Positions 1 through 39,679 of a stretch of 39,679 nucleotides of DNA are shown piece by piece. Origin of the DNA: Leptolyngbyaceae cyanobacterium HOT.MB2.61 (GTDB taxonomy: Bacteria; Cyanobacteriota; Cyanobacteriia; Leptolyngbyales; Leptolyngbyaceae). The notes beneath the pieces are model-generated. The model made no database searches and was not told the origin of the DNA. It saw only the letters and a program-made list of their open reading frames with translations. The stretch's first letter is position 1. Every line of letters starts with the position of its first letter. Both the position numbers and the translations under genes were made by a program. The stretch covers positions 1 to 39,679 of the forward strand of contig JAIMBL010000017.1 in assembly GCA_023511615.1 (NCBI GenBank), read 5' to 3'.

Positions 1-408
1 ATGTGGATATACGTTAGCCTTCTCTGGGATTCCTACTTTCTCTAAATAAAGCATTGCTGTTTTCTCTGCTTCTTCTTTGGAAACTTTATTTACTTTAATC
101 GGTGCTAATGTAATATTTTGAAGAACCGTTTTATGTGGATATAAATAAAAATGTTGAAAGACCATCCCAATATTTCGCCGCAATTCATTCATGTCCGTTT
201 TTTTATTGTGTACCTCTGTATTTTGTACAATTAATTCTCCATCTGTAATTGCCTCTAATTGATTTATACATCGAAGCAATGTACTTTTTCCTGATCCTGA
301 AGGCCCGACAACTACTACTACTTCACCTTTTTTCACTTGCACATTAATATTTTTCAAAACTTGAAAGTTACCATAATATTTATTTACATTACGAAATTCT
401 ATCAACAT
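1..408 (-). CDS. glnQ: Amino-acid ABC transporter ATPase, GlnQ-like, 3'-truncated by window edge (Bacillus-like DNA)
   Basis: This is the first 136 residues of a polar amino-acid ABC importer ATPase, running off the left edge. The ATG at 408 follows a strong GGAAGGGGGAG ribosome site. Visible are the A-loop tyrosines near residues 11-12, Walker A GPSGSGKST at 35-43, and the Q-loop region with FQHFYLYPHKTVLQNI from residue 84. The sequence ends at VYPH, just before the expected LSGGQQQR signature, so about 100 residues including Walker B are outside. Family members are about 240 residues and pair with a permease and a solute-binding protein. Codon use is strongly AT-rich with no HIP1 sites, unlike everything to the right. 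It reads like Bacillus cereus-group GlnQ (from memory, not searched). It is probably not part of the cyanobacterial chromosome. Confidence 0.85.
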   Translation of the reverse strand, partial: MLIEFRNVNKYYGNFQVLKNINVQVKKGEVVVVVGPSGSGKSTLLRCINQLEAITDGELIVQNTEVHNKKTDMNELRRNIGMVFQHFYLYPHKTVLQNITLAPIKVNKVSKEEAEKTAMLYLEKVGIPEKANVYPH

Positions 409-450
409 ACTCCCCCTTCCCCTAACAATGCATGTACATTCTTTTTATAT

Positions 451-966
451 TCAAAAATAGTCCCAAAAATAACTTTTAGCTTCAATTTGTCCATAAAAAA
501 AAGCAAAGAGTTTCCCCTTTGCTTCTTCTTTTCTATTCTGTTGATTCTGAAGGCGTCGTTCATCCAACCATTGTTGCAGAATCAGGGACGCCGCTTTGCG
601 ATCAATGAGTTCTTTATTACGGGAGGGGGAAATCCTTTCGGCCTGGAGCATCTGCTCTGCCTGGAAGGAGGTCAGGCGCTCGTCTGTGTACTCAAGGGGC
701 AGTCGCAGGGCCTGGGCGATCGCTCTGGCAAACTTTTGCACATGGCGAGCCTGAGTCCCCAAACTTCCGTCCATGGAGTAAGGCAAACCCACCACCAGTA
801 CTTCAACCTGTCGTTGCTCCACCAGTTGCTGGAGCTGGGCCAAAACATAATCGAAGGATTTGCGTTCGATGGTGGTGAGCCCGGTGGCAATCAGTCCGGT
901 GCGATCGCAGCCAGCCACACCAATTCGTTTTTTACCCACATCCAGTCCCAACGCAGAGATCGGCAT
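451..966 (-). CDS. ruvX: RuvX/YqgF family putative pre-16S rRNA nuclease (Holliday junction resolvase fold), foreign C-terminal tail
   Basis: RuvX/YqgF is an RNase H-fold nuclease implicated in 16S rRNA 5'-end processing and replication-repair. The acidic catalytic residues are visible: D9 in LGLDVGKKRIG, E96 in TDERLTS, and D122 in DRKAASLILQQWLD. The ATG at 966 has an AGAGGAAG ribosome site and lies 13 bp after the upstream GNAT gene, so the two are probably cotranscribed. The family normally ends soon after LQQWLDERR, near residue 138-145. Here the frame runs on to 171 residues with the tail KLFAFFYGQIEAKSYFWDYF, read through the Bacillus-like terminator. I infer that the native protein ends near position 535 and that its true stop was lost at the chimeric junction. 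The core call is firm, the C-terminus is not. Confidence 0.88.
   Translation of the reverse strand: MPISALGLDVGKKRIGVAGCDRTGLIATGLTTIERKSFDYVLAQLQQLVEQRQVEVLVVGLPYSMDGSLGTQARHVQKFARAIAQALRLPLEYTDERLTSFQAEQMLQAERISPSRNKELIDRKAASLILQQWLDERRLQNQQNRKEEAKGKLFAFFYGQIEAKSYFWDYF
493..524 (-). terminator. Rho-independent terminator, Bacillus-like
   Basis: On the minus strand a perfect 8-bp stem (AAGCAAAG / CTTTGCTT, plus-strand 501-508 and 517-524) with an 8-nt loop is followed by an uninterrupted run of eight T. It points towards the glnQ-like gene, so it would end a gene upstream of glnQ. Its AT-rich style matches the foreign segment, not the cyanobacterial DNA. The ruvX-side junction probably lies just to its right, at about 525-547. 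In the present arrangement it sits inside the extended ruvX frame. Confidence 0.7.
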
Positions 967-979
967 TTACACGCTTCCT

Positions 980-2338
980 CTAGCAACAAGGTCCTTCCTG
1001 AGGGGGGTCCGAAAAATCCCTGGAGACAGGCAGTTTAAGCGAGCGCTTTGTACCTTGCCCATTAGTTTCTGACTTGGAACCGTTTTGGCGAAGGGCAGAA
1101 CCTGTATCCGCACTGGTTTCGGTCTGGGAGGACTGATTGACAGAGGATAGTAGCGTAATGCGACTGGGAACTGGCTTACGCGCAGGTTTAAGACCCTGCA
1201 AAACCTCCGGCAGTTGCAATCCCTCCAGGGCTGTTGGCTTTGTTTCCCGTACCTTATGCCAGACGGAGCGAGACATCATCAGCGTGTGCGCAATGCGAGT
1301 AGCACCCAGTTGATCCAGGTATTCTTCTCGCTCTGGCTGGTAGTCAGAGGAAGCCAGTTGAAGAGACTGGGCTGGCAGATCTTGAGTAATGCGGGCCATC
1401 TGGGACAGCAGTTCTGGATATAGCCAGGTGTAAGCAGGATGGACTGTTAACTGCCCCTGATGTGGCTTAGAACTATCCCGACAGAGCTTCAACTGAAAGT
1501 AGCCGATCGCCGCCTTGCGTTGTGGCTCAAACACATAACCACTGACAACCTCAGTGTGACTTAACCAGTGCTTCAGCCCGTCCATCAAAGAACCCAGCAG
1601 ACTGGTCTTGAAGTCTAAAATATGCCGATCAAACACCTGGCGTACCAACGGTGGCATGGAAGCTGTATCTAACTGGTAAAGCAACTGAGCATCAGCATTA
1701 CTCACAGGTAGCAGGTTGGGCAAATCTGGCTCCCGTTCAGCCAACTCTTGCAGCAACTTGGGAGTAATTTCCCAGTAGGTCATCTGCGCCAGGGGTTGAA
1801 AGCCATTCTCCCGATACAGAGCCAGGGAGTCCTTATCGTTGACATTGACCTCCAGCAGCCAGGTGCGGGCTTCCCAAATCGTATCCAGACAATGGCGCAG
1901 AAGTTGGGAGCCAATTTCCGAGAAGCTCAACTTACGAACAGAGGGTGCTATTTCTGCCCCCTCAGCTGAAGAGTTCTCTTGACTAACCGCCGGAGTTCCA
2001 ACAGGTAAACTATCGTCTACAGCAACTCGATCCACTCGCCAGGTACTGCGGGTACGGTTAAAAGGGGAAACTCGAATTACCCCACGAATCTTGTTGCCCT
2101 GTTCTGGAATGGAGGCACAGAACATATACTGCAACGGGTTCAGTAGCAGATTGAGGACTCGGTGCAAACCATGCCAAGGACGAAGCTGAAGGTATTTCAG
2201 GGGTCTGTCTGGATCAATGGAGCCACCGACACCATCGGCCTCAAACCCCTCGGAATAGAGCCGTTCAACGGCCTCCAGATCCCGATACTGTACAGGACGG
2301 ATTGTAATTTGTAAGTTCGAGGGAGAAATCTGGGTCAT
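980..2338 (-). CDS. Tandem-GNAT acetyltransferase-like protein
   Basis: A 452-residue protein with an N-terminal GNAT-like domain: it begins ITIRPVQYRDLEAVERLYSEGF and closes with the typical VNVNDKDSLALYRENGF strand-helix at about residues 160-190. The middle to C-terminal half (about 255-365) repeats a GNAT-like layout, ending YLDQLGATRIAHTLMMSR. The last 70 residues are Ser/Thr/Lys-rich and probably disordered. GNAT enzymes transfer acetyl from acetyl-CoA to amines; no substrate can be inferred here. The gene lies directly upstream of ruvX (13-bp gap), probably in one operon. The start chosen is the ATG at 2338, which leaves a short leader before the first beta strand. The second domain lacks an obvious acetyl-CoA pyrophosphate loop and may be degenerate. 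Confidence 0.75.
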   Translation of the reverse strand: MTQISPSNLQITIRPVQYRDLEAVERLYSEGFEADGVGGSIDPDRPLKYLQLRPWHGLHRVLNLLLNPLQYMFCASIPEQGNKIRGVIRVSPFNRTRSTWRVDRVAVDDSLPVGTPAVSQENSSAEGAEIAPSVRKLSFSEIGSQLLRHCLDTIWEARTWLLEVNVNDKDSLALYRENGFQPLAQMTYWEITPKLLQELAEREPDLPNLLPVSNADAQLLYQLDTASMPPLVRQVFDRHILDFKTSLLGSLMDGLKHWLSHTEVVSGYVFEPQRKAAIGYFQLKLCRDSSKPHQGQLTVHPAYTWLYPELLSQMARITQDLPAQSLQLASSDYQPEREEYLDQLGATRIAHTLMMSRSVWHKVRETKPTALEGLQLPEVLQGLKPARKPVPSRITLLSSVNQSSQTETSADTGSALRQNGSKSETNGQGTKRSLKLPVSRDFSDPPQEGPCC

Positions 2339-2606
2339 TTTGAAGAACAGTCCATCTATCTAACTGTGCGATGGTTCGGTTGGCGCTTTACCCTACATTC
2401 TAATGGGTTTACCCAATAAACCTTATTTTGAATGATTCCAATATAAATTCAAGCAGACACTCATTCCCACCCCCATCTGTAGAAATGTTCAATCCAGGCG
2501 TTGCTGAAAAGAAACACTTAAATCCGCGGTTGCTCGTCAAGTCAGTTCCATGGAATATTCTACAGGCAAAAACGATATTTCCCAGATATCACCCATCTGC
2601 CCATCC
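2339..2606. other. Intergenic gap with a solitary CGTTGCTGAA end
   Basis: No convincing gene. At 2497-2508 there is an exact 12-base GGCGTTGCTGAA, the consensus terminal repeat of the 80-bp family A elements at 21.1 and 31.3 kb. No matching opposite end or target duplication is seen here, so it may be a decayed end or chance. The gap should also hold the promoter of the tandem-GNAT/ruvX unit, but I could not pick a convincing -35/-10 pair. Confidence 0.4.
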
Positions 2607-3797
2607 CTAACTGGGCTCCGTAACAACGGGACGAATCAGAACAATCGGGGTTTGTTCGTCAGCATTACCCGCCGGGTTCCGGATCAACGCCTGTTTGAGG
2701 AAAGGAATGGAGACATCGGAGGATGCTGCCAGCACCTTAACGGCCCTTAAATCATTGACATCCACGATCGCCGCCGGGATCCCAGTTTCTGCCTCTATCT
2801 GATCTACCACCTGTTGTGGGTCTTCCGGTCCCAGCACAATGAACTGGTCGTAGGGAGGCAGGGTGCCAGTGACGTCATCAATAAGGCGGGCCTGTTCTCC
2901 GGCCAGCTGGTAGAAAACTCCTGGTTTACCAAAGACCTTGGCGATCGCTCCCAGCAGAAACGCCAGCAGTACCCGGACTGGCCCCACGATATCAATCAAA
3001 GACTGCATGCCACAGGCTGTAGCCAGACTGGAGGTTGGCAAAAACAGGTAACACAATCGTTTGGCAACCCATCCTGGCTTGATATCCATAGGGTGATGGA
3101 ATCGTTCCTGCATGATGGCGATCGGCGTTTCCCCAATCGCCACCACGTCCCCCTTCTGGGCGTGGGGAACCACGTAACGCTGCACGACTTCAACCGGATT
3201 GTCGAGATGGGTCAGCAGGTGCGTCCGAATCGGCAACACATCCGCATTGGTCGCTGGACGCCAGTTCTTTGAATCTCTGGGGTCGGGAAATACCAGTGGC
3301 ACAATCACATGACGCACCCTGGGAATGCGTCCCTGGGGACCGTAGGTGACATAGTGGATCTGAATCCAGGCAACTCGTAATTGACTCAAATCCGGGCCCT
3401 GAATTTCAACCACGATCTCAATCGGGTCAATTTTGCCAACTTTGACAATGTGGGCTTCCCAGTAGCCATCTTCTCTGGGTTTGGCATCCTTGTAGCGGGG
3501 GATCACCCGACTTGTGGTGGTGATGCCCTCCAAACTGCCGGAGGAGAGTAGCTTCACCTCGACCCAGACTTCGGGAACCATGACTTCCAGCCGCTGGGTG
3601 AGGTTGCGGAACTCCAGCTCGCCCACCAGCAGATAGCGATGCGGTTGGTAGTCCTCTAGCTGCCAGTTACCAGCGGTCAGTTCCAGCTTATTACCGGGAC
3701 GCCGCCGATACTGAATTTCCAACAGCAGCAGAAACAGTGCCAGGATCAGCACGACTGCAACGATAATCCCGATCGCAATACTCCCAATAGTCCCCAC
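2607..3797 (-). CDS. Membrane-anchored F420-0:gamma-glutamyl-ligase (CofE)-like protein
   Basis: A 396-residue protein with one N-terminal membrane helix (about residues 4-28, rich in Ile/Val/Leu) followed by basic residues QYRRRPGNK, so the bulk is probably cytoplasmic. Residues 35-180 form a beta-rich domain. From about 190 the sequence (VVQRYVVPHAQKGDVVAIGE, then GWVAKRLCYLF and later EAETGIPAAIVDVNDL) resembles CofE-type proteins that cyanobacterial annotation calls F420-0:gamma-glutamyl ligase. That assignment is from memory of the family. A role in F420 polyglutamylation is not shown, and cyanobacteria with this protein may use it on another substrate. The start is GTG at 3797. No clear ribosome site precedes it. 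The gene stands alone, between the tandem-GNAT gene and the CSP41-like gene. Confidence 0.6.
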   Translation of the reverse strand: MGTIGSIAIGIIVAVVLILALFLLLLEIQYRRRPGNKLELTAGNWQLEDYQPHRYLLVGELEFRNLTQRLEVMVPEVWVEVKLLSSGSLEGITTTSRVIPRYKDAKPREDGYWEAHIVKVGKIDPIEIVVEIQGPDLSQLRVAWIQIHYVTYGPQGRIPRVRHVIVPLVFPDPRDSKNWRPATNADVLPIRTHLLTHLDNPVEVVQRYVVPHAQKGDVVAIGETPIAIMQERFHHPMDIKPGWVAKRLCYLFLPTSSLATACGMQSLIDIVGPVRVLLAFLLGAIAKVFGKPGVFYQLAGEQARLIDDVTGTLPPYDQFIVLGPEDPQQVVDQIEAETGIPAAIVDVNDLRAVKVLAASSDVSIPFLKQALIRNPAGNADEQTPIVLIRPVVTEPS

Positions 3798-3839
3798 AGC
3801 TATGGCTCAATCTTGTTGGTCTGTCAAAAGTCTAATGGA

Positions 3840-3875
3840 GAGTTTTGAGTTTTGAGTTTTGAGCTTTGAGTTTTG
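3840..3875. repeat. Short tandem repeat, heptamer GAGTTTT x5
   Basis: Five near-perfect copies of a 7-base unit (one has a T-to-C change) lie between the CSP41-like gene and the CofE-like gene. Such heptameric short tandem repeats are typical of filamentous cyanobacterial intergenic DNA. Related AACTCAAAACT or CAACCAACAAC tracts occur at 10385-10440, 35081-35124 and 38721-38753. Confidence 0.8.
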
Positions 3876-3923
3876 TATAACCCTTTCCTCAAAGCTCAGA
3901 CCTTATAGAACTCATCTCTCTCC

Positions 3924-4859
3924 TCAGGCAGTGGCTAAGATCTCATCGTCTAGGGAGAAATCAACCTCAGCTTTATCTCTTCCAGAGGTCAGGTAGTCGT
4001 TTTGAAAAGAGTCTTTCAGTCCGGAGATCAGATCGTACTCGGGTTGCCAGTTAAGCTCTGCCTTTGCCTTTTGAATCGAGGCAAAGAAGTGCTGGGTGCG
4101 GAGGGGGAAAGCTTTGCGCTTGCCAAAGTCAAACTGTTTGGGATCGTAGTGAACGATTCGCAGACTATCGGGTGCTTTACCAGCCGCTACTGCACAGGCG
4201 CGTGCCAGTCCATCAAAGGTGACACAGCGATCGCCCGACACATTATAAATTTGCCCGATGGCCTGGGTGTTACCTAATACCTGTGCCATTGCCCGGGCCA
4301 AGTCTTTGACATGCCCAAACTGGGTGAAGTACTGACCGTGAGCGGGAATGGGGATGGGGCGATCGCGGACAATCCGATCAAAGAACCAGGCTTCCAGGTC
4401 GTTGTAATTTTGAGGGCCATAGATATAGGTGGGACGGATGGAGGTGAAGGGCAGCCCCTGTTCTGCCAGGTAAACTTCGGTGTCATGTTTGCCCTTGTGG
4501 CGACTTTTAGGATCAATTGGGTCTCCTTCTACATGGGGCATCTGGTCAGCCTTGAGGTAGACCCCAGCAGAACTCATGTAAACGAAATGCTGGAGGCGAT
4601 CGCTGAAGATCTCAGCCAGGGGCTGGGTGTCACTCAATTCCCGCCCATTGTTGTCAAAAATGGCATCGAAGGACTCGCCTGCTAACTTGTCCTTTAACTC
4701 TGTGGGGTTGGTGCGATCGCCATGAATCTGCCGCAATCCTTCAACTGGAGCGGGTTTGTTTCCCCGGTTAAACAGCACGACTTCATGCCCCTGTTCCACC
4801 AAAATCCGCGTCAGGTAAACCCCAATGAACCGGGTTCCCCCCATAATTAAAATCCGCAT
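3924..4859 (-). CDS. CSP41-like NAD-dependent epimerase/dehydratase homologue (extended SDR)
   Basis: A 311-residue extended short-chain dehydrogenase fold. The Rossmann motif GGTRFIG is at residues 7-13, and the active-site Ser region reads YMSSAGVYLK near 93-102. The usual catalytic YxxxK is not present: the equivalent stretch reads RHKGKHDTE. That replacement, and the overall sequence, match the chloroplast stem-loop-binding protein CSP41 and its cyanobacterial relatives, which bind RNA and associate with ribosomes or RNA polymerase. I infer an RNA-related role rather than sugar epimerisation. The ATG at 4859 starts right at the first beta strand. The acidic C-terminal tail (VDFSLDDEILATA) is unremarkable. 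The gene is monocistronic, with gaps on both sides. Confidence 0.8.
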   Translation of the reverse strand: MRILIMGGTRFIGVYLTRILVEQGHEVVLFNRGNKPAPVEGLRQIHGDRTNPTELKDKLAGESFDAIFDNNGRELSDTQPLAEIFSDRLQHFVYMSSAGVYLKADQMPHVEGDPIDPKSRHKGKHDTEVYLAEQGLPFTSIRPTYIYGPQNYNDLEAWFFDRIVRDRPIPIPAHGQYFTQFGHVKDLARAMAQVLGNTQAIGQIYNVSGDRCVTFDGLARACAVAAGKAPDSLRIVHYDPKQFDFGKRKAFPLRTQHFFASIQKAKAELNWQPEYDLISGLKDSFQNDYLTSGRDKAEVDFSLDDEILATA

Positions 4860-5161
4860 GATCTCACCCTCCCAACTGCAATCTTTATCTTACAGAGTTT
4901 TCCAGTTGAGTTAGCCACACTCCTTGAGGGGCTAGAAGCTGGGTTTAAGGGGCTAGGGGATAGGGGTTGAAGTGTGGTTTGTGCATTTGAAACTCGCTGT
5001 AAGGGGAGTTGTTGGTTATTGCAAGGGTTGATTGGGTCTTCCCGCCTGGCTTCAATACTTTCTCATCTAAACCAACCCCCTGGACTATTGATGTTGCTTT
5101 GCTTGCCACCAAAGCAACATTAAACTTCCCGGAGAGCCTTCTCGCCTGAAGGTTGAGGAAT
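4860..5161. other. Intergenic gap with an 11-bp inverted repeat
   Basis: About 300 bp without a gene, between the CSP41-like gene and mnmE. At 5091-5120 there is a perfect 11-bp inverted repeat (ATGTTGCTTTG / CAAAGCAACAT, 8-nt loop). It lies 40 bp past the mnmE stop and could stabilise the mRNA 3' end, but there is no T-run on either side. Otherwise nothing is recognised. Confidence 0.5.
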
Positions 5162-6532
5162 CTATTTGCCGATGCAGAAGCGGCTAAAGATTTTGTCCAG
5201 GACGGATTCTGTCACGTCTTCTCCTAAAATTTCACCCAGTGCCTGAATTGCAGCCCGTAGATCAATCGTCCAGAAGTCGAGTGGGAGCTGGTTGGCGATC
5301 GTGGTTTGAACTTGCTGCAGGGAGTTTTTGGCGCGGGTGAGGGCTTCAGCCTGCCGCTGGTTAATGGCCAGATCCAGATTGGCGGCCTGGAGGATTCCCG
5401 CCTGAACGGTTTCCAAGATGGCCTGCTCCAGTTGGTCAATTCCCTGATTCAGGGCGGCGGCGGTCTGGATGGAGGGAAGGGGAGGGTAGGAGAGGGTGGG
5501 GAGGGAAGAAATTAGATCAATTTTGTTGATAACTAGAATCAAGGGACGGTGCTTTATCTGTTCGTAGATTTCCTGGTCAGCCTCGGTCCAACCAGCAGTG
5601 GCATCGATGGTGAAGAGGATCAAGTCGGCGTTTTGGGCTGCCACGCGCGATCGCTCAACGCCCATTTTTTCTACCCAATCTTCGGTTTCTCGAATCCCTG
5701 CTGTATCCAGTACCTGAATTGGAATGCCACCAACGACTAATTGGGATTCCACGACATCGCGGGTGGTGCCGGGTAAATCGGTGACAATGGCGCGATCGCT
5801 ACGGCTCCAGGCGTTGAGCAAACTGGATTTACCCACATTGGGACGACCGACGATCGCCACTTTCAACCCGGTACGGACCAACTCTCCCCGATCAGCGGTC
5901 GCCAAAATTTGTTCAACCTCTTGCAAAACTTGGTGAATCTGAGCCTTGATCCCATCTTCATTCAGGGGTGGCAGGTCTTCCTCAAAGTCAATGCGGGCTT
6001 CCACTTCGGCCAGAATATCCAGACAGGTAGCGCGCAGTTGGCGAATTGGTTGGGCCAGTTTTCCCTGAAGTCCGGCCAGGGCAAAGTGGGCCGCCTGGGG
6101 CGATCGCGCTCCTACCAGATCGGCAATGCTTTCTGCCTGGGTCAGATCTAACCGCCCGTTAAGAAATGCCCGCAGGGTAAATTCCCCCGGTTGCGCCAGT
6201 CTGGCTCCCTGTTCCAGGCAAAGTTGCAAGACCTGTTGCACCACCATCATGCCGCCATGACAGTGAAACTCCACCACATCCTCGCGGGTGTAGGAGCGGG
6301 GAGCCTGCATGATCAGCAACAGGGCTTCATCAATGATTTCCTGAGTTTCAGGACGACGCACGTAGCCATAAAGGATGCGATGGCTTTCCCATTTTTGCTT
6401 GCCAGGAGCATGAAAGAGTTTTTGCGCAATCGCCATGGCTTCTGCCCCCGATACCCGCACGATGCCCACACTGCCTTGCTGGGGAACGATGGCAGTAGCG
6501 ATCGCGGCAATGGTAGGACCGGACTGGTTCAT
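5162..6532 (-). CDS. mnmE: tRNA modification GTPase MnmE (TrmE)
   Basis: MnmE works with MnmG to install the carboxymethylaminomethyl group on U34 of certain tRNAs. The 456-residue length is normal for the family. Visible are the N-terminal formyl-folate-binding domain (TIAAIATAI start), the G1 loop GRPNVGKSS at 229-237, G2 TTRD, G3 DTAG at 276-279, G4 NKID at 336-339, and the diagnostic C-terminal CIGK with its catalytic Cys. The ATG overlaps the stop of the upstream GNAT gene by four bases (ATGA), so translation is coupled. It is the last gene of the selO-GNAT-mnmE run. Confidence 0.98.
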
Positions 6533-7119
6533 GGGCGATCAGAGATCCAATTGGGATTGGTCAGGCTGGTGAGGATGTGATCTTCCCAGCAGTTGTTGAT
6601 CAGCAGATAGTCCCGTGCGTAGCCTTCCACGGTAAAGCCAAGTTTCCGGAGCAGATTGCCACTGCGTTGATTGCGTGGCATGTAGTTCGCCATCACTCGA
6701 TGAAAGTTGAAATCCCCAAAGATGGAGTGAATCGCAACACTCAGGGCTTCGAACATATACCCCTGCCCCTGCTTCGCTTCTGCCAGGCTGTAGCCCAAAA
6801 CGCAAGCATGAAAAGGGTCTCTAGAGAATTGGGTGAAGTTAATGACTCCAATCACTGTTTTGGGAGAGGTTTGCTCAAAGACAAACAATCTCAAGGAGTG
6901 ATCGTGGTTGAACTCAATCAGGTTGTATTCAATTTGCGATCGCCAAAATCCCTCGGTAAAAAATGCTTCCGGTCGGGTTGGTTCAAAGGGTTGCAGAAAT
7001 GCCCGGTTTTCGCAGTAGTAGCGGGCAATTTCCGAGGCATCCCGGTAATCTGCCATGCGAACAATTAGCCTCGCCGTTAACAATTGGGGAGCATTCTGTA
7101 ATCCATCCTTTATTAGCAT
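6529..7119 (-). CDS. RimJ/RimL-type GNAT N-acetyltransferase
   Basis: A 196-residue GNAT of the RimJ type (acetylation of N-termini, classically of a ribosomal protein). Family marks are [15 protein letters not shown] at the first strand, [19 protein letters not shown] (acetyl-CoA loop) and the N-x-x-S box of [21 protein letters not shown]. The ATG at 7119 shares a TGATG junction with the selO stop. A GTG one codon earlier (7122) would give a GTGA overlap and is equally possible. It overlaps mnmE by four bases. The context suggests a translation-linked role, but the actual acetyl acceptor cannot be told. Confidence 0.85.
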
Positions 7120-8546
7120 CACTTCGCTCGAATTCGCTCAAGCAAATCATAGAACGTTGACCAGTCATCAGCTTCGGTAATCGGTTGCCAGGCTGCTTCA
7201 ATCCGCGATCGCACCGGAACCGTCGTGGGATTATTGATTCGCAACCGTTCTTTGACCTGCATCATTTCATCATCCGGTAAGCCTAACAGGGTATTGAAAT
7301 AAGAGATCTTCCAGGTGTTCCAGAGATTTAGCAGGTCGTCATGGGCGATCGTTGCATAGGGAAAGATGTGGTTGACATCCTCTCGCCAATCGGGGAAAAA
7401 CTGTTGCGCCAGTTCAGAAAAAAAGTCGTGGTAGCCAACTTCAAACTGGTTCAGAACTTGCATGGTGAGTCTCAGCAACTCTTGAGACTCATCAGCGCTC
7501 AGGTCATCAAACCCCAGCTTTCCCAGCATCCGCCGCCGATAAGCCTGCTTGTAAGCATTCCAAAAAAGCGCCAGTCCAGCCTCTAAATCAGCCTGAGGGA
7601 TGACCAACTCTAGCGGGCGTTGCAATTTTTCCAGGTTATGGTAGCAAATCCCCGGTTGATTTCCATAACTGTACAACCCGCTGTAGTCAAAATAGGCTGC
7701 TGTAAATTTGGGATCATAAGTCGGGATAAAGGCGTAGGGGCCATAATCAAAACTCTCCCCCGTAATCGACATATTGTCCGTATTCAGCACCCCATGACAG
7801 AAACCCGCCGCCATCCACTGGGCAACCAGCTCTGCCACCCGTTGCACCAGTTCGGCATAGAAACGGGCATAACGGTCTATTTCATGAGTCAGGTGGGTGT
7901 AGTAATGCTCAATCACATGATCCAGCAGAATCGCAATCAAATCTTTGCGCTGGAAATAGTGCAGCCGTTCAAACGTGCCAAAGCGAATATGAGAACGGCT
8001 GAACCGCACCATTACGGACGATCGCGTTGGAGACGGCTCATCCCCTCGCCATAATGATTCACCCGTTTCAATCAAGCTCAGACAACGAGACGTGCGCACC
8101 CCCGCCCGATGCAAAGCCTCCGCCGCAATCACCTCTCGCACACCCCCCTTGAGTGTTAATCGGCCATCCCCTCCCCTGGAATAGGGTGTTGTCCCCGATC
8201 CTTTCGTACCCAGGTCATAGAGTTCACCATCACCCCCCCGTACCTGGCCATAGAGAAAACCCCTACCGTCTCCCAAGGCCGGGTTATACTCCCCAAACTG
8301 GTAACCGTGATAACGCAACGCCAAAAATGGACGCGGCGCATTCTGAAATTTTCCAAATGCCTCAATAAAATCCTCATCACTCACCATCTGAGGATCAAGC
8401 CCCACTTTTACCAGCAGGTCATCATTCCGAAATCGCAGAATGTGGGTAGGAAATTCAGCCGCCTGCACTGGATCGTAATAGTCATCTCCCAGCAGTTCCA
8501 GTGCCGGTTCGTAGTTCAAATTCAGTAGGGGATTAGGTTGAGCCAT
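7119..8546 (-). CDS. selO: Protein adenylyltransferase SelO (YdiU) pseudokinase
   Basis: SelO transfers AMP from ATP to Ser/Thr/Tyr of target proteins, using a kinase fold that binds ATP in flipped orientation, and is linked to redox stress. The 475 residues match the bacterial size. Recognisable blocks are [20 protein letters not shown] with its nucleotide-binding Lys, [20 protein letters not shown], and the metal-binding [16 protein letters not shown]. There is no selenocysteine codon near the C-terminus, as expected for bacterial forms. The ATG at 8546 starts the usual [18 protein letters not shown] opening. It is first in an overlapping run with a GNAT and mnmE. Confidence 0.95.
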
Positions 8547-8580
8547 CAGGAAAGGAAAGAAGTTTTCTCACAATTGACCT

Positions 8581-9459
8581 TCACCCTACCACCCCTTCGC
8601 CTCCCTCCATCTCTGCCAAAATCTGGGTTGTTTCGTGGCATAGAACAGTATGGCAGGGGCCATTGCTGGCAAGTACGCCAGCCCACTGGCTTACATCTGA
8701 CTGATTATATTGAAGGGGGGTGCCATCAAAGTGGGTGAACCGCCCACCGGCTTCCGTCAAAATCAGTTCGGGAGCCGCCAGATCCCAATCCTTGGGGGCT
8801 GATTTACCTGGAAGGGAAACATAGACATCGGCTGTCTGTTCAAGGATGGCGGCAATTTTGCCTCCCACACTACCCACCGATCGCTGATTTTGCACCGGAA
8901 ATCGATTCAGCAACTGGTTGAAGCGTTCGTCCCGGTGGCTGCGACTGGCAACCACGGTTAATTCGGCAATCTGATTTCGCTGGGAAACCTGGACAGGACG
9001 GGGAGGCTGATGCGGGGTTTCGACAAACGTACCACCATTCAGAGTGGCAAAGTAAAGCCTTCCTGCGGCGGGTTGAGCAACTACTGCCAGAATTGGGCGA
9101 TTTTTCTGGAGAAGCGCGATATGGATGGCATACTCTCCAGTCCCTTTGATATAGTCTTTAGTGCCATCCAGGGGATCGATAACCCAGACAAAGGGCTGGG
9201 GAATGGGTTCTCCAGTTGCCTGGGTTTTGTAGGTTTCTTCGCTGAGATAACCAAAATCCTGGGTGCCGCAAGTTGCCTGGAGGTTTTCCAGAATGTAGAC
9301 GTTGGCGGCTGTATCAGCAGCGGTAACAGGGCCATCCGTCAGGTTCTGGATGTCATATTCCGAGGGCTTCATTTCTCGCAGGATATCGGCGGCTCCCCAA
9401 CCAACAGTGCGGGCGATCGCCACCAGTTCCTTCAGGTCATCTTCTTGCAGACTTGCCAA
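8581..9459 (-). CDS. cysQ: 3'(2'),5'-bisphosphate nucleotidase, CysQ/inositol monophosphatase family
   Basis: A 292-residue Mg-dependent, Li-sensitive phosphatase of the IMPase superfamily. It most likely hydrolyses PAP to AMP in sulfur assimilation. Metal ligands are seen in LSEET, in the signature WVIDPLDGTKDYI, and in the late APKDWDLAAPELILTEAGG. CysQ and inositol-1-phosphatase activities are hard to separate by sequence alone. The start is TTG at 9459, chosen because AAGGA sits 8 nt ahead and no ATG is available upstream in frame. It lies 21 bp after the PfkB kinase gene, so the two are likely cotranscribed. Confidence 0.88.
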   Translation of the reverse strand: MASLQEDDLKELVAIARTVGWGAADILREMKPSEYDIQNLTDGPVTAADTAANVYILENLQATCGTQDFGYLSEETYKTQATGEPIPQPFVWVIDPLDGTKDYIKGTGEYAIHIALLQKNRPILAVVAQPAAGRLYFATLNGGTFVETPHQPPRPVQVSQRNQIAELTVVASRSHRDERFNQLLNRFPVQNQRSVGSVGGKIAAILEQTADVYVSLPGKSAPKDWDLAAPELILTEAGGRFTHFDGTPLQYNQSDVSQWAGVLASNGPCHTVLCHETTQILAEMEGGEGVVG

Positions 9460-9480
9460 AATCGGTTTCCTTAACTCGAT

Positions 9481-10350
9481 CTAAACTTCAACTCTATTCT
9501 TATCCATCCAGCACCGGGTGCCAAAGAATTGACAGGAATGGGCAGCAACCCTGGCAGCCGCTTCCAGTGCATCCATGAACCCCCGCTGCAAAATCGCATG
9601 GCAGAATGCTCCATGAAAAATATCGCCTGCTCCCAACGTATCCACTGCCTTGACCGGAGGGACTTCAATCTGTCCCCGCTGGTTGTGATTCCAGTAGTGA
9701 ATGGGTTGTTCACCCTGGGTAATGGCAATATGGGCAATGCCCAGATTCGACAAATACTCCATCACCTCCGCTTTATGGCGACAACCAGGTGGGCGAAAGC
9801 TGGCAGAGCAGATGGCGTAGTCAGCCAGGGAAAGGACGGTTTCAAAACCAGATTTCCAGCTTCCACCGTCAATTACCACCGGAATGTTGTGGGCCTTTGC
9901 TCGTTGGGCGATTGCCCGCCCTACTTCCATCTGGTGCCCATCGATCAGCACAATATCTACATTTTGCAAACAGTCTACGGGAATGGAATCTGCCGTTAAT
10001 TGAGTCTTGACCGTATTGATAGAAACAACCGCCCGTTCTCCCGTCGCTTCAGTAATCAGGATCGAAGAAACAGGAGGAGGTTCCGTACGAGCCGGTGAAA
10101 GGTCAACAACTGTTACGCCACACTGCTGTAGATCTGTCAGAATCAGATGGGTAATTGGATGAGTTCCCACCGCTGCCAGTACTGTCGCCGAATTTTCCAA
10201 ATGGCAGAATGCCACCGCCGCATTTGTGGCTGGTCCCCCCGCCGCCACCGTGTAGTCAGACGCAACTATCTTCTGATTCCTGGCTGGCAGATGTTCAATC
10301 CGGTAGATCAAATCCAACGTCAGCAAACCCACAAACAACCCGCGCTTCAT
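9481..10350 (-). CDS. PfkB/ribokinase-family sugar kinase
   Basis: A 289-residue carbohydrate or nucleoside kinase. Both PfkB signatures are present: the GGPATNAAVAF block near residue 38, and DTLGAGDIFHGAF near the C-terminus with the catalytic Asp and anion-hole GAGD. The substrate is not identifiable. I start at ATG 10350 (MKRGLFVGLLTLDLI). The open frame continues 44 codons further upstream but there consists of tandem-repeat DNA and crosses the divergent rsmI start. It is followed at 21 bp by cysQ. Confidence 0.88.
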   Translation of the reverse strand: MKRGLFVGLLTLDLIYRIEHLPARNQKIVASDYTVAAGGPATNAAVAFCHLENSATVLAAVGTHPITHLILTDLQQCGVTVVDLSPARTEPPPVSSILITEATGERAVVSINTVKTQLTADSIPVDCLQNVDIVLIDGHQMEVGRAIAQRAKAHNIPVVIDGGSWKSGFETVLSLADYAICSASFRPPGCRHKAEVMEYLSNLGIAHIAITQGEQPIHYWNHNQRGQIEVPPVKAVDTLGAGDIFHGAFCHAILQRGFMDALEAAARVAAHSCQFFGTRCWMDKNRVEV

Positions 10351-10384
10351 ACCCAACCCCCTTCGCCTTCCCTCTTTCGTCTTT

Positions 10385-10440
10385 AACTCAAAACTCAAAA
10401 CTCTCCCTTCCCCCTCTAACAACCAACAACCAACAACCAG
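10385..10440. repeat. Short tandem repeats AACTCAA and CAACCAA
   Basis: Two tracts, AACTCAAAACTCAAAACT at 10385-10402 and about three units of AACAACC at about 10419-10439, fill the divergent promoter gap between the PfkB kinase and rsmI. They are of the cyanobacterial short-tandem-repeat type and cause a spurious N-terminal extension of the kinase frame. Confidence 0.75.
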
Positions 10441-10456
10441 CCATTTTCTTCCCCTC

Positions 10457-11308
10457 ATGCCCTCCGATCCCACCCTCGGCACCCTCTATCTGGTCGGTAC
10501 CCCGATTGGCAATCTGGAAGATATGACCTTCCGGGCGGTGCGGATTTTGCAGTCTGTGGATTTAATTGCTGCCGAAGATACCCGTCATACTGGAAAACTG
10601 CTGCATCATTTTCAGATTGCCACGCCCCAAATTAGCTATCACAACCACAATCGCCAGTCTCGCACAGCGGAACTCTTGGAACAGTTGCGTTGGGGAAAAG
10701 CGATCGCCCTGGTCACCGATGCTGGTACTCCCGGAATTTCTGATCCTGGCTATGAGCTGGTTAAAGCCTGTGCCGAAGCCGGAATCCCAGTAGTACCGAT
10801 TCCCGGCCCCAGTGCGGCGATCGCAGCGTTAACGGTTTCTGGATTGGCCTGCGATCGCTTCGTTTTTGAAGGCTTTTTGCCCGTCAAACCCCAGGCTCGC
10901 CGCGCTCGTCTGGAAATCCTAAAATCCGAACCCCGGACGCTTATCTTCTACGAAGCTCCCCATCGCCTGCGACAAACTCTGCAAGATCTACGGCTTTTTG
11001 GAGGGGATCGACCGATTGTTTTGGCACGGGAATTAACCAAGCTGCACGAAGAGATCTGGCGGGGGACGATTGATGAGGCGATTGAGCGATATGGCGATCG
11101 CGATCCTCAGGGAGAATACACCCTCGTCCTTGCTGGAGCCGAACCCACCCAACCCCTCCTGTCCGAAGACACCCTTAAAGCCGAACTACAGAGCTTAATC
11201 AGTCAGGGGTTTTCCCGCTCCGAAGCCAGCCGTCAGCTTGCTCAGCAAACCGCCCTCCCCCGCCGCCAACTTTATCAACTAGCCCTCTCTTTACCAGAGA
11301 GAAACTAA
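10457..11308 (+). CDS. rsmI: 16S rRNA (cytidine-1402-2'-O)-methyltransferase RsmI
   Basis: RsmI methylates the ribose of C1402 in the 16S rRNA decoding centre using SAM. The 283 residues carry the tetrapyrrole-methylase fold: LYLVGTPIGNLEDMTFRA at the start, AAEDTRHTGKLL, VTDAGTPGISDPG, then PVVPIPGPSAAIAAL and the FEGFLP segment. The C-terminal part (about 235-283) includes the small helical domain usual in bacterial RsmI. The start is ATG 10457 with no clear ribosome site, and homologues begin at a similar point. It is divergent from the PfkB gene and stands alone. Confidence 0.95.
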   Translation: MPSDPTLGTLYLVGTPIGNLEDMTFRAVRILQSVDLIAAEDTRHTGKLLHHFQIATPQISYHNHNRQSRTAELLEQLRWGKAIALVTDAGTPGISDPGYELVKACAEAGIPVVPIPGPSAAIAALTVSGLACDRFVFEGFLPVKPQARRARLEILKSEPRTLIFYEAPHRLRQTLQDLRLFGGDRPIVLARELTKLHEEIWRGTIDEAIERYGDRDPQGEYTLVLAGAEPTQPLLSEDTLKAELQSLISQGFSRSEASRQLAQQTALPRRQLYQLALSLPERN

Positions 11309-11371
11309 AAAGGATTGGCACATCTGGCATGGATGCGCATTTACTTGTCATCACAATGAGCAAAATGGCCG

Positions 11372-11548
11372 CTAATCTCCAATAATCTTCTTAGTAAGGA
11401 TTGCAACCAACAAACCGGTCATCAGAAAACCAATCGCCGCCTCCAGGGACACAAGCAACTTTCCAAGCAGAGAAACTGCCTGAACATTCGACCCCAGCGT
11501 GGTAAAGGTCAGAGTAAAAAACTCCTGGCTTAGTTTTGGCATCTGCAT
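11372..11548 (-). pseudogene. Remnant resembling the C-terminal pore/last helix of an ion channel
   Basis: This frame (up to 58 codons, ATG at 11548 or 11542) reads LSQEFFTLTFTTLGSNVQAV then SLLGKLLVSLEAAIGFLMTG and a hydrophobic end. It resembles the last pore loop and helix of two-TM potassium-channel-like domains (pattern FTTLG-Y-G-D then a helix starting LEALIG), but the selectivity GYGD reads GSNV. There is an in-frame TGA just upstream and no good ribosome site. It could be a free-standing small membrane protein instead. A competing 62-codon frame on the same strand shows no protein-like features. Confidence 0.4.
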
Positions 11549-11631
11549 AGCCCAACTTAGACACCTTCAGGTTGCGCATCCTAGCGCAAGTTTAACTGGC
11601 TGAAATACCAATTTAGAAAGTTTCGAGCTAT

Positions 11632-11790
11632 TCAATATAAGAGAGAGCATCCGTAGATACAGACTTCGCTTTCATGGAAGGTGTTGTTAAGCCAATCTAA
11701 AGATTCAACTGACCAACCTTGGGCTACAAAACGGTAATATTCCTCTCACAAAGCCTTTTCCCATGCTTTTCCGTTGAATTCTGGAGTCCC
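11632..11790 (-). pseudogene. Decayed reading frame of unknown family
   Basis: Minus-strand frame with a protein-like composition: FNGKAWEKAL, one TGA, then EEYYRFVAQGWSVESLDWLN and HESEVCIYGCSLLY before a stop. The single internal stop and the lack of any start suggest a dead gene fragment. It lies 84 bp upstream of the ion-channel-like remnant on the same strand. I do not recognise the family. Confidence 0.3.
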
Positions 11791-12042
11791 TATCCTCTAT
11801 CATTCAGCCTTCATCTATTCTCCCTTCCGTCAGTAAAATGATTGACAGTCGCTTAACGCCTTGATTCAGGAAACGGTAGCAAAATTTGTAACCTGTACAA
11901 GCCATAGCCCGAACCGATGTAGCCTGAATCAGTTGACCTGCAACGCTCCCAAACGATTACCCATGCGGGTGAGTGCTTTAAAGCGGGGGGGTAAGGCACA
12001 CTCTTAATAGAGGGCGTTTAGCACAAACGGGACGGTACCTTC

Positions 12043-12990
12043 ATGGCGTTGATTAAAGAAATGGCGTTGGCTGAGGAGCTGGTAAACGAGTGGCGATCGC
12101 GGCTGGAGGCAGAACTGCCAGAACATAGTGCTGCAACACGCGAAAGCATCGTTCGCTGGCTGATTGGAGAAGACCTGTCCCGCTTTGAAGGCATTACCCC
12201 CAGCCTGCGGCAAATTACGGAGCAGGCCATGGATTATCGCTATCGCATCCTGCGCCAGCGCTACCTGGATGTTGCTCCCGAACAGGCTTACAAGCGGTTG
12301 ATTCAGCGGCTGGGCAGCCTTTTCTTGATTCGTAACAAGATTCGTACCTGGATTGCCCTCTCCCGCGATCGCCAGCGTTCGGTGGTAGATGTTTTAGAGG
12401 AAGTCATCCAGGAACTGCTGCAAAATGACACCTACATGCAGCAGCAAATCCTCTGGATCTCTAAATGCACCCGTGACCATCGGCTTCGCAACGCTCTGTT
12501 ATTGACAAGCACTGAAGAATACTGCCTGCGTCCGATCCGTAGTCAGCCACTTCTTTCTTATCGGTTCGTCAACTACCTGCGCCGCTCCCAACGGGGGGGG
12601 ATGACTCAGGTTCCCGCCAAAGACCACATCCGTCTTGTTTCAGAGGAAGTGGCTCCCGATGATGCCGATGGCTCTATCAGTCTCCTAGATGCGCAGGCTG
12701 TGATTCAATATCAGGACGCCAAAGCTGCCGAAGAGCAGCAGGAACTGAGAGATGCCGTCCGACAACAATTCGAAGCCTATTTGATTGAAAAAGTGGGTCC
12801 AGAGGCAGCGGAATGGCTGAGGCTCTATCTCCAGGGTCGAACCCAGGAAGCGATCGCCCAGGCCCTCAACATGCCGGTTAAACAGGTCTATCGCCTTCGC
12901 GAGAAAATAAACTACCACGCAGTGCGCGTTTTCGCAGCTAAAAGCCAGCGAGAACTCGTCACTAGTTGGCTGGGAAATCGCAGCGAATAA
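12043..12990 (+). CDS. HetZ-like regulator (cyanobacterial filament/heterocyst-related family)
   Basis: A 315-residue protein matching, from memory, the conserved core of HetZ-type proteins. HetZ is a winged-helix regulator that acts with HetR in heterocyst differentiation and is also found in non-heterocystous filaments. Conserved-looking blocks are DYRYRILRQRYL, FLIRNKIRTWIALSRDRQRS and EYCLRPIRSQPLLSYRFVNY. The C-terminal part has a clear helix-turn-helix: GRTQEAIAQALNMPVKQVYR followed by LREKI (about residues 265-290), like sigma-region-4 regulators. It is shorter than the about 400-residue Anabaena HetZ, so it may be a HetZ-related paralogue. The ATG at 12043 follows a long leader gap. 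Confidence 0.65.
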   Translation: MALIKEMALAEELVNEWRSRLEAELPEHSAATRESIVRWLIGEDLSRFEGITPSLRQITEQAMDYRYRILRQRYLDVAPEQAYKRLIQRLGSLFLIRNKIRTWIALSRDRQRSVVDVLEEVIQELLQNDTYMQQQILWISKCTRDHRLRNALLLTSTEEYCLRPIRSQPLLSYRFVNYLRRSQRGGMTQVPAKDHIRLVSEEVAPDDADGSISLLDAQAVIQYQDAKAAEEQQELRDAVRQQFEAYLIEKVGPEAAEWLRLYLQGRTQEAIAQALNMPVKQVYRLREKINYHAVRVFAAKSQRELVTSWLGNRSE

Positions 12991-13007
12991 AAGCTGGAAT
13001 ACTTTAA

Positions 13008-13029
13008 GGGACGTTCTACGGAACGTCCC
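13008..13029. terminator. Stable UNCG-type hairpin between convergent genes
   Basis: A perfect 9-bp stem GGGACGTTC / GAACGTCCC closes a TACG loop, so the RNA would form C(UACG)G, an extra-stable UNCG tetraloop. It lies 17 bp past the HetZ-like stop and 69 bp from the ndhJ stop, with genes converging from both sides. There is no T-run, so it may stabilise 3' ends or act as a bidirectional weak terminator. Confidence 0.55.
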
Positions 13030-13098
13030 TGCACCATCTAACTAAGCAGCAACACTTGCAGCAGAGCCAGGCAGAAGCAACATTCCATCCAAATCGAA

Positions 13099-13659
13099 TC
13101 AGTAGGCATCTTGCAGCTCATAAAAGTCAGGCGAGATGTAGTCCTTACGCAGGGGCCAACCCACCCAATCTTCTGGCATCAAAATCCGCTTCAGGTTAGG
13201 GTGCCCTTCATAGACAATGCCATACATGTCATAGGATTCCCGCTCCTGCCAATCTGCCGCCTTCCAGATCCAATAAACCGAAGGCACACGAGGGTCCTCA
13301 CGGGGCAGAAACACCTTGATCCGGACTTCCTCGGGTTTATCAGCGTTATCACTCACCTTAATCAGGTGATAGAAGCTCACCAGCTCCTGCCCTGGCCCAG
13401 CGTCATAGGCTCCCTGACACTGCAAGTAGTTAAACCCGTAGGCATAAAGGGCGGTCGCAAACGGAATTAAAAAATCCCGCCCAACCTTCAAGACCTCAAC
13501 ACCGGAAGCATCCAGCCCCAATGACTCATGCTCAAAGCCGTTCTGGGTCAACCATTTGGAAATGTTACCCACTTCCACAACTTGGGTCGATTCAGCTGGG
13601 GTAATGCTCGACGCCTCAGGCATGGTAGATTTAGACTCCTCTTCAGGCACGGCGCTCAA
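13099..13659 (-). CDS. ndhJ: NAD(P)H-quinone oxidoreductase subunit J
   Basis: NdhJ is a peripheral-arm subunit of the thylakoid NDH-1 complex (cyclic electron flow, respiration, CO2 uptake). The family signature is the block [20 protein letters not shown] followed by [16 protein letters not shown], the 30-kDa subunit motif. The length of 186 residues includes a Ser/Glu-rich start of about 30 residues, longer than some homologues. The start at 13659 overlaps the ndhK end by 17 bp, and an internal ATG at residue 13 is an alternative. Third gene of ndhC-ndhK-ndhJ. Confidence 0.97.
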
Positions 13660-14386
13660 CCTCCTTCTCAGCCGTTAACAGAGCGGGGGGAACGGGCATT
13701 CCCATAGCTTCCATCAATTCCTTCGGTGGCGTCTCCCGCTCTGCCGATTGCAGATACTTGCCCGTCAAAATAGGTTCAACTGCTTTCATCGTGTGGGTTG
13801 TGCTGTAGTAGCGGTGGGTCTGCCTGAGATTGCCCCGCTCCTGGATCGATTCATTCGAGATTTTCTTGCGCAGCTTGATAATGGCATCAATGATCGCCTC
13901 TGGGCGGGGAGGACAGCCGGGTAGGTAAACATCTACTGGAATGAGTTTATCGACCCCACGCACCGCAGAGGGAGAATCCATACTGAACATTCCGCCAGTA
14001 ATCGTGCAGGCTCCCATCGCAATCACATACTTGGGATCGGGCATCTGCTCGTAGAGTCTGACCAATGCGGGTGCCATTTTCATCGTAATGGTGCCTGCGG
14101 TAATAATCAGATCCGCCTGACGAGGAGTCGATCGGGGCACCAGACCAAAGCGGTCAAAGTCAAAGCGGGAGCCGATTAGCGCGGCAAATTCAATGAAGCA
14201 GCAAGCAGTCCCATACAGCAAAGGCCAGAGACTCGATAGCCTTGCCCAGTTGTAGAGATCATCCACCGTTGTCAGAATCACATTTTCCGAAAGCTCCTGC
14301 GTTACCTTGGGACGCTCAATCGGATTCAGAATCAATTCAGAGGGCCCAGCGATGTTTTTTAATGCAGTGTTGGGGTTCATGACCAT
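13643..14386 (-). CDS. ndhK: NAD(P)H-quinone oxidoreductase subunit K (4Fe-4S N2-type)
   Basis: NdhK carries the terminal 4Fe-4S cluster of NDH-1, next to the plastoquinone site. All four ligands are visible: C62 and C63 in [10 protein letters not shown]127 in [10 protein letters not shown] and C158 in [12 protein letters not shown]. The length of 247 residues is normal. The ATG at 14386 overlaps the ndhC end by 10 bp, and a second ATG two codons later is possible. The C-terminal tail after residue 200 is variable in the family. Middle gene of the operon. Confidence 0.98.
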
Positions 14387-14739
14387 TCCAAAGCTCCTTT
14401 ACGCCAGGCGTAGACAAGACCAACAATCAGAATCGCAACAAAAATTAGAGCTTCGATGAAAGCCAGTAGCCCAAGCTGGTTAAAAGCGACCGCCCAGGGA
14501 TACAGGAATACTGTCTCAACATCGAAGATGACAAATATCAGAGCAAACATATAGTAGCGAATATTGAATTGAATCCAGGCACCACCAATCGGCTCCATAC
14601 CAGATTCATAGGTCGTGCGCCGCTCTGGCCCCCGACGACTGGGGCGTACCAGCTTGGAGGCAGTCAAGGCCAACAGGGGAACCAGGCTACAGACCAGGAG
14701 AAACCCTAAAAGATACTCATAACCGCTGAGGACAAACAC
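14377..14739 (-). CDS. ndhC: NAD(P)H-quinone oxidoreductase subunit 3
   Basis: NdhC is the three-helix membrane subunit (equivalent of NuoA/ND3). Helices lie at about residues 7-27, 62-82 and 88-110, and the conserved [20 protein letters not shown] loop and [12 protein letters not shown] are present. I start at GTG 14739, giving [13 protein letters not shown] and 120 residues, the normal family length. AGGGG lies 7 nt upstream. A TTG two codons earlier (14745) is open but less likely. First gene of ndhC-ndhK-ndhJ. Confidence 0.97.
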
Positions 14740-15078
14740 AATCAATCCCCTTCAGACGATAGGTACGGCAACGAAGTTCATGTTACTTGTTCTTAATATT
14801 ATAGGGAGGACGTTCCCCAAGATGTATCGAAAAGCTCCCACAGAACCTATAGATGAAATAGAACCCGTAGATAGAGAAGACAACAGGCGATGGGCAACGG
14901 GTTAAGAAGGTGAGGGGAAAACTCTCCACCCATCCACCCTCCTACTCTTTTCCTCGCCTAGCTTCTGCCTTCTGATTTCTGATATTGCAATCACCTGCTT
15001 AATTTGCGCCATTAATCATGTAATAATAATTCACAGAGTTTTCAGAATTCGTAGGACTCTTCTTAAGGACCTGAAGCG
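14740..15078. other. Divergent promoter gap between ndhC and rubA
   Basis: 339 bp with no gene. It must carry the promoters for the ndhCKJ operon (leftward) and for rubA-ycf48 (rightward). AT-rich blocks at about 14790-14803 (TTCTTAATATTATA) and about 15011-15031 (ATTAATCATGTAATAATAATT) are the likeliest promoter zones, but no unambiguous -35/-10 pair was found. Confidence 0.4.
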
Positions 15079-15423
15079 ATGAGCACCCCAGCTACCGATT
15101 CCACCGAATCTAAAGCTCTTGATCGTTATGAGTGTCTGACCTGCGGTTACGTATATGAACCGACAAAAGGAGATGACCGACGGCAGGTTCCACCCGGTAC
15201 CCCTTTTAGTGAGGTTCCAGTAGATTGGCGTTGCCCGGTTTGCGGAGCAACGAAAAGCCGATTTCGCAGTATTGGAATCAAGGGAGCCCCGTCTGGCTTT
15301 CAGGAGAATCTGAGGTATGGGCTTGGGGTTAATGCTCTGACCCCTGGACAGAAGAATATCCTGATCTTTGGAGCATTAGGGCTGGCAGTTTTGTTTTTCC
15401 TTAGCCTGTATGGGCTTCAGTAG
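15079..15423 (+). CDS. rubA: Membrane-anchored rubredoxin RubA
   Basis: RubA is a thylakoid rubredoxin needed for photosystem biogenesis (PSI, including the FX cluster, and PSII depending on species). Two CxxC knuckles are seen: C19/C22 in YECLTCGYVYEP and C52/C55 in WRCPVCGATKSRF. They are followed by a single C-terminal membrane helix at about 92-112 (ILIFGALGLAVLFFLSLYGL). The 114 residues are typical. The ATG at 15079 has AAGGA 10 nt upstream. Its place directly before ycf48 and psbEFLJ is a conserved cyanobacterial order and supports the assembly role. Confidence 0.97.
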   Translation: MSTPATDSTESKALDRYECLTCGYVYEPTKGDDRRQVPPGTPFSEVPVDWRCPVCGATKSRFRSIGIKGAPSGFQENLRYGLGVNALTPGQKNILIFGALGLAVLFFLSLYGLQ

Positions 15424-15507
15424 GGATGCGACTTATTCAGGTGCCTGGTTTGTTTAAGGTCTTTGAGATTCGTTGATGTGAGTTAGTTTGAGTTGGGAAG
15501 CCGTTGT

Positions 15508-16506
15508 ATGGACTTAGCCGCGAAGTTTTTGAGACGAGTGGTTGCACTGGTGGCAATCGCCATTCTGTGTGTAGGCTGCGGAGGCTATCTCCCTGCAATC
15601 ACTGATAATCCCTGGCAGGTGATTACGCTTCCGACCGATGCGAATCCACTGGATATCAGCTTTACTGGCAATCCTCAGCATGGCTGGTTGGTGGGCACCA
15701 ACTCTACCCTGATGGAAACCCTGGATGGAGGGAGTACGTGGGAGCCCCGCACCCTTGAATTGGACCAGGCTTATCGCCTTACCTCTGTCAGCTTTTTAGG
15801 GGATGAGGGGTGGATTGTTGGTCAGCCCTCTATCTTGCTGCATACCACGGATGGTGGCAAATCCTGGTCCCGTGTGCCCTTGAGTGAAAAGCTTCCGGGT
15901 GCTCCTAATACAATTGTGGCTCTTGGCCCCCTATCGGCTGAGATGGCAACCAGCGTAGGAGCCATTTACCAGACGACGGATGGAGGCAGAAATTGGAAAG
16001 CAATGGTTGAGGAGGCCGTTGGTGTTGTCCGCAATATTTCGCGCTCGCCCGATGGCAGATATGTAGCTGTCTCGTCACGGGGTAATTTCTACTCCACCTG
16101 GGAACCCGGTCAATCTGCCTGGGAACCTCATAACCGAAACAGTTCTCGCCGGGTTCAGAATATGGGCTTTACGGCAGACGGTCGGCTATGGATGCTGGCA
16201 AGAGGCGGCCAAATCCAATTCACGGAGCAGGAAAATGCTGAAGAGTGGCGAGATCCAATCAATCCAGAGTTCGCGACTAGCTGGGGCCTGCTGGACCTGG
16301 CCTATCGAACCCCGGAGGAAGTTTGGGTCGCTGGCGGAAGCGGTAATCTGCTCCGAAGCCTGGATGGAGGTTTAACCTGGGAAAAGGATACGGCGGTTGA
16401 AGATGTTCCGTCTAACTTCTACAAAATTCTGTTCTTTGGATCTGACCAGGGGTTCGTGCTGGGACAGAAAGGTATTTTGCTGAAATATGAGGCAGCATCT
16501 GCCTGA
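15508..16506 (+). CDS. ycf48: Photosystem II assembly factor Ycf48 (HCF136), lipoprotein
   Basis: Ycf48 binds pre-D1 and helps build the PSII reaction centre. The protein is a beta-propeller; repeated blocks such as LMETLDGGSTWEP, LLHTTDGGKSWSR, YQTTDGGRNWKA and LLRSLDGGLTWEK are its BNR/Asp-box blades. The N-terminus has a signal peptide ending in the lipobox LCVGC, predicting a lumenal lipid-anchored Cys. I start at ATG 15508 (MDLAAKFLRR, 332 residues). A TTG five codons upstream is also open but adds nothing useful. It is followed by psbEFLJ. Confidence 0.96.
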   Translation: MDLAAKFLRRVVALVAIAILCVGCGGYLPAITDNPWQVITLPTDANPLDISFTGNPQHGWLVGTNSTLMETLDGGSTWEPRTLELDQAYRLTSVSFLGDEGWIVGQPSILLHTTDGGKSWSRVPLSEKLPGAPNTIVALGPLSAEMATSVGAIYQTTDGGRNWKAMVEEAVGVVRNISRSPDGRYVAVSSRGNFYSTWEPGQSAWEPHNRNSSRRVQNMGFTADGRLWMLARGGQIQFTEQENAEEWRDPINPEFATSWGLLDLAYRTPEEVWVAGGSGNLLRSLDGGLTWEKDTAVEDVPSNFYKILFFGSDQGFVLGQKGILLKYEAASA

Positions 16507-16581
16507 AATTTAGCCAGGCAACGGGGAAGTAGGAATTTCTAACTCCTGTTTTTTCTCCGCTATCCTGTACCCTCTGTCCCG

Positions 16582-16587
16582 TATGAT
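16582..16587 (+). promoter_or_regulatory. Possible -10 box of the psbEFLJ operon
   Basis: TATGAT lies 38 bp ahead of the psbE start, with no recognisable -35 partner, as is common for cyanobacterial psb promoters. It is weak evidence on its own. Confidence 0.3.
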
Positions 16588-16624
16588 AGAAATTGATTTT
16601 TGCTTATCGTTCAGGAGGAATCTG

Positions 16625-16873
16625 ATGGCTGGTACTACTGGAGAACGTCCGTTTGGGGACATTATTACAAGCGTCCGTTACTGGGTGATTCATAGCATCA
16701 CCATTCCTGCACTGTTTATTGCTGGATGGCTGTTTGTTAGCACTGGTTTGGCTTATGACGTGTTTGGCACTCCCCGTCCAAACGAGTACTATCCAACCGG
16801 GCAGCAAACCGCTCCCATCATTTCAGATCGCTACGAAGCGAAACAGCAGATTGAAGATTTTCTTGCAAAGTAG
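16625..16873 (+). CDS. psbE: Cytochrome b559 subunit alpha
   Basis: PsbE is the larger subunit of cytochrome b559 in the PSII core. The axial heme ligand His23 is in [11 protein letters not shown], at the start of the single membrane helix (about 18-42). The 82 residues are the normal length. The ATG at 16625 has CAGGAGGA just upstream; the frame is open 14 codons further but those codons are not part of the family. First gene of psbE-psbF-psbL-psbJ. Confidence 0.98.
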
Positions 16874-16879
16874 TTTTAG

Positions 16880-17029
<150 letters not shown>

Positions 17030-17038
17030 TGAAAAGCC

Positions 17039-17161
17039 ATGATTAGAGGTACTCCCAACCCGAACAAGCAACCCGTGGAGCTAAACCGTACTTCCCTGTA
17101 CCTCGGTTTGCTCCTGATCTTTGTACTTGGTATTCTCTTTTCCAGTTATTTCTTCAACTAG
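17039..17161 (+). CDS. psbL: Photosystem II reaction centre protein L
   Basis: 40 residues. The polar start [20 protein letters not shown] and the single helix [20 protein letters not shown] are characteristic of PsbL, which sits at the PSII dimer interface and supports QA function. It starts 9 bp after psbF. Confidence 0.98.
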
Positions 17162-17322
17162 TAGAGTGAGTTGAACGTTCTGCAACGACAGCGAAAGTGA
17201 AACCCAATGCTTTCAGATTTTTGTGTTGCAAAAGTAGATTCTCACTACCCTGGTTGATTTCTAAATTTCTTGTTGTTTGTTCATGTAGTGTTTGTTGTCT
17301 GCTGAGTTAGGAGGCAAATCAC

Positions 17323-17442
17323 GTGCTAAGTTCTGGAAGAATTCCTTTGTGGATTGTGGCGACGATCGCAGGAACTGGCGTACTTGTCGTAGTAGGGCTT
17401 TTCTTCTACGGCGCTTACGCAGGTCTGGGGTCTTCAATGTAA
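17323..17442 (+). CDS. psbJ: Photosystem II reaction centre protein J
   Basis: 39 residues: [19 protein letters not shown], a glycine-rich membrane helix and [13 protein letters not shown], all typical of PsbJ. The start is GTG at 17323, fixed by a strong AGGAGG 8 nt upstream; there is no ATG at that point. The gap from psbL is 161 bp, long for this operon, and is AT-rich. PsbJ affects electron flow from QA to QB and PSII assembly. Confidence 0.95.
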
Positions 17443-17469
17443 ATCGCAAGCCATCTGGCTTCACCCTTA

Positions 17470-17509
17470 TTTTCAGGTTATTACCAACCTATTTTCAGGT
17501 TATTACCAA
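17470..17509. repeat. 22-bp-period tandem repeat downstream of psbJ
   Basis: TTTTCAGGTTATTACCAA occurs at 17470-17487 and again at 17492-17509, separated by CCTA. It lies just before the psbJ terminator. Confidence 0.9.
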
Positions 17510-17512
17510 TAG

Positions 17513-17543
17513 AAAAACCGCCCAAGTATCTGAGGCGGTTTTT
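17513..17543. terminator. Bidirectional rho-independent terminator (psbEFLJ / psaI)
   Basis: A perfect 10-bp stem AAAAACCGCC / GGCGGTTTTT with an 11-nt loop. The stem base gives a T-run in both directions, so it can end psbEFLJ from the left and psaI from the right. Confidence 0.88.
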
Positions 17544-17573
17544 CTGCTATGAACAGTGCAGTGGTGAATTCAA

Positions 17574-17702
17574 TTAAATTCCACTGGGATCTTCACGTTC
17601 GATGTAAATGAACAGAAGCCCAAAGACGACTGCGGGCAAAAGCCAGCAGACTACAGGAATAAGAATCCAGGGCAAGAAAGAAGCTGCGTATTCGCCTGTC
17701 AT
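17574..17702 (-). CDS. psaI: Photosystem I reaction centre subunit VIII
   Basis: 42 residues, too short for a usual ORF cut-off. The sequence [20 protein letters not shown] with a following helix and [11 protein letters not shown] is typical of PsaI, the one-helix subunit that stabilises PsaL and PSI trimers. The ATG at 17702 has AGGA about 9-10 nt upstream. In many cyanobacteria psaI is next to psaL. Here it is alone and converges on psbJ across a shared terminator. Confidence 0.93.
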
Positions 17703-17792
17703 AACAACATTTCCTATCTAGATTTAGATGATTCTGGAAAGACTCTACTGTGAACCGGGGACAAGTTTGTGGTTTCTAAAGATTCTTAATAA

Positions 17793-20342
17793 TTAGAATT
17801 GGGCGTCAAAGTCATCCAGAGAAGCAACGGGCAGGTCGGGGGGCACGATGCTGCGGCCAAGGCTAACCTTGTGGCTTTCTCGTTGAGTATGCATTTCAAT
17901 AGCAATGGCCTCAAACAGCACCTCCAGGCTGCCAAACGGTACGGTGAGTTGGGTCAGGGCTTCCAACTCTCCCCGGCTGTTGGGCAGGAAGTCGAGCAAC
18001 CAGCGCGGACCATCCAGGAGTGAGCGCGTCTGACGATCAATCACCCACAGCTTGACGTAGATACGAGGCTCCAGATAGGGCAATTTAACCCGAATATTCA
18101 CGGGCTTTCCAGCAACCAACTCTCCCTTGGTCATCTCCAAAACTGGCGTTGGAACGGGCTCATTCAGTGGCAGAACGAGCGGATCAGGTTCTTCGGAAGT
18201 GTAAACCCAGGGTTTAAAGCCCTTGCGCTGCCGCTGGTGGCCACCGGGTAGCAGTTCATTATCCACAACCACTTCTTCCGTTGCCAGACGATCCAATTTT
18301 TCTCCCCTGGAAGAACCATTTCGAGCCAGAGGGGAAGCCTTGCTGGGATAGAGCTTAGACCGTAACCACTCTGACAACTCAGTATCGTTGGCGAGGGAAC
18401 TGAGCCGAGTCAGAAATCGATCTTGCAACTTCAGCGATTGAAACTCCATCTGGACAGGAGATGGCAGGTCAATGACGGGCGACTCAGATTGAGCTTCTTT
18501 AGTTAGCCCGGTGACAGATTCAACCCGGTCCTGCTGAAGGGGAGTTTCGGTTTTCGAGTCCTCCGTCAACGCCGAAATTGGGTTCAAAATACTATCGGAT
18601 AGCCCTGTGGGAGTGGCCTGCTCAGCTTCTGGAACACTCTGCCCCACCGGAATGGCTTTTGTCGTCAATTCAGGCAGAGGTTCCGCTGCCACGACAGGTT
18701 CATCGCCTGCTTGTTCAGAATCCAGGTCGGCTTGTTCTGAGCGATCGCCCGGTTGAAAGGAGCTAAATGAGTTTGCCTGTGGATTAGCTGGAAAGATAAA
18801 GGTCGGCAGTTCAATTGGCTTTGTCCGGGGTTGGTCAGTGTTGGGGTAGTAGATTTGCGGCGGTAGGGGCTGACCGAGTAAAGATTGAAAGCGGCGGCGG
18901 GAATCGGGAGAAGCCTTGACTGGCTGAGGCTCCAGAAAGGAGAGGTTAAGGGAGGGCATTTCCTGCTCTTTCGCCAGCTTTTGGGAAAGCTCCAGGGGTA
19001 GATCAATGCGATCAATCTGATCCGCTTCTGTTTGCGCGGCGAGGGTTTCGTCGAGGGCTTCGCTGATCTTCTCCAGTTCGCCGACCAGTTCCTGCGGATC
19101 AGCAGTGATGGTAAATGCCTGAGTGGTGAGTGTAGTCAGCTCACTACTGGTTTCTCCCATTGAGCCACACAACAAAACCTCTCCCAAAATGAGGCGCGTT
19201 TGCACATCCTCGGGGAGGGAGCAGGAAAAGGAGAAGGGAAAGGGTGGGGACTGATCGGGAATGGACTGGCGATCGCTGATCAGCACCTGTAAACTCTGGG
19301 GATCTCGCAAGCAAAGCTGGAGTTCTCGAAGCCTTACTCCTGCTAACTGGAGGGGTTCCTCAACGGACTCCCAGGGGTCTGCAATTTCGGGTTCAGGCGA
19401 TCGCTCCTCCGAGTTTAAGGACGGATCGACATTGAAGGGGGCACCGGGCTTAATCTCAACCTGCCCAGCAATAGTGATTCCCTCGCCTCGATGGGAAATG
19501 ATGGCTTCCTGGTTCAGGGTCAGGACGGGAGTATAGCCAGGAGGAAGGAGAAGCCCAGAGGAGGGGACTACCGCATCCTGGTTGAAGTGATGGGAGGTTG
19601 CCACTGAATTAGAAGGCATGGCTGGAACTGCCTCCCCTGAACCCAACTCAGAAGCCACCGTAGCCAGGTCAAAATCCTGCATGACTTCATCCACCAGCCG
19701 ATTGGACAGTTGCTCAGCCAGTTGAAACAGGCGATCCATTGAATCGCCTAAGATTTCTGCCACTTCAGGCGGCAGGTCGGATAAACCGTTGCGGGCGATC
19801 GCGGGTTCTGGGACAACCCCAGGTGGAAGGAGTGCCTCAGCTTCTGAGCCAACAACTGGAACGGCCGATGGCGTTGCGGTTGGTTCGGCCTGAGGTTGGG
19901 TTGCATCGGATGGAGACTCCACCCTGGAAGCATCAGAGTTCGATGCATCAGAGGTGATCCAGGGAGAGTCCCATTCCTCTGATTCGACTTCCTTAGCCGA
20001 TACTTGCAACTTGACCGCGTATTGCCAGGCATCGCCTACCAGGTCTGACATCAAATCCGTAGAAGAACAGCATAGCTCCCAGAGTCCTGGTTCAAGTCGG
20101 GTGTAGGGAATCACAACCAGCAGTCCATTGGGGTTTGTGCGGGCAGAGCGCTTTTGAATTCGACGTTTGGGCGGATTTTCGTCCGTAATCAGATGGCTGA
20201 CGCGCACTTCAACCTCTGTATTTTTCTCGCTGGAACGCGCCACCACCCGATAGCGCCCTTCGAGAATTTCAACGTTGGGTGAATCCAGGGGAAGCCAGGA
20301 GCGATCGCCTTCTTTTTGCAGTAAAAATTCCCAGTGTTTCAT
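17793..20342 (-). CDS. Large cyanobacterial protein of unknown function (two beta-rich ends, disordered middle)
   Basis: 849 residues, family not recognised. The N-terminal about 115 residues (MKHWEFLLQKEGDRSWLPLD, then RYRVVARSSEKNTEVEVRVS and YTRLEPGLWELCCSS) look like a beta-sandwich domain. A second beta-rich segment lies near 270-420. The rest of the middle is Pro/Ser/Gln/Glu-rich and probably disordered. The last about 120 residues (GKPVNIRVKLPYLEPRIYVKL, ending LPVASLDDFDAQF) form another beta domain with an acidic tail. There is no signal peptide or membrane helix. The ATG at 20342 has AGG in its leader. It stands alone next to psaI. Confidence 0.8.
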   Translation of the reverse strand: MKHWEFLLQKEGDRSWLPLDSPNVEILEGRYRVVARSSEKNTEVEVRVSHLITDENPPKRRIQKRSARTNPNGLLVVIPYTRLEPGLWELCCSSTDLMSDLVGDAWQYAVKLQVSAKEVESEEWDSPWITSDASNSDASRVESPSDATQPQAEPTATPSAVPVVGSEAEALLPPGVVPEPAIARNGLSDLPPEVAEILGDSMDRLFQLAEQLSNRLVDEVMQDFDLATVASELGSGEAVPAMPSNSVATSHHFNQDAVVPSSGLLLPPGYTPVLTLNQEAIISHRGEGITIAGQVEIKPGAPFNVDPSLNSEERSPEPEIADPWESVEEPLQLAGVRLRELQLCLRDPQSLQVLISDRQSIPDQSPPFPFSFSCSLPEDVQTRLILGEVLLCGSMGETSSELTTLTTQAFTITADPQELVGELEKISEALDETLAAQTEADQIDRIDLPLELSQKLAKEQEMPSLNLSFLEPQPVKASPDSRRRFQSLLGQPLPPQIYYPNTDQPRTKPIELPTFIFPANPQANSFSSFQPGDRSEQADLDSEQAGDEPVVAAEPLPELTTKAIPVGQSVPEAEQATPTGLSDSILNPISALTEDSKTETPLQQDRVESVTGLTKEAQSESPVIDLPSPVQMEFQSLKLQDRFLTRLSSLANDTELSEWLRSKLYPSKASPLARNGSSRGEKLDRLATEEVVVDNELLPGGHQRQRKGFKPWVYTSEEPDPLVLPLNEPVPTPVLEMTKGELVAGKPVNIRVKLPYLEPRIYVKLWVIDRQTRSLLDGPRWLLDFLPNSRGELEALTQLTVPFGSLEVLFEAIAIEMHTQRESHKVSLGRSIVPPDLPVASLDDFDAQF

Positions 20343-20786
20343 TGCACACCTGCCAGGGGTTCCCCGTTAGATTCTTAGTAAGATAACGCTAAATCTAGTA
20401 GGCAGAAAGAAAATTTCCTGCTTAAAGCTTGAGATGATAACTAAATACAGGGGATAAAGCAAAAATATTTACAATCTGTTTAGATTGAGCCTGTCAACGC
20501 CTGGACTAAAGTGACCCTGGCTACCATTTCTGGCCCCAGGCTTGTGATATCCCGGGCGGTAGTGCCCAAATCGTAATGATTTTTGAGTCGTTAATGATGG
20601 CAGTTGGTGCCGCTCATCATTACCTTGTCAGGTCCACCTCCCTGGCATCACCGCTGGACTTTACGCCACAGCCTACCAAAGGCTATAGCCTCAAAGGCTG
20701 TAATAAGTGCTAAGTAGGTGAAATACTAACAGGAACGGGTTACGTTGAACGCTTTAATTTAACTGAATTTAATTGCACCCAGCTAC
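20343..20786. other. Intergenic gap with small palindromes and one repeat C copy
   Basis: 444 bp without a gene. It contains inverted repeats (TAATGATG at 20592-20599 with CATCATTA at 20615-20622; AGGCTATAGCCT near 20683) and ends in repeat C at 20768-20789. The palindromes could be parts of a decayed mobile element or a structured RNA, but nothing more can be supported. Confidence 0.45.
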
Positions 20787-20789
20787 TTA
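20768..20789 (+). repeat. Repeat C, copy 1
   Basis: TTTAATTGCACCCAGCTACTTA. Twenty of these bases recur exactly, inverted, at 28709-28728, and a diverged copy is at 22757-22778. The final TTA is the stop codon (TAA) of the minus-strand gene that ends at 20787. Confidence 0.8.
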
Positions 20790-21080
20790 TAGTCTTGCCA
20801 TCATTCGGGTTAAACGAACCACGACTCTGACCAGCGTTTGAATTTCTCCTGCCCGTTCTACTTCGTGCCGCAATTCTTGCATATGGGCCAGATCTTCTGG
20901 CGTGCAAATCACTTCATTCTCCAGGATTTTGCTGCGAGCCTCCGAAAACGTCATCATGGCCCTGTCCAACTCTTCCTTAAGTTCCAGTTTCCCGTCCAGG
21001 TCTGCTTCCATGTAGCGAATATCCAATTCATTCATGACAGCAGAAGCAGTTTGCAGGAACTCCGTATTGTTGTTAGGCAT
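20787..21080 (-). CDS. Small helical protein of unknown function
   Basis: 97 residues, almost all charged helix (MNELDIRYMEADLDGKLELK then RAMMTFSEARSKILENE), with no signal peptide, membrane helix or known motif. It could form a coiled-coil bundle. The ATG at 21080 has AGGAA 7 nt upstream, which supports translation. Its stop codon coincides with the end of repeat C, and a family A element lies just upstream of it (21107-21186), probably in its leader. Confidence 0.65.
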   Translation of the reverse strand: MPNNNTEFLQTASAVMNELDIRYMEADLDGKLELKEELDRAMMTFSEARSKILENEVICTPEDLAHMQELRHEVERAGEIQTLVRVVVRLTRMMARL

Positions 21081-21106
21081 AGTTATTTCCTCGAATTGAT
21101 TCTTCA

Positions 21107-21186
21107 GACGTTGCTGAATCTGGGTATGAAAAAGTTACTGGATGCTTGAAACTTCGTTTTAATTCATCCTGCTTTTCAGCAACGCC
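21107..21186 (+). mobile_element. MITE-like element, family A copy 1 (80 bp)
   Basis: Non-coding 80-bp element with 12-bp terminal inverted repeats (GACGTTGCTGAA at the left; the right end is the complement of GGCGTTGCTGAA, 11/12 match). It is flanked by a perfect 8-bp target duplication ATTCTTCA (21099-21106 and 21187-21194). The core of 76 bp is 65/76 identical to the inverted copy at 31296-31375. It can fold on itself around TTGAAAC-TTC-GTTTTAA. It carries no transposase, so it would need one in trans. Confidence 0.88.
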
Positions 21187-21236
21187 ATTCTTCAAAGTTG
21201 AGTTAGGTTTACCCTGAGTCCGGTTTTCAGCAGCAC

Positions 21237-21268
21237 TATTGACTTTATCCAGTATTGACTTTATCCAG
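21237..21268. repeat. 16-bp perfect tandem duplication
   Basis: TATTGACTTTATCCAG is repeated head to tail in non-coding DNA. It is the same unit length as the 16-bp duplication at 22237-22268. Confidence 0.9.
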
Positions 21269-21311
21269 TAAAGAGGTGGTCGCCTCTCGCCAGAGGGGAT
21301 CTTCCTTGATC

Positions 21312-21527
21312 TCAATCAAAATGCTGTTTGTTAGGGTTGGCGGGTGGCTTGTAGGGGTCGATCGCTAGATCGACCAGATTAGAGTTAATCTCACTCCGAG
21401 AATTGAGAATGCCATTCACAAAATCTCGGCGCACCCCCGCGTGCGCCTGCTGAGGTGAAGCCAACTCCACCTTGGGCATTGTGTCAATCGCCTGAATTGC
21501 CGCCAGCGACTCTGCCCTGAACTGCAC
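21312..21527 (-). CDS. Possible small protein of unknown function
   Basis: 71 codons from a GTG at 21527 preceded by AGGGAG at a good distance. A start at residue 17 (MPKVELASPQQ) is an alternative. The composition is protein-like (FVNGILNSRSEINSNLVDLA then DPYKPPANPNK) but no family is recognised. A half copy of family B (21547-21582) lies directly upstream in what would be its leader. It may be a real small gene, or a fragment. Confidence 0.4.
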   Translation of the reverse strand: MQFRAESLAAIQAIDTMPKVELASPQQAHAGVRRDFVNGILNSRSEINSNLVDLAIDPYKPPANPNKQHFD

Positions 21528-21546
21528 CGCTGCTCCCTAAAGTGGC

Positions 21547-21582
21547 TTACGCTGCCTTTTCACCGACGAGCCAGGAGAACCT
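21547..21582 (+). mobile_element. Family B element, right-end fragment (copy 4)
   Basis: TTACGC, then CTTTTCACCGACGAGCCAGG and AGAACC, match the last about 36 bases of the 124-bp family B elements with few changes. The left part is missing and no target duplication can be defined, so it is a truncated relic. Confidence 0.6.
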
Positions 21583-21589
21583 TTTTTCC

Positions 21590-22006
21590 TCACTCTCCCA
21601 TGACATGCACCACAAGTTCGCGCGTATGCCCATACTGACGGTGTTCCCAAATATAAATGCCCTGCCAGGTGCCCAGCATTAAGCGCCCCCTGGAAATTGG
21701 AATTTGTTCCGAACTACTGGTTAATGCTGTACGGATGTGGGCAGGCATATCATCCGGGCCTTCCGTGCTGTGAATATAGTTCTCCCATTCGGGAACTAAT
21801 TTTGAGAAGAAGTTTTCTAAATCTTTCAACACATCCGGATCGGCGTTTTCCTGAATCAGTAGACTGGCAGACGTATGACGCAGGAATAGGACGCAAAGTC
21901 CGGTTTGAACTCCAGACTCGGCAACCACGGCCTGAACTTTAGGGGTGATTTTGGAAAGCGATTTGCCTGCTGTTGGAATGCGGAGTACCTGTTGATAATG
22001 GGTCAT
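21590..22006 (-). CDS. YjbQ/UPF0047 family protein (secondary thiamine-phosphate synthase enzyme)
   Basis: A 138-residue member of the YjbQ family, small trimeric proteins with weak thiamine-phosphate synthase activity and an unclear main role. The conserved residues are visible: GLCVLFLRHTSASLLIQENA (with His), DVLKDLENFF, STEGPDDMPAHIRTAL, and the C-terminal GTWQGIYIWEHR. I start at ATG 22006 (MTHYQQVLRIPT), which matches the usual family start. The frame is open to 22159, but those codons are low complexity and overlap the pseudogene upstream. No clear ribosome site precedes 22006. Confidence 0.9.
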   Translation of the reverse strand: MTHYQQVLRIPTAGKSLSKITPKVQAVVAESGVQTGLCVLFLRHTSASLLIQENADPDVLKDLENFFSKLVPEWENYIHSTEGPDDMPAHIRTALTSSSEQIPISRGRLMLGTWQGIYIWEHRQYGHTRELVVHVMGE

Positions 22007-22040
22007 AGTTGTAGGGGGAAATGCCACTTGCAGAGCCATT

Positions 22041-22428
22041 TTAGCGAGAGGCAGCCCTATTAAAAAGCAATGAACTTTTCCGATCGCACCTGCTCCAGGC
22101 ATGCTCCCAGAGCCAGAACAGTGGTCTGAATCTGGTCGGGGCGATCGCCGACGGCGCAAATATATCTATATCCCACTCCGCCAGATTGAGCCCCTGTTGG
22201 TTCAGGACATTTTCTGGATTGGGATTCATCACTTCTACATAGTGAAAAGCAGACATAGTGAAAAGCAGACCAGGTTTGGTTGAGACAATGCCAGTAGTCC
22301 TCGTAGGGTAACTGGTCTGGGGTTTCGGGGTTGGACTGGATCGACCATACTGAGGACCGAACTTTCCCCAGGTCAACCTGACCCTGTCTGGGCTGATTCC
22401 CCAGACAACCTGAAGTCGCTTTGTGATT
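22041..22428 (-). pseudogene. Reading frame broken by a 16-bp tandem duplication
   Basis: From 22428 the minus strand reads KVRSSVWSIQSNPETPDQLP then YEDYWHCLNQTWSAFHYV, where ACATAGTGAAAAGCAG is duplicated (22237-22268). Removing one 16-bp unit restores the frame to VEVMNPNPENVLNQQGLNLA and EWDIDIFAPSAIAPTRFRPL, up to the stop at 22041. The composition on both sides is protein-like, so a frameshift is more likely than chance. There is no ATG at the 5' end, so the start may be lost too. The family is not recognised. The alternative is a chance open frame. Confidence 0.5.
22237..22268. repeat. 16-bp perfect tandem duplication (frameshifting)
   Basis: Two head-to-tail copies of ACATAGTGAAAAGCAG. 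Since 16 is not a multiple of 3, it shifts the minus-strand reading frame described at 22041-22428. Confidence 0.95.
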
Positions 22429-22457
22429 TTAGCTCAAGGTTGGCGATCGCAAAAGTC

Positions 22458-22655
22458 CTAATCCTGCTTCACATTTGCACTCAGCCATTCTGAGGTTTCC
22501 AGAGTTAGCTTCAACTGAGCCCGTCCCAGTTCGCCGTACTCAATCTCGGAAATGGTGCAGGAGTATTGCCATCCGGTTGCGTCTGAGACGATTCTAGCGA
22601 TTGCTTCTTCTAGAGTTGCTGTTTCAACTTTCTTCAGCTTTTCGTGGGCATCCAT
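22458..22655 (-). CDS. Small protein of unknown function
   Basis: 65 residues from ATG 22655 (MDAHEKLKKVETATLEEAIA). The frame is open to 22709 but those codons are not protein-like. It has a helix then a probable beta-hairpin (YSCTISEIEYGELGRAQLKL). GGAAAAG precedes the start at a usable distance. The fold is unknown and no membrane segment is present. Confidence 0.45.
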   Translation of the reverse strand: MDAHEKLKKVETATLEEAIARIVSDATGWQYSCTISEIEYGELGRAQLKLTLETSEWLSANVKQD

Positions 22656-22742
22656 TACTTTTCCAGTAGGTAGACATAGGTTAATTGGCAGAAAGGGGAG
22701 TAGGGACATTGCCCCCAGGCAGGGGTTTTTCCCTCCACCTCC

Positions 22743-22778
22743 AAAACCATCTTTGGTTTAATTTCATCCAGCTACTTA
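22743..22778 (+). repeat. Repeat C, copy 2
   Basis: A 36-base stretch beginning AAAACCATCTTT and ending CATCCAGCTACTTA, 31/36 identical to the inverse of 28709-28744. It directly abuts the target duplication of family B copy 1. Before that insertion its terminal TTA would have been the stop codon of the DUF3616 gene. Confidence 0.8.
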
Positions 22779-22782
22779 TTCC

Positions 22783-22906
22783 GGCTCTCCTGAGAGTTTG
22801 GTGATAAGCGATGCTTATCACTACAACGAAATCAATATTCCAGGGATTTTATTTTAGATGAAAGAGTAGCTCAGGCTACTCTTTTACCAGCAAGCCAGGA
22901 GAACCC
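22783..22906 (+). mobile_element. MITE-like element, family B copy 1 (124 bp)
   Basis: Non-coding 124-bp element with imperfect terminal inverted repeats (GGCTCTCCTG / CAGGAGAACC) flanked by a perfect 7-bp target duplication TTATTCC (22776-22782 and 22907-22913). It is 112/124 identical to copy 2. Two perfect internal hairpins are seen: GTGATAAGC-GAT-GCTTATCAC (22801-22821) and AAAGAGTAGC-TCAG-GCTACTCTTT (22861-22884). It sits exactly at the stop codon of the DUF3616 gene, the stop being supplied by the duplicated target. Confidence 0.92.
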
Positions 22907-23983
22907 TTATTCCAAAAGAAAAACATCGGCAAAGACAGCATTGGGGGCGATTCGTCTCCTGTTATCAGGTAAATCGTAAACCACCAGGAGTGCATTTTGC
23001 TGGTTCAGACAGGGAAACAGCGACAACCCCTCAGCGTGATCACTGCCAATTGTGAACGGCAAATCAAACAAAACTTCTAAATGATCGGATGTTTCCCAAA
23101 TTAACGAGTCGTCCGATCGCTCCAAAACTTTTTTCAACCGAAACAAACGCATCTCCCCTTCTAATTGCATCGTAGGGCCTGCCAAAATAATCAAATTTTC
23201 CCCGCAGAAGCAAAGTTCCCGAATCCCCAATCCATTCAGTTCAAGGAAATGCTTTTTATACTTTTTCTCATCTTTTCCAATAGTTTTTAGGGTCAGGATA
23301 CCCGGCTCAGATTCCTGCACCTCAATTTCTAAAATGATTGCCCAACTCTGTAAAACAGGTCCCCGTAATCCTATGAAAAGTTTGTTTTTGCGAACCGCCA
23401 GCCCTTCAATATCAAAACCATTTTCCTTACTGGGAAGCAGCATTGAAAGGTAGGGGCCCAGATGTTCATCTTCTTTCAAAACATCAATGAGCTGGTTGCC
23501 TTCCTCCGTTCGCTGAAGAGAGGCGGCTATCAATTCTCGATCTGGATGCCTGGGGTGGGGACACGTTTTGTATAGTTCACCCTCAACAACTGGAATTCTG
23601 GCAATTAAATAACGATTCAGATCTCGCTGGATCTCTGCAAGTCGACGAATATCTTTATCTGAATTTCTTCCTTTGGGTTTCTTTCTCTTTAAACTGTGGG
23701 AACCTATTATCCACAGATAGGAATCAGAGTAATCAATACCTTCAATATCAATCTCATCGTCCTGATTTAACAGCGGGACAAAATTCCCCACCTCAAAGGA
23801 CTGATGCTTGCCAAAAACACAGGGTTCAATCGGGGATAGTCGCTCAATCGTATTGAGTTCATCGGAACCTACCCAGAGGCTACCATCGGGTGTCCTGACA
23901 ACGGCTGAAAGTTCCCCCAACAAATCCTCTGACTCTTCAGCAAAACGTAACAACACCCGACTCAGCAGAAAAGGAACTGGCAT
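22907..23983 (-). CDS. DUF3616 family protein
   Basis: 358 residues of the DUF3616 type, a family of unknown function with a beta-propeller-like look. Typical features are LSAVVRTPDGSLWVGSDELN near the start, EIDIEGIDYSDSYLWIIGSH, GFDIEGLAVRKNKLFIGLRG, and the HAEGLSLF block near the end. There is no signal peptide or membrane helix. The ATG at 23983 has GGAG 7 nt upstream. Its TAA stop lies inside the target duplication of a family B element, so its 3' UTR is now the element. Confidence 0.85.
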   Translation of the reverse strand: MPVPFLLSRVLLRFAEESEDLLGELSAVVRTPDGSLWVGSDELNTIERLSPIEPCVFGKHQSFEVGNFVPLLNQDDEIDIEGIDYSDSYLWIIGSHSLKRKKPKGRNSDKDIRRLAEIQRDLNRYLIARIPVVEGELYKTCPHPRHPDRELIAASLQRTEEGNQLIDVLKEDEHLGPYLSMLLPSKENGFDIEGLAVRKNKLFIGLRGPVLQSWAIILEIEVQESEPGILTLKTIGKDEKKYKKHFLELNGLGIRELCFCGENLIILAGPTMQLEGEMRLFRLKKVLERSDDSLIWETSDHLEVLFDLPFTIGSDHAEGLSLFPCLNQQNALLVVYDLPDNRRRIAPNAVFADVFLLE

Positions 23984-24094
23984 GGAGATGCTCCAGGTGG
24001 AAGGGGATAGTTTTGAGGTTTGATGGAGACAACAGGCGACGGGCCGCAGGCAATGGGGTGAGGGGTGAGGTCAGTTGTGAGTTCCCCTCCCCCA

Positions 24095-25939
24095 TTAGAA
24101 TTGCCCGTAATTCTCATTGGCGTGCTTGAGTCGCTCCAATACCTCAGAAACCGGGATTGCCCCCAGTTCGCCGGAAGCGCGAGTGCGGATGCTGAGGGCG
24201 TTGGATTCCACTTCTTTGGCACCGACGACGGCCATTACGGGAATTTTGTCCTTCTCGGCATTGCGGATCAGTTTGCCGAGGCGATCGCCACTGGTATCCA
24301 CCTCTGCTCGCAGTCCCAATGCCTGCATCTGCTCAACCACCTGTTTGGCGTAGGGCAAAAACTCCTCTGCCACAGGTAACAACCGTGCCTGGATTGGAGC
24401 TAGCCACAACGGAAAGTCTCCCGCGTATTCCTCAATCAGAATTCCAATCAGGCGTTCCAGGGAGCCAAAGGGAGCCCGATGGATCATCACGGGCCGTTTG
24501 CGAGTACCATCCTCTGCTACGTACTCTAGTTCAAATCGCTCTGGCAGATTGTAATCCACCTGAACGGTACCCAGTTGCCACTCCCGGTCTAATACATCCT
24601 GAAAGATAAAATCCAGCTTTGGACCGTAGAAGGCCGCTTCCCCAATTCCTTCAAAGTGCGGTAAGCCAAGGGTTTCCACCGCTCGACGGATGGCACTCTG
24701 GGCCTTATCCCAAGCATCATCGGAACCGATGTACTTATCGGAGTCGGGATCGCGGAAACTGAGCCGGGCCCGGAAGTTTTTCAGTTGCAGACTCTTGAAC
24801 ACCGACAGGATCAGATCCACCACATTCAAAAATTCCTGATCGAGCTGCTCCGGAGTGACGAATAGGTGAGAATCATCTACCGTGAAGCCGCGCACACGGG
24901 TTAAGCCGCCCAGTTCCCCGGACTGCTCAAACCGATAGACGGTGCCAAATTCTGCCAGTCGCATCGGCAAATCCCGGTAGGAGCGGAGTTCGCTTTTGTA
25001 GATCTGGATGTGGAAGGGGCAGTTCATGGGCTTGAGTACGAAGCCCTGTTCATGCTGTTCAGATTCTTCATCCTCCGCCATCATGGGGAACATGTCCTCC
25101 TTGTACTTCTGCCAGTGCCCAGAGATTTTGAACAGATCCACCCGCGCAATGTGCGGGGTTACGACTGGCAGATAGCCGCGCTTGAGTTGTTCTTGTTTGA
25201 GAAAGTCTTCCAGGAGCGATCGCACCACTGTTCCCTTCGGTGTCCATAGGGGCAAACCCGGACCCACTGGATCGGCAAAGATAAACAACCCCAACTCCTT
25301 GCCCAGCTTGCGGTGGTCGCGGCGAAGAGCTTCTTCCTTGCGGCGCTTGTATTCCGCTAACTGCTCCGGCGACTCCCAGGCTGTGCCGTAGATGCGCTGG
25401 AGTTGGGCCTTGTTTTCATCCCCACGCCAGTAGGCTCCTGCAACACTTTCCAGGTCAAAGGCATCGGGATGAATATCCGCCGTGTTCTCCACATGCGGCC
25501 CCGCACACAGATCCCACCACTGGTCACCCAGGTGGTAGATCGTGATGGGGTCCCCCTGGATATCCGCCAGAATTTCCAGCTTGTAGGGTTCGTTGATGGC
25601 CTTGATCCGGCGTTCGGCTTCTTCCCGGCTCACCTCCTCACGAATAACAGGCAACTTACGGTTGATGATTTTGATCATCTCCTTGCGAATCGCTTTCAAG
25701 TCCTTTTCGGTGAACGGCTCCGGATTATCAAAGTCGTAGTAGAAGCCGTTTTCAATCCAGGGACCGATCGTGACTTGGGCCTTTGGAAATAGCTTTTGAA
25801 CCGCCATCGCCATGATGTGCGAGGTCGTATGGCGGATTTTCTTCAAAGATTCCGATTCACTGGTTTTGGGCAGGTGACTCTTTTCGGATGGCTCTTCAGA
25901 TGGAGAGGCTTGACTCGGTACAGATTCTTTGGCAGGCAT
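24095..25939 (-). CDS. thrS: Threonine--tRNA ligase, TGS-less cyanobacterial type
   Basis: Class II aminoacyl-tRNA synthetase charging tRNA-Thr. The N-terminal TGS domain is absent. After a Ser/Glu-rich leader the protein begins directly with the editing domain (HTTSHIMAMAV and, further on, CAGPHVENT, the HxxxH and Cys/His sites). The catalytic core shows PMNCPFHIQIY with the zinc Cys, motif 2 at RFEQSGELGG and motif 3 at HRAPFGSLERLIG; the anticodon domain follows. I start at ATG 25939, and a GTG at 25948 is equally open. No ribosome site is clear. Loss of the TGS domain is usual in cyanobacteria. Confidence 0.97.
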   Translation of the reverse strand: MPAKESVPSQASPSEEPSEKSHLPKTSESESLKKIRHTTSHIMAMAVQKLFPKAQVTIGPWIENGFYYDFDNPEPFTEKDLKAIRKEMIKIINRKLPVIREEVSREEAERRIKAINEPYKLEILADIQGDPITIYHLGDQWWDLCAGPHVENTADIHPDAFDLESVAGAYWRGDENKAQLQRIYGTAWESPEQLAEYKRRKEEALRRDHRKLGKELGLFIFADPVGPGLPLWTPKGTVVRSLLEDFLKQEQLKRGYLPVVTPHIARVDLFKISGHWQKYKEDMFPMMAEDEESEQHEQGFVLKPMNCPFHIQIYKSELRSYRDLPMRLAEFGTVYRFEQSGELGGLTRVRGFTVDDSHLFVTPEQLDQEFLNVVDLILSVFKSLQLKNFRARLSFRDPDSDKYIGSDDAWDKAQSAIRRAVETLGLPHFEGIGEAAFYGPKLDFIFQDVLDREWQLGTVQVDYNLPERFELEYVAEDGTRKRPVMIHRAPFGSLERLIGILIEEYAGDFPLWLAPIQARLLPVAEEFLPYAKQVVEQMQALGLRAEVDTSGDRLGKLIRNAEKDKIPVMAVVGAKEVESNALSIRTRASGELGAIPVSEVLERLKHANENYGQF

Positions 25940-26321
25940 AAACTTCACTCAATAAACAACAACAGACAGAGCGCAATGAAGGGATGTGAGCCTCTCAGGG
26001 GCGTGTATTCGCCCCTAGATAGTTCGCTCCCGCCTGGTTGTCGCAGCCCAGCCTTGCGATCGCTGGAAGTTATGATTTTGCAAACTCATTCCGTATGCCT
26101 GAAAAGACATGAATTTTTAGCAATCCAATCGTTTTTAGATCTACAACCTCTATCTTACTGATTCCGCCTGTACACCAATGGCTTAATTGGTCGCAAAGGG
26201 GTAGACCTAACAGGGTAGGCGCGCCATTGCAAAGAAATGCAATTTTTTGTCGCAATTCTTAAAAGACGCTAAGATATTATTAGGAAAACTTTAGATTAAA
26301 GGCATTAAGAGCCCATTTTGT
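25940..26321. other. Divergent gap between thrS and the DUF2605 gene
   Basis: About 380 bp without a gene. No T-box or other riboswitch was recognised upstream of thrS. The right part holds a candidate promoter for the DUF2605 gene (entered separately). Confidence 0.4.
26247..26275 (+). promoter_or_regulatory. Candidate sigma-70-type promoter of the DUF2605 gene
   Basis: TTGTCG (26247-26252), a 17-bp spacer, then TAAGAT (26270-26275), 46 bp before the start codon. A good spacing but moderate matches. Confidence 0.4.
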
Positions 26322-26639
26322 ATGTTTAGTTCCAACCCTCCTGATTCAGATCTGCTAAAGTCGCTTCTGGAACCATTGCTGGATGACTTTCATTACTGGT
26401 TTGAGCGCTCGCGTCAGTTGCTTGAAACTGAAGAAATTCCTTTCCTCAGCGCCGAAGAACAGGCCGACCTTCTAGACCGGGTGGTGACGGCTCAGAAAGA
26501 AGTGAGTACGACCCAAATGCTGTTCAAAGCGACCAATGGTCAGGTCGGTATCGAAGCCTCTATGATGGCTCCCTGGCATCGACTGGTCACAGAGTGCTGG
26601 CAAATTGCCGTCCGATTTCGGCTGGAACGTTCTGCTTAA
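26322..26639 (+). CDS. DUF2605 family protein
   Basis: 105 residues, a cyanobacteria-specific family of unknown function. All-helical look: LLKSLLEPLLDDFHYWFERS, then LSAEEQADLLDRV and MMAPWHRLVTECW. No membrane segment. The ATG at 26322 has no strong ribosome site. It is followed 161 bp later by a DUF2973 gene, and the pairing of these two families recurs in cyanobacteria (from memory). Confidence 0.85.
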   Translation: MFSSNPPDSDLLKSLLEPLLDDFHYWFERSRQLLETEEIPFLSAEEQADLLDRVVTAQKEVSTTQMLFKATNGQVGIEASMMAPWHRLVTECWQIAVRFRLERSA

Positions 26640-26800
26640 AATGGGATTCAGAATTTTCCAAAAATTTGCGAGACTAGATAGTGTAAGTTCGATCCAGGAT
26701 AAATCTGCCAGTTAAGCGATCGCTCCATCGTTCGATTTTCGTGCTTTGAAAAACACTGTTTCAACCTTCAGCATCACGCTGTCTGAGCGGGGAAAGCGTT

Positions 26801-27118
26801 ATGTTACTACACTTACTTTACATTCTTGCCTTTACTATCCTTGCATTATTAGCAGTTAGTAACTTGATTCGCAATTTAATGACCCTAGGGGTAGAGTCTC
26901 AGCGTGCCACCAGAGGGTGGTCACCTCCTGGGCAGCCTGGTTCGAGTTCCCGACCCGGCTCCATTCCCCATCCAGAGTTGCTTGACTCCACTGGAAATGT
27001 CATCGATGAACCCTTGCTGGTGATGCGCTCCATGAGCGTGGAAGATGCCCGGGAACAACTCGATGCGCTTTATGAATCTTCTCCAGGTTCCAGCACCGAC
27101 TCCCGTGATGATGTTTAG
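26801..27118 (+). CDS. DUF2973 family membrane protein
   Basis: 105 residues with one N-terminal membrane helix (LLHLLYILAFTILALLAVSN, residues 2-21), a Pro/Gly/Ser linker, then a conserved acidic end with PLLVMRSMSVEDAREQLDAL. Cyanobacteria-specific, function unknown. The ATG at 26801 has GGGGAAAG upstream. It ends 11 bp before the GTPase gene, so the two are surely cotranscribed; the single helix could bring the GTPase partner to a membrane (inference). Confidence 0.85.
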   Translation: MLLHLLYILAFTILALLAVSNLIRNLMTLGVESQRATRGWSPPGQPGSSSRPGSIPHPELLDSTGNVIDEPLLVMRSMSVEDAREQLDALYESSPGSSTDSRDDV

Positions 27119-27129
27119 CATCCTGGACC

Positions 27130-28449
27130 ATGTCTGAATCATCTGAAGCTCATCCTTCAGACGCTTCTCAACAACCCGACCAATCAGACCGCTCTTCTTC
27201 AGTCCAGGCTGGGATGAAGGATGGTCTATCGGACTGGATGAATGATGCTGCAAGTGGGTGGAAGCGGTTTACACCTTTTCAATGGTTGGTGAAACAGTTG
27301 ACCTCCTGGTTTAGCGTCAGCGAAGAGCAGATTGCTGAGATTCTTGAGAAGGTCAGAGCAGAACTGCCCACCACTGAAGCACTGCTGATTGGAAAACCGC
27401 AGGCAGGAAAAAGTTCCATTGTCCGAGGACTGACGAGGGTATCCGCTGAAATTGTTGGCCAGGGATTTCGTCCCCACACCCAGCACACCCAGCGATACAG
27501 CTACCCAACGGATGACCTGCCATTGCTTATCTTTACCGATACGGTTGGCCTGGGCGACCCCACGCAGGATACGGCTACACTCATCCAGGAACTTCTGGAT
27601 GAGCTGGAACAGGAGAATCGGCAGGCACGAGTTTTGGTTCTAACGCTCAAAATTAACGATTTTGCAACCGATACCCTGCGGCAAATTGCTCAACAAATCC
27701 GCCAGAAGCATCCGGAAGTTCCCTGTCTCCTGGCCGTGACCTGTCTGCATGAGGTTTATCCAGCAGAGGCGATGGATCACCCTCCTTACCCGCCGGAGTT
27801 TGCCGATTTGCAACGGGCCTTTGCCAAGATTCAGCAAACCTTTACGGAATTGTATGACCGGGCTGTGATGATTGATTTCACCCTGGAGGAAGATGGCTTT
27901 AATCCAGTCTTCTACGGTCTAGAGGAGTTGGTGAACGCGCTGGCAGACTTGCTACCGGAAGCCGAGGCCAATGCCATCTATCAACTGCTAGACACCGATG
28001 TCGGGCAGCAGCTTGGTAACCTCTATCGAGATGCTGGAAGACGCTATATCCTGCCCTTTGCCATCATGGCTGCGACTCTGGCGGCGGTTCCTCTGCCCTT
28101 TGCAACGATGCCAGTTTTGACCGCTTTACAGGTGTCCATGGTGGGGTTGCTGGGTCAGCTCTACAGGCAAACGTTAACGCCTTCTCAGGCTGGAGGGATT
28201 GTGAGCGCGATCGCCGGTGGGTTCCTAGCCCAGGCGATCGGGCGTGAGTTAATCAAATTCATCCCTGGCTTTGGCAGTGTGATTGCTGCATCCTGGGCCT
28301 TTGCCTATACCTGGGCTCTGGGTGAAACGGCCTGCGTCTACTTTGGCGACCTGATGGGTGGTAAAAAGCCTGACTCGAAGCGAATTCAGGCAGCGATGAA
28401 GGAAGCCTTTGAAGCTGGCAAAGAACGCTTTAAGCGAAAAGGTGAATGA
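27130..28449 (+). CDS. Membrane-associated GTPase with DUF697 C-terminal domain
   Basis: 439 residues. Residues 80-210 form an Era/Obg-like G domain: P-loop GKPQAGKSSI, switch/G3 region FTDTVGLGD, and a region near LLAVTCLHEVYP where the usual NKxD is degenerate, so base specificity may be reduced. From about 300 comes a DUF697-type domain with two hydrophobic hairpins (FAIMAATLAAVPLPFATMPV and GGIVSAIAGGFLAQAIG) typical of membrane-inserting GTPases. A basic tail (FKRKGE) ends the protein. It lies directly after a DUF2973 gene. The role is unknown. Confidence 0.8.
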   Translation: MSESSEAHPSDASQQPDQSDRSSSVQAGMKDGLSDWMNDAASGWKRFTPFQWLVKQLTSWFSVSEEQIAEILEKVRAELPTTEALLIGKPQAGKSSIVRGLTRVSAEIVGQGFRPHTQHTQRYSYPTDDLPLLIFTDTVGLGDPTQDTATLIQELLDELEQENRQARVLVLTLKINDFATDTLRQIAQQIRQKHPEVPCLLAVTCLHEVYPAEAMDHPPYPPEFADLQRAFAKIQQTFTELYDRAVMIDFTLEEDGFNPVFYGLEELVNALADLLPEAEANAIYQLLDTDVGQQLGNLYRDAGRRYILPFAIMAATLAAVPLPFATMPVLTALQVSMVGLLGQLYRQTLTPSQAGGIVSAIAGGFLAQAIGRELIKFIPGFGSVIAASWAFAYTWALGETACVYFGDLMGGKKPDSKRIQAAMKEAFEAGKERFKRKGE

Positions 28450-28581
28450 ACTTCCGCACTGCGAGATGATACCAATTCTCGATTTTGGATTTGTGATTTT
28501 GGATTGACAAACACTGCCCCTGAGAGAGTTCCAGCCTGTTCATCTGTAACCCTGATTCGAAGAACTGGTATAACAACTAAG

Positions 28582-28705
28582 GGCTCTCCTGAGAGTTTGG
28601 TGATAAGCGATGCTTACCACCAAAACAAAATCAATATTCCAGGGATTTTGTTTTAGATGAAAGAGTATCTTACGCGACTCTTTCACCGGCAAGCCGGGAG
28701 AACCC
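28582..28705 (+). mobile_element. MITE-like element, family B copy 2 (124 bp)
   Basis: 124 bp with ends GGCTCTCCTG and CGGGAGAACCC, flanked by a perfect 7-bp target duplication AACTAAG (28575-28581 and 28706-28712). It is 112/124 identical to copy 1. The second internal hairpin is kept only in its outer part (AAAGAGT / ACTCTTT). It is inserted at the end of repeat C copy 3, so B moved into a pre-existing repeat. Confidence 0.92.
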
Positions 28706-28708
28706 AAC

Positions 28709-28744
28709 TAAGTAGCTGGGTGCAATTACATTAAAGATGGTTTT
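28709..28744 (-). repeat. Repeat C, copy 3
   Basis: The inverse of repeat C (minus strand: AAAACCATCTTT, then TAATTGCACCCAGCTACTTA). Its CTTAGTT end overlaps the right target duplication of family B copy 2, showing that C was there first. Confidence 0.8.
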
Positions 28745-28785
28745 AGGGGTGGATACCGTTGAGTCGTGAGACTATGCCTCTGAGA

Positions 28786-31089
28786 CTATGCCTCAATGAT
28801 GACCCGCAAGTTGCCTCGCTTCTTGGAAACCCGGCAGGCGGTTGTAGAGCCAGAGCGTTCAAACTCCAGATCCAGCAGGGTAGGACCAACCCGCAGGTTT
28901 TGTAAAGACAGATAGTTGATCGTTTCTGGCAAGGCCGGGTCAATGATGCGCAGCGTATTACTGGGCGCATCCGGCACCAGGTTCACCATCATGTGCAGAA
29001 GTTGAAAGATGCTACCCGTTGCCCATGCCTGGGGTGTGCAGGCAACCGGATATTGGACAGGGTCATTGTCGTCGCTTCGGCTGAAGCCACAGAAGAGTTC
29101 CGGTGGACGATGGTAGGGCTGGCGCTTCGTCATATCGAGAATACCCTGGGCCAGTTCCAGAGCCTGATCGATGAGACCGAGCGATCGCAATCCCATCGCT
29201 GTGATGGCATTGTCATGGGGCCACACGGAGCCAATGTGGTAACCCATCGGATTATAGGCAGGAGAAAGGCTACTCAAGGTCCGAATTCCCCACCCATTGA
29301 ACATGTCCGGTGCCCGCAGTCGCTCTGCAACACTATATGCCTTCTCCGGAGTAAAAATACCCAGACTGAGGCAATGTCCCGGATTGGAGGTAATGCTATC
29401 GACGGGCTTTCCTTCACCATCCAGTGCCAGGGCACAAAAGTCCTGATCTTCCATCCAGAAGTCCCGGTTAAAGCGTACCTTCAAATCTCTCGCTTCCTCC
29501 TCCCATCGGTCTGCCAGGTCAATGCGTTTCTTCATTCGGGCAATCTGCGCTAACCGGACTTTCGCGGCATAGACGTAAGCCTGTACTTCGCAGAGAGAAA
29601 TAGCACCGTGGGCCAACTGTCCCCGTCGGTTGACAATACAATCCCCCGAATCCTTCCAGCCCTGATTATCCAGTCCACGGCTCGACTTGCGAAAGTAGCT
29701 GAGATAGCCTGTTTGCTTCATGGTGCGGTCAATCCAGCCCATTGCAGCCAGCGCATTGTCCCAGAGATTTTCTAGCGTTTCGTGGTCTGCCGTCCAGGCA
29801 AAGTACTCGGAATAGAGCATCAGCCAGAGGGGCGTAGCATCGACGGTGCCGTAATAGGGCGTATGGGGAATTTCCTGACAGCGGGCCATTTCACCAAAGC
29901 GAATCTCATGCAAAATCTTGCCGGGTTGTTCATCTCGCCATTCATCATCCGTTTTGCCCTGATAATGGGCCAGAATATAAAGGGTTTCGCGGGCAATTTG
30001 CGGGTCCAGCATTAGCACCTGGGAAGCCGCAATAATGGAGTCCCGCCCAAACAAGGTGGAGAACCAGGGAACCCCCGCTGAGAGTGCTTTACCCTTACCA
30101 AAGGATTGTCGCAGCAGGTAAATATCTTGCTCGGCCCGTTCAATGATCTGGTTGAAAGTATTTTTGTCGGAGCGAATTCGAGTCACCTGCTGCCGCCAGG
30201 TTTGTTCTTCCATCAATTCTGCGGCCTTTGCCTGGGCCAGCGTTGAGGGGGCACTGACGGTTGAAGCAGACCGACCATTGTTAAGCATCTGGAGGCGATA
30301 ACCCAGGGTCTGGGTTGCGTGGGATTCCAGATGGAGGTGCCAGATCGCCGTATTTCCCTTAAAGAAGTCGGGCTGACGATGGGCAAATTGAATTCGTGCT
30401 TCTAATAACGCTCCATCCAATCCCTGGTAGGCCAGGATCAACTCAGCGGGGGGCGGAGGGTTGAGGGAGAAATCGGTTTCATAGTCAGTTTTCTCCGCTT
30501 CTTCCATTCCTTCTGCAAATTCTTTTTCCCAGCTTTTAGTTTGCTCCTCCTGAGGCGGTAACAGGCGAAGGAGTCGTCCTCGCTTTTCTCGACCAAAGCC
30601 GCGGACTTCAAACAAATCAATGAAATCCGCATCAAAGCTAAGGCTCAGTTCGAAGGTGACTGCACTGGTGCTATAGTTTGAGATTTCAATTTCCTCAAAC
30701 AACCCCCCATTTAAGACCAGCTCTCGTTTGATCCCGATCGATTCTGCTTTGATGCGATCGTCGATATGGGGGTTAGTACACAGAACGGACAGGACAAAGC
30801 CTTTGTCAGCAGTGCTGCTGAGGAGAATGGGCGATCGCCCCTCAATTTGCAATTCAAGACGGCTCAGAAAGCGAGTATCTTTGCAAAACAAACCCATACC
30901 AGCACTGCGATCTTCACCTACAGAGCCGCCAATGTTGCCTAGCGTATCGGTCAACAAAAACAGATCATCGTCTTTTAGAGTCAGGATTGGCTGAGGTCGC
31001 TCACTCAGCACCGAATTCCACTCCGGAATTGGCAATTGGTCGGCAGGAACAAATGCTTTGCCTTCAATTTCAATAATTTCTAGCGTCAT
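28786..31089 (-). CDS. Glycogen-debranching-type amylo-alpha-1,6-glucosidase family protein
   Basis: 767 residues. The N-terminal third is the bacterial/archaeal debranching N-domain: DTLGNIGGSVGEDRSAGMGL then CKDTRFLSRLELQI, with a beta-sandwich look. The C-terminal half is an (alpha/alpha)6 barrel, with AGVPWFSTLFGRDSIIAA, PYYGTVDATPLWLMLYSEYF, YHIGSVWPHDNAITAMGLRS and TPQAWATGSIFQLL. These are typical of GDE_C or related glucosidases. Likely acts on alpha-glucan branches or on related storage/compatible sugars. I start at ATG 31089 (MTLEIIEIEGKAFV); a GTG at 31164 is open but less likely. Confidence 0.85.
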   Translation of the reverse strand: MTLEIIEIEGKAFVPADQLPIPEWNSVLSERPQPILTLKDDDLFLLTDTLGNIGGSVGEDRSAGMGLFCKDTRFLSRLELQIEGRSPILLSSTADKGFVLSVLCTNPHIDDRIKAESIGIKRELVLNGGLFEEIEISNYSTSAVTFELSLSFDADFIDLFEVRGFGREKRGRLLRLLPPQEEQTKSWEKEFAEGMEEAEKTDYETDFSLNPPPPAELILAYQGLDGALLEARIQFAHRQPDFFKGNTAIWHLHLESHATQTLGYRLQMLNNGRSASTVSAPSTLAQAKAAELMEEQTWRQQVTRIRSDKNTFNQIIERAEQDIYLLRQSFGKGKALSAGVPWFSTLFGRDSIIAASQVLMLDPQIARETLYILAHYQGKTDDEWRDEQPGKILHEIRFGEMARCQEIPHTPYYGTVDATPLWLMLYSEYFAWTADHETLENLWDNALAAMGWIDRTMKQTGYLSYFRKSSRGLDNQGWKDSGDCIVNRRGQLAHGAISLCEVQAYVYAAKVRLAQIARMKKRIDLADRWEEEARDLKVRFNRDFWMEDQDFCALALDGEGKPVDSITSNPGHCLSLGIFTPEKAYSVAERLRAPDMFNGWGIRTLSSLSPAYNPMGYHIGSVWPHDNAITAMGLRSLGLIDQALELAQGILDMTKRQPYHRPPELFCGFSRSDDNDPVQYPVACTPQAWATGSIFQLLHMMVNLVPDAPSNTLRIIDPALPETINYLSLQNLRVGPTLLDLEFERSGSTTACRVSKKRGNLRVIIEA

Positions 31090-31295
31090 TCCTTCAAGTA
31101 CTTGCGGGTTAACAGGACAAATTCTGGCGTTTGAGACTATGCAGTGGGCGATTTCCGGAAACACACTACTCCAGGCTACATAATTATCAACACTTGTCTA
31201 GACCACGAAGAAAAGGGCTTCAACAAGAATTTATTAAGGGATGAGTTCTTTTTCTGTTCCTTAAAAGAATTAGGGCCAGTGGCCGATGTTTTGAG

Positions 31296-31375
31296 GGTAT
31301 TGCTGAGAAGCAGGATGAATTGAAACGAAGTTTCAAGTATCCAGCACTTTTTTCATTCCTGGATTCAGCAACGCT
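31296..31375 (-). mobile_element. MITE-like element, family A copy 2 (80 bp)
   Basis: 80 bp, the inverse of copy 1, flanked by a perfect 8-bp target duplication GTTTTGAG (31288-31295 and 31376-31383). Right end TTCAGCAACGCT; left end GGTATTGCTGAG is more diverged. It keeps the central TTGAAAC / GTTTCAA stem perfectly. Core identity to copy 1 is 65/76. Confidence 0.88.
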
Positions 31376-31400
31376 GTTTTGAGGCTCAGATGAGGGTAAC

Positions 31401-31457
31401 CAGTTTTCCCAGCTTGCCGGTGAAAGAGTCGCTTATAACCAAACTCTCAGAAGAGCC
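31401..31457 (-). mobile_element. Family B element, internal-deletion derivative (57 bp, copy 3)
   Basis: Minus strand begins GGCTCTTCTGAGAGTTTGGT, passes TATAAGCGACTCTTTCACCG and ends GGGAAAACTG. The central about 67 bp of family B are missing, joined at GCGA, which occurs on both sides of the lost segment in full copies. A 7-bp target duplication with one mismatch (GGGTAAC 31394-31400, GGGTAAT 31458-31464) flanks it. Confidence 0.75.
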
Positions 31458-31655
31458 GGGTAATCCGCAAGAGGGTAAGGAGTGAATGGGCGGGGGCAGT
31501 GCCTGGGTGCCGACTCGAGAAGGGGGAAAGAAAAGGAAAATAGAAAGCCCCCGACGAAAAGCCAGGGGCGAAATCAGGGTGCATCTACCATTCCACTCTT
31601 CATTCACTCTATGGATCATCCGGAGAAAATCTTGGAAGAATCTGGAGAAAGTCGT

Positions 31656-32339
31656 ATGAAAAATCCGTATCGCTGTTCAGTCGATCTCAATCTGTATAGT
31701 TCTCCTGCTTTAGATAGCCTGGCAACCCAGGCAGCCGCGGGACGACATTTAAGGATTGTGTCGTTGCCTAACCCCGGTGAAAAGGCCGTTGAGGTTTGCT
31801 TGTGTGAAGATGACTACCCAGGCTGGTTGGATGTTCGAGATTTGAAGCAGTTGGCGGTAGCGGATAGGCCCTATCAGCCTGTACCGCTTTCAGAAGCCGA
31901 AATTCGAGCTAGAATACCCGATGCGATCGCCTTTGCTAAAAGCGCAATGGCTCAACCGAATGAGTACCTCTGGGGCGGCACCGTGGGTCCTAATTTTGAT
32001 TGCTCAGGATTGGTACAAACTGCTTTTGCATCAGCAGGGATCTGGTTACCACGGGACGCTTACCAGCAGGAAGCCTTTGTCCAGGCGATCGCCCTGGAAG
32101 ACCTTACACCCGGTGATCTGGTTTTCTTTGGAACTCCCGTTAAAGCGACCCACGTTGGCATTTATCTGGGAGATGATTGCTATATCCACAGTTCTGGCAA
32201 AGACCAGGGGCGCAATGGCATTGGCATTGATTACCTTTCTGGAGGGGACAACCCCATCAGTCAGAAATACGCTGCCCAAATTCGGGGCGCAGGACGGGTA
32301 ATAGCAGCCTACATCTCCTCCTGCCTGAACGATTTGTGA
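31656..32339 (+). CDS. NlpC/P60 cell-wall endopeptidase (gamma-D-glutamyl-L-diamino acid type)
   Basis: 227 residues. The N-terminal SH3b-like domain (about 1-75: CSVDLNLYSSPALDSLATQA, AVEVCLCEDDYPGWL) precedes an NlpC/P60 domain with catalytic C116 in PNFDCSGLV, H166 in KATHVGIYLGDD and H178 in CYIHSSG. It closely resembles the crystallised Anabaena/Nostoc enzymes that cut the gamma-D-Glu to diaminopimelate bond in peptidoglycan peptides (family knowledge). There is no signal peptide, as in those. I start at ATG 31656 with GGAG upstream; ATG 31611 is an alternative. Confidence 0.9.
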   Translation: MKNPYRCSVDLNLYSSPALDSLATQAAAGRHLRIVSLPNPGEKAVEVCLCEDDYPGWLDVRDLKQLAVADRPYQPVPLSEAEIRARIPDAIAFAKSAMAQPNEYLWGGTVGPNFDCSGLVQTAFASAGIWLPRDAYQQEAFVQAIALEDLTPGDLVFFGTPVKATHVGIYLGDDCYIHSSGKDQGRNGIGIDYLSGGDNPISQKYAAQIRGAGRVIAAYISSCLNDL

Positions 32340-32412
32340 TAACGTTACTTCCATTCGGATGAAGTGCAACTCTTCATGCGAAGGAGTTAGGCGTCCTCCC
32401 CTGCATCAATCA

Positions 32413-33426
32413 ATGACTATCTCTCTACGCTCGGAAGAAAGCAAACTTCAGATTGTTCCGTCAATGCATGACTTGGCCGTTTCAGTTGTTGTACCAATTC
32501 GGGATGAGTTTGAGAGTTTGCCCCCTTTGATTGACGCGATCGCCAACACCCTGAAAGATCATCGGCTCTTCTACGAAATCATTTGTGTTGATGATGGTTC
32601 GACCGATGGTTCCACTGATTTACTCAAACAACTGGCCCAAAGCCGCACCGATCTGCGGGCTGTCATCCTGCGCCGCAACTACGGGCAAACGGCTGCTATA
32701 GCAGCCGGTTTCAGCCATGCCAGAGGGCAAACTGTCGTCACGATCGATGGTGATTTGCAGAACGATCCGGTAGATATTCCAATACTACTTGCCAAATTGG
32801 AGGAAGGGTTTGATCTGGTCAGTGGTTGGCGCAAAGAACGACGGGATGCACCACTAACCCGATTGCTTCCTTCCAAAATCGCTAACTGGGTAATTGGGCA
32901 GGTCACTGGGGTCAAACTCCATGACTATGGTTGTTCCCTGAAGGCATACCGGGCAGAATTGGTTGCCGATATGAACCTCTATGGAGAGCTACATCGTTTT
33001 CTGCCTGCCCTTGCCTTTATTGAAGGCGCGCGCATTACTGAAATCCCAGTACGGCATCATGCCCGTCGTTTTGGCAGAAGTAAATACGGCCTGTGGCGGA
33101 CTTTCCGCGTCATGATGGACATGCTGACTATCTGGTTTATGCAAAAGTTTTTGACCAAGCCCATGCATGTGTTTGGGTTATTTGGTTTAGTTTCCTTGCT
33201 ATTGGGGCTGGCGATCGGTGCCCATTTGACCTTTCTCAAAATTGGATTGGGAGCCAGCATTGGCAATCGTCCCCTGTTGATCCTGTGCATTGTGCTACTG
33301 CTGGCTGGAGTTCAACTATTCAGCTTTGGTTTACTGGCGGAGCTACTGATGCGAACCTACCATGAATCCCAGGGACGACCGATTTACCGGGTACGCGAGG
33401 TGGTGGAACCTGAGGTCGAGAAGTAA
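32413..33426 (+). CDS. Family 2 glycosyltransferase, polyprenyl-phosphate-sugar type
   Basis: 337 residues. GT-A fold marks: SVVVPIRDEFESLPPLIDAI, DDGSTDGS, and TIDGDLQNDPVDI with the metal-binding DGD. This is followed by SGWRKERRDAPLTRLLPSK. Two C-terminal helices (about 250-272 and 288-315) anchor it. The layout matches bacterial GtrB/dolichyl-phosphate-mannose-synthase-like enzymes that load a sugar onto undecaprenyl phosphate. I start at ATG 32413. It is 78 bp ahead of a GT39-like gene that could use the product. Confidence 0.9.
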   Translation: MTISLRSEESKLQIVPSMHDLAVSVVVPIRDEFESLPPLIDAIANTLKDHRLFYEIICVDDGSTDGSTDLLKQLAQSRTDLRAVILRRNYGQTAAIAAGFSHARGQTVVTIDGDLQNDPVDIPILLAKLEEGFDLVSGWRKERRDAPLTRLLPSKIANWVIGQVTGVKLHDYGCSLKAYRAELVADMNLYGELHRFLPALAFIEGARITEIPVRHHARRFGRSKYGLWRTFRVMMDMLTIWFMQKFLTKPMHVFGLFGLVSLLLGLAIGAHLTFLKIGLGASIGNRPLLILCIVLLLAGVQLFSFGLLAELLMRTYHESQGRPIYRVREVVEPEVEK

Positions 33427-33504
33427 GGAGTAAAGCGCCAGTAACCCCATCGCCGAACATGTTGCGTTTACCGAATTGTTGCTTTTTAAAAGTCCATCAA
33501 CAAC

Positions 33505-35025
33505 GTGCTGAGTCAACTCAAAGCAGTTAAAATCCGCCCGGAAAATCAGAAAGATTTTCTTCACTATCTCTGTCTGTCCATCATCCTGGCTGGCATTGTC
33601 CTTCGGCTTGTCCAGTATTTCAGCAACCGTTCCCTCTGGGGAGATGAAGCCTACCTGGCGTTGAATCTGGTTAATCGCTCTTACTTCGAACTCCTTCAAC
33701 CTCTGGACTATAATCAGGCGGCTCCTCCGGGTTTCCTGTGGGTAGAAAAACTCGCCATTCAGTTATTTGGAAACAGTGAATATTCCATGCGATTGTTTCC
33801 ACTCATCGCCGGAATTATTGCACTCATCGCCTTTTATCAATTCGGGAAGTGGGCGGTCTCTGCGATCGCCCTCCCCATTGCCCTCGCTCTGTTCGCCTTT
33901 CTGAAGTACCCCACCTACTATTCAACCGAGGTCAAGCAGTATTCCAGTGACCTGATGGTGGCCCTGCTCCTCTGTCTGCTGCTGATTCCTCTCTACAATC
34001 AAATCATCAGTAAAAGGCGATCGCTCCTGCTGGGGCTGCTGGGTATCTGTGCAATCTGGTTCTCCCATCCGGCCATCTTTGTGCTAATCGGGCTTGAGCT
34101 TGCCCATCTGGTTACTATTCCTGCCAAAAACCGTAAAGCTATTCTGATTAATCGTTTGCCCGTATATCTGCTCTGGGCAGTAGGCTTTGGTTCTCTTTAC
34201 TTCTTAACCCTGGCCAGAGCAATGAAAAATGAATTCCTGCAAACGGCATGGGGAGGTGAATACCCCGACTCGGTATTCAATGTCATCTGGTTGCTCGATT
34301 CCCTGGGCAGGGTGTTCTATCGACCGTTGGGCTTCTTTGGGAAAACTGACGGGATCGCGATCGCAGCCTTCATCATCGGCTGCATTGCCTTCTGGAGAAA
34401 GAAGCGGGACAAGTTTCTCATCCTCATCGCTCCCATTGCTGTAACCCTGGTAGCGACCTACCTCCACAGGTATCCCTTCCGCTCACGTCTGATTCTATTT
34501 CTCGTTCCCTTCTTTCTGGTGATCCTTGCAGAAGGGGTCGCCTACCTTCTGTCTCAGGTGAATCAGCGACGCAATTATGGGGCGATCGCCGGTGCTGTAA
34601 TGGCCTGCCTGCTCCTGTTCCCTCCCCTACTGAACTCCGGTAAGCTGCTGATTCAGCCCCATACCGTCCATGAAATTCGGCCCGTTATCGAATACATCAA
34701 AAACCATCAGAAACCAGGGGATGGACTGTATATTGACTTAGGAATCTTGCCATTCGAATACTACGCGCCAAAGTACGGCTACTCCAAATCAGATTACGTG
34801 CCTGGCTACAATGACTTTCTGAATCTTGCAACTTTCTCAGTCCAGGACTGGGAAAGCTTCAAGCGCCAATCCGATCATCTCCGAGATAAACAGCGCGTGT
34901 GGTTCCTCTTCTCTGGGGATGCCATTGACGAAACCCTCGTCAAACCTAACCTCGATCGCATCGGCCAACAAATTGATCACTTCAGACAACCCGGTGCGTT
35001 TACCTATCTCTATCAATTGAAGTGA
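33505..35025 (+). CDS. GT39-like (PMT/ArnT-type) membrane glycosyltransferase
   Basis: 506 residues and about ten membrane helices. The first outer loop has SNRSLWGDEAYLALNL, with the acidic D-E pair expected of the GT-C catalytic site, then PLDYNQAAPPGFLWVEKLAI. The C-terminal about 110 residues form a soluble domain. These enzymes take a sugar from polyprenyl phosphate and add it to an envelope acceptor; neither is known here. The start is GTG 33505, the only reasonable one, with no strong ribosome site. It lies next to the GT2 gene, suggesting a donor/transferase pair. Confidence 0.82.
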   Translation: MLSQLKAVKIRPENQKDFLHYLCLSIILAGIVLRLVQYFSNRSLWGDEAYLALNLVNRSYFELLQPLDYNQAAPPGFLWVEKLAIQLFGNSEYSMRLFPLIAGIIALIAFYQFGKWAVSAIALPIALALFAFLKYPTYYSTEVKQYSSDLMVALLLCLLLIPLYNQIISKRRSLLLGLLGICAIWFSHPAIFVLIGLELAHLVTIPAKNRKAILINRLPVYLLWAVGFGSLYFLTLARAMKNEFLQTAWGGEYPDSVFNVIWLLDSLGRVFYRPLGFFGKTDGIAIAAFIIGCIAFWRKKRDKFLILIAPIAVTLVATYLHRYPFRSRLILFLVPFFLVILAEGVAYLLSQVNQRRNYGAIAGAVMACLLLFPPLLNSGKLLIQPHTVHEIRPVIEYIKNHQKPGDGLYIDLGILPFEYYAPKYGYSKSDYVPGYNDFLNLATFSVQDWESFKRQSDHLRDKQRVWFLFSGDAIDETLVKPNLDRIGQQIDHFRQPGAFTYLYQLK

Positions 35026-35080
35026 GGAGGGCGGGAGGAGGAGTCAAAAGCCAGGAACTGCGGACTGGGGGTGGAAGTCA

Positions 35081-35124
35081 GTTGTGAGTTGTTGGTTGTT
35101 AGTTGTTATTCAAAACTCAAAACT
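35081..35124. repeat. Short tandem repeats GTTGTGAGTT/GTTGGTT
   Basis: GTTGTGAGTTGTTGGTTGTT followed by AGTTGTTATTCAAAACTC, an imperfect 7-base-like series between the GT39 gene and the ABC transporter. Confidence 0.6.
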
Positions 35125-35257
35125 TTCTTTCCTCAAACCGTCCATTGGGATAGCTTAGCTATCAGGCTTAGGACAGGGTGCAGAGGTGAAACCCCCCTGC
35201 CTAGGGGCAATGTCCCCACTCCCCTTTCTTCCAATTAACGATGTCTACCTACTTACA

Positions 35258-37648
35258 TCACCTGAAAATATCCTTCTGTTTCTGAATCCAGAAGGTAATG
35301 AAAAGATAGAGAATAGCGTGTAAGCCCAGCATACCCCAGTTGAGCCAGAGGTTATGCCAGGTCGGGTCGTAAACTGCCGTTTTCTCAAAGGGTTGGGGAA
35401 CGAAACTGCCATCAGGGAGCAGGATTGGTTCTGGTACCATAGCGTTAACATTCACCAGGCTGCCATAGGCTCCTACGGACCAGCGGCTCAGCATCAACCA
35501 GGAGATTTTGTTGGCAAACCCTTCCATCCTAAACAGAACCCCGGAAAAGATGATTTGTGGCAGAAGCAAGAGGGGAAGCGCACTATTCGCCTGGGTGCTG
35601 TTGCGGACGATCGCCGAAATCATCAAACCCATACTCATACAGGCAATCAATGTCAGGAAAGTGGTAATCCCCAACCCCAATGACCAGGGCAGCAATTCTG
35701 GTTTTGGATCGGCAAACCCCATCAGAATAACCGCAACCATCAGCAGCGTTTGCGCCAGTGCCAGCCCGGCCAGAATCACCGTTTTGGAACCGAGATAGGC
35801 AAACAACCCTAGGTTAATCAATCGCTCCCGCATGTAAATTGCCGTCTCTTTGACAATTTCCTGAAGCGAACTGGAAAGACCGACCCAGAGAGCTGCACAG
35901 GTAAACACAAACAACACCCGCAGTGCCAGGGGAGCCAGTGTGGGGTCGGGCTTATCACCCAGAATCAGAGGGGCTTTGTTTTGCACCGCCAGGGTGATCA
36001 GGCCAATGGCGATTGGAGCCGTCAGCAGAGACAGAACCAGGCTTACCGGATCGCGGAGAACAAGTTGGAAGTAGCGCTGAGTCAGCAGGGAGAGCTGCTT
36101 AAAGAAAGAAGTGCCTTTGCTGGGAGAAGCAGGCGGTGGTTGCCGGGTGGCATTGCCGGGGCTGAGATGTCCGGTTACGTAACGCCAGTGGTCATCGGAT
36201 TGACGGAACTTTTCTGCCCAATAGCGAACCACCATTTCGCCCCGCTCTAACTCGTTGTAGATGTCGGCAAAGTCCCCAGAGGTAACGCCAAAGAATTCCA
36301 GTGCTCTGATGGGTGGACCAAAGTAGCAGAGCCGCCCGCCACGACCGACAAACACGATGCGATCGCAGAGTGTAATGTTTGCTGTGGCATGGGTCACCAG
36401 AATCACCGTTCGCCCCTGGTCTGCCAGTTTGCGGAGCAGTTGCATCATCTTCTTATCCAATCCTGGATCGAGCCCGGAAGTGGGTTCATCCAGAAAAAAC
36501 AGCTTGGGATCGGCCAACAATTCCACCCCAATACTGACTCGTTTGCGCTGGCCCCCACTCAGCTTATTGACCAGCACATCGCGCCGTTCTGCCATCTCAA
36601 TTTGTTCCAGGGTTTTGCTGACCACCTCATCGATATCAGTATCAGCAGGAAGCCGCAACTTCGCCGCATAGATCAGCACCTCTGCAACGGTCAGTTCCCG
36701 ATGCACAATGTCATCCTGGGGCACGTAACCAATCTGGGAACGGTAAATGCCAAAGTTGCTGCGCAGAGCATTGCCATTCAAATACACCATACCTTTGTCG
36801 GTGGGATCAAGGCCCAGCAGGGTTCTCATCAAGGTTGATTTACCTGCACCACTGCCACCCACTAAGGCCACAAACTGCCCCGGTTCAATTGCCAGCGAAA
36901 TCCCATCCAGTAAGCGGCGGGTCTGGTTCTGCCGATCTTTCACTTCCCGTACCAGATCCCAGGCATCCAGGCGAATCTGATTGCCCCGATCCACCACCTC
37001 CAGGATGTCTCCCCGCAGAACCAGGGTGAAAGGGCCAATCTGGACACTGGACCCTTCGCTCAGGTAAGCACTGCCGTTAACCCGCTCATTGTTGATGAAC
37101 ACTCCATTGGTACTGTGATCTCGCAGGATGTAGCGTCCGGTGCCATCGGGTTCAATGGTGGCATGGCGACGGGAAACGATGGGTGCTTCCAGTTGCAGGG
37201 TGGCCTGGGGATCACGCCCCAGTAGGACGGATCGATTTTTGAGCGATAGCGATCGCTTCTCTGGCATTTCCGCTGCTTCTGCACCGAACGGATTGCGGTA
37301 GGTCAGCACGATTTGACTACGGGGATTCTGCCCAATTCGTAGTTCAGTCCCATGCTTAAGTGGATAGCCCTTTGATGGAGTGATGCGAGTCCGGTTAATA
37401 AACAACCCGTTTGTGCTAGGCTTTTGACCATCGCCATCATAAATGCAATAGTCTTCCCCTTCACGCCGTAGCAGAGCATGGCAGCCGGAAATAATCTGCC
37501 AGTCACTGGGCACCAGCAAATCTGAGCGGCAGGGATCTCGCCCCAGAAAATGTTGCTCCTGAGTGAGAAAGAGTTGAATGGCATGCCCCTGGTTAGTGAG
37601 TTCCAGAAAGGGCTGAGTGAGGACGGTTTTCTGCTCAGGGGTGGGCAT
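35258..37648 (-). CDS. ABCG-type half transporter with two FHA domains
   Basis: 796 residues. Two FHA domains come first (about 20-115 and 125-215). The second has the classic LLGRDPQATLQL, SRRHATIE and DHSTNGVFINNERV, and the first is diverged but keeps STNGLFINRT. Then an ABC ATPase: Walker A GGSGAGKST, signature LSGGQRKRVSIG and Walker B LFFLDEPTSGLDPG. The C-terminal third is an ABC-2 membrane domain with about six helices. FHA domains bind phosphothreonine, so export may be controlled by Ser/Thr kinases. The substrate is unknown. ATG 37648. Close relatives are common in cyanobacteria. Confidence 0.93.
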   Translation of the reverse strand: MPTPEQKTVLTQPFLELTNQGHAIQLFLTQEQHFLGRDPCRSDLLVPSDWQIISGCHALLRREGEDYCIYDGDGQKPSTNGLFINRTRITPSKGYPLKHGTELRIGQNPRSQIVLTYRNPFGAEAAEMPEKRSLSLKNRSVLLGRDPQATLQLEAPIVSRRHATIEPDGTGRYILRDHSTNGVFINNERVNGSAYLSEGSSVQIGPFTLVLRGDILEVVDRGNQIRLDAWDLVREVKDRQNQTRRLLDGISLAIEPGQFVALVGGSGAGKSTLMRTLLGLDPTDKGMVYLNGNALRSNFGIYRSQIGYVPQDDIVHRELTVAEVLIYAAKLRLPADTDIDEVVSKTLEQIEMAERRDVLVNKLSGGQRKRVSIGVELLADPKLFFLDEPTSGLDPGLDKKMMQLLRKLADQGRTVILVTHATANITLCDRIVFVGRGGRLCYFGPPIRALEFFGVTSGDFADIYNELERGEMVVRYWAEKFRQSDDHWRYVTGHLSPGNATRQPPPASPSKGTSFFKQLSLLTQRYFQLVLRDPVSLVLSLLTAPIAIGLITLAVQNKAPLILGDKPDPTLAPLALRVLFVFTCAALWVGLSSSLQEIVKETAIYMRERLINLGLFAYLGSKTVILAGLALAQTLLMVAVILMGFADPKPELLPWSLGLGITTFLTLIACMSMGLMISAIVRNSTQANSALPLLLLPQIIFSGVLFRMEGFANKISWLMLSRWSVGAYGSLVNVNAMVPEPILLPDGSFVPQPFEKTAVYDPTWHNLWLNWGMLGLHAILYLFITFWIQKQKDIFR

Positions 37649-37706
37649 GGGCAGTTAGGAGCTTAGAAAATAGGTGGGCGAACCTTCGTCCAGCATACCC
37701 ACTGCC

Positions 37707-37838
37707 CTAGCCGGTATAGTGGTTCCATCCGAAAAAGGTGGTTACGAGGTAAAGCACAACCACCGAACCAAATACCGAGGGAATCAGTGGTACCCCCAGA
37801 ATTCCCCAATGCAGAATGTCAGAGCTAACTCTTTGCAT
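37707..37838 (-). CDS. Small one-helix membrane protein
   Basis: 43 residues from ATG 37838: MQRVSSDILHWGILGVPLIP, a helix (FGSVVVLYLVTTFF), then GWNHYTG. It resembles the small membrane subunits of photosynthetic complexes in form, but I cannot match it to a named one. The frame continues upstream but those codons overlap proC. GGGAAA lies ahead of the ATG. It lies between proC and the ABC transporter. Confidence 0.55.
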   Translation of the reverse strand: MQRVSSDILHWGILGVPLIPSVFGSVVVLYLVTTFFGWNHYTG

Positions 37839-37857
37839 TTTGAATTTCCCATTGTTC

Positions 37858-38661
37858 TTAACGCCCCAGTTCCTGCGATCGCCCATGGGCCGCCCGCACC
37901 GCTTCAATGAGCGCCGAACGCAGGCCCAATCGTTCCAGCTGGACAATTCCGGCTATTGTCGTGCCGCCCGGACTGGTAACCCGGTCTTTCAGTTCAGCGG
38001 GATGCATATTCGATTCCTGCAACAGTTGGGCTGTGCCTTTGACCGTTTGCAAGGCCAGTTTCATAGCGATCGCCCTGGGCAACCCGGCAGCCACTCCGCC
38101 ATCCGCCAGCGCTTCAACTACGACCGCAACAAATCCAGGCCCAGAACCGGACAGCCCAGTAACAGCATCCATGAAAGCTTCGGGAACTTCAACCACCTCC
38201 CCAACGGCTGCAAAGATCTGTTGAGCTAATTTTAGGTGATGGGATTGGGTGTGGCTACCCGCTGCGATCGCTGTTATTCCTGCCCCGACGGTGGCTGGGG
38301 TATTGGGCATTGCCCTGATCACCGGGTGTTCAGGAAATCCAGCTTCCAGTTTACTCAGAGGGGTTCCCGCCAGGATAGAAAGGACCAAAGGAGAGGGGGT
38401 TTGAGCGGTGACGGATAGATCGGCAGCCACCGCTTCAAACATCTGAGGTTTGATCGCCAGTATCAAAACTTCCGTGGCGATCGCCGCCCGGTTGTCTGCC
38501 GTCACCTGAACCCCATACCGCTCAGCTAAGAACGCCCGCCGCTCCGGTTGAGGCTCACTCACCAGCACCTCCTGTGGAGCGTAAACCCCTTGCGAAATAA
38601 GGCGGGATAGGAGAGCTTCTCCCATTACCCCGCCACCAATAATGCTCAATTTTGTAGACAC
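37858..38661 (-). CDS. proC: Pyrroline-5-carboxylate reductase
   Basis: Last step of proline synthesis (P5C plus NAD(P)H to proline). 267 residues with the Rossmann start LSIIGGGVMGEALLSRL, IRAMPNTPATVGAGITA, and the C-terminal signature TGLSGSGPGFVAVVVEALAD. Start GTG 38661 with AGGAG 7 nt ahead. It is 93 bp after sepF, the conserved cyanobacterial pairing. Confidence 0.96.
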   Translation of the reverse strand: MSTKLSIIGGGVMGEALLSRLISQGVYAPQEVLVSEPQPERRAFLAERYGVQVTADNRAAIATEVLILAIKPQMFEAVAADLSVTAQTPSPLVLSILAGTPLSKLEAGFPEHPVIRAMPNTPATVGAGITAIAAGSHTQSHHLKLAQQIFAAVGEVVEVPEAFMDAVTGLSGSGPGFVAVVVEALADGGVAAGLPRAIAMKLALQTVKGTAQLLQESNMHPAELKDRVTSPGGTTIAGIVQLERLGLRSALIEAVRAAHGRSQELGR

Positions 38662-38720
38662 GGAACATCTCCTGGAGCGATTAGTTGAAGCTTGCCCATG
38701 GTTAGAGGTTTAGCACCCTG

Positions 38721-38753
38721 AACTAACAACTAACAACTAATCACTAACAACTG
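38721..38753. repeat. Short tandem repeat AACTAAC
   Basis: AACTAACAACTAACAACTAA, then CACTAACAACTGG, between sepF and proC, of the cyanobacterial short-tandem-repeat type. Confidence 0.7.
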
Positions 38754-38754
38754 G

Positions 38755-39363
38755 TTACTGCGCCATCCGCATTTGCTCAGTAGACCAGGCAGCGGCTGGA
38801 GGAGCCTGACGGGGCATCCGCATCTGAGGCTGTTGCATGGGAGCGTCGAAGCCTGTGGTGTTCTGAGTACTGACTTGAACACAACTCGGTGTGAACAGGA
38901 AAATGCTTTCGCCGATGCGCTCCTGATGCCCGTCGATCGCATAGGTACCACCGGCAACAAAATCAACGGCCCGCTGAGCTTGGTCGGGGTCCATAATGGT
39001 TAGATTGAGGACTACTGACTTGCGCTCCCGCAGAGCTTGAATCGCCTGAGGCATTTCTTCAAAGGAGCGGGGTTCCATCACCACCACTTCAGAAATTCCG
39101 TTGGCTGCACCGGGCATACCAATTACGTTGTTCATACTGGGAGCGGAGCCCATGCCAGCGTCCGCCCCCACGGTTGGGCGATCGCGGAACCGACGACGAG
39201 TACGTACATCTTCCTGGGGGGCCTGGGGCATTGGTTGGGGGGCATGTTCTTGCTGATAAAGGTTCTCGTAGTCGCCCCCATCCATTTCGTCGTACTCGTA
39301 CTCGTAATCCATCTGCTCATTAAAGCCAACAAAGTCCCGTAGTTTATTGAATAGATTGCTCAC
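38755..39363 (-). CDS. sepF: Cell division protein SepF (Cdv2)
   Basis: SepF binds FtsZ and helps anchor and bundle the Z ring. 202 residues: an N-terminal amphipathic-like helix ([14 protein letters not shown]), a long acidic Tyr/Glu-rich linker, then the SepF core (about 90-165) with [20 protein letters not shown] and [15 protein letters not shown]. The C-terminal end is Met/Gln/Pro-rich. Start GTG 39363 with GGAG 8 nt upstream. The linker is longer than in Bacillus, as is normal in cyanobacteria. Confidence 0.95.
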
Positions 39364-39679
39364 TGTTTACGCTCCATCACGATCAGGGTTTAGTTGTGAA
39401 TCGATGCGGGTGGCCAGAAATCCAGGAATTAAACCAGCCGTTACTGTCAAATGATGAGGACTGCCTTGAAGGGTTGTAGTGATAGCCAAACGGTTTACGT
39501 TAGTGGCTCAATCTGCAAACGAATATATTAGGCACCCCGCCTGGTTTGGCTGAATTGAAAGTTTAGTATACATCCACATTCCTGAAATGGATAGGTTATT
39601 CACGTTTTTTCGTTTAAAGTTTGGAGGATTTACGAAAATTACAGTCAGAACAAATAATGATAGACCATCTACTCAAAAG
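39364..39679. other. Right-end gap upstream of sepF
   Basis: 316 bp with no supported gene. In many cyanobacteria pipX and pipY lie directly upstream of sepF, but no PipY coding sequence is present in this stretch. On the minus strand TGTATACT near 39565-39572 is a possible -10. On the plus strand GGAGGA (39622-39627) followed by a short open stretch to the edge could start a gene but has no clear start codon. Confidence 0.4.

Follow-up and report, generated by a model that had tools for sequence, protein, structure and literature searches.

The three co-directional genes examined here lie in a window of 39,679 nucleotides (the whole stretch of cyanobacterial DNA that was analysed) and probably mark a junction of two independent units: a DUF2605-DUF2973 pair, and the GTPase of a two-GTPase module whose other member is a second GTPase that we call c7. 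The initial annotation of this DNA had grouped the three genes as one candidate membrane-remodelling system and had considered a cyanobacterial GTPase module at the thylakoid or plasma membrane plausible. There does seem to be such a module, with c7 as its second member in place of DUF2605 and DUF2973. Membrane remodelling in cyanobacteria is an open question on which the GTPase-c7 pair bears, and a co-inherited pair of membrane GTPases offers a concrete target for a double knockout.

Layout of the locus

The features of the locus are collected in Table 1. The arrangement first described was confirmed, in that all three open reading frames (105, 105 and 439 aa) lie on the forward strand and the last two are 11 bp apart. 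A hydropathy scan found no hydrophobic segment in the DUF2605 protein, which had been called soluble, and a single one in the DUF2973 protein, which had been called a one-helix protein. Promoter and terminator signals at the locus showed no clear excess over shuffled sequence.

Table 1. Features of the locus, in window coordinates
Feature	Positions	Strand	Basis and remarks
Threonyl-tRNA synthetase, divergently oriented, upstream of DUF2605	24095..25948	-	Pfam; outside the module
DUF2605 protein, 105 aa, predicted soluble	26322..26639	+	Leads the conserved DUF2605-DUF2973 pair; Pfam PF10792, 1.2e-44
DUF2973 protein, 105 aa	26801..27118	+	Pfam PF11189, 1.7e-28; N-terminal hydrophobic segment and conserved tail
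DUF2973 N-terminal hydrophobic segment, residues 1-32	26801..26896	+	Kyte-Doolittle scan
DUF2973 tail motif HPELLD..G....EPLLVMRS..VEDAR..LD.LY, residues 57-91	26969..27073	+	25-sequence alignment
GTPase, 439 aa, putative divergent DUF697-like C-terminal membrane domain	27130..28449	+	MMR_HSR1, 3.7e-8; DUF697 sub-threshold
GTPase G1/P-loop GKPQAGKS, residues 88-95	27391..27414	+	G88, K89, Q91, G93, K94 and S95 invariant in alignments of 18 and of 31 sequences
GTPase G3 DTVG, residues 137-140	27538..27549	+	D137, T138 and G140 invariant in alignments
GTPase altered G4 TCLH (against N/T-K-x-D), residues 204-207	27739..27750	+	Thr204 and His207 in 80/80 named relatives (best 80 of 485)
GTPase hydrophobic DUF697-like region, residues about 304-393	28039..28308	+	Hydropathy; DUF697 match in 17/18 alignment members

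A conserved DUF2605-DUF2973 pair

Both small proteins match their Pfam families over the full length of the profile, DUF2605 with 150.7 bits against a cut-off of 25 (profile positions 2-95 of 96) and DUF2973 with 98.9 bits against 22.2 (positions 1-68 of 68). DUF2605 was found in 79 of 194 genomes of the phylum, every one of them in the window's class, the Cyanobacteriia. Our main sample comprised 80 genomes drawn from 89 of that class; the nine left out (G042, G048, G072, G076, G093, G153, G155, G163 and G169) were chosen by the analyst and are near duplicates, fragmented assemblies and small genomes of family f19. DUF2973 is present in all 80 genomes and DUF2605 in 72, and in 64 of the 72 genomes with both, the two genes lie within 2 kb of each other, on the same strand and in the same order. 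Eighteen further genomes of the class contain DUF2973 in 17 cases and DUF2605 in 13, and the pair, judged from coordinates, is adjacent in all 13; the DUF2605 frame of one of these (G198) is interrupted by stops. The total for DUF2973 comes to 97 of the 98 class genomes tested, and it was absent from all 10 genomes of other classes that were searched. Family f44 (G202 and G213) has a divergent DUF2973 and lacks DUF2605. We read DUF2605 and DUF2973 as an old, independent pair of the Cyanobacteriia.

Sequence searches of the PDB returned no credible match for either protein, and our literature search found no paper naming DUF2605 or DUF2973. Their anatomy and adjacency suggest that DUF2973 would most likely sit in the membrane by its one helix and hold the soluble DUF2605 protein there through its conserved tail. 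Nearly class-wide and found in none of the 10 genomes of other classes, DUF2973 is a good target in its own right. A divergent threonyl-tRNA synthetase gene is often found upstream of the DUF pair, in 11 of 28 stretches around DUF2605 or DUF2973 as well as in the window, L043 and L049.

The GTPase probably stands apart from the DUF pair

Orthologues of the GTPase were separated from everything else by a plain gap in score, with orthologues at 171 bits or more and all other matches at 69 bits or less. We count 50 GTPase-bearing genomes among the 80, and not 51, because we regard the match in G177 (E 4e-19, 33% identity) as paralogous. Matches in phylum genomes outside the window's class, in 10 genomes and of at most 53 bits, did not rise above the level of paralogues. 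A second set, the named relatives, is made up of the best 80 of the 485 relatives that a scan of 84,980 species' genomes turned up.

The co-occurrence of the three families on which the initial annotation had staked its proposal extends to DUF2605 and DUF2973, adjacent as described above, but not, in terms of neighbourhood, to the GTPase: no more than 3 of the 50 genomes that carry it have DUF2973 within 20 kb. These three, the window's own genome (G000), G185 and G060, all belong to the window's family, and G060 has no DUF2605. Among the best 80 of the 485 named relatives, DUF2973 directly precedes the GTPase at 11 loci, 10 of which also carry DUF2605, the exception being L111; the 11 loci come from Tildeniella, Leptolyngbya, Stenomitos, Phormidesmis, Pantanalinema and others, mostly Leptolyngbya-like by name. 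At these loci the GTPase match starts 34-204 bp after the DUF2973 stop, with 4 of the matches not beginning at a start codon, and the 11-bp spacing seen in the window is not conserved.

Presence and absence of the genes show a weak association, which speaks against this separation. Across the 80 genomes, 49 have both GTPase and DUF2605, 23 have DUF2605 only, 1 has the GTPase only and 7 have neither (Fisher p 0.004). Six of the eight genomes without DUF2605 belong to f19, a family that lacks the GTPase throughout our sample. When the GTPase was shuffled against DUF2605 within families, the observed concordance of 56/80 was matched by 13,417 of 20,000 shuffles, a control of low power because DUF2605 varies in few families. 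The weak overall association owes most of its strength to the small-genome family f19 and is no longer seen inside families in that low-power control.

That the window's three genes form one membrane-remodelling system now appears highly improbable. A shared strand, the short gap between DUF2973 and the GTPase, the recurrence of this order in G185, in G060 (without DUF2605) and at the 11 named loci, and the weak overall association with DUF2605 speak in its favour; against it, the GTPase is rarely near DUF2973, is missing from 23 of the 72 genomes with DUF2605, shows no association with DUF2605 within families (at low power) and sits at a variable spacing. We have rejected the three-gene system on neighbourhood, the GTPase lying no more than 20 kb from DUF2973 in 3 of 50 genomes and beside it at 11 of 80 named loci. 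It is also improbable, if somewhat less so, that in the window's family the GTPase was recruited under the DUF2605-DUF2973 promoter, as a lineage-specific coupling to an older unit. The same-strand adjacency in G000, G185, G060 and the 11 named loci would fit such a recruitment, but the gap ranges from 11 to 204 bp and the GTPase has no DUF2605 beside it in G060 and L111.

The GTPase is inherited together with c7

Gene clustering over 61 stretches showed that few genes recur near the GTPase, the notable ones being DUF4336, in 6 stretches, and c7, in 5, in 2 of which it lies directly behind the GTPase. The DUF4336 gene (cluster c5) was near the GTPase in 6 of 32 GTPase stretches, each time on the opposite strand, and was also seen at several Nostocales loci; clusters c4 (response-regulator-like) and c6, which also occurred near the GTPase, looked promiscuous.

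Of the 80 sampled genomes, 49 have both the GTPase and c7, 30 have neither, 1 (G051) has the GTPase only and none has c7 only, and this concordance of 79/80 was matched by a single one of 200,000 within-family shuffles. A larger count over 291 class genomes, which overlap the 80, gave 155 with both, 6 with the GTPase only, 3 with c7 only and 127 with neither (Fisher p 1e-70, a value that ignores descent); here scoring was limited to the 4-5 best candidates of each genome, and a diverged copy could be missed. Of the nine discordant genomes, five (G240, G250, G349, G372 and G399) do not exceed 87% completeness, and G250 has a c7 fragment at a contig end; G358, 92% complete, is split into 610 contigs and G417 into 1,060. 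G042 and G051 are good assemblies with the GTPase and without c7, and they are true exceptions. Two genomes left out of the sample also lack c7, of which G153 retains a 103-residue remnant of the GTPase and G155 has no GTPase.

The two genes are also neighbours in a part of these genomes. At least 12 genomes, from families f5, f10, f20, f23 and f26, have them next to each other on the same strand with the GTPase first; the distance between match ends is 21-410 bp in at least 11 genomes and 8 bp in G123. Because distances were measured for 20 pairs picked by eye, the neighbour count is a lower bound. Among the best 80 of the 485 named GTPase loci, c7 occurs in the flank (up to 10 kb) at 8, in all 8 downstream and on the same strand. 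The majority of genomes measured do not have the two genes together, and no c7 was present within about 8 kb in 27 of 32 GTPase stretches. The two genes are near each other on opposite strands in G237, G393 and G027, and elsewhere they are far apart. The flanks of the pair showed no further gene of wide recurrence, and a literature search for the GTPase-c7 pair found nothing.

A shared phyletic pattern could arise if the GTPase and c7 were merely jointly dispensable and did not work together. All 10 members of the small-genome family f19 in the 80-genome sample lack both genes, and such co-loss could follow genome streamlining. Yet concordance is exact inside the mixed families f6, f11, f12 and f13, with one exception in f7, both genes are also missing from genomes of 6.7-7.3 Mb (G039, G099 and G129), and adjacency recurs in one order. 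We consider joint dispensability quite improbable, and the GTPase and c7 are very probably functionally coupled.

Anatomy of the two GTPases

The window GTPase matches MMR_HSR1 (PF01926) with 33.9 bits against a cut-off of 21.9, and its match to DUF697 (PF05128), at 20.5 bits, is below the cut-off of 27.7. Of the 18 aligned orthologues, counting that of the window, 17 match DUF697 at E<=1e-3, the best at 1e-8, and the orthologue L055 reaches 28.3 bits, barely above the cut-off. Because of these matches in the alignment and the passing score of L055, we regard the tail of the GTPase as a divergent DUF697-like domain. The hydrophobic stretches of the window protein fall within about residues 302-393. 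No match to Dynamin_N was found in it at E<=0.01. The GTPase of G051 is a fusion protein with a Ser/Thr kinase domain ahead of it.

The G1 and G3 motifs of this protein are intact, and its G4 reads TCLH(E). The degenerate G4 that had been pointed out is borne out by the relatives, in which the guanine-reading Asp of NKxD is replaced by His in a fixed state. Positions 204-208 read TCLHE in 73, TSLHE in 6 and TCVHE in 1 of the 80 named relatives (best 80 of 485), and T-[C/S]-x-H is present in 32 of 34 rows of an alignment of the window with other genomes; the other two rows (L061|7 and L067|9) are paralogues without T-x-x-H and were excluded from the orthologue counts. Since T-x-x-H is common to all 80 named relatives, the altered G4 is not random decay, and the fixed His may alter the nucleotide choice of the GTPase.

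The second GTPase, c7, is about 640 aa long. Its hydrophobic N-terminal segments, which we take to be two helices, are followed by a central G domain (298-409 of 636). In all 8 members examined the G domain matches MMR_HSR1, part of the Dynamin_N profile, and IIGP; the Dynamin_N score is 48.3 bits against a cut-off of 27 in the L040 copy, the best stretch covering part of the profile. The motifs are intact and read, in the 8 sequences, G1 GRTG[A/S]GKS, G3 DTPG and G4 TQVD, and more distant copies have TQAD or THSD as G4. The window's genome carries c7 on another contig, C376, in an open frame of 655 aa. AlphaFold models of the GTPase and of c7, built from 31 and 8 sequences, had pLDDT values of 50.6 and 48.0 and were unusable. 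PDB sequence searches with the two GTPases returned matches to G domains and unrelated weak ones, and the interferon-inducible GTPase structures 9n2s and 9n2q were among the weak matches to both profiles.

A proposed two-GTPase module

We suggest that the GTPase and c7 would meet at the membrane, where c7 would be the GTP-hydrolysing member and the window GTPase, with its His in G4 and its hydrophobic C-terminal domain, a membrane-inserting regulatory partner of c7. GTP-driven hetero-oligomerisation of the two might then bend, fuse or stabilise the cytoplasmic or the thylakoid membrane. Membrane remodelling as the job of the pair is a possible but doubtful assignment. Less likely still is the fuller picture of a dedicated hetero-GTPase machine of thylakoid or plasma membranes, in which a GTPase without guanine recognition would be the membrane-inserted activator and which would be a system apart from Vipp1, from CurT and from the dynamin-like proteins already known. 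The Synechocystis proteins covered in the retrieved part of a 2023 review on cyanobacterial membranes are FtsZ, the CURT1 homologue Slr0483, the dynamin-like Slr0869, IM30 and PspA, and that part names no such GTPase pair (PMC9950537). Passages retrieved from the literature on DUF697 with cyanobacteria or GTPase included none treating the function of DUF697; one publication, going by its retrieved passage, used a DUF697 gene as a PCR target. The Synechocystis gene slr1462, considered as a possible gene for the GTPase, led no further; a paper that names it calls its product a hypothetical protein.

Comparison with known systems

The closest likeness in cyanobacteria is to the Tandem A and Tandem B dynamin-like proteins (NosDLP and its neighbour), for which the sections available to us describe side-by-side genes and propose hetero-oligomerisation (PMC5827413); there too, two membrane GTPases are encoded side by side. 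The same sections place the G domain of the cyanobacterial dynamin-like proteins (cBDLPs) in the N-terminal region and give the P-loop as GxxxxGKS/TxL/INALL/I in nearly all, not all, of them. In contrast, the G domain of c7 is central, behind two N-terminal hydrophobic segments, and its P-loop reads GRTG[A/S]GKSSLIN[T/S]LF (8 sequences) and not the extended motif. The window GTPase differs from the Tandem A and B proteins in its lack of a Dynamin_N match (E<=0.01) and in its altered G4. An HSR1 clade, in which an HSR1 GTPase gene comes directly after a dynamin-like one, is also described there, along with 279 raw Dynamin_N hits (PMC5827413). It may be that c7 is among these hits or in the HSR1 clade of that study.

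Two other likenesses lie in or around the G domain. Those of c7 to the LeoA/LeoBC dynamin-like system lie around the G domain only (73-180 of 601 and 37-155 of 559), and no full-length LeoA/LeoBC match for c7 was found. A likeness to the immunity-related GTPases (IIGP/IRG) shows in the weak profile matches of both GTPases to 9n2s/9n2q and in the IIGP match of all 8 c7 members, but here the similarity is limited to the G domain and its flank.

A GTPase and a DUF697 membrane protein also form a gene pair in E. coli, YcjX-YcjF, in which YcjX belongs to DUF463 and DUF697 is a domain of YcjF. By analogy, the GTPase and c7 might be a membrane-stress or signalling pair rather than a remodelling machine, a tentative reading that we would not call likely. 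It draws on the DUF697 domain of YcjF (our E. coli control genome matches PF05128), on the fusion of the orthologue L055 to a Ser/Thr kinase, and on the rise of ycjX/ycjF in phiX174-infected E. coli, where the part of the report available to us terms them Psp-associated (PMC8125068). The Pfam matches of c7, however, do not include the DUF463 that would be expected of a YcjX counterpart. Unlike in YcjX-YcjF, the DUF697-like domain is here fused to the GTPase domain, and the partner is the IRG/dynamin-like c7, without DUF463. The other DUF697 proteins of the window's genome (two on contig C111 and one each on C92 and C333) likewise join a GTPase or decayed GTPase to DUF697; they match DUF697 strongly (127-194 bits), and the pair on C111 has NKQD and NKID as G4. 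Judging from these sequences, the window GTPase is a distant subfamily relative to the other DUF697 proteins of its genome.

Results and discussion

Within one genus, the window GTPase and c7, the second, membrane-anchored GTPase with which it is co-inherited, look to have been lost together. One member, G153, retains as its sole GTPase trace a 103-residue remnant (80% identity), with no c7 found, and both genes are absent from its congeners G149 and G155, the latter an assembly of 1,110 contigs. Genome G051, in which a single open frame joins a Ser/Thr protein kinase domain to an orthologue of the window GTPase as a natural fusion, is also among the few genomes without c7.

The DUF2973 gene looks decayed in G183 and G147, two genomes of ~3 Mb from one genus (g46), as their frames are interrupted by two stops and one stop, respectively, though both were counted as family matches. 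Family f44 (G202 and G213) carries DUF2973 at 48 to 52 bits, the most divergent among 18 class genomes, and neither DUF2605, the GTPase nor c7 was found there (for the GTPase and c7, the 4 to 5 best candidates per genome were scored); this family is possibly an early-branching lineage.

Coordinates of features in the window and in sampled genomes
Feature	Location	Strand	Basis
NsiR1 match	window 31540-31590	-	Rfam, 45 bits (cut-off 39)
NlpC/P60 frame	window 31482-32339
Two FHA domain matches, ABC ATPase and ABC-2 membrane domains, one protein	window 35258-37648	-	Pfam
Overlapping genes for two DUF697 proteins (L032, L034)	G000 (window's genome):C111:46704-48858
Kinase-GTPase fusion	G051, L055:7008-9143	+
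GTPase remnant	G153:C70:18959-19267
Interrupted DUF2973	G183:C1:1053791-1054021
Interrupted DUF2973	G147:C1:1063830-1064042
Divergent DUF2973	G202:C1:2635493-2635666
Divergent DUF2973	G213:C1:545926-546099

The overlapping DUF697 genes of the window's genome possibly form another two-protein GTPase module: in one product DUF697 is the sole Pfam match, next to a decayed GTPase part, and the adjoining product is a Dynamin_N/MMR_HSR1 GTPase carrying DUF697 (Pfam).

The initial 18 bases of the NsiR1 match equal the consensus exactly, and a GC-rich stem and a U-rich end follow. The RNA match runs antisense to the beginning of the NlpC/P60 frame as called; the earliest domain match within that frame starts at residue 71. 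The nearest named GTPase relatives of the window's genome are mostly Leptolyngbya-like (best 80 of 485). According to PMC9045159, NsiR1 is a heterocyst-specific RNA; in Nostoc sp. PCC 7120 its 12 tandem copies lie upstream of hetF. The window holds a single copy.
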